Positions 1-64,000 of a DNA stretch of 64,000 bases are shown piece after piece. The notes beneath the pieces were generated by a model. It did no database searches. It worked only from the letters and a program-made list of their open reading frames with translations, and was not told where the DNA came from. The stretch is taken from positions 1,984,001 to 2,048,000 of the forward strand of contig NZ_CP051515.1 of assembly GCF_012689525.1 (NCBI RefSeq). Direction: 5' to 3'. This DNA comes from Paraburkholderia aromaticivorans (GTDB lineage: Bacteria > Pseudomonadota > Gammaproteobacteria > Burkholderiales > Burkholderiaceae). The position numbers and the translations under genes are program-made. The stretch's first letter is position 1; the number at the start of each line of letters is the position of its first letter.

Positions 1-119
1 GCCGCGATATCGGTCCAGCCGACATCGGCGAACCGCACGTCGCGGCAAGTGGCGGGTTCCGCGGCAAACACAGACGACACAGACAGCGCGCACAACGACG
101 CAGCCCACAAACGTTTCAT
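1..119 (-). CDS. Choline/glycine betaine ABC transporter substrate-binding protein, N-terminal fragment
   Basis: The reading frame starts at an ATG (117-119) and runs off the left edge, so only about 39 residues are visible. It begins with a typical Sec signal peptide (MKRLWAAS..., ending near VFAAEP). The mature start, with a Cys followed by VRFADVGWTDI, matches the opening of ChoX/ProX-type periplasmic quaternary-amine binding proteins. It would deliver choline or betaine to the permease and ATPase encoded upstream in the same direction. It lies 66 bp after the GlxA-type regulator, so it is probably the last gene of that operon. Identification rests on a short stretch plus context; ligand specificity cannot be judged from this fragment. 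Confidence 0.72.
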   Translation of the reverse strand, partial: MKRLWAASLCALSVSSVFAAEPATCRDVRFADVGWTDIA

Positions 120-184
120 GGCGTTCCCTCAGGGTGATTGATGTTTGACTGGTTTTGACGAAGCGGATTGTTTTACGCCGCTCA

Positions 185-1183
185 CTACGCGGACAAGCGC
201 CGCTCGACGCTCGGCGCGTGACCGAACTGCGCGCGATACGCCTTGCTGAAATGACACGCCGAATGAAAGCCGCACACGGCCGTCACGCGCGCAATCGACG
301 CATCCGTATTGCGCAGCAACTCACGCGCGCGCCGCAACCGCAGCGTCAGGTAATAGTGCGTGGGCGACACGCTCAGGAACATCTTGAACATGCGTTGCAA
401 ATGCCGCTGCGACAGGTGCACGAGCCGCGCAAGTTCGTCGAGCGATAACGGCTCCTCGATATTCGCTTCCATCAGCCGCACCACCTCGACGAGTTCCGCG
501 CGCGAGAAGCCGACCCGCGCGTCGACGGGAATATGCTGGTAGTCGGTCGAGCCGCGAATCCGCTCGACGATGAACTGCTCGGACACCTGTGCCGCCACCG
601 CATGACCCAGCCGCATGTCGACCAGCTTCAGCATCAGGTCGAGCGGCGCGGTGCCGCCGGTGCAGGTCATGCGATCGCGGTCGATCACGAACAGTTCGTC
701 GGCGAAACGCACATGCGGGTAACTCTTGTGCAACGGCGACATGTCTTCCCAGTGCACGGTGCAGCGGTAGCCGTCGAGCAGGCCCGCGGCCAGCAGCGCA
801 TACGGTCCCGTGCAAATGCCGCCGAGCGGTATGCCCTTTTCCGCGACGTCGCGCAGCAACGCGATCACCGTGTCGTCCACGTAATCGCGCACGTGCCAGC
901 CGGCGCAGACGATCAGCACATCCGGCATGCCGGCTTCAGCGAGCGTCGTGGTGGGTTTCACCGTGATGCCGTTACTCGCTCGCGCCGGCTCGCCGTCCGG
1001 CGTAATCACCGACCACCGGTAGTGCTGCGCGCGGCCCACGTAGTTGGCCATGCGCAGTACCTCGACCGCGCTGGTGAACGCGATCATCGAAAAATTCGGC
1101 AGCGTCAGAAAGCCGACGTGCGCAAGCCCGGACAGCGGCGAATCGGCCTCGGGCTCGACTGGCGTGAGCGCGTCGCGCTTCAT
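185..1183 (-). CDS. GlxA-family (DJ-1/PfpI + AraC) transcriptional regulator, GbdR-like
   Basis: This 332-residue protein has two parts. Residues about 20-190 form a DJ-1/PfpI-like amidotransferase fold with the nucleophile-elbow region GGICTGPYALLAAG. Residues about 230-330 form a double helix-turn-helix of AraC type (LDELARLVHLSQRHLQRMF, then VTAVCGFHSACHFSKAYRAQFG). Proteins of this architecture include GbdR, which senses glycine betaine and dimethylglycine and activates choline and betaine catabolism and uptake in Pseudomonas. The gene sits 7 bp after the choline permease gene and before the binding-protein gene, so control of this transport operon is the natural inference. GbdR orthology is inferred from architecture and context only. 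The ATG at 1183 has no strong Shine-Dalgarno sequence, which fits translational coupling to the permease. Confidence 0.8.
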   Translation of the reverse strand: MKRDALTPVEPEADSPLSGLAHVGFLTLPNFSMIAFTSAVEVLRMANYVGRAQHYRWSVITPDGEPARASNGITVKPTTTLAEAGMPDVLIVCAGWHVRDYVDDTVIALLRDVAEKGIPLGGICTGPYALLAAGLLDGYRCTVHWEDMSPLHKSYPHVRFADELFVIDRDRMTCTGGTAPLDLMLKLVDMRLGHAVAAQVSEQFIVERIRGSTDYQHIPVDARVGFSRAELVEVVRLMEANIEEPLSLDELARLVHLSQRHLQRMFKMFLSVSPTHYYLTLRLRRARELLRNTDASIARVTAVCGFHSACHFSKAYRAQFGHAPSVERRLSA

Positions 1184-1190
1184 AGGTGGC

Positions 1191-2093
1191 TCAGCCGTGT
1201 TGCGCGGCCGGCTCGCGGCGCACTTTCATGACGCTGCGCAAGCCCGACAGCAGCGGCGCACGCGCCGTGCCCGGCGAACGGCCGAAGCTTTCCGTGATGC
1301 GGTCCAGAATGATCGCGAGCATCACCACTGAGAGTCCGCTTTCAAAGCCGAGCCCGATGTCGAGCCGTTGAATACTGGCCAGTACGTCGTTGCCGAGACC
1401 GCCCGCGCCCACCATCGACGCGATGATCACCATGGAGAGCGCCATCATGATGGTCTGGTTAACGCCGGTCATGATCGACGGCAGCGCATTCGGAAACTGC
1501 ACCTTGTAGAGCAGTTGCAACGGCGTGCAGCCGAACGCCTGCCCTGCTTCGACGATTTCCCGGTTCACATGTTTGATGCCGAGCGACGTAAGACGCACCG
1601 CCGGCGGCATGGCGAAAATCACCGTGGAGAGAATCCCCGGCACGCGGCCGAGACCGAACAGCATCGCCGCCGGAATCAGGTAGACGAAGGCCGGCATGGT
1701 CTGCATCAGGTCGAGCACGGGTCGCACGATCATCTCGACCGTGCGGCTCTTCGCGGTCCAGATGCCGAGCGGCACGCCGAGCAACAGACTGATCAACGTC
1801 GACGACAGCGTCAGGCCAAGCGTGATCACCATCTGATCCCAGAACCCGGTCCCATAGATCAACAGCATGGCTAGCAGCGTGAACAGCGCGAAGCGCCAGC
1901 CCACCCGCCACAGGCCGATGCCGACGAAGAACGCCATCAGCGCCCACATCGGCACAGCTTGCAAGCTGTGTTCGATCACCGCGGCAAAGCTCTCGATCAC
2001 CTTGCCGATGGAATCGAAAGTTTTTGCGTCGTGGTCGAGCAGGTAGTGAACGCCGTGATCGACCCAGGCGCCAAGTGGAATGACTTCAGACAT
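1191..2093 (-). CDS. choW: Choline/betaine ABC transporter permease (ChoW/ProW family)
   Basis: A 300-residue inner-membrane permease of the OpuAB/ProW family. About six hydrophobic segments can be seen (for example MWALMAFFVGIGLW, FALFTLLAMLLIYGTGFW, AFVYLIPAAMLFGL). The cytoplasmic EAA loop that docks on the ATPase is recognisable as IVEAGQAFGCTPLQLLYKVQFP. It would form the membrane channel for quaternary amine import together with the ATPase encoded just upstream, whose stop codon overlaps this start by 8 bp. The overlap indicates co-translation. The choice of choline over proline or betaine rests on operon context with a GbdR-like regulator and on similarity to ChoW rather than on a diagnostic residue. 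Confidence 0.85.
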   Translation of the reverse strand: MSEVIPLGAWVDHGVHYLLDHDAKTFDSIGKVIESFAAVIEHSLQAVPMWALMAFFVGIGLWRVGWRFALFTLLAMLLIYGTGFWDQMVITLGLTLSSTLISLLLGVPLGIWTAKSRTVEMIVRPVLDLMQTMPAFVYLIPAAMLFGLGRVPGILSTVIFAMPPAVRLTSLGIKHVNREIVEAGQAFGCTPLQLLYKVQFPNALPSIMTGVNQTIMMALSMVIIASMVGAGGLGNDVLASIQRLDIGLGFESGLSVVMLAIILDRITESFGRSPGTARAPLLSGLRSVMKVRREPAAQHG

Positions 2094-3264
2094 GGGAACT
2101 CCGATGGCGCGTGAGAACGTTCAGCACGTTCGTCTTGTTGACCGAACCACAGTAGGAGCCGTCGGCTTCGACAACCGGCAGCGGCGCGCGGCTCGCCACC
2201 ACGCGTTCGACGACGTCGTCGAGCGGCGTGGTGCGGCGGATGCATTCGATCTGATTGAGCTGCGGCGAGGCGCTGCCCATTGCGTCGCGGCACACGAAGC
2301 CGCGAATCTTGCGCTCGCTATCGAGCACGAACGCGTAGTCGGCGCTGCCGTTGAGCGTGGCGGCCACGCTCGATGCGTCGATCTGCGGCGAGTGCTGCAT
2401 GAGCGGCACGGCGTCGGTCTGCATCAGATCGCCGGCGGTCAGATAGCGGCTGGTGTCGATGCCTTCGAAGAACGCGCGCACGTAATCATCGGCGGGATTG
2501 GTGATGATCTGCTGCGGGGTGCCGACCTGCACGACCCGGCCGCCTTCCATGATCGCGATGCGGGTGCCGATGCGCATCGCCTCTTCCAGATCGTGCGACA
2601 CGAACAGGATCGTGCGCTGCTGTTCGCGTTGCAGATCAAGCAGCACGTTCTGCATTTCCTTGCGTTTGAGCGGATCGAGCGCGGAGAACGCCTCGTCCAT
2701 GATCATCAGTGACGGGTTGACCGCCAGCGCTCGCGCCAGACCCACGCGCTGCTGCATGCCGCCGGACAGTTGCGCGGGCAGCTTCTGCGCGAAGGGCGCG
2801 AGGCCGACCTGCTCGAGCACGGTCATCGCGCGCTTCTCGCGCTCCTTGCGCCCCACGCCCGCCACTTCGAGCCCGAAGGCCGCATTGGACAGCACGGTGC
2901 GCTGCGGCATCAGCGCGAAGGACTGGAACACCATGCTCATGTCCTTGCGGCGCAGCGCCGTCAGCTCGGAGCGCGGCACGCTGGCCACGTCGCGGCCGTC
3001 GATCAGCACCTTGCCGGCGGTCGGCTCGACCAGACGGTTGATCAAGCGGATCAGCGTCGACTTGCCGGAGCCGGACAGGCCCATCAGCACGAAGATCTCG
3101 CCTTCCTTGACTTCGAACGATACGTTGTGGACGCCGACAATCTGACCGGTGCGCGCGAACACTTCTTCTTTCGTCGCGCCGCCAGCCAGCATGCCGATCG
3201 CCTGTTTCGGGTTGGTGCCGAACACCTTGCACAGCCCTTCGACCACGACCTTGGGGGAATTCAT
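2086..3264 (-). CDS. choV: Choline/betaine ABC transporter ATP-binding protein with C-terminal CBS region (ChoV/ProV family)
   Basis: The 392-residue protein begins at the ATG at 3264, which follows an AGGAGAG ribosome binding site; the frame stays open further upstream, but that stretch is only the palindromic repeats. It carries Walker A GLSGSGKST, signature LSGGMQQRVGLARAL, Walker B LMIMDEAFSALD and the switch histidine in FVSHD. Residues from about 280 resemble the tandem CBS domains that sense ionic strength in OpuA/ProV transporters. It powers quaternary amine uptake through the permease at 1191-2093. It is the first gene of the visible operon choV-choW-regulator-binding protein, an order that places the regulator inside the transporter genes. 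Confidence 0.87.
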   Translation of the reverse strand: MNSPKVVVEGLCKVFGTNPKQAIGMLAGGATKEEVFARTGQIVGVHNVSFEVKEGEIFVLMGLSGSGKSTLIRLINRLVEPTAGKVLIDGRDVASVPRSELTALRRKDMSMVFQSFALMPQRTVLSNAAFGLEVAGVGRKEREKRAMTVLEQVGLAPFAQKLPAQLSGGMQQRVGLARALAVNPSLMIMDEAFSALDPLKRKEMQNVLLDLQREQQRTILFVSHDLEEAMRIGTRIAIMEGGRVVQVGTPQQIITNPADDYVRAFFEGIDTSRYLTAGDLMQTDAVPLMQHSPQIDASSVAATLNGSADYAFVLDSERKIRGFVCRDAMGSASPQLNQIECIRRTTPLDDVVERVVASRAPLPVVEADGSYCGSVNKTNVLNVLTRHRSSHV

Positions 3265-3282
3265 TGAATACTCTCCTATGTC

Positions 3283-3364
3283 GACCGGAGTTAGCGCTTT
3301 AACGCTTACTCCGGTCCTATGCACCGCGTCGACCGGAGTTGGCGCTTTAGCGCTTACTCCGGTC
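3283..3364. repeat. Two tandem 34-bp imperfect palindromes upstream of choV
   Basis: Two copies (3283-3316 and 3331-3364) are spaced 48 bp apart. Each begins GACCGGAGTT and ends ACTCCGGTC, with an inner GCGC or GCGT region around a TTTA/TTAA centre. The copies differ at a few bases only. Each can fold into a long stem-loop. The nearer one ends about 19 bp before the choV start codon, so it would lie in or near the 5' untranslated region. The element resembles the palindromic intergenic repeats scattered through Burkholderia-group genomes, but copy number elsewhere cannot be seen here. Confidence 0.75.
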
Positions 3365-3695
3365 CCATGCAAGATAGTTGCTGCAGTGGCGGACGTCTGT
3401 CCGCGCTGTGCATACATAGTTGCCAGAAAAAAGTATCGCTAGCCGACTATTTGCGACAGGCACATGTGGAAATGCGACACCCGTTTTTTGGGCATGCCGG
3501 CCAGTGGGGGCTGGAGCCTTGTGGGGTAAGGGTTTGGCGGGTGTCGAGGGGCGCTTCGAGGCGTGTCGCGTTAGAGCAAGTGGAGGCGATGCGACGCAGA
3601 AAAGTGCTGTTCGTGGGAGTCTTCAGGCCTTATTGCCGCAACGCAGCAGCGCACGTACCCGAAACCTCAGCCGAAAAACCCGTTGTGCCCGCCAT

Positions 3696-3845
3696 TCAAC
3701 GGCGAGATGTGCGCACCAGGGTAGCGTTCACGAAAACGAGACACCCCTCTTTCTCGACCTCGGCGAGTGTTTCGTACAGCGCGGCGCTGTGCAGTTCAGC
3801 GGAGAGGTCGGTTTTGTATCGTTTGACTTTGCGTCTGGATGCCAT
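3696..3845 (-). pseudogene. Remnant of a VIT1/CCC1-type (ferritin-like N-terminal) gene
   Basis: A 49-codon frame on the minus strand starts MASRRKVKRYKTDLSAEL and continues HSAALYETLAEVEKEG. This resembles the first ~35 residues of VIT1/CCC1 iron or manganese transporters that carry a ferritin-like N-terminal domain (compare the family pattern of an Arg/Tyr-rich start followed by E..SAALY..LAEVE). After the Lys-Glu-Gly the similarity stops and the frame ends within 15 codons. Normal members are several hundred residues long. I read it as a decayed 5' fragment; family assignment is from memory of the motif. The rest of 3420-3975 holds no frame I can support. Confidence 0.42.
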
Positions 3846-3975
3846 GGTGCTGTGCCCGTCTATCGAGTCCACAGCATCAGAGCGTAATCGATTCAGATAC
3901 GCAAAAGATCAAAGCCCTAAAGCGCGTCGTGAGCGAGAACGACAACGCTTCTCTTCACCATTCGAGGGGGCTGGA

Positions 3976-5271
3976 TCATCGCGCCGCGTGCGCGGTCCGA
4001 TACCCTCGCCGACCGACAGCCAACGTGAGCAGAGCCGAAACCGCAAGGCTCGCCGCCACCACATAGAGCCCGGCGGCATACCCGCCCGTCACGCTTTTCA
4101 GCCAGCCGATCGCGAACGGCCCAACGAAGCCGCCCAGGTTGCCGATCGAATTGATCATGGCGATGCCGGCAGCCGCACCCGCGCCCGAGAGAAAGGTGCT
4201 TGGCATCGCCCACAGCGGCGCCTTCGCCGCGCTGATGCCGACGTTCACCACGACCAGTGCCAGCACGACGCCGAGCGCCGTGTCCGCGAGGCCGGCCCAG
4301 GCGAGCCCGATGGCCGCCGCCACGCAAGGAATCACCACGTGCCAGGTGCGCTCGCCGCGACGGTCCGAATGACGCGCCCACACCACCATGCCGATCACCG
4401 CCAGCACACTCGGAATCGCATTCAATGCGCCTGTGCGGAGCGCGCTGAAACCGAACTGACGAATGATAAGCGGCGCCCACAGGCCGAGCGTGTAGAGTCC
4501 CGCGGAGGTGCCGAAATAGATCATCGACATGATCCACACACGCGAGTCGCGTAGTGCGGCGAGCGCACCCGCGGCATGGCCTGACTGCGATTCGCGTCCC
4601 ATCCGTTCTTCGCGCAAGGTGGCGATGAGCCACGCTTTTTCATCGGCGGCAAGCCATTTGGCTTTGTCCGGTGAATCGGTGAGCGCTTTCAATACCACGA
4701 AGCCGAGTAGCACGGCGGGAATCGCTTCGATGACGAAAAGCCACTGCCAGTCCTTCAGGCCGAACAACGCGGGCATCTGCATGATCGCGCCGGAAATCGG
4801 CGAGCCGATGGCCGTCGAGAGCGGCGCGGCCGCCATGAACGCGGCGGCCGCGACGGCGCGCTGGCGGGCGGGAAACCACTGGCTCAGATAAAGGATGATG
4901 CCAGGGAAGAAGCCGGCTTCGGCCACGCCAAGCAGAAAACGCAGCGTATAGAACGAGGTGGGCCCTGACACGAATGCCGAAGCCGCCGACACGAGACCCC
5001 ACGTCACCATCACGCGTGCGATCCAGATGCGCGCACCGACCTTGTTGAGAATGAGATTCGACGGCACCTCGAACAGAAAATAACCGAGGAAGAAAATGCC
5101 GCCACCGAGCCCGAACATGGTCGGCGTCAGGCCGAGATCCTTGTTCATGGTGATGGCCGCGAAGCCGACGTTCACACGGTCGAGAAAGCTGACAAAGTAA
5201 AGCAGCATCACAAAAGGCAAGATGCGCCAGGTCAGCTTGCGAACCACTCGGGCCTGCAATTCATTGTTCAT
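3976..5271 (-). CDS. MFS transporter of the anion:cation symporter type (tartrate/phthalate permease-like)
   Basis: A 431-residue, 12-helix major facilitator of the ACS subfamily. The first helix carries WRILPFVMLLYFVSFLDRVNVGFA, the typical ACS signature with D-R-x-N-x-G, and the loop after helix 2 to 3 includes a basic FFLGYFLFEVPSNLIL segment. The preferred start is the ATG at 5271, preceded by GGAGAC; a GTG four codons upstream is possible. It follows the dehydrogenase gene by about 95 bp on the same strand, so tartrate, malate or a related hydroxy-dicarboxylate is the likely substrate. Exact specificity is inferred from the neighbour. Its length and topology are normal for the family. 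Confidence 0.82.
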   Translation of the reverse strand: MNNELQARVVRKLTWRILPFVMLLYFVSFLDRVNVGFAAITMNKDLGLTPTMFGLGGGIFFLGYFLFEVPSNLILNKVGARIWIARVMVTWGLVSAASAFVSGPTSFYTLRFLLGVAEAGFFPGIILYLSQWFPARQRAVAAAAFMAAAPLSTAIGSPISGAIMQMPALFGLKDWQWLFVIEAIPAVLLGFVVLKALTDSPDKAKWLAADEKAWLIATLREERMGRESQSGHAAGALAALRDSRVWIMSMIYFGTSAGLYTLGLWAPLIIRQFGFSALRTGALNAIPSVLAVIGMVVWARHSDRRGERTWHVVIPCVAAAIGLAWAGLADTALGVVLALVVVNVGISAAKAPLWAMPSTFLSGAGAAAGIAMINSIGNLGGFVGPFAIGWLKSVTGGYAAGLYVVAASLAVSALLTLAVGRRGYRTAHAAR

Positions 5272-5366
5272 AGCTGTCTCCACTCTATCTCTGCTCGGTG
5301 CAGTGAGATCGCCCGTGACGCGTTGGTCCGGGCGTTATGGTTTTGTGTGATGTGTGCGTGGCGGCT

Positions 5367-6485
5367 TCAGGCGGCCTTGACGCTCGCAACCGGTTCGGTC
5401 GACGTCGGCGTCGACGACCCCGCGGCCAGGATCGCGCACACGGCATCGGTCACCTGCACGGTCGTGGCCGTGCCGCCCAGGTCGCCCGTATGCAGCGACG
5501 GATCCGCCGTGACGCGCTCGATTGCCGCCATCAATTGCTGCGCGGCGGCGTGCTCGCCGAGATGCTCCAGCATCATCACCACCGACCAGAAGGTGCCGAC
5601 CGGATTCGCGAGGCCCTTGCCCATGATGTCGAATGCGGAGCCGTGAATCGGCTCGAACATGGACGGATAGCGGCGCTCAGGGTCGAGATTCGCGGTCGGC
5701 GCGATGCCGAGACTGCCGGCCAGCGCCGCGGCCAGATCACTGAGAATATCGGCGTGCAAGTTGGTGGCGACGATCGTGTCGAGCGTGGCAGGCCGGTTGA
5801 CCATGCGCGCGGTGGCGGCGTCGACGAGTTCCTTGTCCCAGCGGACATCCGGAAACTCCTTTGAGATCTGCACGGCGATCTCGTCCCACATGACCATGGC
5901 GTGACGTTGCGCGTTGCTCTTGGTGATCACGGTCAGCAGCTTGCGGGGCCGCGACTGTGCGAGCTGGAACGCGAAACGCAGAATGCGTTCGACGCCCGCG
6001 CGGGTCATCATCGAAACATCGGTGGCGACTTCGATTGGATGGCCCTGATGAGCGCGGCCGCCCACGCCGGCGTATTCGCCTTCCGAGTTCTCGCGCACGA
6101 TCACCCAGTCGAGATCCTTCGGCCCGCAGCGCTTCAACGGCGCGTCGATGCCGGGCAGGATGCGCGTGGGGCGCACGTTCGCATACTGATCGAAACCCTG
6201 GCAGATTTTCAGGCGCAGACCCCACAGCGTCACGTGATCGGGAATATGCGGGTCGCCCGCCGAGCCGAACAGAATCGCGTCCTTGTGACGAATCGCATCG
6301 AGTCCGTCGGCCGGCATCATCACGCCATGCTCGCGGTAGTAGTCGCCGCCCCAGTCGAAATCCTCGAACTCGAAGCCGAAGGCGTCGCTGCGCGCCGCGA
6401 TGGCTTCCAGAACGCGCCGGCCCGCGGGTACGACTTCCTTGCCGATGCCGTCGCCGGGAATGGTTGCGATGCGATAGGTCTTCAT
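5367..6485 (-). CDS. Tartrate/D-malate-type dehydrogenase (decarboxylating), isopropylmalate dehydrogenase family
   Basis: The 372-residue protein starts at ATG 6485 after a GGAGACG site. It opens with TYRIATIPGDGIGKEVVPAG, typical of beta-hydroxyacid oxidative decarboxylases. It also has the substrate region VIVRENSEGEYAGVGG, the metal-binding ATNLHADILSDLAAAL and the nucleotide loop FEPIHGSAFDIMGKGLANP. These match TtuC (tartrate dehydrogenase/decarboxylase) and DmlA (D-malate dehydrogenase) more closely than LeuB. It would oxidise and decarboxylate tartrate or D-malate with NAD and Mn/Mg in the cytosol. It is transcribed with the MFS transporter and diverges from a LysR regulator. Substrate choice between tartrate and D-malate is not decidable by eye. 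Confidence 0.82.
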   Translation of the reverse strand: MKTYRIATIPGDGIGKEVVPAGRRVLEAIAARSDAFGFEFEDFDWGGDYYREHGVMMPADGLDAIRHKDAILFGSAGDPHIPDHVTLWGLRLKICQGFDQYANVRPTRILPGIDAPLKRCGPKDLDWVIVRENSEGEYAGVGGRAHQGHPIEVATDVSMMTRAGVERILRFAFQLAQSRPRKLLTVITKSNAQRHAMVMWDEIAVQISKEFPDVRWDKELVDAATARMVNRPATLDTIVATNLHADILSDLAAALAGSLGIAPTANLDPERRYPSMFEPIHGSAFDIMGKGLANPVGTFWSVVMMLEHLGEHAAAQQLMAAIERVTADPSLHTGDLGGTATTVQVTDAVCAILAAGSSTPTSTEPVASVKAA

Positions 6486-6569
6486 TGGGCGTCTCCATGA
6501 TGTTGAAAGCATGGAGCGCATCGTAGAACGGCCACTGCCCGAAAAAACGCTGCTAGACTCAAAGCATCC

Positions 6570-6584
6570 TTAACTCCAGGTTAA
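6570..6584. promoter_or_regulatory. Candidate LysR-type operator between the dehydrogenase and regulator genes
   Basis: TTAAC-N5-GTTAA is a perfect 15-bp inverted repeat that satisfies the T-N11-A rule for LysR-type binding boxes. It lies 15 bp before the lysR start and 85 bp before the divergent dehydrogenase start, where such sites control both directions. Function is inferred; no regulator-DNA data are available. Confidence 0.6.
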
Positions 6585-6598
6585 CAATAGGCCGCTTC

Positions 6599-7510
6599 AT
6601 GACCTCGTCGATCCAGCCGGACGATCTGGCTTTTTTCTCCACGCTCGCCGCGAGCGGCAGCCTGACTGCGGCTGCGCGCGAACTCGGCCTGAGCACGGCG
6701 GCCGTCAGCAAGCATCTGACGCAGATGGAATCGCGGGCCGCCGTCTCGCTCGTCAACCGCACGACTCGGCGCATGAGCCTCACACCGGAAGGCGAGCTGT
6801 ATCTGACGCGCGCGCGGCGCATTCTGAGCGAGATGGACGACCTCGCCCAGTTGCTCGGCGGCTCGCAGGCAGCGCCGAAAGGCCTGCTGCGCGTGAACGC
6901 GACGCTCGGTTTTGGCCGCAGCCACGTGGCTCCGCTGATCTCGCAATTCGTGCGGCGCTTTCCCGAGGTGGACGTGCAGTTGCAGCTTTCCGTCGATCCA
7001 CCGCCGCTCAGCGACGACGCCTTCGACGTGTGCGTACGTTTCGGCGAGCCGCCGGATGCCCGCGTGATCGCGCGCCGGGTTGCGTCGAACCGGCGTCTGC
7101 TGTGCGCTTCGCCGCGCTATCTTGCCGAGCGGCGTGCGCCGCGCAGCCCGGCCGAGTTGGCGCAGCACAACTGCATCGGCATTCGCCAGGGCGGCGACGC
7201 TTACGGCGTCTGGCGTCTGACCAGCGGACGCGGCGCCACGGAAAAGACCGAGACGGTCCGTGTGCGCGGTAACCTGACCACCAACGACGGCGAAATCGCG
7301 GTGAAGTGGGCGCTCGACGGCCACGGCATTCTGATGCGCGCCGAATGGGATATCGCGGAGTATCTCGCCGATGGCCGGCTCGTTCACGTCCTGCCCGACT
7401 ACCGCACGCCGGGCGCGGATATCTATGCAGTGTACCCGCAGCAGTTACAGATGACGGCGCGGGTCAAGGCGTTTGTCGACATGCTGGTCGAGACGCTGGG
7501 CGCGCGTTGA
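6599..7510 (+). CDS. LysR-family transcriptional regulator (DmlR-like)
   Basis: A 303-residue LysR regulator. Residues 1-65 hold the winged helix-turn-helix (ASGSLTAAARELGLSTAAVSKHLTQME), followed by a linker helix and the two-lobed effector domain from about residue 90. The sequence belongs to the DmlR/CrgA-like branch, marked by RRMSLTPEGELYL and by GLLRVNATLGFGRSHVAP. It is divergently transcribed from the tartrate/D-malate dehydrogenase and transporter genes, with 113 bp between starts and a perfect TTAAC palindrome in the gap. Members placed this way commonly activate the divergent operon when the hydroxyacid is present. That role is inferred from arrangement. Confidence 0.85.
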   Translation: MTSSIQPDDLAFFSTLAASGSLTAAARELGLSTAAVSKHLTQMESRAAVSLVNRTTRRMSLTPEGELYLTRARRILSEMDDLAQLLGGSQAAPKGLLRVNATLGFGRSHVAPLISQFVRRFPEVDVQLQLSVDPPPLSDDAFDVCVRFGEPPDARVIARRVASNRRLLCASPRYLAERRAPRSPAELAQHNCIGIRQGGDAYGVWRLTSGRGATEKTETVRVRGNLTTNDGEIAVKWALDGHGILMRAEWDIAEYLADGRLVHVLPDYRTPGADIYAVYPQQLQMTARVKAFVDMLVETLGAR

Positions 7511-7569
7511 GTGAGTGTGGCTGAAGTGGGTTGAGTCGCGTCGCATGGCTCGCGGACGCGATCCGTACT

Positions 7570-7607
7570 GGCAGCCGCGCGACGTTCAGTCCCGCCGCGC
7601 GGCTGCC
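7570..7607. terminator. Bidirectional hairpin between convergent genes
   Basis: A perfect 12-bp stem (GGCAGCCGCGCG at 7570-7581 with its complement at 7596-7607) and a 14-base loop sits between the lysR stop and the convergent small gene. There is no T tract, so it is a weak or factor-assisted terminator at best. Confidence 0.5.
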
Positions 7608-7614
7608 TGCACGA

Positions 7615-7929
7615 TTACTGGCTCGCGCCTGCTCCGACACCGGCCTTCTTCTGCGCTTTCTGCAGCTTGTCCGGATAGTTCGGGTCGTTCTGACCCGGCT
7701 GATAGCCTGCGTCTTCAAGCTTCTTCAGCTCGGCATTCTTCTTGGCTCGGGCTTGCTTGCGCGCCTCTTTACGCTCCGCTTTGGTGGGTTTCGCACTGCT
7801 CGCCGCGGCGGGCGCAGCCGACATGGCAGCGTCGCTGGCGCCTTGAGCCGCGGCGAGCGGAATGGTGCCTGCCACCATGGCGGTGACGGCAAGGCCGAGC
7901 ATGATCTGTTTAATGGCAACGCTCTTCAT
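7615..7929 (-). CDS. Small secreted protein, DUF4148-like
   Basis: The 104-residue product starts at ATG 7929 after a GAGGGGAA site. Residues 1-28 form a clear Sec signal peptide (KQIMLGLAVTAMVAGTIPLAAAQG). An Ala-rich linker and a strongly basic Lys/Arg/Ala helix (KAERKEARKQARAKKNAELK) follow. The C-terminus LEDAGYQPGQNDPNYPDKLQ resembles the core of DUF4148 proteins, which are abundant, small, periplasmic and of unknown function in Burkholderia. It is convergent to lysR and monocistronic as far as can be seen. The family assignment is by pattern only; I do not know its function. Confidence 0.7.
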   Translation of the reverse strand: MKSVAIKQIMLGLAVTAMVAGTIPLAAAQGASDAAMSAAPAAASSAKPTKAERKEARKQARAKKNAELKKLEDAGYQPGQNDPNYPDKLQKAQKKAGVGAGASQ

Positions 7930-8089
7930 TGTTAATTCCCCTCTCGAAAGTTGGCAATAGCATTCAAGCTTGTCTATGAGTCTTCTGTTCACCACGCGAG
8001 CCGCGCACGACACTCAGTACGGACTCGCGCTCAAAGCTTACAGGCAAACCATCAAAAGAGTCATTTCAGCGCCGCCAGAGGGTGTTGCA

Positions 8090-9787
8090 TCAAGCAGACG
8101 AATCTCCCGAGCCAGCCACGCGCGCCGCATCCTCTTCCTGCAATTTTCGCCACAAGATCTTGCCGCTGCCCGACTTCGGCAGCGACGCCACGAATTCGAC
8201 GACGCGCGGCGCCTTGTACGAGGCCATCTGCTCATGCGCCCAGTCGATGATCTCCTGCGCAGTAATCGTGCCTGCATGCGCCGCGTCGGGCACCACCAGC
8301 GCCTTCACGGTCTCGCCGCGCTTCTCGTCCTTCACGCCGATCACGCAGAACTCGTGAATCGCCGGATGCCGGTACATCAGCGCCTCGACTTCAGCCGGCC
8401 AGACCTTATAACCGGACGCGTTGATCATCCGTTTGAGACGATCGGTCATGAAGAAATAACCGTCCTCATCGATATGGCCGAGATCGCCGGTTCGCAGAAA
8501 CCGCTTGCCGTCGAGTTCGATGAACACTTCGGCCGTCGCCTTCGGATTACCCCAGTAGCCCCGCATGACTTGCGGCGCATGGGTGACGATCTCGCCGGTT
8601 TCGCCTTGCGGCAGCTCCGCCAGCGAAACCGGATCGATCACGCGCGAGTCCACGTCGAACACGGGTATGCCCAGGCACTGCGGCTTCGGACGATGCGGCG
8701 GATTGATGTGCGTGCCGGCAATCGTCTCCGTCATGCCGTAGCCTTCGACGTAATCGAGACCGGTCAGCGCCTTGAGCTTTCTGGCAATCGCGTCCGGCAT
8801 CGCCGCGCCGCCGCCGCGCGTGCCGGTCAGGCTCGACAGATCGTATTCGTTGAGCTTCGGGTTCGAGAGGAAATCGACCATCATCGTCGAGATCGACTGC
8901 CATGCGGTGACGCGATATTTCTGCATGCATAGCGCGGCGGCCTCGCGATCCCAGCGCGGCAACAGCACGATCGTCATGCCGGAGAAGACCGCGCTGTTCA
9001 TGCCGCCTTGCATGCCGGTCACGTGAAAGAGCGGCAGGACAGATAGATAAACGCCGTCCGGCGGCGACGAGAACCAGACGCAGCCGCCGAGCAGCGTGCT
9101 CATCACGCTGCGGTGCGTATGCATGCAGCCTTTGGGCTTGCCGGTGGTGCCCGACGTGTAAGGCATCACGCACAGATCGTCGGGACCGGTGGTGAGCGGC
9201 CCCGGCGCGATACGTTGCTCGATCACTTCTTGCCAAGACGTGACGCCGGGAAGATTGAACGTCTTGCGCGGCGCGGCGACGAATTCAGGCACGGGAATCG
9301 GCGAGGTCTTCTTCAGATAATCGCTATACGTCGCGACGATTGCGTGCTCGATGCCCTTTCCGGGCCCGCTGCCGATCAGCGGCTCGACGTTCGCGAACAG
9401 GCATTGCGGCGCGATGATCGTGGTCGCGCCGCTGTCCTCCACGTAGTGCGCCAATTCGGCGGTCATGTTCATCGGATTGACCGGCACCACCACCGCGTTC
9501 GCCCGCAGGATGCCGTAGTAAGCGATGATCCATTGCGGACTGTTCTGCATATACAGCAGCACGCGGTCGCCTGCTTTGACCTGACACGCCTGCTGCAGAA
9601 AACCCGCGATCCGTTCGGCTTCGTCCTTGAATTCGGCGAACGTGATCGCCGTGTCGTAGAAGATGATGAACGGCTTGTCGGGATAGCGCGCCGCCGAGAC
9701 TTCGGCGTTATAGAAAAGATTGGTCTCGGGCAGCGTCAGATGCAGCGGCACTTGCGGCGGCCAATGCGGGTGATGGCGTTCGTTCAT
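8090..9787 (-). CDS. Acyl-CoA synthetase (AMP-forming, fatty-acid/aromatic-acid ligase)
   Basis: A 565-residue adenylate-forming ligase starting at ATG 9787 behind GGAGACG. It has the ATP-binding loop YTSGTTGKPKG (about residue 200), VEGYGMTET, the hinge region FLRTGDLGHIDEDGYFFMTDR with NASGYKVWPAEVE, and the C-terminal catalytic lysine in PKSGSGKILWRKL. It would convert a carboxylic acid, ATP and CoA to an acyl-CoA, most likely a medium- or long-chain fatty acid by overall similarity. It lies 87 bp after an SDR oxidoreductase gene on the same strand and opposite an acyl-CoA dehydrogenase, so the three look like a beta-oxidation-type catabolic module. The natural substrate is not determinable from sequence alone. 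Confidence 0.85.
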   Translation of the reverse strand: MNERHHPHWPPQVPLHLTLPETNLFYNAEVSAARYPDKPFIIFYDTAITFAEFKDEAERIAGFLQQACQVKAGDRVLLYMQNSPQWIIAYYGILRANAVVVPVNPMNMTAELAHYVEDSGATTIIAPQCLFANVEPLIGSGPGKGIEHAIVATYSDYLKKTSPIPVPEFVAAPRKTFNLPGVTSWQEVIEQRIAPGPLTTGPDDLCVMPYTSGTTGKPKGCMHTHRSVMSTLLGGCVWFSSPPDGVYLSVLPLFHVTGMQGGMNSAVFSGMTIVLLPRWDREAAALCMQKYRVTAWQSISTMMVDFLSNPKLNEYDLSSLTGTRGGGAAMPDAIARKLKALTGLDYVEGYGMTETIAGTHINPPHRPKPQCLGIPVFDVDSRVIDPVSLAELPQGETGEIVTHAPQVMRGYWGNPKATAEVFIELDGKRFLRTGDLGHIDEDGYFFMTDRLKRMINASGYKVWPAEVEALMYRHPAIHEFCVIGVKDEKRGETVKALVVPDAAHAGTITAQEIIDWAHEQMASYKAPRVVEFVASLPKSGSGKILWRKLQEEDAARVAGSGDSSA

Positions 9788-9874
9788 CAGCGTCTCCAGC
9801 TTTTTACTGTCGGTGCGCGCTGGCTTGCTGCCGCGCGCTTCGTTCGCATCGCCGCGTCTGACCAGACGTGACAC

Positions 9875-10648
9875 TCACACGATGATCGCGCCGCCGTCCA
9901 CCGCGAATTCCTGGCCGGTGATATGGCGCGACGCCTCGCTCGCGAGAAACACAATCGGACCTTTGAGATCTTCGTCGCCGCCCAGACGTTGCAAGGGCGT
10001 GCGCGAGACTATCGCTTCTTCGAGTTTGTCGAGCAGACCCGCCGTCATCTTCGAAGGAAAAAAGCCCGGGCAAATCGCATTGACGTTGATGTTGTACTTG
10101 CCCCACTCCGCGGCGAGCGCCCGCGTGAAATTGATCGCGGCGGCCTTGGACGTGTTGTACGCAATCGTGTTCATGCCCGGCGGCGAACCCTTTAAGCCCG
10201 CCACCGAAGCGATATTGACGATCTTGCCCGCGCGCCGCGGGATCATGCTGCGCTTGCCGACTTCGCGAGCGAGAAAGAACGGTGCGTTGACGTTCAGGTT
10301 CATGACCTTGTGCCACGCTTCGTCGGGATAGTCTTCGGCGGGCGCGCCCCATGTCGCGCCCGCGTTGTTGACGAGAATATCGATGCGGCCATGCAGGCCC
10401 AGTACTTCGTCGACGAGACCGGGGATGCCTTCGAAGCGCTGCAGGTCGTTGACCACCGTTTGCACTTCGATGCCGATCTGTTGCAGATGCGTTTTCGCTT
10501 CAGCGAGTTCGTCGGCCTTGCGCGCGGTGATGGCGACGCGGCAGCCCATTTCGCCGAGTGCCTCGGCCATTTGCAGACCGAGGCCGCGCGAGCCCCCGGT
10601 GATGAGTGCCACCTTGCCGTCCAGTTGAAACAGGTCCTTCACAGACAT
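9875..10648 (-). CDS. SDR-family oxidoreductase (3-hydroxyacyl/3-oxoacyl type)
   Basis: A 257-residue classical short-chain dehydrogenase starting at ATG 10648 after GGAGGAG. It has the Rossmann glycine motif TGGSRGLG (about 17-24), NNAG (about 92), the catalytic Ser in NIASVAGLKG and the YxxxK pair YNTSK, plus the PG motif ICPGFFPSKM. The C-terminus QEFAVDGGAIIV is typical. It would oxidise or reduce a hydroxy/keto intermediate with NAD(P). Position upstream of an acyl-CoA ligase and opposite an acyl-CoA dehydrogenase suggests a 3-hydroxyacyl-CoA or related step. The reading frame continues upstream without an SD, so the internal ATG is preferred. Confidence 0.85.
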   Translation of the reverse strand: MSVKDLFQLDGKVALITGGSRGLGLQMAEALGEMGCRVAITARKADELAEAKTHLQQIGIEVQTVVNDLQRFEGIPGLVDEVLGLHGRIDILVNNAGATWGAPAEDYPDEAWHKVMNLNVNAPFFLAREVGKRSMIPRRAGKIVNIASVAGLKGSPPGMNTIAYNTSKAAAINFTRALAAEWGKYNINVNAICPGFFPSKMTAGLLDKLEEAIVSRTPLQRLGGDEDLKGPIVFLASEASRHITGQEFAVDGGAIIV

Positions 10649-10915
10649 TGCGTCGCTCCTCCAGATTTGTTCTGCTATGCAGATGGGTATGCCGCGTTTT
10701 GCGCCCATCATACGTGCCGAAATTCGGCCTGTAAATAAAAGCACGATCATTCACTTTCAATATAAACTGACACGCATCGTCGAGTAGCGGAGCATCGGGA
10801 AATACCCGAATACCGCGCTTCTCAACCGCGCCGGGCCGATATGGTCGAGGGCGTTTTTACGCTTGCCTTACGTCGCTGTTCCGCAAAGCGGCTTACTTTT
10901 CACGGGTCTTCTCTC

Positions 10916-12721
10916 ATGCAAGATGCGCTGATCATCAACTCACGTGATCTCGAGTTTCAGTTGTTCGAAGTGCTCGAAGCGGAGACGCTCACGCGCCGCG
11001 CACGTCACGCCGATCACAGCCGCGAGACCTTCGACGCCGCGCTCGACACCGCGCATACGGTCGCCGTGGAAAAGTTCGCGACGCACAACCGTCTCTCGGA
11101 CGAACACGAGCCGCAGTTCGACGGTCAACGCGTCACCCTGCCCGTCGAGGTCAAAGAGGCACTCGACGCCATGCGCGCCACCGGCTTTCTCGCCGCGGGC
11201 AAGGACTACGAATGGGGCGGCATGCAGTTGCCGTCGGTGATTTCGTTTGCGTGCCTGTCGCTCTTCAAGAGTGCGAACATTGCGACCGCGTCGTATGCCA
11301 TGCTGACCACGGCGAACGCGAACGTGATCGAGCGCTTCGGCAGCGAAACGCAAAAGCGCAAGTATCTGCAAGCGCTCTTCGAAGGCCGCGCGTTCGGCAC
11401 CATGGCGTTGACCGAACCGCAAGCGGGTTCGAGCCTGTCCGATCTCGTCACGAGCGCCACGCCCAATGCGGACGGCACCTATTCGATTCGTGGCAACAAG
11501 ATTTTCATTTCAGGCGGCGACCACGAGTTGAGCGAGAACATCGTGCATCTGGTGCTGGCGCGCATTCCAGGCGGGCCGCCGGGCGTCAAAGGCATTTCGC
11601 TCTTCACCGTGCCGAAGTTCCATGTCGACGAAGACGGCAGCCTCGGCGCGCGCAACGACGTCGCCCTCGCGGGACTGATTCACAAGATGGGCTGGCGCGG
11701 CACGACGTCGACCATGCTGTCGTTCGGCGAACACGGCGAATGCATCGGCGAACTGGTGGGCGAGCCGCATCACGGTCTCGCCTATATGTTCCACATGATG
11801 AACGAGGCGCGCATCGGCGTCGGACTCGGCGCTGTCATGCTCGGCTACCGCGGCTATCTCGCGTCGCTTGATTACGCGCGCGAACGCCCGCAAGGACGTC
11901 GCCCCGACAACAAGAATCCGCTCGATCCGCAATTGCCGCTGATCGAACACGCCGACGTGCGCCGCATGCTGCTCGCACAAAAAGCCTATGTGGAAGGGGC
12001 TTATGCGTTGTGCCTGTACGCGGCGCGTCTCGTCGACGAACAGAACACCGGCGAGAGCGAAACCGCGCGCACCGAAGCGGGCCTGCTGCTCGATCTGCTG
12101 ACGCCGGTGGTGAAATCCTGGCCGTCCCAATGGTGTCTCGAAGCGAATAGTCTCGCGATCCAGATTCACGGCGGCTACGGCTACACGCGTGAATATCCGG
12201 TCGAGCAGTTCTATCGCGACAACCGGCTGAACATGATTCACGAAGGCACGCACGGCATTCAGGCCATCGATCTGCTCGGCCGCAAGGTGACGATGAAACA
12301 GGGCGCCGCGCTCAAACAACTGGCCCGCGAAATCCAGCACACCATCGACGCGGCGCGCGAACGCCCGGCATTGCACGCGCACGCCGATGCGCTCGGCGAA
12401 GCGTGGACCGATCTGACTGCCACAGTCGAGGCGTTGCTGCCCACGCTGACCCATGAAAGCGAACGCGCGCTCGCCAACGCGAATGCGTTTCTCGAAGCCT
12501 TCGGCCATATCGTGATTGCGTGGACATGGCTGCGTCAGGCGATCGTCGCAAGCGCTGCGCTACCTGCTTCGCATAGCGAAGCAGACGCGGACTTCTATCG
12601 CGGCAAGCTGCATGCGTGCCAGTGGTTCTTCCGCTGGGAATTGCCGCGCGTCGCCTTGATGCTCGCCACGTTGCGCACGCTGGACGACACCACGCTCAGC
12701 ATGGCGCCGCAATGGTTCTAG
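10916..12721 (+). CDS. Acyl-CoA dehydrogenase (about 600-residue type with extended C-terminal domain)
   Basis: From ATG 10916 the protein has 601 residues, longer than the ~380 of short-chain acyl-CoA dehydrogenases. It fits the DmdC/FadE-like branch with an extra C-terminal helical domain. Visible features are the N-terminal helical region, the middle domain signature FGTMALTEPQAGSSLSDL, and the FAD and catalytic region IQIHGGYGYTREYPVEQFYRDNRLNMIHEGTHGIQ, where the Glu is the expected base. It would introduce a trans-2 double bond into an acyl-CoA and pass electrons to ETF. It is divergent from the SDR and ligase operon across a 267-bp promoter region. The frame is open upstream, but the chosen Met begins the conserved region. 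Confidence 0.87.
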   Translation: MQDALIINSRDLEFQLFEVLEAETLTRRARHADHSRETFDAALDTAHTVAVEKFATHNRLSDEHEPQFDGQRVTLPVEVKEALDAMRATGFLAAGKDYEWGGMQLPSVISFACLSLFKSANIATASYAMLTTANANVIERFGSETQKRKYLQALFEGRAFGTMALTEPQAGSSLSDLVTSATPNADGTYSIRGNKIFISGGDHELSENIVHLVLARIPGGPPGVKGISLFTVPKFHVDEDGSLGARNDVALAGLIHKMGWRGTTSTMLSFGEHGECIGELVGEPHHGLAYMFHMMNEARIGVGLGAVMLGYRGYLASLDYARERPQGRRPDNKNPLDPQLPLIEHADVRRMLLAQKAYVEGAYALCLYAARLVDEQNTGESETARTEAGLLLDLLTPVVKSWPSQWCLEANSLAIQIHGGYGYTREYPVEQFYRDNRLNMIHEGTHGIQAIDLLGRKVTMKQGAALKQLAREIQHTIDAARERPALHAHADALGEAWTDLTATVEALLPTLTHESERALANANAFLEAFGHIVIAWTWLRQAIVASAALPASHSEADADFYRGKLHACQWFFRWELPRVALMLATLRTLDDTTLSMAPQWF

Positions 12722-12729
12722 GCGTCGCC

Positions 12730-12767
12730 GCATTGACGCGCATTGACGCGCATGGACGCGCATTGAC
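12730..12767. repeat. Short 10-bp tandem repeat after the acyl-CoA dehydrogenase gene
   Basis: Four units of CATTGACGCG (third unit CATGGACGCG, last one truncated) lie directly downstream of the stop codon. The remainder of the 315-bp gap to the BON gene (12722-13036) shows no gene that I can support. Confidence 0.7.
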
Positions 12768-13036
12768 AAATCGGCAACCGGATATGTGGAACATCGTCGT
12801 CACAAGTGCGCAACACAAATAGTCGCAATGATCGCCGGAATGGCTGCCAATGCGGCGTTCCAGCCAGTTTTTCCAGCATGAGCGCTTCGGCTGGAGTATT
12901 GTTTAAGCGCGCCGGGAGCGTCGCAGCATCACTCTTCTACAAGACAGGGTGCTCCTCGTGAGCGGAAAAGTGCTCGCAAGCGCGTGGTTTTTTGCATGCA
13001 ACGAAGCGACATCAACTTTTCGAGGATGGAGAAAAC

Positions 13037-13399
13037 GTGAAAACAGTCAATCTTTTGAAGGCGCTCGGCATCGCATTGTGTTTAGCAACGGCGGCAAGCG
13101 CCTATGCGCAGTCGAGCGACGCGATGGCGTCCAGCGACACGTCGGCGCCCAGTGCTAAAACGGTCAAGAAGACGGACCGCTCGCTGGGTCTGCAAGTGCG
13201 CAAGGCTCTGTCGAAAGCGCAGGGTTTTGACGTGTCGAACGTGTTCGTCCGGGCCCGTGGCGGCGCGGTGACCCTGACCGGATCGGTGCCCGACGGCGCG
13301 CAGATTCCGCAGGCAGAGGAAGTGGCGAAGGGTGTGGCCGGCGTGAAGTCGGTGAGCAATAAGCTCACGATCGGCACGCAAGGCGGCGGCGGAGGTTAA
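13037..13399 (+). CDS. Periplasmic BON-domain protein
   Basis: A 120-residue product starts at GTG 13037, preceded by GGAG at a good distance. Residues 1-25 are a signal peptide (LLKALGIALCLATAASAYAQ). Residues about 50-112 form a BON domain: LGLQVRKALSKAQGFDVSNVFVRARGGAVTLTGSVPD, then QIPQAEEVAKGVAGVKSVSNKLTI. BON proteins such as OsmY bind phospholipid surfaces and protect the envelope under osmotic stress. The tail ends in a Gly-rich run. It stands alone between the dehydrogenase gene and a strong hairpin. A stress-envelope role is by family only. Confidence 0.85.
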   Translation: MKTVNLLKALGIALCLATAASAYAQSSDAMASSDTSAPSAKTVKKTDRSLGLQVRKALSKAQGFDVSNVFVRARGGAVTLTGSVPDGAQIPQAEEVAKGVAGVKSVSNKLTIGTQGGGGG

Positions 13400-13429
13400 G
13401 CGCCCGCTTTCACCCGGTGACTTGCCGGT

Positions 13430-13485
13430 GACGACAGGCAACGCCGCTCGTCGCTCGATGCGAGCGTGAGGCGTTGCCTGTCGTC
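13430..13485. terminator. Long hairpin between the convergent BON and XRE-cupin genes
   Basis: Two 16-bp arms, GACGACAGGCAACGCC (13430-13445) and its exact complement (13470-13485), enclose a loop that itself folds (CGCTCG/CGAGCG). There is no long T tract, but placement between convergent genes suggests a bidirectional terminator. Confidence 0.65.
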
Positions 13486-13536
13486 CTGGTATTTGAAACG
13501 CTTATTGAAGCGCTCATTGAACGTACAAGGAAGCGT

Positions 13537-14106
13537 CTATCGTCGAACGAGGCCGACCACGTAACGGCACGCGTCTTCGCCCGCGTTGAAGAACTCGCAT
13601 TCGAGCGGCGCGCCAAGCTGCAGACAATCCCCGGCTTCCAGCCGGTAAAGCTGCTTGCCTTCCCGGAAGGTCAACACGCCAAGCGTCACCCATATCTGTT
13701 GATGCTGGAACACGAAAGCATCCGGCGGGTACGGCACTTTCACGCCCGGCGGCAGCTCGATCTCCAGCAATTCCAGCACGCCGCCCGTGGGTGGCGAGAT
13801 TCGCCGGCGCGTGTAGCCGGTCTCCGGGTCTTGCCAGACCGCTTGTTCCGCATACCGCACGAGCCGTTCGCCAGTCTGCTCGGCAAGCGCCAGCAAGGTC
13901 GACAAGGTCAGGCCGAACGCGCCTGACAGACGCCCGAGCACCGTCGCCGTGGGACTCGCCTCGCCTCGTTCTATCTTGCTGATCATCGCCTTCGACACGC
14001 CCGAGCGCTCCGCCAGTTCGCTCAGCGACCAGTTGCGCGCCTCGCGCTCGGTCTTCACGCGCAAGGAAATCGCCTGGGTCAGATCGATGGCAGCGGATTC
14101 GGACAT
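13537..14106 (-). CDS. XRE-family regulator with C-terminal cupin domain
   Basis: The 189-residue protein begins at ATG 14106 (a GTG 13 codons upstream lacks an SD). Residues about 10-65 hold a helix-turn-helix (LSELAERSGVSKAMISKIERGEASPTATVLGRLSGAFG). Residues about 105-185 form a cupin beta-barrel (LELPPGVKVPYPPDAFVFQHQQIWVTLGVLTF... LEAGDCLQLGAP). Such XRE-cupin proteins, such as PuuR and SutR types, sense small metabolites and often repress adjacent catabolic or detoxification genes. It diverges from the monooxygenase operon, whose near-ideal promoter overlaps an ATAGTG/CACTAT inverted repeat. Control of that operon is inferred from this arrangement. Confidence 0.85.
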   Translation of the reverse strand: MSESAAIDLTQAISLRVKTEREARNWSLSELAERSGVSKAMISKIERGEASPTATVLGRLSGAFGLTLSTLLALAEQTGERLVRYAEQAVWQDPETGYTRRRISPPTGGVLELLEIELPPGVKVPYPPDAFVFQHQQIWVTLGVLTFREGKQLYRLEAGDCLQLGAPLECEFFNAGEDACRYVVGLVRR

Positions 14107-14228
14107 GGAAAGATGGACGAGTTGGAAGGTGAGGAAAGCGGGCACCGCAAATTATATCGAGGCAGTGTAGACATGGACGCTGGCATCCACGCTCGCCTCG
14201 CCGCTCATTAAAGGCCGAAATCAATGTC

Positions 14229-14257
14229 TTGCATAGTGATTTTTCGTCCACTATATT
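14229..14257 (+). promoter_or_regulatory. Sigma-70-like promoter with overlapping inverted repeat, ahead of the monooxygenase operon
   Basis: A -35 TTGCAT (14229-14234), a 17-bp spacer and a -10 TATATT (14252-14257) form a near-consensus promoter, with a leader of about 80 bases before the gene at 14345. The inverted repeat ATAGTG (14233-14238) / CACTAT (14249-14254) fills the spacer, the expected place for a repressor such as the divergent XRE-cupin protein. Confidence 0.6.
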
Positions 14258-14344
14258 AAACGCAAGATCGCGACAGCAACCCGCACAACCGCACGCGACT
14301 CGAACGTCAGCCGTAAGCATTCGTCCACCCAGCCGGAAGACACC

Positions 14345-15736
14345 ATGCCGAAGGAAATCGTTCTCAACGCGTTTGACATGAACTGCGTCGGCCACATCCA
14401 GCAAGGGATGTGGACTCATCCGCGCGATCAGTCCGCGCGCTACACGGATTTGCAGTACTGGACCGACTACGCCCGCACGCTCGAAGCGGGCCTGTTCGAC
14501 GGCATCTTTTTCGCCGATGTCGCCGGCGTCTACGACGTCTACGGCGGCAACCCCGACGCGGCAATTCGCGGCGCCGTGCAGGTGCCGGTCAACGACCCGA
14601 CGCTGCTGATCCCGGCCATGGCGGCGGTGACGCGTCATCTGTCGTTCGGCGTCACGTCCAATCTCACGGTCGAGCAGCCATATCTGTTCGCGCGGCGCAT
14701 GTCCACGCTCGATCATCTGACGCGCGGCCGGGTCGGCTGGAACATCGTCACCGGCTATCTGGACAGCGCGTCGCGCGCGATCGGCCTCACCGGCCAGATG
14801 GCGCACGACGACCGCTACGACCTCGCCGACGAATACATGGAACTGGTCTACAAACTGTGGGAATGCAGTTGGGAAGACGGCGCGGTGCTGCGTGACAAAG
14901 TTCAGGGCGTGTATGCGGACGCGTCGAAGGTCCATGTGATTCATCATCACGGCAAGCAGTATCGGGTGGACGCGATGCATTTAAGCGAGCCGTCGCCGCA
15001 GCGCACGCCGGTGCTGTATCAGGCGGGGTCGTCAGCGCGCGGCAAACGGTTCGCCGCGGCGCACGCGGAGTGCGTGTTCGTCAACGGCCAGGCGAAGCCG
15101 GCCGTGAAAGCGATCGTCGACGATATTCGCGCGCACGCCGTTGCGGGCGGCCGCAAAGCCGACGACATCAAGGTGCTGCTCGGGCAAACCGTCATCACCG
15201 GACGCACGGACAGCGAGGCGCAGGAGAAGTACGCGGAGTACCGCCGTTATGTCAGTTCCGAGGCGGCGCTCGTGCATGCGGCGGCGTCGCTCGGGATCGA
15301 CTTCGCACGCTACGACCTCGACGAGCCGATCGAAACCGGCAAGAGTCAGGCCATCGTCTCGAACGTCGAAGCCATGACGCGCGCCGCCGGTCCGCAGTGG
15401 ACCAAACGCAAGCTGCTCGAACAGATGGTGCTGGGCAGCCGTCAGGCGCCGCTCGTCGGCTCGGCCGAACGGGTAGCGAGCGAACTGATCGCGTGGACCG
15501 AGGAAGCGGGCGTGGACGGTTTCAATCTATCGCGTACGGTCGCGCCCGAATGCTTCGAGGATTTCATCGCACACGTCGTGCCGATTCTGCAGGAGCGCGG
15601 CGCCTACAAGCACGCGTATCGCGACGGCACCTTGCGCGAGAAACTCTTCGGTCATGCGCGCTTGCCTTCCAGCCACACGGCGGCGAAGTTCCGTTCGCCC
15701 GCTTGCGCCGCCGCTCCGGTTCCTGGCAATGTTTAG
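14345..15736 (+). CDS. FMN-dependent monooxygenase, NtaA/SnaA/DszA family (bacterial luciferase-like)
   Basis: A 463-residue flavin monooxygenase of the luciferase-like superfamily. It shows the family start EIVLNAFDMNCVGHIQQGMW, FADVAGVYDVYGG, TRHLSFGVTSNLTVEQPYLFARRMSTLDHLTRGRVGWNIVTGYLDSA and the C-terminal VDGFNLSRTVAPE. Length and motifs match NtaA (nitrilotriacetate), DszA (dibenzothiophene sulfone) and SnaA types. These enzymes need reduced FMN from a partner reductase, and a flavin reductase gene follows 83 bp later. The pair plus an MFS protein form an operon. The substrate, perhaps an organosulfur, aminopolycarboxylate or similar xenobiotic, cannot be named from the sequence. Confidence 0.86.
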   Translation: MPKEIVLNAFDMNCVGHIQQGMWTHPRDQSARYTDLQYWTDYARTLEAGLFDGIFFADVAGVYDVYGGNPDAAIRGAVQVPVNDPTLLIPAMAAVTRHLSFGVTSNLTVEQPYLFARRMSTLDHLTRGRVGWNIVTGYLDSASRAIGLTGQMAHDDRYDLADEYMELVYKLWECSWEDGAVLRDKVQGVYADASKVHVIHHHGKQYRVDAMHLSEPSPQRTPVLYQAGSSARGKRFAAAHAECVFVNGQAKPAVKAIVDDIRAHAVAGGRKADDIKVLLGQTVITGRTDSEAQEKYAEYRRYVSSEAALVHAAASLGIDFARYDLDEPIETGKSQAIVSNVEAMTRAAGPQWTKRKLLEQMVLGSRQAPLVGSAERVASELIAWTEEAGVDGFNLSRTVAPECFEDFIAHVVPILQERGAYKHAYRDGTLREKLFGHARLPSSHTAAKFRSPACAAAPVPGNV

Positions 15737-15819
15737 CAATCGCGCCGTGATGCACGCCTTCACTTCGTGCCGCCCGCGCCGCCACGCAGCGGCGCGGCGA
15801 TTCTTTCGCAGAGGCTCAC

Positions 15820-16365
15820 ATGCTTGACAGGAACACCTTTCGCGACGCGATGGCCGGCCTCGGCGCCGCCGTCAACATCATCACGAGCGATGGCGTGGCG
15901 GGTCTGGCCGGCTGCACCGCGTCGGCGGTCTGCGGTGTGACGGACGAGCCGCCCACGCTGCTCGTCTGCATCAATCGCAGCAGCCGCAACAACGCGGCTT
16001 TTCGCGCCAATGGCAAGCTCTGCGTCAACGTGCTGAGCGCCGAGCAGCAGACGCTCGCCGCGCACTTCGCCACCAGCACGCTGCCGATAGCGGAACGCTT
16101 TGCCGCCGCGCAATGGGACACCCTCGCGACGGGCGCACCGGTCCTGCATGGCGCGCTCGCTTCGCTGGACTGCGAGATCGAATCGGTCACCGAAGTCGGC
16201 ACGCACACGGTGTTCTTTTGCGCCGTGAAAGCCGCGCATACGCACGTCGCCGGCGATGCGCTGATCTACTACGGCCGCCGCTATCACCGCGTCGGCGCGC
16301 GCTCCGTGCACGCGACGCATGCGGCCGAAGCCAGCGACGCGCTCGCTGCTGAATCGGCCGGCTAA
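15820..16365 (+). CDS. Flavin reductase (HpaC/NtaB/RutF-like), partner of the monooxygenase
   Basis: A 181-residue protein of the flavin reductase-like domain family. The N-terminus RNTFRDAMAGLGAAVNIITSDGVAGLAGCTASAVCGVTDEPPTLLVCINRSSRNNAAF is the characteristic flavin-binding and dimer region. The later segment THTVFFCAVKAAHTH...ALIYYGRRYHRV is typical of the C-terminal strands. It would reduce FMN with NAD(P)H and supply FMNH2 by diffusion to the upstream monooxygenase. It is followed 26 bp later by an MFS gene. Coenzyme preference cannot be read from the sequence. Confidence 0.86.
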   Translation: MLDRNTFRDAMAGLGAAVNIITSDGVAGLAGCTASAVCGVTDEPPTLLVCINRSSRNNAAFRANGKLCVNVLSAEQQTLAAHFATSTLPIAERFAAAQWDTLATGAPVLHGALASLDCEIESVTEVGTHTVFFCAVKAAHTHVAGDALIYYGRRYHRVGARSVHATHAAEASDALAAESAG

Positions 16366-16391
16366 CGCACGATGCACGGCACCAGACACGC

Positions 16392-17636
16392 ATGAAAGAA
16401 GCCTCGGCAAGCCCGCATCGATCGAGCCGCGCGATGGCCGGCAAGACGCGTTCGCTCGTGATTCTGCTGCTCTGCCAGGTGGGCGCGATGAGCGTGTGGT
16501 TTTCATCGTCGGCCGTCGTGGCGATCGTCAGGCAGGTAGAGAGTCTGTCTGCCTTGCAGGCGACCTTGCTGACGAGCGCCGTGCAGGCCGGCTTCGTGGC
16601 CGGCACCGTCACGAGCGCCCTGCTCTCCCTTGCCGACCGCTTCGATCCTCGGCGGCTCTTCATGATTAGCGCGTTGACGGCGGGCGCCGCCACCGCCTGT
16701 CTCGTATTCCTCGCGCCAGCGAGTCCGCTTGCGATCCTGTTGCGGCTGTTGACGGGCATCTGCATGGCGGGCGTTTATCCGGTCGGCATGCGGCTCGCGG
16801 CAACCTGGGCGAAAGGCGATCTCGGTTTATTGATCGGGCTGCTGGTCGGCGCGCTGACCTTCGGCTCGGCGAGTCCGCATCTGCTGGCGGCGCTCGGCGG
16901 TTCGAACTGGCGCGCGATCTATGGCATCTCGGCGTGCTGCGCGCTGCTGGCGGGCGTCGCGATTCTGCTGTGCGCCGTCGGGCCGAATATGGCGCGCGCG
17001 ACGCGCATCGAATGGTCCGCACTGGCCGGCGCCTGGCGCAACCCCGCGCTGCGGCTCGCGAACCTCGGTTATCTCGGCCACATGTGGGAGTTGTACGCGA
17101 TGTGGGCGTGGCTCGCCGTATTCCTGCAAGCGAGCTTTACGGCGGCCGGTATGCCGCAGCCGCGCGCGGCGGCCGAATGGCTGACCTTCGGCGCGGTCGC
17201 GGCGGGCGCGCTCGGCGCGTGGCTCGGCGGCGTGCTGGCGGATCGGCTCGGCCGCACCACCGTGACGATCGGCGCGATGGCCGTGAGCGGCGCGTGCGCC
17301 GCGTTGATGGGCTGGCTGCTCGGCGCGCCGGTCTGGCTGGTCGGCTGCGTGGCGCTGTGCTGGGGGATTTCGGTGATCGCCGACTCCGCGCAGTTTTCGG
17401 CGAGCATTGCGGAACTCGCCGAGCCGGCGTCGATCGGGACGTTATTGACCGCGCAGACCTGCGCGGGTTTTCTGTTGACGCTGGTGAGCATTCATCTGGT
17501 GCCGGATGTCGTCGCGTTGGCGGGTTGGCGCGGCGCCTTCGGCATGCTCGCGATCGGGCCGCTGCTCGGCTGTATCGCGATGCTGCGTTTGCGGAATTTG
17601 CCGGATGCGCGACGGCTTGCGGGTGGCCGGCGTTAG
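16392..17636 (+). CDS. MFS transporter
   Basis: A 414-residue major facilitator with about 12 hydrophobic helices and the loop 2-3 acidic/basic pattern ADRFDPRRLF. The first helix begins SLVILLLCQVGAMSVWFSSSAVVAI. A second in-frame Met (16434) is also possible as the start. It is the third gene of the monooxygenase/flavin reductase operon, so import of the compound to be oxidised or export of a product is likely. The branch (CynX/NimT-like or related) is only approximate, and no substrate can be assigned. Confidence 0.78.
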   Translation: MKEASASPHRSSRAMAGKTRSLVILLLCQVGAMSVWFSSSAVVAIVRQVESLSALQATLLTSAVQAGFVAGTVTSALLSLADRFDPRRLFMISALTAGAATACLVFLAPASPLAILLRLLTGICMAGVYPVGMRLAATWAKGDLGLLIGLLVGALTFGSASPHLLAALGGSNWRAIYGISACCALLAGVAILLCAVGPNMARATRIEWSALAGAWRNPALRLANLGYLGHMWELYAMWAWLAVFLQASFTAAGMPQPRAAAEWLTFGAVAAGALGAWLGGVLADRLGRTTVTIGAMAVSGACAALMGWLLGAPVWLVGCVALCWGISVIADSAQFSASIAELAEPASIGTLLTAQTCAGFLLTLVSIHLVPDVVALAGWRGAFGMLAIGPLLGCIAMLRLRNLPDARRLAGGRR

Positions 17637-17656
17637 AACGCCGAGCCGCTACCTGG

Positions 17657-17872
17657 TCATCCTCTCCAATGTCCCGGCATCCACGCCCAATGATTGCCTT
17701 CCCAACGATAGTGGCCTTTCACCCAGTGATAGCCCGGCGCGGGCGCGGCGGGCACCACCTCGACGAGCGGCTCGGGTTGCGGCGGCCGCGCCGGCTCGAC
17801 CACGCAGGCTGATAACAGTGCGGCGCAAAGAGCCGCGAGCGATACGGCGCGTAGATTCGATTTGATTTTCAA
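17657..17872 (-). CDS. Small lipoprotein with WXXGXW-type motifs
   Basis: A 71-residue frame starting at TTG 17872 behind a strong AGGAGAGG site. The signal peptide ends in the lipobox LLSAC, giving a lipid-anchored Cys at about residue 23. The mature part has a Pro-rich linker and the repeats YHWVKGHYRW and HWAWMPGHW, members of the W/Y-x-x-G-x-W repeat family seen in many small Burkholderia envelope proteins (BcpO-related). Function is unknown. It is convergent with the MFS gene and resembles the longer protein at 22825-23145. Confidence 0.75.
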   Translation of the reverse strand: MKIKSNLRAVSLAALCAALLSACVVEPARPPQPEPLVEVVPAAPAPGYHWVKGHYRWEGNHWAWMPGHWRG

Positions 17873-18105
17873 GTTCCTCTCCTGAGCGTTCTGATTGGAT
17901 GTAAGCCGGTCCTTTTGCCGACTCTTTGGGTGACAAACAGGTGAATCGGCGCCATGCCGGCTCGCCGGGTGACTTCAAGTGAACTGCTCTCCTTGCCGCT
18001 CTTTGAACGACATCATCTGAGCCGTCCCGTTGCCGGCTCTTTGACTGACGACGTGGATGAAAGCGGATTCATTTGCGGCATCCAGTCAATCTCCATACGC
18101 CACCA

Positions 18106-19263
18106 CTACGCGCGCACGATGCCGCTCAGCGGCCGCCCCGCCGACGCCCGACCAAATAGCGCGGCCGCCGTGCGCTGCGGATCGAGTCCGAGACTTTCGC
18201 TCGCGGTGCCGGCGATCAAGGCATCGAGCGAGGTGGTCGGCTTGAGGTCACGCGCTTCGTAAAGGTTGTGCGGCGCGAGACCCGGCCAGTCGGCGATCAC
18301 ACGTCCGCCCTGCACCGAGCCGCCGAGCACCATCGCCACCGATCCCGTGCCGTGATCAGTACCGCCCGTGCCGTTGGCGGCGGCGGTTCTGCCGAACTCC
18401 GTGGCGACCAGCACGGTGGTCTTGCTCCACAACGGGCCCATGCCGTCGCGCAACGACGCGAGCATCGTGTCGAGCGCTTTCAACTGATTAGCGAGGCGCG
18501 CGTTCTGCGCGCTGTGTGTGTCCCAGCCGCCGGTTTCGATCATCGCGATCCGTGGCCCGTTCTCGCGTGACAGGAAACCAGCGGCGAGCTTGCCGAGACT
18601 CGCCGGATCCTGACGCGCGCTGGCGTCGCCCGCCAGACCGCGCGCGGTCATCGCCGACTCCCACAACGGACGCAACTGCGCGTCCTGATCGTAGAGTTGC
18701 GAGACGCGCGTGAGCAGATCGTCGGGGGCTTGCGGCAAAGCCGAAGGCGCATACGACGTCACCGCCGCCGGCCCGCGCAACGCCATCGGCACGGTCGGCG
18801 CGAACGCGATTGCGTTCTCACGCGTGGCCGGCAACTGCGCGACGAGCCGGTTCAGCCAGCCGTCTTTCATCTGATACGGCGACGTGCCGCCGGTCTCGAG
18901 CACGTTCTGTCCGTCGAAGTGCGAACGGTCGCGATACGGCGACGCCACCGCGTGCACGAACAGCGCCTGATGGTTCGCATACATCGCGGCGGTCTGAACC
19001 ATCGCGGGATGCAGCGCGAAGGTGCCGTCCAGGCGCGGCGCGTTCGAAGTGTCGATGGCAAGCGCGCCGCGCAGTGTGGCGTAGGCGGGTTCGGCGTACG
19101 GCACGACGATGTTCAGACCGTCGGCGGCGCCGCGCTGGATCACGAACACGAAACGGCTCTCGGTGGCGACGCTTGCGAACGCGATCCGCGGCGACACGAG
19201 CATCGCGCCCGCGCCGGCGGCGGCGACGCTCAGAAACTTGCGGCGTGACAGCATGGCATTCAT
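18106..19263 (-). CDS. DUF1501 protein (Tat-exported, sulfatase/phosphatase-fold)
   Basis: A 385-residue protein. The N-terminus SRRKFLSVAAAGAGAMLVSPRIAFA is a twin-arginine signal with an SRRKF motif. The body matches DUF1501: RFVFVIQRGAADGLNIVVPY, NHQALFVHAVASPYRDRSHFDGQNVLETG, MIETGGWDTHSAQN and VLVATEFGRTAAANGTGGTDHGTGSVAMVLGG. The His/Asp residues in the last two segments are likely metal ligands of the alkaline-phosphatase-like fold. DUF1501 and DUF1800 genes are usually paired; here the start overlaps the DUF1800 stop by 4 bp. The pair is probably periplasmic or secreted. Substrate and role are unknown. Confidence 0.85.
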   Translation of the reverse strand: MNAMLSRRKFLSVAAAGAGAMLVSPRIAFASVATESRFVFVIQRGAADGLNIVVPYAEPAYATLRGALAIDTSNAPRLDGTFALHPAMVQTAAMYANHQALFVHAVASPYRDRSHFDGQNVLETGGTSPYQMKDGWLNRLVAQLPATRENAIAFAPTVPMALRGPAAVTSYAPSALPQAPDDLLTRVSQLYDQDAQLRPLWESAMTARGLAGDASARQDPASLGKLAAGFLSRENGPRIAMIETGGWDTHSAQNARLANQLKALDTMLASLRDGMGPLWSKTTVLVATEFGRTAAANGTGGTDHGTGSVAMVLGGSVQGGRVIADWPGLAPHNLYEARDLKPTTSLDALIAGTASESLGLDPQRTAAALFGRASAGRPLSGIVRA

Positions 19264-20879
19264 CTCCGTTGAAAATCCGGCGAGACCAGCAACAACGCGA
19301 TCGCCGTTGACGCGCTCTCGGCGCGCGATACCGCCGTGGCCGTCGGCGCACTGAGCGAACCGGCGAGCAGGGTCTGGCCGAGTGCGCGCGCATCGAGCCG
19401 GTCGCCGACTTGCGACGCGAAACGCTGCGCCACTTCGACCCGGCGCACGAGCGCGTCGGGCGCGGCCCAGCTAGCGGCGATGTCGTCGTAACCGGCGGGC
19501 GAGCCCGGACGCCACACCGGCTGACCGAGTTGCGTGAGAATGGGCGCCGTCTGCAGCTTGCCGAGGTCCTGCCAGCCGAGTCCGCGCATCGAGGAAATAG
19601 TCCATTCCCACGGCGTTTTGAATTTCACGGCCGTGGGCGACCACGCTTGCGGCATGTCGATCAAGGCGCGATAGACGGTCGGCAGATCGCCGCCGCTGCG
19701 CTCGAACGCGCTGGCCAGATGTTCGCTCACGCCGGGCGGCGGATTATCGGCGACGAAATGACGGGCCAGCTTGCCGCCGATATGCTGCGCGGTCGCGGGC
19801 GCGCTCGCGAGGTCGTGCAGGATCGCGAGCGACTGCTCAACGCCCACCTGATCGTAGCGACGCCCCATGATGGTCCGCGAACCGGGCTCGTGCAGCGCGG
19901 CGCGAAACACGAAGGTGCCCGGCGCGGCGTTCTGCTGCATGGCCAGCCGGCCCGCATTGCCGGCATTGCCGGCATTGGCTGGATTGCCCGCGACGCTCCA
20001 GCCGGTCAGCGCGCGGGCGAATTCGGTGACGTCGTCCTGGCTGTAGCCGCTGCGCACGCCGAGCGTGTGCAGTTCCATGATTTCGCGCGCGAGGTTTTCG
20101 TTCAGACCGCGCTTGCGCTCCGGATTGCGCTGCGCGGCGCGCATGGCCGCCATGCTGTCCGGTCCGACCGAGCGCGTCTGATCGAGAAACACTTGCATGG
20201 CCGGATGACGTTCGACGGCCACCAGCATGTCTTCGAAGCGGCCCAGCACGTGCGGGCGAATCGCTTCGGCCTCGAACGAACCGGCCAGTGCCGCGACGCC
20301 GGGCTTCTCGGTGGAGACCGCGAAATGGTTGGACCAGAAATGCACCAGCCGCTCGATGAACGGCGTCTGCGTGGTCAACGCACTCGTCACCCGTGCATTT
20401 ACCGATGAGCGGTATATGTCGAGTATTTCACCTCGAATCGCTTTTCGTTCGGCTTGCCTGGCGGTTTGCGCGGTTGCTTGCGTTGAGTTTGGTGTGTCGG
20501 CCTGCGCGTTTGCTTGTGCGTTTGCCTGAGTACGGGTTTGCCCGTCAGGCATGGTCATATTTTGCGCGTTCGCCGTTCCTGAGCTGGTTTGGCCATCAGA
20601 CGTTGCGATGTTTTGCGCGTTCGCGGGACCCGTCGCCGCGCCGTCGCCCGCATTCTGACGAGCCTGCTGATTGAACTGCATACGCTGCTGCACGAGTTCA
20701 GTGGAGAGCGCCACCGAGTCGGGCTGATTCGCCCACGCGGCAGGCCGCGCCTGGTACTGTTCGAACTGCGCGAGCAGCCAGCCTTTTGGATTGGCGGGCG
20801 GCGTGTCGTCGGCACGCGCGCCCAGACCGAAGCGGTTTAGCGCAATCGCCGCGGCGTTCAGGTTCGGTGAGTTGGCCAT
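19260..20879 (-). CDS. DUF1800 protein with a low-complexity Gln/Ala/Asn-rich insertion
   Basis: A 539-residue DUF1800 protein. It begins AAIALNRFGLGARADD, has the core RLVHFWSNHFAVSTEKPGVAALAGSFE, GLNENLAREIMELHTLGVRSGYSQDDVTEFARALTGW and PWEWTISSMRGLG. Residues about 75-145 are an insertion of NAQN/DGQT/QANAQA low-complexity repeats, whose DNA is visibly repetitive. A second small run, NAGNAGNAGR, lies near residue 305. DUF1800 proteins accompany DUF1501 partners; the stop overlaps the downstream DUF1501 start by 4 bp. The gene follows an ECF sigma, anti-sigma and periplasmic sensor by 73 bp, so stress-controlled expression is plausible. Function is unknown. Confidence 0.83.
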   Translation of the reverse strand: MANSPNLNAAAIALNRFGLGARADDTPPANPKGWLLAQFEQYQARPAAWANQPDSVALSTELVQQRMQFNQQARQNAGDGAATGPANAQNIATSDGQTSSGTANAQNMTMPDGQTRTQANAQANAQADTPNSTQATAQTARQAERKAIRGEILDIYRSSVNARVTSALTTQTPFIERLVHFWSNHFAVSTEKPGVAALAGSFEAEAIRPHVLGRFEDMLVAVERHPAMQVFLDQTRSVGPDSMAAMRAAQRNPERKRGLNENLAREIMELHTLGVRSGYSQDDVTEFARALTGWSVAGNPANAGNAGNAGRLAMQQNAAPGTFVFRAALHEPGSRTIMGRRYDQVGVEQSLAILHDLASAPATAQHIGGKLARHFVADNPPPGVSEHLASAFERSGGDLPTVYRALIDMPQAWSPTAVKFKTPWEWTISSMRGLGWQDLGKLQTAPILTQLGQPVWRPGSPAGYDDIAASWAAPDALVRRVEVAQRFASQVGDRLDARALGQTLLAGSLSAPTATAVSRAESASTAIALLLVSPDFQRR

Positions 20880-20952
20880 ACCATCCTCTTCGGCTGTGGA
20901 TAGTCCTTAAACGGCTGTCACGCAAAAATCCGTCGCAGCCGCTTCAGGTTTT

Positions 20953-21483
20953 TTACTCGCCCGAAGTTTCGCTCGATGCCTGATTCGCCGGCTTCTTCGC
21001 CGCGTTGTTCGCATTCGCCGCCGGCGCGGGTTCACGCCATTGCCCGCGCACTTTCAGGCTGTCGGCGAATTGAACCCGCTCCTCGGGCGACAAGGTCGCC
21101 GCGAAGTCGGCCACACGGCCTTCCACTTGCGCGCGCAGATGGCTGTCCGCCTGGCGCGTGCGCTCGAGCGCGGCGTCCAGCGCGGCGCGATCGAACTGCG
21201 GCGCCGCCAGCAGACGCAACACGTCGCGACGCCCTTCGCGGCCTTCGCGGGCGTATTGCCGGCCGTCGCGGCGTGCGTCTTTCAGGCCGTCGATAAAGGC
21301 TTTCTGGCGCTCGGTGGACAGCGTTTCCGCGGCGAAGCGCAGCGCGCGCTGTTGCGCCAGCACGGGCGCCGTCGCGCCGCGCGCGGCAAACCATTGATAA
21401 GCACCGCCGACGATCGCGCCCACCAGAAACACATTCAGCACCAGCGAGGCCACCAGCACGACTTTCCATGACCGGCCGTTCAT
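20953..21483 (-). CDS. Periplasmic heavy-metal-sensor-like protein (Metal_resist/CpxP type)
   Basis: The 176-residue product starts at ATG 21483 after GGAGCG, overlapping the previous stop as ATGA. Residues about 8-30 form one transmembrane anchor (WKVVLVASLVLNVFLVGAIVGGAYQW). The rest is a charged helical region with ERQKAFIDGLKDARRDGRQ...REGRRDVLRLLAAPQFDRAALDAALERTR and the LSPEERVQFADSL motif, typical of the periplasmic Metal_resist family related to CnrX/ZraP. With the adjacent sigma and anti-sigma genes it resembles a CnrYXH-like signalling set. Metal sensing itself is only a family guess, since no His/Cys cluster is evident. Confidence 0.75.
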   Translation of the reverse strand: MNGRSWKVVLVASLVLNVFLVGAIVGGAYQWFAARGATAPVLAQQRALRFAAETLSTERQKAFIDGLKDARRDGRQYAREGREGRRDVLRLLAAPQFDRAALDAALERTRQADSHLRAQVEGRVADFAATLSPEERVQFADSLKVRGQWREPAPAANANNAAKKPANQASSETSGE

Positions 21484-21908
21484 TCGTCGCTCCAATCGGC
21501 GGACGAACCACCGAAGCTCGAAGTTAAATAAGACGACTCATGTGTGAGCGGCGCCTGCGGCCCGGTCTCCGTCAGCACGAAGAACGACACGGCGAAAGCG
21601 CCCGCCACACCACCCAACAGTCCGACGCCCGCGACCGCCGCGCCCGACCACCACAGGCGGCGTCGCGGCGGCGCCGGCTGCCGCACCGGCGCGCTGTCGA
21701 GCACGCGCTTGACCAGGGCCGCGTCCGGCGGCTCGACCTTGTCGGCGGCGAGCCACGCATCGACGCCCGCCGCCTCCGTCAGCAGCGCATCAGCTTCGGC
21801 GCGATGCGACTGCGCCCACGCCTGCGCCGCCGCGCGCTCCTGTTGCGGCCAGCGGCGCGGCTCGGCGCCGTAGGCCTCGACGATCTGCTGAAATCTTTCA
21901 GGCGTCAT
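21480..21908 (-). CDS. Probable membrane anti-sigma factor
   Basis: A 142-residue protein overlapping the sigma-factor gene stop by ATGA and the next start by ATGA. The N-terminal ~75 residues are soluble and helical (ERFQQIVEAYGAEPRRWPQQERAAAQAWAQ), and one membrane segment lies at about 88-112 (WWSGAAVAGVGLLGGVAGAFAVSFFVL). The tail is Ser-rich. This arrangement, a short cytoplasmic sigma-binding region plus a single transmembrane helix directly downstream of an ECF sigma gene, indicates an anti-sigma factor. No zinc-binding HxxxCxxC motif is present. The call depends on context. Confidence 0.7.
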   Translation of the reverse strand: MTPERFQQIVEAYGAEPRRWPQQERAAAQAWAQSHRAEADALLTEAAGVDAWLAADKVEPPDAALVKRVLDSAPVRQPAPPRRRLWWSGAAVAGVGLLGGVAGAFAVSFFVLTETGPQAPLTHESSYLTSSFGGSSADWSDE

Positions 21909-22465
21909 GACTTGTCCTTGCTAAGGCCGCTGCCGGCCAGTTGAGCGCGCAGATTGCGGCGCGCGCGTGCCAGCAGACTTTCCAACGCATCGACGCTGAT
22001 GCCCATCAGGGCCGCGGCGTCGATGTTCGACATTTCCTGGTAGTAGTTGAGTACCAGCGCCTCGCGCTGGCGTGCCGGCAGCGCGGCGAGTGCATCGCGA
22101 ACCCGCTGGTCCTGGGCGCGCGCTTCGAGTCTGGCCTCAGGCACCGGCGCGGGATCGACCTCCTCGGGCATCTCGTCGCGCGGCTCTTCGCGCCGGCCGC
22201 GCAGCCGGTCATAGCAGAGATTGAGCGCGACGCGATGAATCCACGTGTCGAACTTCGCCTCGCCTTCCCGCCAACGCGACGCCTGTTTCCAGATGCGCAC
22301 GAACACCTCCTGCGCCACGTCTTCCGCTTCCATGCGGTCGCCCAGCATGCGGGTGGCGAGCGCAAGCAGACGCGGCAGCTTGCGCGAGACGAGCGAGCGG
22401 ACGGCGGCCGGATCTTGCCGGCCGATCTGTTCGAGCAATTCCGCGTCGGGGTCGCGTTCGCTCAA
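21905..22465 (-). CDS. ECF-type RNA polymerase sigma factor
   Basis: A 186-residue ECF sigma factor. Region 2 is at about 25-95 (KLPRLLALATRMLGDRMEAEDVAQEVFVRIWK, FDTWIHRVALNLCYDRLR), an acidic linker follows, and region 4 is at about 125-178 (LPARQREALVLNYYQEMSNIDAAALMGISVDALESLLARARRNL). The start is a TTG at 22465, with GAGGAG about 10 bases upstream. Its stop overlaps the anti-sigma gene, and the sensor, DUF1800 and DUF1501 genes follow on the same strand, so this operon is probably autoregulated. The promoter motif it reads cannot be defined from one site. Confidence 0.88.
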   Translation of the reverse strand: MSERDPDAELLEQIGRQDPAAVRSLVSRKLPRLLALATRMLGDRMEAEDVAQEVFVRIWKQASRWREGEAKFDTWIHRVALNLCYDRLRGRREEPRDEMPEEVDPAPVPEARLEARAQDQRVRDALAALPARQREALVLNYYQEMSNIDAAALMGISVDALESLLARARRNLRAQLAGSGLSKDKS

Positions 22466-22658
22466 GGCACGGCGCTCCTCGGCGCGAGTGCGTGCCGCCG
22501 CATGAATCTCGCCGTGGGTTGAACGTCAGTCACGCAGAAGCCACTCCTTCCGATGCCTCTCATGCCGCCTACACCTCACACGGATGGTTGCACGCGCACC
22601 GGTTCGAACGGTGCGCGCGGACAGTGAAGACGGCGCGTCTCGCCATGCACTGGCGCGA

Positions 22659-22760
22659 TCAATATACGACGACCGCCGGCCGATAGTAGGCCGGCCGCGC
22701 CGGGTACACCACACAACCGGCGAGCGTGGCCGCCAGCAGAATCATCACGAGCATTTTCAT
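22659..22760 (-). CDS. Very small lipoprotein (about 33 residues)
   Basis: From ATG 22760 the product is 33 residues: a lipoprotein signal (KMLVMILLAATLAGC) with the lipobox LAGC at residues 13-16, then a short Tyr/Pro-rich tail (VVYPARPAYYRPAVVVY). It lies between the sigma gene and the WXXGXW protein gene on the same strand. Small Pro/Tyr-rich lipoproteins of this kind are common but uncharacterised in the group. The longer frame extends upstream but has no signal peptide at its start. Confidence 0.6.
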   Translation of the reverse strand: MKMLVMILLAATLAGCVVYPARPAYYRPAVVVY

Positions 22761-22824
22761 AGCAGTCTGCCTGTTTGGAGAACGCAGCGTGCCGAAAAAA
22801 ATCGACCGCCGTGGCGCTCCCGGG

Positions 22825-23145
22825 TCATGCCCAATGGCCTTCCACCCAACGCCAGTTCGGACCACGCGCTACCCAGTGCCCCGGCACCCAGCGATGACCG
22901 ACGCGCACCGCCTGCCAGTGGCCGCCCACCCAGACATAACGGCCCTGGGCCCAACGCCAGTGGCCCGGATCCCATGCGTAACCGGCACGCGGCGCCGGCA
23001 CCACTTCGACGCGCGGCGACGGCGGCGCCATCGGCGCGACGATCACCGCCTGCGCGAAGGCCGGCGCGGCGCTGAGTGTGGCGGCGCAGGTCAGCGCGGC
23101 GGTCAGCATGGCGGTGAGCAGGCGAACCGGTTGGGTGGATGTCAT
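22825..23145 (-). CDS. Secreted WXXGXW-repeat protein
   Basis: A 106-residue product starting at ATG 23145 after GGGAGAAA. The first ~37 residues are a Sec signal peptide (LLTAMLTAALTCAATLSAAPAFAQA). The mature part has a Pro-rich linker (APMAPPSPRVEVVPAPR) and then five W/Y-x-x-G-x-W-type units: YAWDPGHWRW, YVWVGGHWQ, HRWVPGHWV and NWRWVEGHWA. This repeat family is predicted to be envelope-associated. It resembles a shorter lipoprotein at 17657-17872 with the same motif and linker. Function is unknown. Confidence 0.8.
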   Translation of the reverse strand: MTSTQPVRLLTAMLTAALTCAATLSAAPAFAQAVIVAPMAPPSPRVEVVPAPRAGYAWDPGHWRWAQGRYVWVGGHWQAVRVGHRWVPGHWVARGPNWRWVEGHWA

Positions 23146-23543
23146 GTTGGTTTCTCCCATCAAAGCCGAAGCCGGAAAGCGGCTCCGTTTCCTGTTGAAC
23201 GCAGCAGCGGAAGCAATCCGTCGCTGCGGGCAGTGTGAAAAATCAAAAGGAAAGAAGGATGCGGGAAAAACCGTGGTGAAACGCGAGGCGCAGCGTCGCG
23301 GCCGGCTGCGCGCCGCGATGCGGCGTCAGCAGAACGACAGCAAAGGTTATGCAAACGAATAAAACCCGAGGGCTTCGGTAAGGTTCGCGCCCCGAAATCT
23401 TAATTATCGAATGGTCCAATGCGCGCAGTTTGTCGCGGTAAGACCACTAGCACTAGCTGTATTTCTAACAATATCCCCAGCGAACATCCACACCTACGTT
23501 GATGCAAACGCTGAACGGCGAAGTCGAATCTGGAGCCTTTCAA
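23146..23543. other. Divergent intergenic region without a supported gene
   Basis: This stretch separates the minus-strand WXXGXW gene from the plus-strand phosphatase gene. It holds the promoters of both. The part at about 23390-23490 is distinctly AT-richer than its surroundings. I see no RNA gene or clear operator. Confidence 0.5.
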
Positions 23544-25310
23544 ATGTTCCGTAGAACCCTCTTACCCATCCCGTTTGCAGCGCTGCTTACGCTCGCAGCT
23601 TGCGGCAACAACAGCGTGAGCACGCCTGCACCGGTGGTATCGGCTCAGGACGCCGTGGCCACGACCACGCCGATCAAGCACGTCGTGGTGATTTTCGGCG
23701 AGAACGTTTCGTTCGATCACTACTTCGGCACCTACCCGAACGCTTCCAACCCGACGGGCGAGCCACAATTCGTGGCGGCCACAGGCACGCCGACGGTCAA
23801 CAACCTCAGCAGCAACAACCTGATCACGGCCAACCCGAACGCGCTGGCCACCTCGCCGAACACGGCGGGCCGCACGGTCGGCAGCGTGACGATCGCGGGC
23901 CTGGGCCTGCCGGCCGCCGATCTGCTGCCGTTCCGCCTGGACCGCTCGCAAGCCAATACGTCGAGCCAGAACCACGCCTACGCGGCCGAAGAGCTCGCCT
24001 ATAACAACGGCGCGATGGACGCGTTCCCGCTCTTCACGGCAGCCACTTCGACGATCGCCGGCAGCACCGGCGCGTTCGCCACGAAGGGCCAGGTGCTCGG
24101 CTACTTCGACGGCAACACGGTCACGGCGCTGTGGAACTACGCGCAGAACTTCGCGATGAACCAGAACGCGTACACGGACACGTATGGTCCGTCGACGCCG
24201 GGTGCGCTCGAAGTGGTATCCGGTCAGAACAACGGCGTCGTCGTGACCGGCGGCACGTCGGCCAATGCGATTCCCGACTCGGCAGGCAGCTTCACGATGA
24301 TCGGCGACCTCGACCCGACCGGCGACGTCTGCACGATCTCGGCAAAGAGCACGCCGACCGGCGCGATGTCGTCGAATAACAAGAACATCGGCGACCTGCT
24401 CAACGCGAAGGGTCTGACGTGGGGCGGCTTCATGGGCGGCTTCAATCTGCAGACCGTCAACGCCAACGGCACGACTGGCTGCTTGCGCTCGACCTTCTCG
24501 CAAGTGCTGAACGCGACCAAGGCCGACTACGTGCAGCATCACGCGTGGTTCCAGTATTACGCGAGCACGGCCAACCTGGCGCATACGCGTCCGTCGTCGA
24601 CGGCGATGATCGGCTCCGCCGATCCGCTCGACAACTCGGCAACGCCGGTGCACCACCAGTACGACACCGACGACTTCTTCGCCGCGGTGAAGGCGGGCAA
24701 CTATCCGTCGGTGAGCTTCCTGAAGGCGCCGGCGATTGGCGACGGCCATCCGGGCAACTCGGATCCGATCGACGAACAGGCTTTCGTGACCAAGGTGGTC
24801 AACTTCCTGCAACAACAGCCTGACTGGAAGAACACCGCCGTGATCATCGCCTACGACGATTCGGACGGCTGGTACGACCACCGTTTCAAGGCACCGACGA
24901 GCGCATCGTTCGATTCGACCACGGCGCAATCCGCGGGCGGCAAGACGGTGGCGGGCACCGACAACCTGAGCGGCGTGGGTCAGTGCACGGCAGCAGGCGC
25001 AGTACAGCCGCAAGGCGTGAACGGCGGCGCGGTGAACGGCCGTTGCGGTCCGGGTACGCGGACGCCGTTTATCGTGGTGTCGCCGTGGGCGAAGGTCAAC
25101 TTCGTCGACGATACGCCGATCACCCAGGCCTCCGTGGTGCGCTTCATCGAGGACAACTGGCTGGGCGGTCAACGCCTCGGCGGCGGTTCGTTCGACGCGA
25201 CGGCGGGCAGCATCATGAACATGTTCAACTTCACGGGCTCCGGCAACAATCCGGCGCTGTTCCTGGATCAGAACCTGGGTACCAAGCTCGCAGCCGCGCC
25301 GGCGAGCTGA
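23544..25310 (+). CDS. Phospholipase C / acid phosphatase-family lipoprotein (AcpA-like phosphoesterase)
   Basis: From ATG 23544 (preceded by GGAG) the product is 588 residues. The N-terminus FRRTLLPIPFAALLTLAAC is a lipoprotein signal with lipobox LAAC. The catalytic region begins IKHVVVIFGENVSFDHYFGTYPN, the metal and nucleophile-bearing start of bacterial phosphoesterase (phospholipase C/AcpA) proteins. Later motifs include SSQNHAYAAEELAYNNGAMD, GDGHPGNSDPIDEQAF, VIIAYDDSDGWYDH and GPGTRTPFIVVSPWAKVNFVDDT. It should hydrolyse phosphate esters or phospholipids at the cell surface. The next gene, a di-haem peroxidase, is 200 bp downstream. Substrate range is unknown. Confidence 0.83.
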   Translation: MFRRTLLPIPFAALLTLAACGNNSVSTPAPVVSAQDAVATTTPIKHVVVIFGENVSFDHYFGTYPNASNPTGEPQFVAATGTPTVNNLSSNNLITANPNALATSPNTAGRTVGSVTIAGLGLPAADLLPFRLDRSQANTSSQNHAYAAEELAYNNGAMDAFPLFTAATSTIAGSTGAFATKGQVLGYFDGNTVTALWNYAQNFAMNQNAYTDTYGPSTPGALEVVSGQNNGVVVTGGTSANAIPDSAGSFTMIGDLDPTGDVCTISAKSTPTGAMSSNNKNIGDLLNAKGLTWGGFMGGFNLQTVNANGTTGCLRSTFSQVLNATKADYVQHHAWFQYYASTANLAHTRPSSTAMIGSADPLDNSATPVHHQYDTDDFFAAVKAGNYPSVSFLKAPAIGDGHPGNSDPIDEQAFVTKVVNFLQQQPDWKNTAVIIAYDDSDGWYDHRFKAPTSASFDSTTAQSAGGKTVAGTDNLSGVGQCTAAGAVQPQGVNGGAVNGRCGPGTRTPFIVVSPWAKVNFVDDTPITQASVVRFIEDNWLGGQRLGGGSFDATAGSIMNMFNFTGSGNNPALFLDQNLGTKLAAAPAS

Positions 25311-25510
25311 TCCGCGGACGTGCCGTGCCCTCTTCTCCTGCGCTTGCCGTTGCGTGATGCGCGAGTCTCATTCGTGCCTCACGCCGCGTGGCGGCGCGTA
25401 GCGGGAAGCGTCACGCACCCTATGTCGTAGTTGGGCGTCGAGCCAGTGCAAACGTGCTGGCTCGATTTTGCTTTTTATCGCACCCGATCGAATCATCTGT
25501 CATCACCGCC

Positions 25511-26953
25511 ATGAACCATCCTTCTGACGCCGCATTGCCTTCGCCTCTGCCCGCGGGCGGCGAGCCCAGCCCCGTGATTACCCGCCGCTCGTGGCTCAGA
25601 CTGCTCGTGTGGAGCGCGGCCGGTGTCGTGCTCGCGTTCATCGTCTACTGCGCGTACGCGCTCGCGTACCCGGAGCGCATGCCGCCTGCGGTCGGCGAGA
25701 TCGTCGAGGAAATCACCGGCGCGAATCCGCATCCGGTGACGTTGATGCGTCCGCAGAATGTGCCGCTGAGCGCCGTGGCGCTGCTCGGCAAACAGATTTT
25801 CTTCGACCAGAGTTTGTCGGCGTCGGGTACGCAGTCGTGTGCGTCGTGCCACTCGCCGCAGCATTCGTATGCGCCGGATAACGCGTTCCCGGTGCAACTC
25901 GGTGGCGCGCATATGAACCAGGCGGGTTATCGTCCGCCGCCGTCGCTCACGTATCTGTACCGTCAGGCGCCGTTCAGCATCGGCCCGGATCAGGGCGACA
26001 CCGACGTGCCGGTCGACATGACGCAACTGGCGACGCAAGCCGTCGGCGTGCAGCGCGCGCAAAAGACAGCGCTCGCCGCGCCCGCCGCTCCGGCGATGGT
26101 GCCGCAAGGCGGATTGTTCTGGGACGGCCGCGTCGATACTTTGCAGGACCAGGCAATCGGTCCGCTGACCAATCCGGTGGAAATGGCCAACGCGACGCCG
26201 GAGGATGTCGCCCACAAGCTGCTGGCGACCAGGTATCTGGATCAATTCAAGCAGATTTTCGGACCCGGCATCGTCACCAATCCGAGCCTGATGATCTCCG
26301 AGGCGATGTTCGCCGTCGGGCGTTATCAGATCGAGGATCCGTCGTTCCATGCCTTCAGCAGCAAGTATGACTACTGGCTCGAAGGCAAGGCCCGTCTGAC
26401 GCATGCCGAGTTGCACGGCCTGCAGTTGTTCAACGACAAGGACAAGGCGAACTGCGCCGGCTGCCATTTGAGCCAGCCGAGCAAGGATGGCTTGCCGCCG
26501 GTGTTCACCGACACGCAATACGAAGCGCTCGGCGTGCCGCGCAATCCGGCGATTCCGGTCAACAAGGATCCGAAGTTCTTCGATATGGGCGTGTGCGGAC
26601 CGTTCCGCGACGACCTCGCCAAGCAGACGCAGTATTGCGGCATGTTCCTCACGCCGACGCTGCGTAATTCGGCTGAACGCAAGGTGTTTTTCCACAATGG
26701 CGTGTACCACGATCTCAAGCAGGTGATGGACTTCTACAATCTGCGCAATACGTCGCCGGAGAAAATCTATCCGCGCGATGCGTCGGGCAAGGTGCAGAAG
26801 TACAACGATCTGCCGGCTCAGTACCATGCCAACGTGGACGTGGCCGACGCACCGTTCGACCGCAAATTCGGCGATCAGCCGGCGATGACCGATCAGGATA
26901 TTCAGGACATCATCGCGTTCATGAAGACGCTGAGCGACGGGTACAAGGACTGA
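25511..26953 (+). CDS. Di-haem cytochrome c peroxidase-family protein
   Basis: A 480-residue protein. It has an N-terminal membrane anchor (SWLRLLVWSAAGVVLAFIVYCAYALAY, about residues 28-54) and two haem c sites, CASCH (about 114-118) and CAGCH (about 316-320). It also has the methionine or ligand region near the C-terminus (MFLTPTLRNSAERKVFFHNGVYHDLKQVMDFY). The architecture is that of CcpA/MauG-like bacterial peroxidases, membrane-tethered facing the periplasm. It could detoxify peroxide or perform a specialised oxidation. The ATG at 25511 starts the anchor region; no strong SD is visible. It is followed by a terminator at 26977. Confidence 0.85.
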   Translation: MNHPSDAALPSPLPAGGEPSPVITRRSWLRLLVWSAAGVVLAFIVYCAYALAYPERMPPAVGEIVEEITGANPHPVTLMRPQNVPLSAVALLGKQIFFDQSLSASGTQSCASCHSPQHSYAPDNAFPVQLGGAHMNQAGYRPPPSLTYLYRQAPFSIGPDQGDTDVPVDMTQLATQAVGVQRAQKTALAAPAAPAMVPQGGLFWDGRVDTLQDQAIGPLTNPVEMANATPEDVAHKLLATRYLDQFKQIFGPGIVTNPSLMISEAMFAVGRYQIEDPSFHAFSSKYDYWLEGKARLTHAELHGLQLFNDKDKANCAGCHLSQPSKDGLPPVFTDTQYEALGVPRNPAIPVNKDPKFFDMGVCGPFRDDLAKQTQYCGMFLTPTLRNSAERKVFFHNGVYHDLKQVMDFYNLRNTSPEKIYPRDASGKVQKYNDLPAQYHANVDVADAPFDRKFGDQPAMTDQDIQDIIAFMKTLSDGYKD

Positions 26954-26976
26954 GGTTCCATGCGTCGCCGTGCTGC

Positions 26977-26998
26977 AAAGGCCGCTCATGCGGCCTTT
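26977..26998 (+). terminator. Terminator after the peroxidase gene
   Basis: A perfect 9-bp stem AAAGGCCGC/GCGGCCTTT with a TCAT loop lies 23 bp after the stop codon. The A-rich left base and T-rich right base allow it to work in both directions. Confidence 0.7.
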
Positions 26999-27065
26999 GC
27001 GCGGCGGGCCGCGAGCCGCTGAGGTATCCTTGCCGGTTCCGCGAACTTTATCCGTACCCTGCCCG

Positions 27066-27758
27066 ATGGCCGATTTCCCCTTCGACGCCGTACTCTTCGA
27101 CTGCGACGGCGTGCTCGTCGACTCCGAACCCATCACCAACCGCGTGCTCACCGAGATGCTCGGCGAGTTGGGCTGGCACTTGAGCGTCGAAGAGACGATG
27201 CGTATTTTCGTCGGCAAAGCCGTCAGGGACGAAGCCGCGCTGATCGAAGCGCGCACCGGCTTCGCGATCACGACCGACTGGCTCATGCAGTTTCGCGAGC
27301 GTCGCAATGCGGCGCTGGATCTCGAACTGGTCGCGATTTCCGGCGCGCCGGATGCGGTGCGCGCGCTCCATGCGGCGCTGAATGGGCGCATTGCGGTGGC
27401 GTCGGGCGCGGATCGTATCAAGGTGGAAATGCAACTGGTCAAGGCCGGCATTTTCGACTGTTTCGAAGGACGCATTTTCAGCGGCCACGAAATGCCCCGT
27501 AGCAAGCCCTTTCCCGATGTCTATCTGGCGGCGGCTGCCGCATTGGGCGTGGACCCGCGCCGTTGCGCGGTGATCGAAGACACGGTGACAGGCGCCACCG
27601 CAGGCGTGGCTGCGGGCGCCACCGTGTTCGGCTATTGCCCGATCGAACTCGGCCACAGCAGCGCGACCGCGTTGCATGGCGCGGGTGCCGCGTATGTGTT
27701 CAGGGACATGGGCGCGTTGCCCGCCTTGCTGGCGGGATGGCGCGCTGAAACGCACTGA
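27066..27758 (+). CDS. HAD-family phosphatase (beta-phosphoglucomutase-like)
   Basis: A 230-residue HAD hydrolase from ATG 27066. Motif I is FDAVLFDCDGVLVDSEP with the nucleophile Asp in DCDG. Motif II is the Ser in VASGAD, motif III the Lys in RSKPFPDVYL, and motif IV IEDTVTGATAG. A helical C1 cap follows motif I. It belongs to the group that includes phosphoglycolate phosphatase, beta-phosphoglucomutase and sugar-phosphatase YfbT. Natural substrate cannot be told from sequence. It stands alone between a terminator and a convergent gene. Confidence 0.85.
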   Translation: MADFPFDAVLFDCDGVLVDSEPITNRVLTEMLGELGWHLSVEETMRIFVGKAVRDEAALIEARTGFAITTDWLMQFRERRNAALDLELVAISGAPDAVRALHAALNGRIAVASGADRIKVEMQLVKAGIFDCFEGRIFSGHEMPRSKPFPDVYLAAAAALGVDPRRCAVIEDTVTGATAGVAAGATVFGYCPIELGHSSATALHGAGAAYVFRDMGALPALLAGWRAETH

Positions 27759-27854
27759 CGAAAGATGCTGACTTCGGCGCTGGCCTCCGCGCCGCATCCC
27801 GCATTGACGACGGCGCGGAAAATATCGCGCCGACTCTAACGTTCGCTGCAGCCC

Positions 27855-28247
27855 CTATTCGAAAGCCGGATCGATCGGCACACGGTATCCCACTGCCAGC
27901 CGGTTCGTCTCGTTGGCCATGCCGACGACCGCGAGCAACTCGCCGAACATCTCGTCGGTCATGCCGGCGCGGCGCGCTGCCGCCGTGTGGCTCGCCACGC
28001 AGTAGCCGCAATTGTTCGTCACGCTCACGGCGACGTAGAGCAGTTCCTTGATCAGCGGATCGAGCGCGCCGGGCGCCATCACGTCCTTCAGACTGTCCCA
28101 CGTGCGCGCCAGGGTCGGCGGATGCTGCGCGATGTACTTCCAGAAATTGTTGACGTCGTCGACCTGACGGGTCTGCTTGATATCGTCGTAGACGGCTTTG
28201 ACCTCCGGCGGCGCTACGGAATATTCGACGGCTTTGAGCTGGCTCAT
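27855..28247 (-). CDS. Carboxymuconolactone decarboxylase/AhpD-family protein
   Basis: A 130-residue protein starting at ATG 28247 after AAGGAG. The AhpD-type active site is CGYCVASHTAAARRAGM (about residues 78-94), with the Cys-x-x-Cys pair and a His on the same helix. This is the set used by peroxidase-reducing AhpD and related proteins, not the decarboxylase. Flanking helices (PLIKELLYVAVSVTNN, MFGELLAVVGMANETNRLA) are typical. It may act as a small antioxidant thiol protein. Substrate is unknown. It is convergent with the HAD gene. Confidence 0.83.
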   Translation of the reverse strand: MSQLKAVEYSVAPPEVKAVYDDIKQTRQVDDVNNFWKYIAQHPPTLARTWDSLKDVMAPGALDPLIKELLYVAVSVTNNCGYCVASHTAAARRAGMTDEMFGELLAVVGMANETNRLAVGYRVPIDPAFE

Positions 28248-28564
28248 GCGTTCTCCTTTCCTTGCTGAAGAGATTCCGCGAACCCTGCGCGCAATGCGCA
28301 AGGTTCGCGGCGGCGGTCTATTGTGACGTGATTTTCAGCCAGCTTCATCACTGCATGACGAGCGGACGGATGTCGGCGAATTGCCGACATCGCCTTGCAG
28401 CCAGTTGGCCGGTCTCCATCACACTTGCTCGGAAAACAGCGGAGAAGCACGCGACACGCCGCTTTGCCGCCGATGGCATGGTGTGTGCAATCAACCGCAT
28501 GAGTGCGGCATTTTTCCGCTCTCCTCGATCCACCTTGATCCACTCACTCCGCTGGAGATCCACC
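28248..28564. other. Divergent intergenic region without a supported gene
   Basis: This 317-bp gap lies between the starts of the AhpD-like gene (minus) and the small peptide gene (plus) and must contain both promoters. No clear RNA gene, repeat or operator stands out. Confidence 0.4.
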
Positions 28565-28813
28565 ATGAAAACGCTCGTCCTCAAAGACCTGGCCCGCATC
28601 GACGAACTCGACCGTGCGGCATCGCTATCCATTCGCGGCGGCATTGCCTGCCTGACGCGTGAAGCGCCGTCCGGTTGTGGCGGACTGGAGCAGCCCGCGC
28701 TCATCCGACGCGGCTTGGACCTGTGTCCGCCGGCTCATGTCAGTTGCGGCCCGGTCTACTTCCCGTTCGGCAAGCTGCCTTCGTACTCGGAACCGGTCCT
28801 GGGACCGATGTAA
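28565..28813 (+). CDS. Small peptide with a double-glycine-type leader and Cys-containing C-terminal part
   Basis: An 82-residue frame from ATG 28565 behind GGAG. Residues 1-26 read like a double-glycine leader: VLKDLARIDELDRAASLSIRGG, hydrophilic with regularly spaced hydrophobics, ending in Gly-Gly at 25-26. The remaining ~56 residues hold four cysteines (IACLTREA, SGCGG, LDLCPP, VSCGPVY) and are Pro/Gly-rich. Short proteins starting with a similar Lys-Thr...Asp-Leu...Leu-Asp-Arg...Arg-Gly-Gly pattern occur in Burkholderia-group genomes as far as I recall, without known function. It could be a secreted peptide precursor. No peptidase-containing transporter or maturation gene lies in this window. 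Confidence 0.55.
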   Translation: MKTLVLKDLARIDELDRAASLSIRGGIACLTREAPSGCGGLEQPALIRRGLDLCPPAHVSCGPVYFPFGKLPSYSEPVLGPM

Positions 28814-28929
28814 CGCACTGGCAGGACAGGATGCAAACGGCGCGGCCTGCGCTGCGGCGTGGCGTGGCGAGTGCGTGAATTTGAGCGCCATCGCCACGTC
28901 TTCCGTCTGTTGCGCTATTGCGCTGTTGC

Positions 28930-29073
28930 GCTGTTGCGTGTTGGCATGCTATTGCGTGTTGGCATGCTATTGCGCGTTGGCATGCTATTGCGCGTTGTCA
29001 GGCTATTGCGTGTTGTCGCGCTATTGCGTGTTGTCAGGCTATTGCGCGTTGGCATGCTATTGCGTGTTGGCAT
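28930..29073. repeat. 18-bp tandem repeat, eight units, overlapping the cysS 3' end
   Basis: Eight contiguous units of 18 bp with consensus GCTATTGCGYGTTGGCAT (28930-28947 up to 29056-29073). Some units end GTCAG or GTCGC instead. A partial unit precedes them at about 28912. The right-most unit contains the cysS stop codon and the last five sense codons. Since 18 is a multiple of three, the copies would be in frame with cysS, and most copies repeat the stop. Open frames across this block on the plus strand are composed of repeats and are not genes. Confidence 0.9.
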
Positions 29074-30445
29074 GCTGCCGCAGCACCGGGCCGCTTGCGC
29101 TGTCTTCCACCAGCCAGCCGGCCGCCGTCAACACGTCACGCAAACGGTCCGCTTCGGTCCATTGCTTCGCGGCGCGCGCTTGCTCACGTTCGTTTGCCAA
29201 GGCCGCGATCGCTGCGGGAATCTCGGCCGCATTATCGTCTTGCCATTCGGCGAGACTTAACCCAAGCACGGCATCGAAGCAGTCGACGGTCGCCCTTCGC
29301 GTCGCTGCCGGCAGATCGCTTCTGACCACGTCCCACAACACCGCGAGCGCGCGCGGCAAGTTCAGGTCTTGATCGACCTCTGCCTTGAAGCGCACCACGC
29401 TTTTTTCGTCCGGCGTGCCGCCTTGCGGCCATTGCAGATAGGTTTTGCGCAAGCGGTCCAAGGCAGCTTGCGCGGCATCCAGCGCGGCCTCGCTGAAACG
29501 CAAACTGCTGCGGTAGTGCGCGCCCAGGCATAGATAGCGATACGCGAGCGGATCGTTACCGCACTCGATCAGCGTTTGCAAACGCACGAAATCGCCGCCC
29601 GACTTCGACATCTTGCCGGCGTCAAGCAGCAGGAAATGGCCGTGCATCCAGAAGTTGGCGAGCCGCGTGCCGTGGCGCGCCTGGGTTTGCGCAATCTCGT
29701 TGCTGTGATGCACGGAGATGTGATCTTCGCCGCCGCAATGGATGTCGAACCACGGACTCAAATACTTCGCCGACATCGCCGAGCACTCGATATGCCAGCC
29801 AGGAAAGCCGCGGCCCCACGGACTGTCCCACTCCATTTGCCGCGTGGCGCCGGACGGACTGAATTTCCACAGCGCGAAGTCGGTCGCGCGCTGCTTCTCG
29901 CCAGGCGCAACACGTTTGCCCGCCTGCAAGCCCGCCACATCCAGACGCGCCAGATAGCCGTAGTCGTCCTGCCTGCTAGTGTCGAAATAGACGCCGTCGG
30001 TCGTGCGGTACGTGTAGCCGTTGCGCTCGAGTTCGGCAATAAAGTCGATCTGCTCCGCAATGTGATCCGTCGCGCGGCACCATAGGGCAGGCTCCAGCAG
30101 GTTGAGCGCGCGCCAGTCGTTCATGAAGGCCGCCGTGTACCGCTCGGCGATCGCCCACGCCGATTCGCCAGTGCGCCGGCTGCCCTTCTCCATCTTGTCC
30201 TCGCCTTCGTCGGCATCGGACACCAGATGGCCGACGTCGGTGATGTTCACCACGTGCCGCACGTTGTATCCGTTCGACAGCAGCGCGCGCCGCAGCACGT
30301 CTTCGAACACGTAGGTCCGCAGATTGCCGATATGCGCGTGGTCGTACACCGTCGGGCCGCAGCAATACAGGCCGACGTGATCCGGATGAATCGGCGTGAA
30401 TTCGCGCACGGCGCGCGTCCAGGTGTCGTACAGGCGAAGCGGCAT
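29057..30445 (-). CDS. cysS: Cysteinyl-tRNA synthetase
   Basis: A 462-residue class I synthetase starting at ATG 30445 after GGAGA. It has the first zinc ligand in GLYCCGPTVYDHAHIGNLRTY, which includes the HIGN nucleotide motif, the zinc region FPGWHIECSAMSAKYL, GGEDHISVHHSNEIAQ and the signature KMSKS (about residue 271). The C-terminal helical domain includes AALDRLRKTYLQW. It charges tRNA-Cys with cysteine. It diverges from my memory of the usual housekeeping CysS of the group and could be a second copy, but no other copy is in view. Its 5' leader has a Cys-rich peptide and a terminator. The last residues, HANTQ, are encoded by an 18-bp repeat. Confidence 0.9.
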   Translation of the reverse strand: MPLRLYDTWTRAVREFTPIHPDHVGLYCCGPTVYDHAHIGNLRTYVFEDVLRRALLSNGYNVRHVVNITDVGHLVSDADEGEDKMEKGSRRTGESAWAIAERYTAAFMNDWRALNLLEPALWCRATDHIAEQIDFIAELERNGYTYRTTDGVYFDTSRQDDYGYLARLDVAGLQAGKRVAPGEKQRATDFALWKFSPSGATRQMEWDSPWGRGFPGWHIECSAMSAKYLSPWFDIHCGGEDHISVHHSNEIAQTQARHGTRLANFWMHGHFLLLDAGKMSKSGGDFVRLQTLIECGNDPLAYRYLCLGAHYRSSLRFSEAALDAAQAALDRLRKTYLQWPQGGTPDEKSVVRFKAEVDQDLNLPRALAVLWDVVRSDLPAATRRATVDCFDAVLGLSLAEWQDDNAAEIPAAIAALANEREQARAAKQWTEADRLRDVLTAAGWLVEDSASGPVLRQHANTQ

Positions 30446-30477
30446 GTGATGTCTCCAGTCGCTGGGTGTTCAAAAGC

Positions 30478-30509
30478 AAAAAGGCCACCGGTCGCGTGAC
30501 GGGTGGCCT
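30478..30509 (-). terminator. Intrinsic terminator (attenuator) in the cysS leader
   Basis: On the minus strand a GGCCACC/GGTGGCC stem (30502-30508 with 30483-30489) is flanked by A/U pairs and followed by U residues, giving a typical rho-independent terminator. It lies only about 33 bases before the cysS start codon, within the leader, so it can cut off transcription before the gene. The 5' flank GAGGC also belongs to an alternative pairing with 30553-30562. Confidence 0.8.
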
Positions 30510-30540
30510 CGGGGATGCGGACTTGGCGCAGATCGACTTG

Positions 30541-30618
30541 CTAGACGCAAGCTCCCCTCGGCAGGCTGTGACAGCATGCGCGCAAAGAATGCGGACGGGA
30601 AAGGATAGAAGCGATCAT
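30541..30618 (-). CDS. Putative cysteine leader peptide of the cysS attenuator
   Basis: A 25-codon frame (ATG 30618, TAG 30541-30543) precedes the leader terminator. Codons 15 and 16 are TGC and TGT (Cys-Cys) and codon 24, next to the last sense codon, is TGC (Cys). An AGGA sequence stands about 9 bases before the ATG. Three cysteine codons in 25, two adjacent, are far more than expected for such a rare residue. The sequence GCCGAGGGGA (30553-30562), which overlaps codons 19-22, can pair with TCCCCGAGGC (30506-30515) and thus disrupt the terminator. This matches classical amino-acid attenuation. The peptide itself is probably non-functional. Confidence 0.65.
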   Translation of the reverse strand: MIASILSRPHSLRACCHSLPRGACV

Positions 30619-30705
30619 GGCAACGATCCTAACGCGGGTTCGCCGGTTCGGTCAATCTTCAACGCACTTCAGCCGCCCAGTGTGCTTGCGCTCGCCGCAC
30701 GAAAA
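30619..30705. other. Gap between cysS leader and cyo terminator
   Basis: This gap should contain the cysS promoter on the minus strand. No strong -10/-35 pair is unambiguous by eye. Confidence 0.35.
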
Positions 30706-30737
30706 AAGCCCCGCAAGACTTTCGCCTTGCGGGGCTT
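30706..30737 (-). terminator. Terminator of the cyo operon
   Basis: A 12-bp perfect stem AAGCCCCGCAAG/CTTGCGGGGCTT with an 8-base loop is followed on the minus strand by TTTTTT. It lies 25 bp beyond the cyoD stop codon. It is a strong rho-independent terminator. Confidence 0.9.
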
Positions 30738-30762
30738 CGTTTCGAACGGAATGATCGTTCGT

Positions 30763-31095
30763 TTAGCGCGACATCATGTGCATGCTGACGTTGTGCATGA
30801 CCCACAACGTGCCGCCGATCACGATGACGGCGGTCAGCAGCGTGAAGGCAAACGCCATCACATTCCAGCGCTGCTCCGACGACGTATTCAGATGCAGGAA
30901 GAAAATCAGGTGCACGACGATCTGCACGAGCGCGAGGCCCGCAATCGCGAGCAACGCGTTCTCGCCCGTCAACGTGCCGGTCATGACGAGGCCGAAAGCG
31001 GCAACGGTCAGAACGACGGAGAGAATGAAACCCACCGTATAGCTACCGAGGCTGCCGTGACTTTCACCTGCGTGGGCGTTATGGCTATGGTCCAT
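30763..31095 (-). CDS. cyoD: Cytochrome bo3 ubiquinol oxidase subunit IV
   Basis: A 110-residue inner-membrane protein with three hydrophobic helices (YTVGFILSVVLTVAAFGLVMTG, ALLAIAGLALVQIVVHLIFFLHL, NVMAFAFTLLTAVIVIGGTLWVMHN), as in E. coli CyoD. Subunit IV assists assembly of the haem-copper subunit. The gene begins the base after the cyoC stop codon and ends before a strong terminator. Residues HSHNAHAGESHG at the N-terminus are His-rich. Confidence 0.92.
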   Translation of the reverse strand: MDHSHNAHAGESHGSLGSYTVGFILSVVLTVAAFGLVMTGTLTGENALLAIAGLALVQIVVHLIFFLHLNTSSEQRWNVMAFAFTLLTAVIVIGGTLWVMHNVSMHMMSR

Positions 31096-31701
31096 TTAGA
31101 TCACGCTCGCAAGATAGACAAAGGTGAAGACGCCGATCCACACGACGTCCAGAAAGTGCCAGAAAAGGCTCAGGCACGTCAGGCGGATCATGTCGCGTTC
31201 GGTCAGATCACGATGGCTGATCACCTGAACGGCGAGCACCACCATCCAGATCAGGCCGCACGTGACGTGCAGGCCGTGCGTGCCGACCAGCGTGAAGAAC
31301 GACGACAGGAACGCGCTCCGGCTCGGGCCGGCGCCTTCGGCGATCAGGTGCGAGAACTCGCGCAGTTCCAGCACGAGGAACGCGAGACCGAGCAGGAAAG
31401 TCACGCAGAGCCAGAACAGCAGCACGCCCTTGCGCTTCTTGTGCGCGCCGAGCATTGCGAAGCCGTACGTGATGCTGCTCAGGAGCAGCATCGACGTTTC
31501 GAGCGCGACGCCCGGAATCTCGAACAGATCCTTGCCGCTCGGACCGCCCGCGAACTGGTGGCCCATCACCGCGAAAACTGCGAACAGCGCCGCGAAGATG
31601 ATGCAGTCGGTCATCAGATACAGCCAGAAGCCGAATACTGATTGCGACGGTACGTGGTCCGCGTCGTGATGCGAGCCGGCGTCAATAGTCTTGGTCAACA
31701 T
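31096..31701 (-). CDS. cyoC: Cytochrome bo3 ubiquinol oxidase subunit III
   Basis: A 201-residue inner-membrane protein with five helices, matching CyoC. The N-terminal SVFGFWLYLMTDCIIFAALFAVFAVMGHQ and the later THGLHVTCGLIWMVVLAVQ are characteristic. The ATG at 31701 overlaps the cyoB stop as TGATG and is preceded by GGAGG; a GTG one codon upstream is less likely. It forms part of the haem-copper terminal oxidase that oxidises ubiquinol and pumps protons. Confidence 0.93.
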   Translation of the reverse strand: MLTKTIDAGSHHDADHVPSQSVFGFWLYLMTDCIIFAALFAVFAVMGHQFAGGPSGKDLFEIPGVALETSMLLLSSITYGFAMLGAHKKRKGVLLFWLCVTFLLGLAFLVLELREFSHLIAEGAGPSRSAFLSSFFTLVGTHGLHVTCGLIWMVVLAVQVISHRDLTERDMIRLTCLSLFWHFLDVVWIGVFTFVYLASVI

Positions 31702-33689
31702 CACTCCACCTCCAACGCGACCTGCGCACCAGCGCCGGAGCGTTTCTCTTCAATCGCCGCAACCGTGGCGGCCGGGATGTAATAGCCTTCGTTCTTCTGG
31801 AAGCTGTAGACGATCACGGTGCCGACCGCGCCGACCAGGCCGACGATCGCCAGCCACCAGATGTGCCAGACACCGGCAAAGCCGAGCACCAGCGAGAACA
31901 GGCCGGCGATCACACCCGCGGACGTATTCGACGGCATGTGAATGTCGCGATACACCGGCTTGGCTTCCGTGTCCTTGCGCGACTTCATGTCGGTGAACGC
32001 GTCCAGCTTGTGCACCGTCGGGATGATCGCGAAGTTATAGACCGGTGGCGGCGAGCTCATCGCCCATTCCAGCGTGTGGCCATTCCACGGATCGCCCGTG
32101 ACGTCGCGGTTCTGCGGCAGATTGCGATCGCGAATGCTGACGACGATCTGCAACACCTGGAGCGCGATGCCGATAGCGATCAGCGCCGCACCGCCCGCGG
32201 CCAGGATCAGCCACGGGTGCCACAGCGGGTTGTCATAGTGGTTGATACGGCGCGTCATGCCCATGAAGCCCAGCACGTACAGCGGCGTGAACGCCACCCA
32301 GAAACCGATCTGCCAGAACCAGAACGATGCCTTGCCCAGCTTTGCGTTCAGCTTGAAGCCGAACGCTTTCGGGAACCAGTAGTTGAAGCCGGCCAGATAA
32401 CCGAACAGCACGCCACCGATGATCACGTTGTGGAAGTGAGCAATCAGGAACAGACTGTTGTGCAGCACGAAATCCGCACCCGGGATCGCCATCATCACGC
32501 CGGTCATGCCACCGATCGTGAAAGTAATCATGAAGCCGATGGTCCACAGGATCGGCGGGGTGAATTCCAGTCGGCCCTTGTAGATCGTGAACAGCCAGTT
32601 GAACACCTTCACGCCGGTCGGAATCGCGATCACCATGGTGGCGATGCCGAAGAACGCGTTGACGTCAGCGCCCGAACCCATCGTGAAAAAGTGATGCAGC
32701 CACACGAGGAACGACAGCACCATGATCGCGCAGGTCGCCCACACCATCGTCTTGTAGCCGAACAGCGGCTTCTTGGCGAAGGTCGCCACGACTTCCGAGA
32801 AGATACCGAACGCCGGCAGGATCAGGATGTACACCTCGGGGTGACCCCAGGCCCAGATCAGGTTCAGGTACATCATGGCGTTACCGCCGCCATCGTTCGT
32901 GAAAAAGTGCATGCCGAGGTAGCGGTCCAGACCCAGCAACGCGAGCGTCACGGTCAGGATCGGGAACGACGCCATGATCAGCACGTTGGTGCAGAGCGCC
33001 GTCCACGTGAACACCGGCATTTTCATGAACGTCATGCCCGGCGCGCGCATCTTCACGATGGTCGCGAAGAAGTTCACGCCAGTGAGCAAGGTGCCGATGC
33101 CGGAGAGCTGCAGACTCCACAGGTAATAGTCGACCCCGACACCTGGACTGAACTGCAACTCCGACAGCGGCGGATAAGCCAGCCAACCCGTTTGCGCGAA
33201 TTCACCGATCACCAGCGAGATGTTGATCAGGATCGCGCTGACCGCGGTCATCCAGAAGGAGAGCGAGTTGATGAACGGGAACGCGACGTCGCGTGCGCCA
33301 ATCTGCAGCGGCACGATGAGGTTCATCAGGCCGATCATGAACGCCATCGCCATGAAGAAAATCATGATGACGCCGTGCGCCGTGAACACCTGGTCGTAGT
33401 GATGCGGCGGCAGGTAGCCCGGGTTCGCATAAGCGAGCGCCTGTTGCAGACGCATCATGATCGCGTCCGCGAAGCCGCGGAACAGCATGATCAGCGCCAC
33501 GACGATGTACATCACGCCGAGCTTCTTGTGGTCCACCGACGTGAGCCACTCGGTCCACAGATAGCGCCACTTGCCAAAATAGGTGATCAGACCCAGCAGC
33601 GTCGCACCGCCGATGGCGATCATCGCGGCTGTCACCATGATGATCGGCTCGTGGTACGGAATCGAGTCTAGTGAGAGTTTGCCGAACAT
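31701..33689 (-). CDS. cyoB: Cytochrome bo3 ubiquinol oxidase subunit I
   Basis: A 662-residue haem-copper oxidase catalytic subunit. The low-spin haem histidines are in [12 protein letters not shown] and [12 protein letters not shown]. The CuB and cross-linked Tyr site is in [16 protein letters not shown], and the paired His in [12 protein letters not shown]. It oxidises ubiquinol and reduces O2 to water, conserving energy by proton pumping. It is in the inner membrane with CyoA, CyoC and CyoD. Start ATG 33689 has AGGGG upstream and lies 3 bp after the cyoA stop. Confidence 0.95.
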
Positions 33690-33692
33690 GTG

Positions 33693-34592
33693 TTACCCCT
33701 TGCCCTTTGGCGCACAGTTGGCGTCCTTCATGTTGTCGAGGACGTTACCGTTGTTGTATCGGGCAATGATGTTGTGAAAGAGCTTCGGATCGACCGACGA
33801 GAAGTAGCGCACTGGCTCCTTCTCGGTCGGCGCCGAGACCGTGTGGTAACGGTCCATGCTGAGGTTGTCCGACGAAGCCCGTACTTTCGCAACCCATGCG
33901 TTGAACTCTTCAGGCGAGGTGGCGAGCGCGCGGAACTTCATGTCCGAGAAGCCCTTGCCGCTGAAATTCGCCGAGGCGCCCGCGTAGTTGCCGGCTTCGT
34001 CCGCGATCAGATGCAGGCGCGTTTGCATGCCCGCCATCGCGTAGATCTGGCCGCCGAGTTGCGGGATGAAGAACGAGTTCATCACCGTGTCCGACGTGAT
34101 CGTGAAGTTCACCGGCGTGCCGACCGGGAACGCCAACTGGTTCACCGACGCAATGCCGAGGTCCGGATAGATGAACAGCCACTTCCAGTCGAGCGCGACG
34201 ACTTCGACGTTGATCGGCTTGACCTGCGACTCGAGCGGCTTGTACGGATCGAGCTCGTGCGTGGTCTTCCACGTCAACACGGCGAGGAACAGAATGATCA
34301 GCGTCGGAATCGTCCAGATGGCGATTTCGATACCGGTCGAATGCACCCAGCCCGGACGGTAGTCGGCGTTTTTATTCGACGCGCGATAACGCCACGCGAA
34401 CAGCAGCGTGAGCGCGATAACCGGAACGACCACGATCAGCATGGCCCAGGTGGACGTGGCAATCAGCTCACGTTCCGCCAGCCCCACACTGCCCTTCGGA
34501 TTCAGAATATCGAGGTTGCTGCAACCCGAGAGCAACAACACGAGGCTCGCGGAAATGAAGCTCATCGACCCTCGCAGAGTCTTTCCTTTCAT
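33693..34592 (-). CDS. cyoA: Cytochrome bo3 ubiquinol oxidase subunit II (lipoprotein)
   Basis: A protein of about 299 residues starting at ATG 34592, which has GAGG at proper spacing; an ATG two codons upstream (34598) is possible. The signal peptide ends in LLLSGC, so the mature protein is lipid-anchored. Two transmembrane helices follow (STWAMLIVVVPVIALTLLFAWRY, WTIPTLIILFLAVLTWKTTH) and then a periplasmic cupredoxin domain (VEVVALDWKWLFIYPDLGIASVNQLAFPVGTPVNFTITSD). The CuA ligand Cys-x3-Cys of cytochrome c oxidases is absent, as expected for a quinol oxidase. It is the first gene of cyoABCD. Confidence 0.93.
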   Translation of the reverse strand: MKGKTLRGSMSFISASLVLLLSGCSNLDILNPKGSVGLAERELIATSTWAMLIVVVPVIALTLLFAWRYRASNKNADYRPGWVHSTGIEIAIWTIPTLIILFLAVLTWKTTHELDPYKPLESQVKPINVEVVALDWKWLFIYPDLGIASVNQLAFPVGTPVNFTITSDTVMNSFFIPQLGGQIYAMAGMQTRLHLIADEAGNYAGASANFSGKGFSDMKFRALATSPEEFNAWVAKVRASSDNLSMDRYHTVSAPTEKEPVRYFSSVDPKLFHNIIARYNNGNVLDNMKDANCAPKGKG

Positions 34593-34960
34593 ATCCATTG
34601 CCTCTTTTTTACGTCTTCAACGAACGTCATTCGACCGCTCTCCAATAGTAAGCGCTCGCATAATAGGGGCACGCTCGGCCGTAATAAACACTCGATTTAG
34701 CAACGATCTATTGCGTCGCAGCACCGTGCGACACGTTGCCGCACGCCTGCGCACAGGTCAGCAATTGAAATGCTCCGCGACAAGGAATCGAAGTATCGGC
34801 CAAACGCGAAAACCCCTTTAAACAAGCGCGAAAACGCGACGTGACCAGAGTGGCCGCACCGCGCGTCATGCGTGCAAAGAGACTTGATCCATAAGGGAAA
34901 AGTGCGTTGACGGCACAGCATTCGATGCGTGAATGCTGCGCTGCGCAATGCCTTGTTCGA
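34593..34960. other. Region upstream of cyoA, downstream of the nuoM-like gene
   Basis: This 368-bp gap must contain the cyo promoter on the minus strand. A small hairpin with CAGCATTC/GAATGCTG arms (34916-34938) lies just after the nuoM-like stop, without a T tract. Two GCGAAAAC sequences occur close together near 34808-34836. I see no gene or RNA that I can support. Confidence 0.4.
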
Positions 34961-36517
34961 TCAGCCCGGCGAGCGGGCCGTCGCGGCCGCCGGTGCGGGC
35001 ACTGCGGCTTGCAGATGCTCGCCGCCATCAGCCGGAACGGAGTCCGACGGATGAGCCGAGCGCTCCGATTGAGCCAGCAGCGTGCCGACCGACGGATCGA
35101 TCGCGTCGGTGAACGGCTTCGGATCGATGCCGATGGCTAGCACCAGCAGCGCCATCGCGCCGAGCAGCACGAACTCGCGCTTGCCGAGGTCCTTGAGGTT
35201 CGCGACGCGCGCGTTGGCGATCGCGCCGAAGATCACCCGCTTGTACATCCACAGCGTGTAGGCCGCGCTCAGAATCAGCGTGGTGGCCGCCATCGCGCCG
35301 ATCCAGAAATTGAAGCGGATCGCGCCCATCAGCACCATGAATTCGCCGACGAAACCCGAGGTGCCCGGCAGCCCGATGTTGGCCATGGAGAACAGCATCA
35401 CGAACGCGGCGAAGCGCGGCATGGTATTGGCCACACCGCCGTACTCGGCGATCGACGCGGTTTTCGTGCGGTCGTAGAGCATGCCCGTGCACAACAGCAT
35501 CGCGCCCGACACCACGCCGTACGACAGCATCTGCACGATCGCGCCGGCCTGGCCGATACGGTTGAACACGAAAAGGCCGAGCGTGACGAGGCCCATGTGC
35601 GCGACCGTCGAATACGCGAGCAGGCGGCGCATGTCGGTCTGCACGAGCGCCAGCAGGCTCGCATAGATCACCGCGACCAGCGAGAGCGTGATTATCATCG
35701 GCGCGAAGAAGTGGCTGGCCTGCGGCGCGATCGGCAAGGCGAAACGCAGCAGACCGTAGCCGCCCAGCTTCAGCATGCCGATCATCACGGCGGCGCCCGT
35801 CGGACCGTCGAGGTGGACGTCCGGCAGCCACGTGTGCAGCGGCCACATCGGCACCTTCACACCGAACGCAGCGAGGAAACCGAGGAAGATCAGGACCTGC
35901 GGCCACGTGCCGAGGTGCGTCTCACGCCACAGCGCGAGGTCGAAGCTGTGCGTCTGGCTGTACAGATACAGCATCGACATCAGCATCATCAGCGAGCCGA
36001 GGAACGAGACGAAGAAGAACTTCACCGCGGCGTACGAGCGGTTCGACTGGCCCCACGTGCCGATCAACAGATAGAGCGGAATCAGCGTCGCTTCGAACGA
36101 GATGAAGAACAGCATGCCGTCGAGCGATGTGAACACGCCCTGCATGAAACCCGACAGCATCAGGAACGCGCCGAAGTACTGCGCGGTCCGCTCGGTGATC
36201 GACTCCCACGAGGCGACCACGATGATGATCGTGGTGAGCGCGGTGAGCGCGACGAGCCACAGCGAGATTCCGTCCACGCCCACATGCCAGGCGATATCGA
36301 ACGTGGGCGACCACCGCGCGTTTTCGACGAACTGCATCGACGTGACGTCGTTGCGGAAATTCGACACCAGCGGAATCACCGGCAGGAAACCCGCAATCGC
36401 GCCGATCAGCGCGAGCCACCGGGTGCGACTACGTGCCGCGTCGGATCCGGCACGCAAAACCACCACGCCGGCGACAATTGGGATCCAGATGAGAAGGCTA
36501 AGAAGAGGCAATGGCAT
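34961..36517 (-). CDS. Orphan NuoM-like proton-translocating subunit (complex I subunit 4 family)
   Basis: A 518-residue polytopic membrane protein with about 14 helices. It matches NuoM/MrpD antiporter-like subunits: VGVDGISLWLVALTALTTIIIV, ISFEATLIPLYLLIGTWG with the conserved Glu, LGFLAAFGVKVPMWPLHTWLPDVHLDGPTGAAVMI with the conserved Lys, and MRRLLAYSTVAHMG. No other nuo or mrp gene lies beside it. It is upstream of cyoA and points the same way, about 370 bp away. It may be a paralogue recruited by another ion pump. The C-terminal tail is low-complexity (AAVPAPAAATARS). The start at 36517 has only a weak SD. Confidence 0.85.
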   Translation of the reverse strand: MPLPLLSLLIWIPIVAGVVVLRAGSDAARSRTRWLALIGAIAGFLPVIPLVSNFRNDVTSMQFVENARWSPTFDIAWHVGVDGISLWLVALTALTTIIIVVASWESITERTAQYFGAFLMLSGFMQGVFTSLDGMLFFISFEATLIPLYLLIGTWGQSNRSYAAVKFFFVSFLGSLMMLMSMLYLYSQTHSFDLALWRETHLGTWPQVLIFLGFLAAFGVKVPMWPLHTWLPDVHLDGPTGAAVMIGMLKLGGYGLLRFALPIAPQASHFFAPMIITLSLVAVIYASLLALVQTDMRRLLAYSTVAHMGLVTLGLFVFNRIGQAGAIVQMLSYGVVSGAMLLCTGMLYDRTKTASIAEYGGVANTMPRFAAFVMLFSMANIGLPGTSGFVGEFMVLMGAIRFNFWIGAMAATTLILSAAYTLWMYKRVIFGAIANARVANLKDLGKREFVLLGAMALLVLAIGIDPKPFTDAIDPSVGTLLAQSERSAHPSDSVPADGGEHLQAAVPAPAAATARSPG

Positions 36518-37215
36518 GTGCTCTGTCGAAAACTTGAAGTACAAAACGCCGCATCAACGCCTTCAAAATGGAAAGCATTGAAATGGATATGTAGGCTGGA
36601 TTTCGCTGAAATTGACGTGCAATCGGGGTTGGCCGCTACACGTTTACCCGCAGTCGAATGACCAAGGGTGGGAGATTACCAAGATAAGAATACTTTTGCA
36701 GCGCAACAACGCTGCAAAGCCGGTGGCAATGGTTTGTTGCCACGCCTACGCTTGCGAAATGGATAAAAATGTGCAGATGCACAAACTGACGGACGCGGTC
36801 GGTCCGTAGCGAATTTTGCGCGAAAAAGCGTGCAGTTGATCGTCAGTTAGAAACTCTTGCGCGGATGCTCAGGCGTGCGCCTCAAACTGGAATAGAACAT
36901 GCTGGTGCATGGCGCGGTGGCGACGCGTATTTCGCACGTCGGGAGAAAATTTTGCTTGTCCGCGAGCAGAAAATTTTTTTGATCCTGCACTCTAAATAAT
37001 CCGGCGCGCGGCGTCGAAAAGTTCGGGCGCAGTTGACCGGCGGCTCCTGTGTCATCGTGGTCCCTGCACGCGCGTTGGGCGCCTGCGTGCCTTACAGAAG
37101 CCGAATATACTTCGGCGATTCAAGGGCCGATGTTCGTGCATGAGTGCGCCGCTTTCTGGTCCGCGTTTCGCCCGTCCGGACACCGCCCTCACCGGCCACA
37201 CTTTTCGGAAACCGC
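36518..37215. other. Intergenic region with two adjacent stem-loops
   Basis: About 700 bp between divergent genes (nuoM-like minus, ABC transporter plus). Two good hairpins lie side by side: TTTGCAGCG/CGCTGCAAA at 36695-36718 and GTGGCAA/TTGCCAC at 36723-36743. A run of poly-A/T (AAAATTTT) lies near 36970-36980. No protein-coding frame is convincing. The hairpins may belong to a long 5' leader or a small RNA. Confidence 0.35.
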
Positions 37216-37950
37216 ATGCTTTGTGACGAAGGCGTCGTTCCCGCGCTCGAGTGCCGCGGGCTCAGCAAGACCTACGGCGCAGGCCGCATCGTGCTGGCGC
37301 AACTGGATTTCATACTCGGACCGGGCGAGTTCGTCGCGATCATGGGCGATTCCGGCGTCGGCAAATCGACGCTGCTCAATCTGGTGGCCGGCCTCGACAG
37401 TGCGGATAGCGGCGACGTGATCATTGACGGCAGCGCCGTTTCGCGTCTGGACGACAACGCGGCGACGCGCCTGCGCCGGCAGAAACTCGGCTTTGTCTTC
37501 CAGGCGTTTCACGTGCTGCCGCATCTGACGCTTGCGCAGAATGTGGCGCTGCCACTGCTGCTCAACGAATTGCCCACGGCCGCCGCGCTCGACATGCTCG
37601 CGGCGGTCGGACTGGGCGGACGCGGCGATGATTTTCCTCGCCAACTCTCGGGCGGTGAACTGCAGCGGGTTGCGATTGCGCGAGCGCTCGTGCATCGCCC
37701 GAAACTGCTTCTCGCCGACGAACCCACGGGCAACCTCGATCCCGATACCGCGCACGAAGTGCTCGGCCTGTTCCGCGCGCAAAGCAAGGCGACCGGCGCG
37801 GCCACGATCATGGTGACGCACTCGGAAGCCGCCGCGGCCGTTGCCGACCGCATCCTGATCCTGAGCGACGGCGGCCTGCATGCTGCGTCCGGCGCAGCCG
37901 TGACTTTCGGCTCCCGCACTCGCGCGCCTTCCGCCGATGATGTCCGCTGA
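37216..37950 (+). CDS. ABC transporter ATP-binding protein (LolD/MacB type)
   Basis: A 244-residue ATPase starting at ATG 37216 (GGAA just upstream; the frame is open further upstream). It carries Walker A MGDSGVGKST, signature LSGGELQRVAIARAL, Walker B LLLADEPTGNLD and the His in VTHSEAA. The signature and length match LolD/FtsE/MacB-type ATPases, which pair with FtsX-fold permeases. Its stop lies 14 bp inside the permease gene, indicating co-translation. It probably drives export or extraction of a lipid or lipoprotein, but the cargo is unknown. Confidence 0.87.
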   Translation: MLCDEGVVPALECRGLSKTYGAGRIVLAQLDFILGPGEFVAIMGDSGVGKSTLLNLVAGLDSADSGDVIIDGSAVSRLDDNAATRLRRQKLGFVFQAFHVLPHLTLAQNVALPLLLNELPTAAALDMLAAVGLGGRGDDFPRQLSGGELQRVAIARALVHRPKLLLADEPTGNLDPDTAHEVLGLFRAQSKATGAATIMVTHSEAAAAVADRILILSDGGLHAASGAAVTFGSRTRAPSADDVR

Positions 37951-40510
37951 TTCTCGTCGTCTGCTGCGCTTGCGAGGTCATCGCGTTCTCGCGCGCTGGC
38001 TGCTGGGCGCCGAATGGCGCAGTCATCGCGGACGCGCCCTGGTTGCGATTGCAACGATCGCGCTCGGCGTCGCGCTCGGTTACGCCGTGCAGTTGATCAA
38101 CAGCGCGGCCTTCAACGAATTCTCCGCGGCGACCCGCAGTCTGTCGGGCGAAGCCGATCTGCAGGTGCGCGGCGCCCAACCGTTAGTCGACGAAGCCATC
38201 TATCCGCTGCTCGCAAACGAGCCCGGAGTCGCGCTGGCCAGCCCCGTGCTCGCACTCGACGTCACCGTGCCCGACCGGAGCGCTGCACTGCCGGTACTCG
38301 GCATCGACGTGTTCAAGGCAAGCCGTATTGCGCCCGATCTGATCGGCGTGCCGTCGCCGGATAAGCCGTTCGATACTCTCGCGGCCGATACCGTGTTTCT
38401 CTCGACGGCGGCCCAGCAATGGCTGAACGTGAAAGCAGGCGACGAGGTGGCGCTGCGAAGCGGCACCTCGATCGTGCATTTGCGTGTGGCCGGCGGCATC
38501 GTGAGAACACCGCCAGGCCAGCGGCTCGCCGTCATGGATATCGCCGCCGCGCAGTGGAAGTTCGGCAAAGTGGGCAAGCTGTCGCGAGTCGACGTGCAGC
38601 TCGAACGCGGCGTCGAGCGGGAGCGCTTCAGACGTGAGATGCAAGCGCAGCTCGGCAACCAGTGGGTCATCGCCGAAACGCGTGACGCCGAAAGCCGCAC
38701 CGACCGCCTCTCGCGGGCGTATCGGATCAATATGAATGTGCTCGCGCTGGTGGCGTTGTTCACTGGCGCGTTTCTGGTGTTTTCGACGCAGGCGCTGAGC
38801 GTCGTGCGACGCCGCGCGCAATTCGCCATGCTGCGTGTGCTCGGGCTGACGCGCGGCCAACTGCTACGCCAGATCCTGATGGAAGGCGCGCTATTGGGCC
38901 TGCTCGGTTCGCTCGCGGGACTCGCGCTCGGCTACGCGATGGCGAGCGGCGCGCTGCATTTTTTCGGCAGCGATCTGGGTGGCGGCTACTTTCCCGGTGT
39001 CCAACCGCAAGTCGGCTTCGAACCGCTGGCGAGTGCGTTGTTTCTGATGCTCGGGCTCGCGGTGTCGGTATTGGGCAGTCTCGCCCCCGCACTGGAAGCG
39101 GCGCGTGCGCGCCCCGCCACGGCGCTCAAGGCAGGCGCCGAAGAAGGCGCGTTGGCGCGGCTCGCCACACCGTGGCCCGCCCTGCTCTGTCTGCTGGCCG
39201 CCGCGGTGCTCACGCAATTGCCGCCGCTGTTCGATGCGCCGATCGGCGGCTATCTGGCCGTCGCACTGCTGCTGGTGGGCGGGATTGCGCTGATGCCGCG
39301 CGTGACCGCGCTCATCTTCGGCGCGGCAAGCCGTGCTTTCGCCGCGCGACGCCGGACCGGCGCGACCGGCACGCTGGCGCTCGCGCGTCTCGCGAACGCG
39401 CCGGGACACGCGTCGATCGCCATGGGCGGCGTACTGTCGAGCTTTGCGCTGATCGTCGCGATGGCCATCATGGTGGCGAGTTTCCGGGTTTCCGTCGAAG
39501 ACTGGCTGGTTCATCTGCTCTCCGCCGATCTCTATGTCCGCGTGGCGCCGAACGGCGACACCGGCGGTTTGCGGTTGGACGAACAGAGCCGCCTCGCGGC
39601 CGTGCCCGGCGTTAGAACAGCCGCATTCGCCCGCACTTCGCATCTAACGCTTGACCCTGCGCGGCCCGACATCGCTCTGCTCGCGCGCGAGATCGACGCA
39701 GCCGACCCGGGCGCGAATCTGCAGATGACCGGAGCCGTGCTGCCGCCTGCTGAACTTCGCGCAGGCGAAACACCTGTTTGGGTATCCGAAGCAATGGTCG
39801 ATCTGTATGGATACAAGCTGGGTCAGCGAGTTCGATTGCCGTTTGGTGAACGCGGCCACGTGTTCGTGGTGGCTGGCGTATGGCGCGATTACGTGCGGCA
39901 GACCGGTGCCATTCAGATACGGCTCGCGGATTTCCGGCGCTTGAGCGGTGACACTAGTGCAACCGATGTGGCAGTCATCGTTCAGCCGGGGACGAGCGTC
40001 GAGCGGATTGTCGCGGGGCTGCGCGCGCTGCCCTTCGGGGCACCGCTGGATTTGTCGCTACCAGGTGAAATCCGCGCGCGCACGCTGGTGATTTTCGATC
40101 GCAGTTTTGCGGTCACCTATCTTCTCGAAGCGGTCGCTATCGTGATCGGCTTGTTCGGCGTGGCGGCGACGTTCTCCGCGCAGACGCTCGCGCGTTCGCG
40201 TGAGTTCGGCATGCTGCGGCACGTCGGCGTGACCCGCTCGCAGGTGTTCGCCATCCTCGCGCTCGAAGGCGGCATGCTCACCGCGTGCGGCATTGCACTG
40301 GGCTTCGTGCTCGGGTTCGCGATCAGTCTGATTCTGGTGTTCGTCGTCAATCCACAGTCGTTTCATTGGAGTATGTCGCTGCACGTGCCATGGATGGCGC
40401 TCGCCACCGTCGCGTTGGTGATGCTCGCTTCGTCGTGTTCGACGGCGGTGATTGCGGGACGCGGCGCCGTGTCGGTCGATGCGGTGCGCGCCGTGAAGGA
40501 GGATTGGTGA
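37937..40510 (+). CDS. ABC transporter permease of FtsX/MacB type
   Basis: An 857-residue permease with two FtsX-like domains. N-terminal helix GRALVAIATIALGVALGYAVQLIN, a periplasmic domain, then helices near 265-400 (VLALVALFTGAFLVFSTQALSVV, LLGLLGSLAGLALGYAMASG). A second half has another periplasmic domain and helices at the C-terminus (VTYLLEAVAIVIGLFGVAATFSA, GMLTACGIALGFVLGFAISLILVFV). Proteins of this length, with an FtsE-like ATPase and a CrtC/AttH-like protein, form the Att-type transporters of unknown function. The stop overlaps the next gene's ATG. Confidence 0.87.
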   Translation: MMSADSRRLLRLRGHRVLARWLLGAEWRSHRGRALVAIATIALGVALGYAVQLINSAAFNEFSAATRSLSGEADLQVRGAQPLVDEAIYPLLANEPGVALASPVLALDVTVPDRSAALPVLGIDVFKASRIAPDLIGVPSPDKPFDTLAADTVFLSTAAQQWLNVKAGDEVALRSGTSIVHLRVAGGIVRTPPGQRLAVMDIAAAQWKFGKVGKLSRVDVQLERGVERERFRREMQAQLGNQWVIAETRDAESRTDRLSRAYRINMNVLALVALFTGAFLVFSTQALSVVRRRAQFAMLRVLGLTRGQLLRQILMEGALLGLLGSLAGLALGYAMASGALHFFGSDLGGGYFPGVQPQVGFEPLASALFLMLGLAVSVLGSLAPALEAARARPATALKAGAEEGALARLATPWPALLCLLAAAVLTQLPPLFDAPIGGYLAVALLLVGGIALMPRVTALIFGAASRAFAARRRTGATGTLALARLANAPGHASIAMGGVLSSFALIVAMAIMVASFRVSVEDWLVHLLSADLYVRVAPNGDTGGLRLDEQSRLAAVPGVRTAAFARTSHLTLDPARPDIALLAREIDAADPGANLQMTGAVLPPAELRAGETPVWVSEAMVDLYGYKLGQRVRLPFGERGHVFVVAGVWRDYVRQTGAIQIRLADFRRLSGDTSATDVAVIVQPGTSVERIVAGLRALPFGAPLDLSLPGEIRARTLVIFDRSFAVTYLLEAVAIVIGLFGVAATFSAQTLARSREFGMLRHVGVTRSQVFAILALEGGMLTACGIALGFVLGFAISLILVFVVNPQSFHWSMSLHVPWMALATVALVMLASSCSTAVIAGRGAVSVDAVRAVKEDW

Positions 40511-42375
40511 TGCGGGATTTGTCGCGCGATTTGGCACGATGGGTTATGCGGGCGGTGGCGGCGCGCTTTGATTTCGCCGGTGACGGAAGTTCGCTCGTTT
40601 TGTGGCGGCGTGAGTTGGGGATGGCGGGGGCGGTTTTGGGCGGGAACACGTCGAACAACGCGTTGGTTGGCCGCGAAGGGTCTTGGGCGGGGGCGCGCTT
40701 CGATTTGTCCTCTGGCGGCGGGTATTGCGCCGGTCTGCAACGACGTGAGTTGCGGATCATGGGTGTGGTTTGGAGCGAGAGTATGCCGGGCTACACGTCG
40801 ATTGGGCGCGAGGTGTCTTGGGTGGGAGCGCGGTTCGATCCGGCCACCGGCGGTGAATATTGCGCCGCTCTGCAAGTGCGTGAGTTGCGGATCATGGGCG
40901 CCGTTTGGAGCGCGACTATTCCGGGCTACACGTCGATTGGACGCGAGGTGTCTTGGGCGGGAGCGCAGTTCGATCCGGCCACCCGCGGTGAATATTGCGC
41001 CGCTTTGCAGCGACGTGCACCGCCGACCACGTACGCGGTTTCGAGCGAGAGCATGCCCGGCCATGCGTCGATCGCACGCGAGATGTCATGGATGTCAGCG
41101 CGCTTCGATGTCGATGTCGCCAGTGGCGGATCCTGCGTCGTCCTGCAATCACGTGCGCCGCAGTTGGCGCGCGCGGCGTCGGGCGAGACTGTGCCTGGCT
41201 ACACGTCGATTGCACGCAAGATGTCATGCGAGCCGCCGGTTAACTCCGCTCGTGTCGCGAATCGGCGCATAGGTCTGCGTATTCGCGGCTTGCTGTCCAT
41301 CTGGATGCTGACTGCGTCGCCCGCGTTCGCTGCGGCGGCCGAATTTGCGGTGGTCACGCCCGATCACGCTATCGCCCTGCCGCAGGACAGCGGTGCGCAC
41401 GCGGCCTTTCGCACCGAGTGGTGGTACGCGACGGGTTGGCTCACCACGCCGGATAATCAGCCGCTCGGCTTTCAGATCACATTCTTCCGTTCCGCGACCG
41501 GCCACGATGCCGCCGATCCAAGTGCGTTCGCGCCTTCGCAATTGATCATTGCCCATGCCGCGTTAAGCGATCCCGCGCTCGGCCATCTTGCGCACGATCA
41601 GCGCATTGCCCGTCAGGGCTTCGGCCTGGCGTATGCGAAGGCGGCCAACACCGACGTCAAACTCGACGCATGGAAGATGGTTCGGGCCGCTGACGGTCAC
41701 TACGACGTTGTTGTCGACGCGACCGGCTTCTCGTTGCATCTCATGTTGACGCCGACGCAAGCACCTTTGATTCAGGGCGAGCGCGGCTATTCACGCAAAG
41801 GTCCGCGGCCTGAGCAGGCGAGTTATTACTACAGCGAGCCGCAATTGCGCGTGGCTGGCAAGGTGGTTCGGCCAGTCGCCGCGGGCGGTCAGTCACATGG
41901 CGACACCGCCGTGACGGGCATTGCGTGGCTCGATCACGAATGGTCGAGCACATTGCTCGACGCCAATGCGGTCGGATGGGATTGGCTGGGCGCCAACCTC
42001 ACCGACGGCTCTGCCCTGATGGCATTCAAAGTACGAAGTCGCGATGGACACGCCGTGTGGGCGCATGCGGCATTTCGCAAACCCGACGGCGAGGTGACGA
42101 CATTCGCTCCCGATCAAGTCGACTTTACGCCGCTTCGCACATGGCGCTCGCCGCGCACGAACACTTCCTATCCTGTCTCGATGACGGTCAAAACCGGCAC
42201 GCTGACGTGGAAACTCGATCCGTTGATGGATGATCAAGAGCTCGATTCGCGGCAATCGACGGGCGCGGTGTACTGGGAAGGCGCGGTGCGGGTAAGCCGC
42301 GAAGGTGTCGATGTCGGACGGGCGTACCTGGAACTGACGGGCTACGCGAACACGCTGCGGATGGGGAAGGAGTGA
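40510..42375 (+). CDS. CrtC/AttH-like lipocalin-domain protein with an in-frame repeat-containing N-terminal extension
   Basis: From the coupled ATG at 40510 the frame encodes 621 residues. The last ~370 are a carotenoid 1,2-hydratase-like (AttH/lipocalin-type) domain: TEWWYATGWLTTPDNQPLGFQITFFRS, VTGIAWLDHEWSS, GWDWLGANLTDGSALMAFKVRSRDG and VYWEGAVRVSREG. A signal peptide (RGLLSIWMLTASPAFAAAA) sits about 265 residues into the frame, which is impossible if the full extension is translated. The preceding ~230 residues come from a 135-bp tandem repeat (40562-41236). A start at ATG 41221 gives 384 residues with the signal peptide near the N-terminus and is preferred for the mature protein. AttH-like proteins accompany ABC transporters; substrate is unknown. 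Confidence 0.7.
   Translation: MRDLSRDLARWVMRAVAARFDFAGDGSSLVLWRRELGMAGAVLGGNTSNNALVGREGSWAGARFDLSSGGGYCAGLQRRELRIMGVVWSESMPGYTSIGREVSWVGARFDPATGGEYCAALQVRELRIMGAVWSATIPGYTSIGREVSWAGAQFDPATRGEYCAALQRRAPPTTYAVSSESMPGHASIAREMSWMSARFDVDVASGGSCVVLQSRAPQLARAASGETVPGYTSIARKMSCEPPVNSARVANRRIGLRIRGLLSIWMLTASPAFAAAAEFAVVTPDHAIALPQDSGAHAAFRTEWWYATGWLTTPDNQPLGFQITFFRSATGHDAADPSAFAPSQLIIAHAALSDPALGHLAHDQRIARQGFGLAYAKAANTDVKLDAWKMVRAADGHYDVVVDATGFSLHLMLTPTQAPLIQGERGYSRKGPRPEQASYYYSEPQLRVAGKVVRPVAAGGQSHGDTAVTGIAWLDHEWSSTLLDANAVGWDWLGANLTDGSALMAFKVRSRDGHAVWAHAAFRKPDGEVTTFAPDQVDFTPLRTWRSPRTNTSYPVSMTVKTGTLTWKLDPLMDDQELDSRQSTGAVYWEGAVRVSREGVDVGRAYLELTGYANTLRMGKE
40562..41236. repeat. Five tandem repeats of about 135 bp between the permease and CrtC-like genes
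   Basis: Copies start at about 40562, 40694, 40829, 40964 and 41099 (spacing 132, 135, 135, 135). They share CGCG-TTCGAT at the start, GGCGG-GAATATTGCGCCG in the first half, and GGCTACACGTCGATTG with GATGTCATGG-like or GAGGTGTCTTGG at the end. The unit is a multiple of three and, apart from the 132-bp first copy, keeps one 45-codon frame. The frame is open in all three plus frames and also on the minus strand, which suggests the repeat lacks stop codons by composition rather than by selection. No obvious mobile-element ends are seen. Confidence 0.8.
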
Positions 42376-42424
42376 AGGCGGTTTATCCCGCGTGTTTTTT
42401 GCCTGTTTTCCGGCCGCGTAAACG

Positions 42425-42457
42425 CAGAAACCCCACCTTTGCGGGGTGGGGTTTCTG
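42425..42457. terminator. Bidirectional terminator between the CrtC-like gene and the rRNA operon
   Basis: A 13-bp stem CAGAAACCCCACC/GGTGGGGTTTCTG with a 7-base loop lies 50 bp after the CrtC-like stop and 15 bp beyond the 5S 3' end. It serves both convergent transcripts. Confidence 0.85.
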
Positions 42458-42471
42458 TTGCTGCTAGGGAG

Positions 42472-42584
42472 CCTGACGATTACCTACTTTCACACGGGTA
42501 ATCCGCACTATCATCGGCGTGGAGTCGTTTCACGGTCCTGTTCGGGATGGGAAGGGGTGGGACCGACTCGCTATGATCATCAGG
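42472..42584 (-). rRNA. rrf: 5S ribosomal RNA
   Basis: The minus strand reads GCCTGATGATCATAGCGAG at its 5' end, with the conserved CCCACCCCTTCCCATCCCG core and CGTCAGG at its 3' end that pairs with the 5' end. Length is about 113 bases. Boundaries are set by the terminal stem and may be off by one or two bases. Confidence 0.92.
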
Positions 42585-42733
42585 CATGACTTGTTGCCGT
42601 ACTGCCGGTGGGGCAGTACCGCCAATCTGGAAGAAGTAGTTTCTGGTGATGCTCACCAGAGCTAAAGCGTTGGGCTGTGTTGTTCGAGGCACAACAAACG
42701 ATCACTCAACCGTGCGCAAGACACACCGGTTAT

Positions 42734-45615
<2,882 letters not shown>

Positions 45616-45936
45616 CTATAACGAGTGTGTCTCGCCACCCCTGTGTTGCCACAGCAGCAGTTCAACAGTCGCTACAGGTTGAGTATTCGTGTTGCGCCGT
45701 ATTCCAAAAGCGATCTTTCGATCTCTCTTTTCATACATTGATACAATCACAACCCTGATTCACCTACTCACACACCCATCTCTAGATGTCCTTTCGTGAA
45801 TCTCTTTACTACTTCTTCCTGATTGTTAAAGAACGACAGCCGATATCGCGGTTGCTATAACCGCGTATCACTCTGACTGGCTCAATCGCCAATGCACAAC
45901 GCTCTGCTTCTCACAGCAACGCTACGCATTGAGGAT
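45616..45936 (-). other. Spacer between 23S and tRNA-Ala, with boxA
   Basis: This part of the internal transcribed spacer holds a boxA-like antitermination motif. On the minus strand it reads GTTCTTTAACAATC at 45821-45834, followed by a further ~200 bases before the 23S start. No other gene is seen. Confidence 0.65.
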
Positions 45937-46012
45937 TGGTGGAGGATGACGGGATCGAACCGACGACCCCCTGCTTGCAAAGCAGGTGCTCTCCCAGCTG
46001 AGCTAATCCCCC
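45937..46012 (-). tRNA. tRNA-Ala (anticodon TGC)
   Basis: The 76-base gene reads GGGGGATTAGCTCAG at the 5' end, has anticodon loop CTTTGCAAG with TGC, T loop GGTTCGATCCC and a genome-encoded CCA at the 3' end. It lies in the 16S-23S spacer, as usual in this group. Confidence 0.97.
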
Positions 46013-46086
46013 AGTCATACACAGATATCGCTATCTGTACGGATACCCCAGGGGTTGATCAATTAGCGCAGCCACCGCAGAAACAG

Positions 46087-46163
46087 TGGTGGGTCTGGAT
46101 GGATTCGAACCATCGACCCCCGCCTTATCAAGACGGTGCTCTAACCAACTGAGCTACAGACCC
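46087..46163 (-). tRNA. tRNA-Ile (anticodon GAT)
   Basis: The 77-base gene reads GGGTCTGTAGCTCAGTTGG at the 5' end, has anticodon loop CTTGATAAG with GAT, GGTTCGAATCC T loop and encoded CCA. It is the first spacer tRNA after 16S. Confidence 0.97.
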
Positions 46164-46228
46164 CTGAGTCTGTCCATTTTCACAGCCGATAAGCGTGAGC
46201 GCTCAACGTTCGACACGTCTAGCTCGAG

Positions 46229-47761
<1,533 letters not shown>

Positions 47762-48057
47762 AAACCTGTTACTGTTTTTCGGTCTCTTCCGAGACCGGTC
47801 GCTCACTCAACGTACTGACGAATGATCCAACCATCTTGCGACAGTCAAACCTTCCTTTCATTACTGTGTGAGACTTGATACTTTCGCTTGTTCAGCAGAT
47901 CCCGAAGGATCCACCGCGCGTCGCGCATCAAGCGCCCACACTTATCGGCTGTTAATTTTTAAAGATCGAGTCCGCATTCACTACCGAACCGGCACCGCAC
48001 TTCAACTACCCGGCACCGCTTCGTTCTGCGTCGCTGCATCAGCAGCAGAGAAACGAG
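47762..48057 (-). promoter_or_regulatory. rRNA operon leader
   Basis: The leader transcribed from the promoter at 48058-48086 to 16S includes a hairpin CGGTCTC/GAGACCG (47780-47797) just upstream of 16S, probably part of processing. It also has a boxA-like sequence, TCTTTAAAAATTAACAG, near 47951-47967 on the minus strand. Confidence 0.6.
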
Positions 48058-48086
48058 ATTATGGAGAGCGAGAGAGGGGTCGTCAA
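48058..48086 (-). promoter_or_regulatory. rRNA operon promoter
   Basis: On the minus strand -35 TTGACG (48081-48086), a 17-bp spacer and -10 CATAAT (48058-48063). An A/T-rich block (GAAAAATATT) lies just upstream of the -35 box, as an UP element would. Its strength and place fit the main rrn promoter. The start point would be about 48051. Confidence 0.8.
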
Positions 48087-48415
48087 CCCCCTTCGCGCAA
48101 TATTTTTCAGAAAGTTGAGAGACACGGAAACAGACCACCACCACAACGCCGTCAAATTAGTTAGTCATCCGATCTAATTGACCACTCACGAGGCAATCGT
48201 ACTCGTGACGGCCAGCCAGGTAGTCAGCGGCCGCACCTCCCCGCTGCCAAATCAGCCAAACGAGCCTCCTTACTATACAGAGCCACGACACACATCCGGC
48301 GCACACCCGACAGCAGCGTCGAAAGAACGGGAAAGCCGGCACCGCCGAAAAAACTAAAGTTTCCCCCTCGCCAGCCGTCAACCAAGATATCCCGTCACTT
48401 AAATAGCCGCCGATC
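48087..48415. other. Intergenic region between rrn promoter and the PilZ-like gene
   Basis: About 330 bp with no convincing frame. It contains the upstream part of the rrn promoter and the promoter of the plus-strand PilZ-like gene. I see no other structure that I can support. Confidence 0.4.
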
Positions 48416-49360
48416 ATGGACAATCCAGTCGAGGAACACGTCGAGGAAGCCTCTTCCGCAGCCCAAACGCCAGCCCTAGATCCGGAAAAGGTGCCGGTAG
48501 GCACGCCTCTCGACTGGCCGATCGTCGACGCCGACGGCACGCTTCTTTTCGCCAGCGGCACCATCCTGGCGACCCCGGACGAGCGCAAATTCCTGTTCGG
48601 GCACTTCCGTCCGCAGCGCGGCGACTTACTGGGCGCGGCCGCGCAACCGCCGCGCCAGGCAGAGCCGCAAGCGGATCCCAACGGCGAACTGACGCTCAAG
48701 GACATGCACCTGGAAATCGGTGCATTGATCGGTGTGCGCTCGCAGCTCGGCAGCGGCGCGCCCATGCATCCGTGCCGCATCATCGGTTTCGCGCCGAATC
48801 ATTCGCTCTTCGTCACTCCGCCGATGCACGAAGGCCGCATCTTCCCGCTGGGCATCGGCGAAAACATCGAAATCGTCGCGATCGCCAGCCATGCGGTGTT
48901 TCGTTTCGTGTGCACGATCGAGGCGATCTGCCGCGCGCCGTTCGACTACGTCGTGCTGTCGAAGCCCGGCGTGATCCGCCGCCTGCGCGAACGCAAATCG
49001 ATCCGCGTCCGCGCGCACCTCGCGGTGCGTTTCGGCATCGGTCAAAGCGGGGAATCGTATGAGGGCCTCGGACTCGCGAAAGGCATCAGCGCACTCGGCA
49101 TGTCGCTGGACGCCTCGTGGACTCTCGGCGCTGTCGGCGACCGGTTGCGCGTTGCGTTCTGCCTGAAATCGAAGGATCTCGACACGGAGATCGAAACCAC
49201 GGCGGTGATCCGCAACGTGCAGAAAGGTAGCGGCCCGGGTGAGCCTTCGACGCACGGGCTCGAACTCGATCAACTCGATGCAGCCCAGCAGATGGCGATG
49301 AAAGTCTTCGTGTTCGACCGTCAGGACGATGTGGTGTATTGGTCGAGCGGCCTGAAATAA
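48416..49360 (+). CDS. PilZ-domain protein, YcgR-like, with a non-canonical second motif
   Basis: A 314-residue protein. The N-terminal ~75 residues are variable; residues about 95-190 form a YcgR-N-like domain (LKDMHLEIGALIGVRSQLG...PPMHEGRIFPLGIGENIEIVAIASHAVFRFVCTIEAICRAPFDYVVLSKPG). Residues about 195-310 form the PilZ domain, which binds cyclic di-GMP. The first motif RxxxR is present in RERKSIRVR. The second, normally D/N-x-S-x-x-G, is KGISALG here, with Gly in place of Asp/Asn. Such changes can weaken ligand binding. It is monocistronic, starts 329 bp from the rrn promoter, and would act as a flagellar brake or related effector. Confidence 0.82.
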   Translation: MDNPVEEHVEEASSAAQTPALDPEKVPVGTPLDWPIVDADGTLLFASGTILATPDERKFLFGHFRPQRGDLLGAAAQPPRQAEPQADPNGELTLKDMHLEIGALIGVRSQLGSGAPMHPCRIIGFAPNHSLFVTPPMHEGRIFPLGIGENIEIVAIASHAVFRFVCTIEAICRAPFDYVVLSKPGVIRRLRERKSIRVRAHLAVRFGIGQSGESYEGLGLAKGISALGMSLDASWTLGAVGDRLRVAFCLKSKDLDTEIETTAVIRNVQKGSGPGEPSTHGLELDQLDAAQQMAMKVFVFDRQDDVVYWSSGLK

Positions 49361-49372
49361 GCGCAGGCCCGA

Positions 49373-49397
49373 GAGCGGCAAGGCCCGCGTGCCGCTC
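49373..49397. terminator. Hairpin between the convergent PilZ and chlD genes
   Basis: An 8-bp stem GAGCGGCA/TGCCGCTC with a 9-base loop lies just after the PilZ stop and reaches the chlD stop. No T tract is present, so it may work as a weak terminator for both genes. Confidence 0.45.
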
Positions 49398-50079
49398 AGC
49401 CCATCACTATCAGTTCTTCTGGCGTGAAACGCCGCGCGCCCCACGCATCGGCGAGCACTTCGCAGCGGCCCAGCCGGATCGCCTCGCGCTCGAAATCGAC
49501 GAACACCACTTCGTCCGCATCCAGCGGCCGCGCCGGCATGTCACGCGTGCGGCCATCGGTCAGAATCCACAACCAGCGTTGCTGCCCGGGCTTGCGACGC
49601 GCGCTGCGATCCAGCAGTTGGGATGCACGCTGAACGCCTGCGGCCAGCGGTGTGCCGCCTCCGCCGCCCACTGGCCTCAGCCACTGCTCGTTCCACCAGC
49701 GCGGCACAGCGGGACCGAAACGCACATCCGCACCAGTGCCACCGAAACAGACCAGCGCCGCCTCGGCACGCGCCGCGCTCGCGCGGTCGAACAAGGCGAT
49801 CAGCAATCCCTTGGCGAGCGCAAGGCGCTGCCCGGCCAGCATGGAACCGGAGCAATCGAGCACGAAGCAATGCAGCACGCCGCCACGCGGCGCTTCGCGC
49901 ATGAAACGCAGATGCTCGGCGCGCAGCGCGTTCTGTCGCATCGCGGCGAGTGTCGGCGGCCAGTCGATGCGCTTGCCCGGTTGCCCGCGCAAGCGCCCGC
50001 GCGCATCTGCGCCAGCGCCTTGAAACCATCGAAAACCGCTGCGCGAGTCAGCGGCGGCGCCCTTCCGATGGCTCAGCGT
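49396..50079 (-). CDS. Cobaltochelatase vWA (ChlD C-terminal) part, read in the -1 frame after the AAA+ part
   Basis: About 227 residues in frame -1 relative to the upstream AAA+ gene. The vWA domain has the MIDAS motif HCFVLDCSGSML (DxSxS), a Thr in GGGGGTPLAAGV and the Asp in WILTDGRTRD. The upstream part RGRLRGQPGKRIDWPPTLAAMRQN is typical of ChlD just before its vWA domain. The frame has no good start of its own: the only upstream start is a TTG at 50151, within the AAA+ gene. The two frames meet at an A7 run (50079-50085), so expression by -1 frameshift is the simplest account. It would form the medium (D) subunit for cobalt insertion with CobN. Confidence 0.72.
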   Translation of the reverse strand, partial: TLSHRKGAAADSRSGFRWFQGAGADARGRLRGQPGKRIDWPPTLAAMRQNALRAEHLRFMREAPRGGVLHCFVLDCSGSMLAGQRLALAKGLLIALFDRASAARAEAALVCFGGTGADVRFGPAVPRWWNEQWLRPVGGGGGTPLAAGVQRASQLLDRSARRKPGQQRWLWILTDGRTRDMPARPLDADEVVFVDFEREAIRLGRCEVLADAWGARRFTPEELIVMG

Positions 50080-51143
50080 TTTTTTACGTTCAGTGGAATG
50101 ACGCCTTTGACGTGCGTGGTCGCGGCCGGCTCGGGCGCGAGGTAGCCCCAATCGCTCTCGCCGGCAGCCGCGGCCGGCGGCGCATTGCCTTCCGCGGATG
50201 AAGAGCGGCTATCGGAAGAAGCCTCCCGCTCGCCGTCACTCTCACGCGCATCACCTGCCGCCGACGACTCGCGAACCTGCCGCCGATGAGCCAACACCGC
50301 CTCAGCCACCCGATCGACATGCTCCGCCGTCACCGCGGCCGCCTGTTCGAGCGCCGCCAACGCACGCGCCGCGCGCAGCATCACGAGATCGGCGCGCAAA
50401 CCATCCACGGCGGCGTCGATGCACAGCGCGCTCACATGCGCATGCACGGCGTCATCGAACGCGAGTTGCGGCAACCTGCCGCGCGCCGCTCGAATCCGCT
50501 CGACATGAGCCGCCTGCTGCTGCGCATAGCCCGCACGAAAACCCTGCGGATCGAGATCGAACGCCAGCCGCGCTTTCACTATCGCCTGACGCACACGCGG
50601 CTCGAAACAGTTCTGCAACTCGACCATCAAACCGAAACGATCGATCAATTGCGGCCGCAGTTCGCCCTCTTCAGGGTTCATCGTGCCGATCAGCACGAAG
50701 CTCGCGTCGTGGCTATGCGATACGCCATCGCGCTCGACGGTATTCACGCCGCTAGCCGCCGCGTCGAGCAAGGCATCGACGAGCGCGTCGGGCAGCAGAT
50801 TGACTTCGTCCACATACAGCACGCCGCGGTGCGCTTTCGCGAGCAGACCGGGCGAGAAGCGCACCGAACCGTCGCGCAACACGGTTTCGATATCGAGCGT
50901 GCCGATCAAGCGATCTTCGCTGGCGCCAAGCGGCAGATTCACCAGTTGCCCTTCCGACAGCAACTCAGCCAGCGCGCGCGCCGCGGTCGACTTCGCCGTG
51001 CCACGTGGCCCGGTGACCAGCACGCCGCTTAAGCCCGGATCGATGGCGGCCAGCAGTAGCGCCTGCTGCAACGGCGCCTGGCCGATCAGCGCGGCAAAGG
51101 GAAAAACGGGCCGCGCGTTGGCCGCACTCATCGCTGGATTCAT
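50073..51143 (-). CDS. Cobaltochelatase AAA+ subunit (ChlI-like), first part of ChlD
   Basis: A 356-residue AAA+ ATPase of magnesium-chelatase I type: Walker A TGPRGTAKST, SEDRLIGTLDIE, Walker B VLYVDEVNLLPD, sensor FVLIGTMNPEEGELRPQLIDRFG. The C-terminus, from about 310, is a low-complexity acidic/Ser-rich linker (ESDGEREASSDSRSSSAEGN) like the linker between the AAA+ and vWA domains of ChlD. It overlaps the cobN stop as ATGA. It ends in GTA AAA AAA CGC TGA, directly at the A7 slippery run. Termination here gives the small subunit; -1 shifting would give a ~582-residue ChlD. It replaces CobS/CobT in this organism's cobaltochelatase. Confidence 0.8.
   Translation of the reverse strand: MNPAMSAANARPVFPFAALIGQAPLQQALLLAAIDPGLSGVLVTGPRGTAKSTAARALAELLSEGQLVNLPLGASEDRLIGTLDIETVLRDGSVRFSPGLLAKAHRGVLYVDEVNLLPDALVDALLDAAASGVNTVERDGVSHSHDASFVLIGTMNPEEGELRPQLIDRFGLMVELQNCFEPRVRQAIVKARLAFDLDPQGFRAGYAQQQAAHVERIRAARGRLPQLAFDDAVHAHVSALCIDAAVDGLRADLVMLRAARALAALEQAAAVTAEHVDRVAEAVLAHRRQVRESSAAGDARESDGEREASSDSRSSSAEGNAPPAAAAGESDWGYLAPEPAATTHVKGVIPLNVKKR
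50079..50085 (-). promoter_or_regulatory. Candidate programmed -1 ribosomal frameshift site in chlD
   Basis: Seven A residues on the minus strand (codons GTA AAA AAA, then CGC TGA). Slipping back one base continues the reading as ACG CTG AGC CAT in the vWA frame, which has no start of its own. The stop TGA is 4 bases after the run. A possible stimulating stem-loop lies downstream (CCGCTG/CAGCGG, about 25-45 bases away) and AAAGG about 18 bases upstream. Confidence 0.65.
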
Positions 51144-54100
51144 GTTTGCATTCCTTCGATCTGCTGCTCGCTCGCAAGCAGATGCTGTTCGACTTGCGCG
51201 CGATAGTCGCCGGGCGCCTGCCACAAACCGCGCTGCATGGCTTCGAGCAAACGCTCGCAGATCGAATGCAACGCGTGAGGGTTGTGCCGCTGCAAGAACT
51301 CGCGGGTGTCCGCGTCGTTCAAATAAGCATCCGTCACGAGCGCATATTGATGATCCGCGATCACGCGCGCGGTCGCGTCGTAACCATACAGATAGTCGAC
51401 GGTCGCAGCGATTTCCGCCGCGCCCTTGTAGCCGTGACGCTTCACGCCATCGAGCCATTTCGGATTGACCACGCGCGAGCGGATCACGCGCGCGATCTCC
51501 TCATGCAGCGTGCGCACGCGCGGCGCGGCCGGATTGCTGTGGTCGGCGTGATACACACTCGGCTGATCGCCGGCCAGATGCCGCACCGCGGCGACCATGC
51601 CGCCCTGGAACTGGTAGTAATCGTTCGAATCGAGCAAGTCGTGTTCGCGGTTGTCCTGGTTCTGCAGCACCACGTCCATTGCCGCGAGGCGCGTGCCGAA
51701 CGCGTGACGCGCCTCTTCGCCCGCGCTCTTTTGCGTGTATGCGTAGCCGCCCCACGCCTGATACGCGTTCGCGAGATCGGCGTCGGTCTGCCATTGCTGC
51801 GAGTCGATCATGTCCTGCAGACCCGCGCCGTAAGCGCCGGGCCGCGCGCTGAACACGCGCCAGCCGGCGCGCTTGCGCGCTTCGGCGGCGTCCATGCCGC
51901 GCGCGATCAGCGCATCGCGCTCGCGCAGCACGCGTGCGCGAATCGGATTCAGGTCCTCGGGTTCGTCGAGTTCGGCGACGGCTTGCACGGCGGCGTCGAA
52001 TAAATGCATGACGTTGGCGAAGGCGTCGCGGAAGAAACCGGACACTCGCAAGGTGACATCGATACGCGGCCGGTCGAACACCTCGATCGGCATGATTTCA
52101 AAATCGGTCACGCGATGGCTGCCCGGTGCCCACTTCGGCCGCACGCCGAGCAACGCGAGCGCCTGGGCGATATCGTCGCCACCCGTGCGCATGGTCGCGG
52201 TGCCCCAAACGGACAGACCGATGGCGCGCGGATAGTCGCCCTTCTCCTGCAAATGCCGTTCGATCAGTTGCTGGGCGGATTTCAAGCCGAGCGACCAGGC
52301 GGCTTGCGTGGGAACCGCGCGCGTGTCGACCGAATAGAAGTTGCGGCCGGTGGGCAGCACGTCGGGCCGGCCACGCGATGGCGAACCGCTCGGTCCAGGC
52401 GGCACGAAACGCCCTTCGAGGCCACGCTTTAGCTGAAGCATTTCCTGCGGGCCGCAGGCGTCGAGCCGCGGCAGTACGTCGTCACGCAGACGCTCGATCA
52501 CTTGCTCCGCTTGCGGCAAGCTAACCGCAAGAAACGGCGCTGCTGATGCGTCCGTTCGATCGCCGCACACGTCTCGCAGCAACTCGGCCGCCAGCAACTC
52601 CAGCCGTTCGCGCGTATCGCCGCAATGCCGCCACGGCGCATCGCTCACACGCTGCAGCGCATCGGGACGCGGCCCGTCCCACACCGCCGACCAATCCACC
52701 GACAACGGATCGAACAGATGATCCATCTTCAGATCACGCGCCAATGCATCGATCAACCCGGCCTTGCCGCCTTGCCCATCGCCGACAGGAAAGCGTCCCA
52801 ACGCCAGCAACGTATCGCGCCGCTGCACGCCATCAGGCGATTGCCCAAACGTATGCAAGCCATCGCGAATCTGCGCTTCCTTCAACTCGCACAGCCACGC
52901 ATCGACGCGCGTGAGCAGCGCGTCTTCATCATCCTGCCCGTTCGGCGCCGCAAGACTCAGTTCCTCATGCAACTTATGTTCGACGATGGTCGCCAGAATC
53001 GTGCGCCGCAACAGCTTCGAGCGGCGCGGATCGACCATCAACGCTTCATAGTATTCATCGACCTGGCGCTCCAGGTCCTGCAACGGTCCGTAACTTTCGG
53101 CACGCGTGAGCGGCGGCATCAGGTGATCGATAATGACGGCCTGCGTACGGCGTTTCGCCTGGCTGCCCTCGCCCGGATCGTTGACGATGAACGGATACAG
53201 ATGCGGCATCGGCCCAAGAATCAGATCGGGCCAGCAGGTATCGCTCAACGCGACGCTCTTGCCGGGCAGCCATTCGAGATTACCGTGCTTGCCGACATGC
53301 ACGACCGCGTCGATGCCGAACTGGTGACGCAACCAGAAATAGAACGCCAGATACGCATGCGGCGGCACCAGCTCGGCGTCGTGATAACTCGCGTAATCGC
53401 CCTGCTCGCGCGAACGCGACGGTTGAATGCCGACGAACACCTGCCCGCAACGCCAGCCCGCGATCATGAAACGGCCGCGTCGCAGCGTCGGATCCTGGTC
53501 GGGCGTGCCCCAACGCGCGTTCAGCGCCTGGCGCGTTTCGGCGGGCAAGGCGTTGAAGTGCGCGAGATAGTCGTCGAGCGCGAGGCTTTGCAGCGCGGGA
53601 CGCAGATCGCGCACGACCGGATCGTTGGTCACGCCTTCGGTGAGCTTTTTCAGCAGCGCGCCGCCGTCCGTGGGCAAGTCGGCGAGACGATAACCTTCGT
53701 CGCGCAGCATCGACAGAATGCCGACCACCGAGGCCGGCGTATCGAGTCCCACGCCGTTGCCGATGCGCCCTTCGCTCATCGGATAGTTGGCGAGGATCAG
53801 CGCGAGTTTCTTGTCCGCGTTATCGAGTGAACGCAGACGGCACCAGCGTCGGCTCAGCTCGGCGAGAAAACGCACCCGCTCGGCGTCCGGCTGATAACGC
53901 ACCACATCGACCTGAGTGTGCGGACAACGGTACGCGAGGCCCTTGAAACTGATCGCGCGCGTGATGATGCGGCCATCCACTTCCGGCAGCGCGATATGCA
54001 TGGCGATATCGCGCGAATTGAGACCCTGATTGTCCTTGACCCAATCCTCGCGGTTGCCGCCGCTCAGGATCACCTGAAACACCGGCGCGTCGCCGGCGAG

Positions 54101-54946
54101 CGCGAGCGGCTCGGGGTCGTCGATTGCGGACGCGGCGAACGCGGTCGTGTTCAGCACCAGCGCGACATCGTGCTGCGCGCACAGCGATTGCACGACGTCG
54201 CGGCTCATCGCATCTTTCAGAGAGGTAATCGCGATCGGCAGCGGATTCAGACCTTGCGATTCGAGCGCGTCGATCAGCGCATCGAACACGGCCGTATTGG
54301 CCGCCTGCAGATGCGCCTTGTAGAACAGGATCGCCGCGACCGGCGCGTGCTGTTGCCAACGCGCCTGCCAGTCGGCCATGGTCGGCGTGTCGCGTTCGGG
54401 ATGGTAAAGCGTCGCGGCCGGCAACGCGCGCGGCGGCGCGGGCTCACGTCCCCAGCCAAAGGCGCGGTGCGCGATGCAGCGCAGAAACGCCTCGGCATTT
54501 TGCGGGCCGCCTTCACGCAGATAGCGCCAGAGCTGATGGCACAGATCGGGGCTCGCAGTGCTACGCGCGAGCAGATTCGGATCTTCCTGCAGATCGCCGG
54601 AGAACATCGCGAGCGTCTGCTGCTTGCGCTCAGCGAGCGCCACCACCTGCTCAATGCCGTAAGGCCAATACGCCTCGCCACCGAGGTGATCGACCACCAC
54701 CACGCGTGCATGCTGCAAGACGTCTTCGAGATAAAAATCCACCGACGCCGATTGCCGCAAATACGTGACGTTCGCGAGCCGTACGCTCGGGAAGCCTTCA
54801 CCGAGCCGCGGAAAAACGCTCGCCAGCAGCGACAGCGTGGTATCGGCGGAACTGAGCACCACGATATCCGCGGGCTGCTGATCGATACGGATCACGCCTT
54901 GCGTATCGTCGACAAAACCGCCCGGCGTGGTGCGCAGCAGATGCAT
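51140..54946 (-). CDS. cobN: Cobaltochelatase large subunit CobN
   Basis: A 1268-residue protein of the CobN/BchH family. Conserved stretches include DVALVLNTTAFAAS, ILANYPMSEGRIGNGVGLDTPASVVGILSMLRDEGYRL, FGIDAVVHVGKHGNLEWLPGKSVALSDTCWPDLILGPMPHLYPFIVNDPGEGSQAKRR and MRTGGDDIAQALALLGVRPKWAPGSHRVTDFEIMPIEVFDRPRIDVTLRVSGFFRDAF. It binds hydrogenobyrinate a,c-diamide and takes Co2+ in the aerobic cobalamin pathway, with ATP hydrolysis by partner AAA+/vWA subunits. Its stop overlaps the chlD start as ATGA, and it lies 6 bp after the cobW stop. Confidence 0.94.
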   Translation of the reverse strand: MHLLRTTPGGFVDDTQGVIRIDQQPADIVVLSSADTTLSLLASVFPRLGEGFPSVRLANVTYLRQSASVDFYLEDVLQHARVVVVDHLGGEAYWPYGIEQVVALAERKQQTLAMFSGDLQEDPNLLARSTASPDLCHQLWRYLREGGPQNAEAFLRCIAHRAFGWGREPAPPRALPAATLYHPERDTPTMADWQARWQQHAPVAAILFYKAHLQAANTAVFDALIDALESQGLNPLPIAITSLKDAMSRDVVQSLCAQHDVALVLNTTAFAASAIDDPEPLALAGDAPVFQVILSGGNREDWVKDNQGLNSRDIAMHIALPEVDGRIITRAISFKGLAYRCPHTQVDVVRYQPDAERVRFLAELSRRWCRLRSLDNADKKLALILANYPMSEGRIGNGVGLDTPASVVGILSMLRDEGYRLADLPTDGGALLKKLTEGVTNDPVVRDLRPALQSLALDDYLAHFNALPAETRQALNARWGTPDQDPTLRRGRFMIAGWRCGQVFVGIQPSRSREQGDYASYHDAELVPPHAYLAFYFWLRHQFGIDAVVHVGKHGNLEWLPGKSVALSDTCWPDLILGPMPHLYPFIVNDPGEGSQAKRRTQAVIIDHLMPPLTRAESYGPLQDLERQVDEYYEALMVDPRRSKLLRRTILATIVEHKLHEELSLAAPNGQDDEDALLTRVDAWLCELKEAQIRDGLHTFGQSPDGVQRRDTLLALGRFPVGDGQGGKAGLIDALARDLKMDHLFDPLSVDWSAVWDGPRPDALQRVSDAPWRHCGDTRERLELLAAELLRDVCGDRTDASAAPFLAVSLPQAEQVIERLRDDVLPRLDACGPQEMLQLKRGLEGRFVPPGPSGSPSRGRPDVLPTGRNFYSVDTRAVPTQAAWSLGLKSAQQLIERHLQEKGDYPRAIGLSVWGTATMRTGGDDIAQALALLGVRPKWAPGSHRVTDFEIMPIEVFDRPRIDVTLRVSGFFRDAFANVMHLFDAAVQAVAELDEPEDLNPIRARVLRERDALIARGMDAAEARKRAGWRVFSARPGAYGAGLQDMIDSQQWQTDADLANAYQAWGGYAYTQKSAGEEARHAFGTRLAAMDVVLQNQDNREHDLLDSNDYYQFQGGMVAAVRHLAGDQPSVYHADHSNPAAPRVRTLHEEIARVIRSRVVNPKWLDGVKRHGYKGAAEIAATVDYLYGYDATARVIADHQYALVTDAYLNDADTREFLQRHNPHALHSICERLLEAMQRGLWQAPGDYRAQVEQHLLASEQQIEGMQT

Positions 54947-54952
54947 GAGCGC

Positions 54953-56044
54953 TTACGCCTGTTGCGTTTCGACGCTCGACGGCACGCCGAGCGCCGCGTC
55001 GAACGCACGCTGCAGCGCGGGCTGATCGAGGTCTTCACCGATCAGCACGAAGCGGCTCGGGCCGCTTTCGCCGGCCTGCCAGCGTCGATCGAAATAGCTG
55101 TCGAAGCGGCGCCCGACGCCTTGAATCACCAGACGCATCGCCGCGCCCGGCAGCGCCGCGAAACCTTTGACGCGGTAGATCGTGTTGGTTTCGACGAGCT
55201 GTTGCAGCGCGGCGATCACCGCCTCGCGCGACGACGCGTTCGCCTGCACGACCACCGAGTCGAACTCGTCGTGATGGTGGTCGGCGTCGTCGGCGGAACC
55301 GTGGTGATCGTGGCGCAAGTGGATCGACTCTTCCGACGCCGCTTCGAGGCACAGCAACGTATGCAGATCGAGCTGGCCCTTGTGCGCGCGCACGATCTTC
55401 ACTTGCGGCGGAATTTCTTCGCGGATCGAAATTTCAACCGCGCTTTGCTGCGCGTCGTCGAGCAAATCCGTCTTGTTCAGAATCACCAGATCGGCAGCCG
55501 ACAACTGGTCTTCAAACAATTCGTGCAACGGCGACTCGTGATCGAGATTCGGATCGGCCTTGCGCTGCGCATCCACGGCGATCGGATTGTCGGCGAACTG
55601 ACCGCTTGCCGCGGCCGGGCCGTCCACCACGGTGACCACGGCATCCACGGTGAAACTGTTCTTGATCTGCGGCCAGTTGAACGCCTGCACCAGCGGCTTC
55701 GGCAGCGCGAGCCCCGACGTCTCGATCAGCACGTGATCGATCTGGTCGCGGCGCTCCACGAGTTTTTCCATCACCGGAAAAAACTCTTCCTGCACGGTGC
55801 AGCACAGGCAGCCATTCGCGAGTTCATACAGTTGACCTTCGGTTTCGACGCCGTTTTCATCGCAACCGATGCCGCAACCCTTGAGGATTTCCCCGTCGAT
55901 GCCGAGCTCGCCGAACTCGTTGACGATCACCGCGATGCGCTTGCCGCCCGCATGCTGAAGAATATGCCGCAGCAGCGTGGTCTTGCCGCTGCCGAGAAAG
56001 CCCGTGACGATGGTGACGGGGATCTTGCGCATTTGAGTTTGCAT
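54953..56044 (-). CDS. cobW: Cobalamin biosynthesis GTPase CobW (COG0523)
   Basis: About 363 residues from ATG 56044 (Mets at 56056 and 56032 are alternatives). The G1 loop is [11 protein letters not shown]. The metal motif is GCLCCTV (CxCC). A switch/Walker [12 protein letters not shown] and NKTDLL follow. A long His/Asp-rich loop ([19 protein letters not shown], about 240-258) is present, typical of CobW. The C-terminal CobW domain includes [13 protein letters not shown]. It is a metal-chaperone GTPase believed to supply Co2+ to cobaltochelatase; the next gene is cobN, 6 bp away. A cobalamin riboswitch lies 200 bp upstream, so expression should fall when B12 is ample. Confidence 0.92.
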
Positions 56045-56249
56045 CGTGAGGTCCATCCGTAGGAGTTGCACGTGCACGCCGGCGTGTTTGTCTATCTGTC
56101 TGCGCGCAATGGCAAACGGAGCACACGCCCGATGAGCCACGACGATAACAAAACACGGGGACGAACGACGGCGTTGCCGCGACAACAGAAAAACAGAAAA
56201 CGGGAATGAGATCATGAACGCAGCGCCGCATCCCCGCGGCGTTCGTTCT
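56045..56249 (-). other. 5' leader between riboswitch and cobW
   Basis: About 205 bases between the riboswitch and the cobW start. The stretch CCGAATACG... through GTTGTCGCG is unremarkable. No gene is seen; it should carry the expression platform. Confidence 0.4.
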
Positions 56250-56509
56250 TCGTATTCTGGCCGGTATCCGGGCTGGCGAAAGCGCCGCTTCCCCTTCCCG
56301 GGCGAGTGGTTTCTCGCCCAGTGGGTAATATGCCGACGCGGCCTTGCGCGTGGACATCGAAGCCGGCTCCGCGGCGCTAAAGCTCTGAACTTAGCACCAC
56401 ATTTCGCTTACCGTTGCGGGGGCAGCACAGGTTGACCCGATCCATGGCAGGCAGGCACCCTGTTTCCCGTTTAACTGCATGCGCACGAGCGCGCACACGA
56501 GCACCAAAG
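56250..56509 (-). promoter_or_regulatory. Cobalamin riboswitch controlling cobW-cobN-chlD
   Basis: The minus strand shows the class signature: TTTGGTGC at the 5' end, then TTAAACGGGAAACAGGGTGCC, GCTGCCCCCGCAACGGTAAG, ACTGGGCGAG, GGGAAGGGGAAGCGGC and GCCAGCCCGGATACCGGCC at the 3' end. This includes the conserved B12-box. It lies upstream of cobW on the same strand and would repress that operon in the presence of adenosylcobalamin. Confidence 0.9.
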
Positions 56510-56604
56510 TGCGTGCGAGTGTAGGCCCGCGGCCCGGTGCCGTCAAGGAAACGCAAGCCGCAAGCGCTTATCGGGCGGGGCGCCATGTGCTATCGTATGC
56601 GCGC

Positions 56605-56826
56605 GTTTGGTGCCCGCACATGCATTCGCGTGTGCAGTTAAACGGGAAACAGGCAGCGCTCTGTGCGCTCAATCTGTGCTGTCCCCGCAACGGTAAGCGA
56701 CCTGCGGCGCGATGTTGAATCGACTTGCGCCGCGCATGCGTTTTTTATGCCACTGTCCGGCACATTTCATCGAATGCGGACGGGAAGGCAAAGCGCATGA
56801 GGCCGCCAGCCCGGATACCGGCCAGA
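56605..56826 (+). promoter_or_regulatory. Cobalamin riboswitch controlling cobA-cobE-cobO-cobB-bluB
   Basis: The plus strand shows TTTGGTGCCCGC, then GTTAAACGGGAAACAGG, GCTGTCCCCGCAACGGTAAG, CCACTGTCCGG, GGGAAGGCAAAG and GCCAGCCCGGATACCGGCC. It points to the cobA-type gene about 220 bp downstream. Several core segments are identical to the divergent riboswitch on the other strand. Confidence 0.9.
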
Positions 56827-57043
56827 CGCGGAGGTGGCGAACGTCACGCCGCCGGACGCCGGAATCCGCGAGGGACGGATGTGATGGCGCTGAAGCACGA
56901 CGAAGTGTGTCCGCGTAGGCGGGTTCCGTCTGGAATCGCTACGAGCCGCACATGGCGCCGTGCCTGAATCCGTAGCACTGCATGACCCCAAAGTCCGCCG
57001 TCTGGCGACCCTTCGCGCTTCATCCCTTCCTGCTCGTCACGAC
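56827..57043 (+). other. 5' leader between riboswitch and cobA
   Basis: About 217 bases follow the riboswitch. The first ~100 bases are GC-rich and could fold to form the expression platform. Short open frames here have no convincing similarity to anything. Confidence 0.4.
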
Positions 57044-57841
57044 ATGGCGCTCGCCATGCACGTCGCGATGACCCGCGCCTGGCTGATCGGCGCCGGCCCC
57101 GGCGACGTCGAGCTCATGACCATCAAGGCCACCCGTGCATTGGCGCAAGCCGATGTAGTGCTGGTCGACGACCTGGTGAATCCCGAGGTGCTGCAGTTCG
57201 CGCGCGCCGACGCGCTCGTCGTCTACGTCGGTAAACGCGGCGGCCATCCGTCCACGCCACAGGAAGGCATCGTCGCGCAGATGCTCGAACATGTGCGGGC
57301 CGGGCGTAGCGTCGCGCGTTTGAAAGGCGGCGATCCGTTCGTATTCGGCCGTGGCGGCGAAGAACAGCAGGCGCTGCACGCGGCGGGTATCGAGGTGGAA
57401 GTCATCAACGGCATCACGGCGGGCATCGCGGCGCCCGCGGCGATCGGCATTCCGGTCACGCATCGCGATCACGCACAGGGCGTGGTGTTCGTCACCGGAC
57501 ACGGCGCGGGCAGCGGCGAGCCCGACTGGGCCGCGCTCGTGGCCACGCGCATGACGCTCGTGATCTACATGGGGATGCGGCGGCTCAACGATATCGTCGG
57601 CGCGCTGCTCGCGGCCGGCATGAGCGCCGACACGCCGTGCGCGGCAATCGAATCGGCCACGCGTCCCGAGCAACGCCATGCGCTCGCGCGGCTCGGCGAG
57701 TTCGCCGACACCGTCGCGCGTGCCGGACTCGGCTCGCCGGCGATCGTGGTGATCGGCGGCGTGGCGTCGCTCGCGTTGGCGCGCGCGGCGGCGCATGCCG
57801 ACGCTGCAACGCCGCCCGCGGACGGAACGGATACGCGATGA
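57044..57841 (+). CDS. cobA: Uroporphyrinogen-III C-methyltransferase (SUMT)
   Basis: A product of about 265 residues if starting at ATG 57044 (ATG 57068 and a GTG at 56960 are alternatives). It begins TRAWLIGAGPGDVELMTIKATRALAQADVVLVDDLVNPE and has the GKRGGHPSTPQEGIVAQMLEHVRAGRSVARLKGGDPFVFGRGGEE block and GITAGIAAPAAIGIPVTHRDHA, the SUMT signatures. It adds methyl groups from S-adenosylmethionine at C2 and C7 of uroporphyrinogen III to give precorrin-2. It is the first gene after the plus-strand riboswitch. Its TGA overlaps the cobE ATG. Confidence 0.9.
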   Translation: MALAMHVAMTRAWLIGAGPGDVELMTIKATRALAQADVVLVDDLVNPEVLQFARADALVVYVGKRGGHPSTPQEGIVAQMLEHVRAGRSVARLKGGDPFVFGRGGEEQQALHAAGIEVEVINGITAGIAAPAAIGIPVTHRDHAQGVVFVTGHGAGSGEPDWAALVATRMTLVIYMGMRRLNDIVGALLAAGMSADTPCAAIESATRPEQRHALARLGEFADTVARAGLGSPAIVVIGGVASLALARAAAHADAATPPADGTDTR

Positions 57842-58302
57842 AAACGCTGAGCGTCGGCATCGGTTGCCGTTTGCACAGCTCGGCTGGGCAGATCGAAGCC
57901 GCGGTGCGCGCCGCGCTCGGCGTACATTCATTTGACGAAATCCGTACCGTCGCCTCGCTCGATACCAAAGCCCGTGAAGCGGGCCTGCTCGAATTTTGTG
58001 CGCGTCATGCGCTGCCGCTGACATTCTTCAGCCTTGAACAGATCGCGGCGGTGCCGGTGGCGGAGCCTTCGGCGGCAGTGCGCGAGCATCTCGGCGTGGA
58101 CGGCGTCTGCGAGCCGTGCGCGCTGCTTAGCGCGGCGGGCGGGGCCGGTCTCAGTGAATCCGCAGGGTGCGACGCGCCTCGCGCCACGCTCCTCGTGCGC
58201 AAAACCGTTTATGCCGGCGTCACCGTGGCGATCGCGTCAGCCATCACTCACGCCGAACGCAAACACCCAGACAACGACACACAGAAACAGGACTTGCCAT
58301 GA
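57838..58302 (+). CDS. cobE: CobE/CbiG C-terminal-like protein
   Basis: A 154-residue protein starting at ATG 57838, overlapping the cobA stop as ATGA. It begins LSVGIGCRLHSSAGQIEAAVRAALG, matching CobE, the C-terminal domain of CbiG. It also has VASLDTKAREAGLLEFC and LVRKTVYAGVTVAIA. CobE is required for the aerobic pathway but its reaction is not clearly known. Stop overlaps cobO ATG. Confidence 0.85.
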   Translation: MKTLSVGIGCRLHSSAGQIEAAVRAALGVHSFDEIRTVASLDTKAREAGLLEFCARHALPLTFFSLEQIAAVPVAEPSAAVREHLGVDGVCEPCALLSAAGGAGLSESAGCDAPRATLLVRKTVYAGVTVAIASAITHAERKHPDNDTQKQDLP

Positions 58303-58901
58303 AGACCGATCCCGAATCGCATCAACGCATGACCGAGCGCCGCCGTGAAGGCCACGAGAAAAAACAGGCCAACGCCACCGTCGAAAAAGGCCTGCTGATC
58401 GTCAACACCGGCACTGGCAAAGGCAAAACTACTGCTGCGTTCGGCATGGCCGTGCGCGTGCTGGGCCACGGCATGCGTCTGGGCGTCGTGCAGTTCATCA
58501 AGGGCGCGCTGCACACGTCGGAGCGCGACTTTCTCGGCGCGATCGCCAACTGCGATTTCGTCACAATGGGCGACGGCTACACCTGGAACACGCAGAACCG
58601 CGACGCCGACATCGCGACCGCGCGCAAAGGCTGGGACGAAGCGCGCCGGATGATCGAAAGCGGCGACTATCAGATGGTGATCCTCGACGAGTTGAACACC
58701 GTGCTCAAGTACGAATACCTGCCGCTCGACGAAGTCCTTTCAGTGCTGACCGCGCGCGCGCCGATGCTGCACGTGGTGGTGACCGGCCGTCACGCGCCGG
58801 ACGCGCTGATCGAAGCCGCCGATCTCGTCACCGAAATGCGCATCGTCAAGCATCCGTATCGCGAGCAAGGCGTGAAAGCGCAGCGCGGCGTGGAGTTCTG
58901 A
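58299..58901 (+). CDS. cobO: Cob(I)yrinic acid a,c-diamide adenosyltransferase
   Basis: A 200-residue ATP:corrinoid adenosyltransferase of CobO/BtuR type, start ATG 58299. It has GLLIVNTGTGKGKTTAAFGMAVRVLGHG with an unusual P-loop, GVVQFIKGA, ARKGWDEAR, YQMVILDELNTVLKYEYLPLDEVL and HVVVTGRHAPDALIEAADLVTEMRIVKHPY. It attaches the adenosyl group to the corrinoid cobalt. It overlaps cobE and is 3 bp from cobB. Confidence 0.93.
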   Translation: MKTDPESHQRMTERRREGHEKKQANATVEKGLLIVNTGTGKGKTTAAFGMAVRVLGHGMRLGVVQFIKGALHTSERDFLGAIANCDFVTMGDGYTWNTQNRDADIATARKGWDEARRMIESGDYQMVILDELNTVLKYEYLPLDEVLSVLTARAPMLHVVVTGRHAPDALIEAADLVTEMRIVKHPYREQGVKAQRGVEF

Positions 58902-58904
58902 GCC

Positions 58905-60203
58905 ATGGCCGCGTGCCCCGCCCTGTTCATCAGCGCGCCCGCGTCGGGTCAAGGCAAGACCACGATCACCGCGGGTCTGGCGCGCTACCATCGGCGGCTG
59001 GGGCGACGCGTGCGTGTCTTCAAGACCGGACCGGACTTTCTCGACCCGATGATTCTGGCGCGCGCGAGCGGCGCGCCGGTCCTCTCGCTGGACCTATGGA
59101 TGGTGGGCGAAGCCGCCTGCCGCGCGCTGCTCGCGCAAGCGGCCGCCGAAGCCGACCTGATCCTGATCGAAGGCGTGATGGGTCTGTTCGACGGCACGCC
59201 GAGCAGCGCGGATCTCGCCACCACGTTCGGCGTGCCGGTGCTCGCGGTGATTTCGGCGAAGGCGATGGCGCAGACCTTCGGCGCGGTCGCCTTCGGTCTC
59301 GCGCAATTCCGGCTACAGGTGCCGTTTTATGGCGTGCTCGCCAATCGCGTCGGCTCCGCGCGGCATGCGCAGATGCTTGAAGAAGCGTTACCACCGGGGC
59401 TGCGCTGGTGCGGACACATTGCCGCGAGCGATGAAATCGCGCTGCCCGATCGCCACCTCGGCTTGCATCAGGCGGACGAAATCGACGATCTTGACGCGCG
59501 CCTGGATCACGCCGCCGACACTTTAGGCCGCACCGCGCTGGCCGAATTGCCGCCGCCGGTCGAGTTCGGCGAGGCTGCGCCGGAGATACTGCCGCGCCTG
59601 CTGGATGGCAAAACGATTGCGATTGCACGCGATGCCGCGTTCTCGTTCATCTATCCCGCCAACATCGCGCTGCTGGAAGCACTGGGCGCGCAAGTCGCCT
59701 TCTTCTCGCCGCTCGCCGACGAACCACCACCCGAACACGCGGACGCTGTCTATCTCCCCGGCGGCTACCCTGAACTGCACGCCGCCACACTGGCAAGCAA
59801 CACGCACAGCGCAGCAACCATCCGCGCGCACGCGGCCGCCGGCAAACCACTCATCGCCGAATGCGGCGGCATGCTCTATCTGCTCGACCAGCTCACCGAC
59901 ACGCACGGCGCGAGTACGCCGATGCTCGGCCTGCTGCCCGGCCATGCGACGATGCAAACGCGCTTCACCGCGCTCGGCATGCAACAGATCGACAGCCTGT
60001 ACGGGCCGATGACCGGCCACACATTTCACTACTCGAAGCTGAACACGTCGCTCACGCCGCTGCGCTCAGCCACAAGGCCGCAAGGCGACGCGCCCGGCGA
60101 GGCTATCTATCGCGCCGGCTCGATCGTGGCGACTTACATGCACGCTTATTGGCCCTCCAACCCGGCCTTCACGGCCGCCCTGTTCCATGGCGAAGCCTTT
60201 TAA
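58905..60203 (+). CDS. cobB: Cobyrinate a,c-diamide synthase
   Basis: A 432-residue amidotransferase. The N-terminal ATP-binding domain includes ISAPASGQGKTTITAGL and FKTGPDFLDPMIL. The C-terminal glutaminase domain includes VYLPGGYPELHAATLA, LIAECGGMLYLLDQL with the catalytic Cys and GHTFHYSK with the His. It amidates the a and c side chains of (hydrogeno)byrinate with glutamine and ATP. It starts 3 bp after cobO and overlaps bluB by 17 bp. Confidence 0.93.
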   Translation: MAACPALFISAPASGQGKTTITAGLARYHRRLGRRVRVFKTGPDFLDPMILARASGAPVLSLDLWMVGEAACRALLAQAAAEADLILIEGVMGLFDGTPSSADLATTFGVPVLAVISAKAMAQTFGAVAFGLAQFRLQVPFYGVLANRVGSARHAQMLEEALPPGLRWCGHIAASDEIALPDRHLGLHQADEIDDLDARLDHAADTLGRTALAELPPPVEFGEAAPEILPRLLDGKTIAIARDAAFSFIYPANIALLEALGAQVAFFSPLADEPPPEHADAVYLPGGYPELHAATLASNTHSAATIRAHAAAGKPLIAECGGMLYLLDQLTDTHGASTPMLGLLPGHATMQTRFTALGMQQIDSLYGPMTGHTFHYSKLNTSLTPLRSATRPQGDAPGEAIYRAGSIVATYMHAYWPSNPAFTAALFHGEAF

Positions 60204-60846
60204 CGATTCCGAGCGCGACGCCGTCTACCGCGCGATTTACGAACGCCGCGACATGCGCCATTTCGTGCGCGATCCGGTCGACCCGGCCGTGCTGCAGCGT
60301 CTGCTCGACGCGGCGCATCACGCGCCGAGCGTCGGCTTCATGCAGCCGTGGCGGATCGCGCGGATCACCGATCCCGCGCTGCGGACAGCCTTGCATGACA
60401 CAGTGGAGAGCGAACGCCTCGCCACCGCCGATGCGCTCGGCAAACGCCGCGAAGAGTTCATGAAGCTGAAAGTGGAAGGCATGCTGGACTGCGGCGAGTT
60501 GCTGGTGATGGCGCTGATGGACGGCCGCGAGCGCCACATCTTCGGCCGCCGCACCTTGCCGGAGATGGACCTCGCGTCGGTGGCGTGCGCGATCCAGAAC
60601 ATGTGGCTGGCCGCGCGCGCCGAAGGTCTCGGCATGGGCTGGGTATCGCTGTTCGACGTCGACGCGGTTCGCCAACTGCTGCACATGCCCGAGGGCGCAC
60701 GTCCCGTGGCAATTCTGTGTCTGGGCCACGTCGACCAGTTTTATAGCGAGCCGATGCTGGAAACCGAACGCTGGGCGAGCCGCATGCCGCTCGCCGATTG
60801 CGTGTTCGAAAACCGCTGGCCGGAAGACAGCGATGCACCGGAATGA
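60187..60846 (+). CDS. bluB: 5,6-dimethylbenzimidazole synthase
   Basis: A 219-residue flavodestructase of the nitroreductase fold. It begins with AVYRAIYERRDMRHFVRDPVDPAVLQRLLDAAHHAPSVGFMQPWRIARI, and has MALMDGRERHIFGRRTLPEMDLASVACAIQNMWLAARAEGLGMGWVSLFD. These are BluB signatures. It cleaves reduced FMN with O2 to make the lower ligand of cobalamin. It overlaps cobB by 17 bp, the last gene of the operon. Confidence 0.92.
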   Translation: MAKPFNDSERDAVYRAIYERRDMRHFVRDPVDPAVLQRLLDAAHHAPSVGFMQPWRIARITDPALRTALHDTVESERLATADALGKRREEFMKLKVEGMLDCGELLVMALMDGRERHIFGRRTLPEMDLASVACAIQNMWLAARAEGLGMGWVSLFDVDAVRQLLHMPEGARPVAILCLGHVDQFYSEPMLETERWASRMPLADCVFENRWPEDSDAPE

Positions 60847-60858
60847 CCTCGACGCGCG

Positions 60859-61467
60859 TTACGGCTGAAGCGGCTTGACCGACATCACTGCCGGCACGCC
60901 GCCAGTTTCGTCGGCGCGCAATTTCACGCGCCAATCGGGCGGCGCATCGAAGGGAATCCTGGCCAGCGCGCTTTTGACGAGCGTCGGCATGGCATGCAGC
61001 GGATCCGCGTCGCGGTCGCTGCTCACCGCGCTGACTTTGTAGACCTCCTGTCCGCTCGCGCGCTCGAAAAACCGCAGCGTCAGCGCATGCTGGTACGCGG
61101 GACCGCCGAACAGCGAGAACGGTGTTTCGGGCGGCCGGGCACACTCGCCCGACGTACAGCCTTTTTCACCGACACCGATCGTCGCCGGCCGCGTGTCGTA
61201 GGCAACCGAGAGCAGATAACGCGCGGGCTGCCCCGTCGTTTCAACGAAGCCCTGCTTCGTCAGCTCTTCCGCCAATAAGCGTTCGAATTGCGGATGATCC
61301 GCGCTGGCCTCTTGCGACGGCATGCGCGCGATCGTGTAAGTCCGTTCGCCTTGCAGCGCGGCGGCCGCGTTCGCGGCATCGGCAGTATGCACATCGGCGC
61401 TCGGGCCCGCGCAACCGGTAAGACTCGCCGCGGCCAGCGCGGCACAGATCAGGATTGCTTTCACCAT
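60859..61467 (-). CDS. Lipoprotein, DUF4136-like
   Basis: A 202-residue lipoprotein starting at ATG 61467 after GAGAAG; an ATG at 61503, overlapping the kinase stop as ATGA, is an alternative. Lipobox is LTGC (SLTGCAG). The body resembles DUF4136: YTIARMPSQEASADHPQFERLLAEELTKQGFVETTGQPARYLLSVAYDTRPATIGV and ALTLRFFERASGQEVYKVSAVS. Function is unknown; such proteins are outer-membrane-facing. It follows the kinase gene and converges on bluB. Confidence 0.75.
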   Translation of the reverse strand: MVKAILICAALAAASLTGCAGPSADVHTADAANAAAALQGERTYTIARMPSQEASADHPQFERLLAEELTKQGFVETTGQPARYLLSVAYDTRPATIGVGEKGCTSGECARPPETPFSLFGGPAYQHALTLRFFERASGQEVYKVSAVSSDRDADPLHAMPTLVKSALARIPFDAPPDWRVKLRADETGGVPAVMSVKPLQP

Positions 61468-61499
61468 CTTCTCGCTTCGATAAGGTGCGTGTTCATACG

Positions 61500-64000
61500 T
61501 CATGTGCGCGGTGTGAGGGAGGCGCCCGATTGTGCGTCTTCGAGCACCGGCAGGCAGATCGTAAACGCCGTGCCCTGGCCGGGCTCGCTGGCCACCTCGA
61601 CATCGCCACCATGGCGCGTGACGACTGTCTTGACGAAGGCCATGCCGAGCCCCGCGCCGCCCACTTCCGGCCGCTCGGTTTCGTGAAACCGCCGGAAGCG
61701 CTCGAATAGCCCCGCCTGCTGCTCCTTCGGAATGCCGTAGCCCTGATCGCGAATCGTGCACGACACACGCCTGGCCGCGCCCGGCACGCCCTTCGGCGTC
61801 AGGCTCGCCAGGCTGCACACGATCCGCGTATCCGGCGGACTGTACTTGACCGCGTTGTTCAGAATGTTGACGAGCGCGCGCGTCATTAGCGAACGGTCGG
61901 CGCAGATCCAGTGGCCGTCGTCGGCTGCGTCGGCAGCGCCAGTCTCCGCGTGCAGCTTGATGCGTTTGGCGTGCGCCTGCGGCCAGACTTCGTCGCTCGC
62001 GTCGATCAGCAACTCGGCCAGGCTCACCGGTTCGAGCACATAGGTTTGCGATTCGGCGCGCGCCAGTTGCACGAAGTCGTCGGCCAGCGTGAGCGCGCGC
62101 TGCGCGTAGCGTTCGATGCGCTCCAGCAAGCCGCGCGCGAGTACCGGCTCGCGCCGGGCACGCTCGATCTCCACCAGCGCGAGAATCGACGCCTGCGGCG
62201 AACGCATGTCGTGCGAGAGGAGCCGCAGCGCGTCTTCCCGCTGACGCTCGGCCGCATGCAAGGCCGACACGTCGACGAGGCCCGCGATCCAGCCGGTGGT
62301 CTCGCCCTGCTCGTTGGTGCAGTTCGCGTAGCGCAGCAAATGGTCGCGCTCGTGGGCGTCGCGCACCTCGACGCCGTGCGCCATCAGCGCGGCGAAATCG
62401 TGGCGCGCCGGATCGAGCGGCGCCGGCCAATGCGTCCGAGCGAGCAGATTGTTTTCGGCATCCGACGCCGCATCGGTGTCGATCGTCTTCACGAGCGTCA
62501 GTCCGCCCAGCACGGCCTGCATCGAACGGCCTTCGGGCAGCGGCGCGCCGAGGCGCGCGAAATGCGCCTTGGCGGCGTGGTTGGCGATCAGCACGACGCC
62601 GCGCACGTCGCTGACGAGGATCGGCTCGGGCATGCTGTCGAGGCTGTCCCACACGAAACGCTTCATGTCCTGCACGCGTTGCGCGGCCTGCGCCATCAGC
62701 GCCATATGCTGCTCCAGCACGTCGCCGCCGAACTCGCGGCGGCGCTGCGGCGTTTCGGGCAGCAGATGGGGTTCGTCGGCGAGGCGTTGCAGTTCTCCGC
62801 GCAGATAGGCCATCGTCATTTCGAGGCGCCGCCAGTTCCAGATCGGATAGACGGCCACGAGACCCACGATCGCCGGCACCGGCGACATCCAGAGCCGCGC
62901 GCCGTACAGCAACGCCGCGCTGCCGGCCGCCGCGAGCAGACACAGTGCGCCGGTCAGCAGCAACGAACGGCGCGGCGACAGTACAAGAAATCCGGCCAGC
63001 AACGCGGCAAGCGGCACGAGCGACACCGCGAACAGAATCCACGGATAGACCGGCTCGATCTCGCTGCCGGTGAGCAGCGTGTCGAGTACGTTTGCGTGGA
63101 TATACACGCCGGGCAGCGGACCGAGTTCGCCGGACACCGGCGTCGCGAAGCGGTCGTACAAGCCGGACGCGGTCACGCCGATCAGCACGATGCGGCCGCG
63201 CAACTGCTCCGGCGTCACGTCGCCGGCGAGCACGCGCGCGAAACTCAGCTTCGTGTAGTTCTGCGCGTTCGGACCGAATGGGATCAGGAAACGGCCTTCG
63301 CCGCCGTCGTCGTCGGCGGCTTCGGTCAAGGGGTGGCTGCGTTGCCCGCCGTTCAGATGGAGCGAGCCGTGCTCCACCGCCTGGGCGACCGGCACCATCA
63401 ATTGCGGCCAGCGCGAATCGGCGTCGTCCTCGTACCGCGCGACGCTGCGCACGATGCCGTCACTGTCGACTTCGAGATCGATATGGCCGAGCCCCGCCGC
63501 CGCATGCGCGAGCGGCGCCACCGGTTCGACCACGACGCGGCGCCCGCGCTCATCGGGCGCGGTGAGCAATACCGGCAAATAGGTCGGACTCAGCGCGATG
63601 GCACGGGCGAGTTCGGCGTCTTGCGGATTGGCTTCGGTGAACAGCACGTCGTAGATCACCGCGGCGGGCTTTGCGCTGGCGATCTGTTCGAGCAGCTTCG
63701 CGTGAACACTGCGCGGCCACGGCCAGCGGCCGAGTTGCGCGATGCTCGCATTGTCGATTTCGACCACCACGATATCGCGCAACAAAGGAGGCGCATGCAG
63801 GCTCAGAAAGCGGTCGTAGACCAGTTGATCGACGCTCGCACTCAAACGGCCGAGCGAACTGAGCAGAATCACCACGAGGCCGAGACAGCCGATGCCCACC
63901 CATTCGATCAGGAAGCGGCGGCCGGCGCGCCGTCCGAGACGGGCGCGCGGATCGAGGCTCAGGCGCGTAGGTGTGGTCGGCAAAGGGTTGCTTGGTTCGA
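61500..64000 (-). CDS. CHASE2-domain sensor histidine kinase (5' end beyond the window)
   Basis: The frame is open to the right edge, so the N-terminus is missing; at least ~830 residues are visible. From the N-terminal side: a transmembrane helix (IEWVGIGCLGLVVILLSSLG), a long CHASE2 sensor domain (residues about 60-300: RWPWPRSVHAKLLEQIASAKPAAVIYDVLF...PGVYIHANVLDTLLTG), three more helices, a PAS-like region, HisKA (LRLLSHDMRSPQASILALVEIER) and HATPase (LVNILNNAVKYSPPD, IRDQGYGIPKEQQ, GGAGLGMAFVKTVVTRHGG). It autophosphorylates on the HisKA histidine in response to an extracytoplasmic signal. No response-regulator gene lies in the window. Downstream is the lipoprotein gene, whose alternative start overlaps its stop. 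Confidence 0.88.
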   Translation of the reverse strand, partial: EPSNPLPTTPTRLSLDPRARLGRRAGRRFLIEWVGIGCLGLVVILLSSLGRLSASVDQLVYDRFLSLHAPPLLRDIVVVEIDNASIAQLGRWPWPRSVHAKLLEQIASAKPAAVIYDVLFTEANPQDAELARAIALSPTYLPVLLTAPDERGRRVVVEPVAPLAHAAAGLGHIDLEVDSDGIVRSVARYEDDADSRWPQLMVPVAQAVEHGSLHLNGGQRSHPLTEAADDDGGEGRFLIPFGPNAQNYTKLSFARVLAGDVTPEQLRGRIVLIGVTASGLYDRFATPVSGELGPLPGVYIHANVLDTLLTGSEIEPVYPWILFAVSLVPLAALLAGFLVLSPRRSLLLTGALCLLAAAGSAALLYGARLWMSPVPAIVGLVAVYPIWNWRRLEMTMAYLRGELQRLADEPHLLPETPQRRREFGGDVLEQHMALMAQAAQRVQDMKRFVWDSLDSMPEPILVSDVRGVVLIANHAAKAHFARLGAPLPEGRSMQAVLGGLTLVKTIDTDAASDAENNLLARTHWPAPLDPARHDFAALMAHGVEVRDAHERDHLLRYANCTNEQGETTGWIAGLVDVSALHAAERQREDALRLLSHDMRSPQASILALVEIERARREPVLARGLLERIERYAQRALTLADDFVQLARAESQTYVLEPVSLAELLIDASDEVWPQAHAKRIKLHAETGAADAADDGHWICADRSLMTRALVNILNNAVKYSPPDTRIVCSLASLTPKGVPGAARRVSCTIRDQGYGIPKEQQAGLFERFRRFHETERPEVGGAGLGMAFVKTVVTRHGGDVEVASEPGQGTAFTICLPVLEDAQSGASLTPRT

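Follow-up and report, generated by a model that had tools for sequence, protein, structure and literature searches.

The sequence that we analysed is a stretch of 64,000 nt from Paraburkholderia aromaticivorans (assembly GCF_012689525.1, contig NZ_CP051515.1, positions 1,984,001–2,048,000). We refer to this whole stretch as the window, and all positions are counted within it. On the minus strand, it contains a cobalamin riboswitch followed by cobW, cobN and chlD, in that order. The riboswitch aptamer (56242–56523) matched the Rfam family RF00174 at 60.2 bits (cut-off 31.5). The cobW gene (54953–56089; TIGR02475, 487 bits, cut-off 332) has a provisional start codon, its ORF opening at 56215, and is followed by cobN, which encodes the large subunit of cobaltochelatase (51140–54946; TIGR02257, 1605 bits, cut-off 822). 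The ATG of chlD overlaps the stop codon of cobN as ATGA, so translation of the two genes is probably coupled. A second cobalamin riboswitch (56591–56840) lies on the plus strand, back to back with the first and divergent from it. It faces genes for uroporphyrinogen-III methyltransferase, cob(I)yrinic acid adenosyltransferase, CobB and BluB, which places the locus in the setting of B12 synthesis.

The 0 frame of chlD runs from the ATG at 51143 to a TGA at 50075–50073 on the minus strand (50073–51143, within an ORF of 50073–51458). Its predicted product is a ChlI-like AAA+ protein of 356 residues, a small chelatase subunit, with Mg_chelatase and AAA_lid_2 domains and a match to ChlI structures at E = 2e-82. 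As the initial annotation had stated, this frame ends GTA AAA AAA CGC TGA. The stop codon lies 3 nt past a slippery heptamer, A_AAA_AAA (50079–50085, minus strand); runs of seven A's or seven T's occur only three times in the whole window. A slip of one base back on this run leads, again as claimed, straight into a second frame, entered at the codon at 50079 and open until a stop at 49396. This −1 frame (49396–50079, minus strand) encodes a linker and the vWA domain of a medium subunit, with the MIDAS motif DCSGSM starting near 49857. The vWA part matched VWA_2 (E = 1e-8) and the structure 2x31 (E = 4e-13), a 60 kDa magnesium-chelatase subunit chain that we take to be BchD. Scored separately against TIGR02442, a model of single-frame putative cobaltochelatases, the two halves of chlD reached 385 and 79 bits (cut-off 779), and neither half matched the CobS and CobT models TIGR01650 and TIGR01651 at E 0.001. 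Besides chlD, no separate strong ChlI-like gene was found in the genome of P. aromaticivorans.

The initial annotation had proposed a comparison of the A7 run and the frame relation across related cobN loci. We searched 144 genomes of the genus; 134 contained a match to the vWA part, and these yielded 132 junctions. Two loci that stop short of the junction (L165 and L225) and two that consist of a 39-residue remnant (L164 and L257) were not counted. Another 77 named loci mostly duplicate genomes already in the set and were not treated as independent. The heptamer was retained as A_AAA_AAR in 131 of the 132 junctions, reading A_AAA_AAA in 129 and A_AAA_AAG in two. The run of A's was seven long in 127 of the 132 junctions, eight in two, and six followed by a G in two. 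The single broken heptamer, a run of six, was found in L061 (genome G010). Since its near relative L057 has seven A's with almost identical flanks, the simplest view is that the run in L061 is likely an assembly error, the alternative being a recent loss. The vWA frame was −1 relative to the AAA+ frame in 130 of the 132 junctions; the exceptions were L061 and L163, in which N's precede the vWA match and make the frame relation unreadable. In the first set of loci, the −1 relation recurred in 109 of 110 (AAAAAAA in 108, AAAAAAG in one), which rules out a sequencing error in the A7 run of the window. In the second set, it was present in 41 of 42 genus loci.

The heptamer extends beyond the genus. 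Other genera of the family carry AAAAAAA in 23 and AAAAAAG in one of 24 loci, and other families of the class carry AAAAAAA in one and AAAAAAG in three of four loci; one distant locus has a run of ten A's. A search of a plasmid collection returned 36 records at 60–90% identity. Single-frame chlD genes are present in distant relatives, both in other families of the class (L170 and L171) and in the same family (L177 and L178). In a phylogeny of 54 AAA+ proteins, the heptamer's final base switched between A and G at least five times, always within A_AAA_AAR; this tree was a quick build with long branches among outgroup loci, and it excludes L061. Outside the heptamer, the 0 frames of 109 loci encode lysine as AAG 272 times and as AAA 210 times, so codon bias alone fails to yield two fixed AAA AAR codons. 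AAA is the commoner codon in the AAA+ gene of the window itself (five AAA, including both slippery codons, and one AAG), and the cobN gene of the window uses AAA six times and AAG 20 times.

Substitution patterns indicate that the −1 frame is under purifying selection. Between the heptamer and the MIDAS motif, it is free of stop codons in all 109 loci compared, and the third frame contains a stop in 77 of the 109 (L061 excluded from both counts). Beyond the stems described below, 168 near pairs of sequences differ 800, 862 and 2190 times at codon positions 1, 2 and 3, respectively, in a count that omits L061 and six loci whose MIDAS the search pattern missed. In the 0 frame before the heptamer, differences at the third position numbered 32864, versus 20529 and 20831 at the other two. 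The loci L095–L098, from a single other genus of the family, have a vWA frame that stays open upstream for more than 1370 nt, across the AAA+ gene, probably by chance in GC-rich DNA.

Alignment and folding revealed a two-stem RNA structure downstream of the heptamer. The outer stem, P1, begins after a spacer of 6 nt and pairs 50065–50072 with 50025–50032; it encloses an inner stem, P2, that pairs 50049–50055 with 50035–50041 (all minus strand). We evaluated the structure in 44 nonredundant junctions out of 110, each differing from the others at 5 or more of 60 bases, with L061 excluded; in L113 and L114 the outer stem is misplaced in the alignment. Standard pairs filled 90.5% of 651 cells, compared to a mean of 81.4% in shuffled alignments, which keep the relatedness of the rows and are judged against a structure drawn from the same sequences. 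When the 3′ arm was slid along, at most 63.5% were paired. Changes on both sides of a pair were seen in 72 cells, versus 21.4 after shuffling (44 rows, relatedness not removed), and affected 10 of the 15 pairs, a number matched by one of 500 shuffles. The paired percentage and the covariation score were each reached by none of 500 shuffles, again with relatedness not removed. Single-sequence folding gave z-scores of −1.5 to −3.9 in the seven junctions tested; for the window's own junction the value was a modest −1.97, with 7 of 200 shuffles folding as well. At one pair of P1 (17–79), the rows with A-U encode His and Trp (29 of 44) and those with G-C encode Arg and Arg (12 of 44), two rows being misaligned and one gapped. 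Because this exchange is nonsynonymous on both sides, selection seems to maintain the pairing itself. The switch at this pair requires at least one event on the tree, and the adjoining pair at least nine changes. Column counts in the alignment revealed no clear Shine-Dalgarno-like stimulator upstream of the heptamer. We considered an AAAGG-like stretch about 18 nt 5′ of the heptamer and rejected it as a stimulator: it is too distant, and in the 0 frame it codes for Lys-Gly.

The occurrence of this gene follows that of cobN. Both cobN and the vWA gene were present in 133 of the 144 genus genomes and neither in nine. The two discordant genomes are one in which cobN lies at a contig end (G128) and one in which cobN was not found and the 39-residue remnant of the vWA end is kept (G132; L164 and L257). 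In 156 of 160 loci, the tail of cobN is no more than 1500 nt upstream of the heptamer; by coordinates, the remaining four have cobN 1.4 to 2.8 kb ahead of the vWA match. The ATGA at the cobN stop codon is present in 128 loci. The initial annotation had further claimed that chlD replaces CobS/CobT for CobN. The phyletic pattern fits this claim, in which the replacement itself is an inferred step, but the P. aromaticivorans genome also has a CobS/CobT-like pair elsewhere. This pair (L120:7720–10442; C2:704719–707441) scored below the curated cut-offs: its CobS-like gene, which comes first, reached 524 bits (cut-off 558), and its CobT-like gene 300 bits (cut-off 759). It is not tied to cobN, lying instead near genes for sulfoacetaldehyde acetyltransferase (xsc) and phosphotransacetylase (pta), which belong to sulfonate catabolism. 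A CobS-like gene of this type was found (E 1e-60) in 54 of the 144 genus genomes, 51 of the 134 with cobN and three of the 10 without. We therefore rejected the pair as a regular partner of CobN; it could play a part-time role in serving CobN. The same genome has a second, weaker CobS/CobT-like pair (L121:5375–8364; 128 and 101 bits), near ORFs that we named by eye as oxidoreductase-like and transporter-like.

We considered whether the vWA domain might instead be a separate protein, made from an internal start codon or by ribosomes that reinitiate past the TGA. The initial annotation had held that the vWA frame lacks a start codon of its own in a suitable place. As far as the mere presence of start codons goes, this did not stand: the window has a TTG 66 nt before the A7 run and a TTG, two ATGs (one at +144 relative to the heptamer) and two GTGs between the run and the MIDAS motif. 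By a crude pattern, however, none of these is preceded by a Shine-Dalgarno-like sequence, and none is conserved. Position −66 has a start codon in 44 of 109 loci (TTG in 40, GTG in three, ATG in one; L061 excluded here and below), but in the window the TTG there shares bases with a Trp codon of the 0 frame, and this may account for its frequency. Start codons within −30 to +45 of the heptamer are present in 25 of the 109 loci. Conversely, 55 of the 109 lack any ATG, GTG or TTG in the part of the vWA frame that precedes the heptamer, 47 have no ATG ahead of the MIDAS motif, and one (L044) has no start codon of any kind ahead of it. Separate initiation also leaves the fixed A_AAA_AAR and the covarying stems unexplained, and we regard it as highly unlikely.

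The second frame might also be reached by slippage of RNA polymerase, rather than the ribosome, at the run of A's. Runs of more than seven A's have been implicated in transcriptional realignment in the accessible text of PMC3711429, and the runs of eight in two genus loci and of ten in the distant locus would suit such a process. Against it, the run has exactly seven A's in nearly all genus loci, and the two variants with six A's and a G retain the ribosomal heptamer while the homopolymer shortens. Moreover, a 6-nt spacer before a folded RNA is what one expects of ribosomal stimulators, for which the portion of PMC4066793 that we could consult gives 5–8 nt. Polymerase slippage thus seems very improbable. 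Least plausible of all, to the point of being almost negligible, is a pseudogene or sequencing error, with the CobS/CobT-like pair serving CobN. The presence of that pair in the same genome speaks for it; the retention of the heptamer across the genus and the excess of third-position differences in both frames speak against it, as does the occurrence of the CobS-like gene in 54 of the 144 genomes, three of which lack cobN.

The in-frame A_AAA_AAR, the stop codon 3 nt further on, the covarying structure 6 nt downstream and the purifying selection on the −1 frame together support what the initial annotation had proposed, namely that one chlD gene yields two chelatase subunits by −1 frameshifting. 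Judging from the sequence comparisons, we consider it very probable that this frameshifting chlD (fs-chlD) uses programmed −1 ribosomal frameshifting to supply both AAA+ subunits of the CobN cobaltochelatase; the occurrence of frameshifting, its rate and the roles of the subunits are what we infer. Ribosomes, probably coupled from cobN, would translate the AAA+ domain. Some of them, probably most, would read AAA AAA CGC and stop at the TGA, releasing the 356-residue ChlI-like small subunit. Others would be slowed by the two-stem structure, and two tRNA-Lys would re-pair one base back on A_AAA_AAA, as in the tRNA re-pairing model of −1 slippage, so that reading enters the vWA frame. The frameshift product, some 580 residues long, would be a ChlD-like medium subunit, and both subunits would join CobN for cobalt insertion in B12 synthesis. 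It is conceivable, though improbable, that the two-stem element in Burkholderiaceae acts as a regulated switch that tunes the ratio of small to medium subunit to the state of translation or to how much cobalt or corrinoid is available, as a second layer of control below the riboswitch. The one observation that bears on such a switch is that the outer stem is unusually well conserved.

A frameshifting chlD that serves cobN has already been published for this gene and group. Antonov et al. (2013) described 23 magnesium chelatase genes with −1 frameshifts as one cluster, drawn from six genera that include Burkholderia (PMC3711429). In the sections of that paper available to us, reporter cassettes of three cluster members gave 63, 40 and 10% frameshifting in E. 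coli, the 10% cassette having seven A's, and frameshift genes of this kind are said to have appeared in annotations as pairs of neighbouring genes. Kuznetsov et al. (2022) report, in the accessible part of their text, that fs-chlD supplies the cobN chelatase with both subunits; they cite Antonov 2020 (MBE 37:2268) (PMC9227772). The report of frameshifting chlD beside cobN that the initial annotation mentioned was thus located (PMC9227772 and its reference 16). Our addition is a deeper look at a single family: a two-stem stimulator that covaries and is fixed in position, a natural exchange of A and G in the heptamer and a near-perfect co-occurrence with cobN. Our literature search, to which most subscription journals were out of reach, found no publication on the Burkholderiaceae stimulator. 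As a cellular example in which a single gene yields two subunits of the same enzyme, by what we take to be frameshifting, the locus is a clean one, and its covarying stimulator and natural series from A_AAA_AAA to A_AAA_AAG ease direct testing.

With fs-chlD and the magnesium chelatase cluster as described in the available portions of these papers, the locus shares the overlapping AAA+ and vWA frames in −1 relation, the A_AAA_AAR heptamer, a downstream structure and, probably, the use with cobN; Burkholderia is one of the genera of the 2013 cluster. The linked cobN and the lack of a separate chlI, the latter examined in the P. aromaticivorans genome, correspond to the published stage 8 form (PMC9227772). 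A 2016 review states, in the part open to us, that A_AAA_AAR is under strong selection and that the sequence of the downstream structure is not strongly conserved (PMC5009743). In contrast to the latter statement, the outer stem here keeps both its position and its pairing to a high degree. Like CobNST, the predicted enzyme combines a CobN large subunit with an AAA+/vWA pair; unlike the separate cobS and cobT products, the pair is of the ChlI/ChlD type and comes from one gene. E. coli dnaX likewise has a slippery heptamer (A_AAA_AAG), a downstream stem-loop and two products that share an N-terminus and come from a single gene. The two systems differ in that chlD has no clear upstream Shine-Dalgarno-like stimulator, and in that the frameshift product is the shorter one in dnaX and would be the longer one in chlD.
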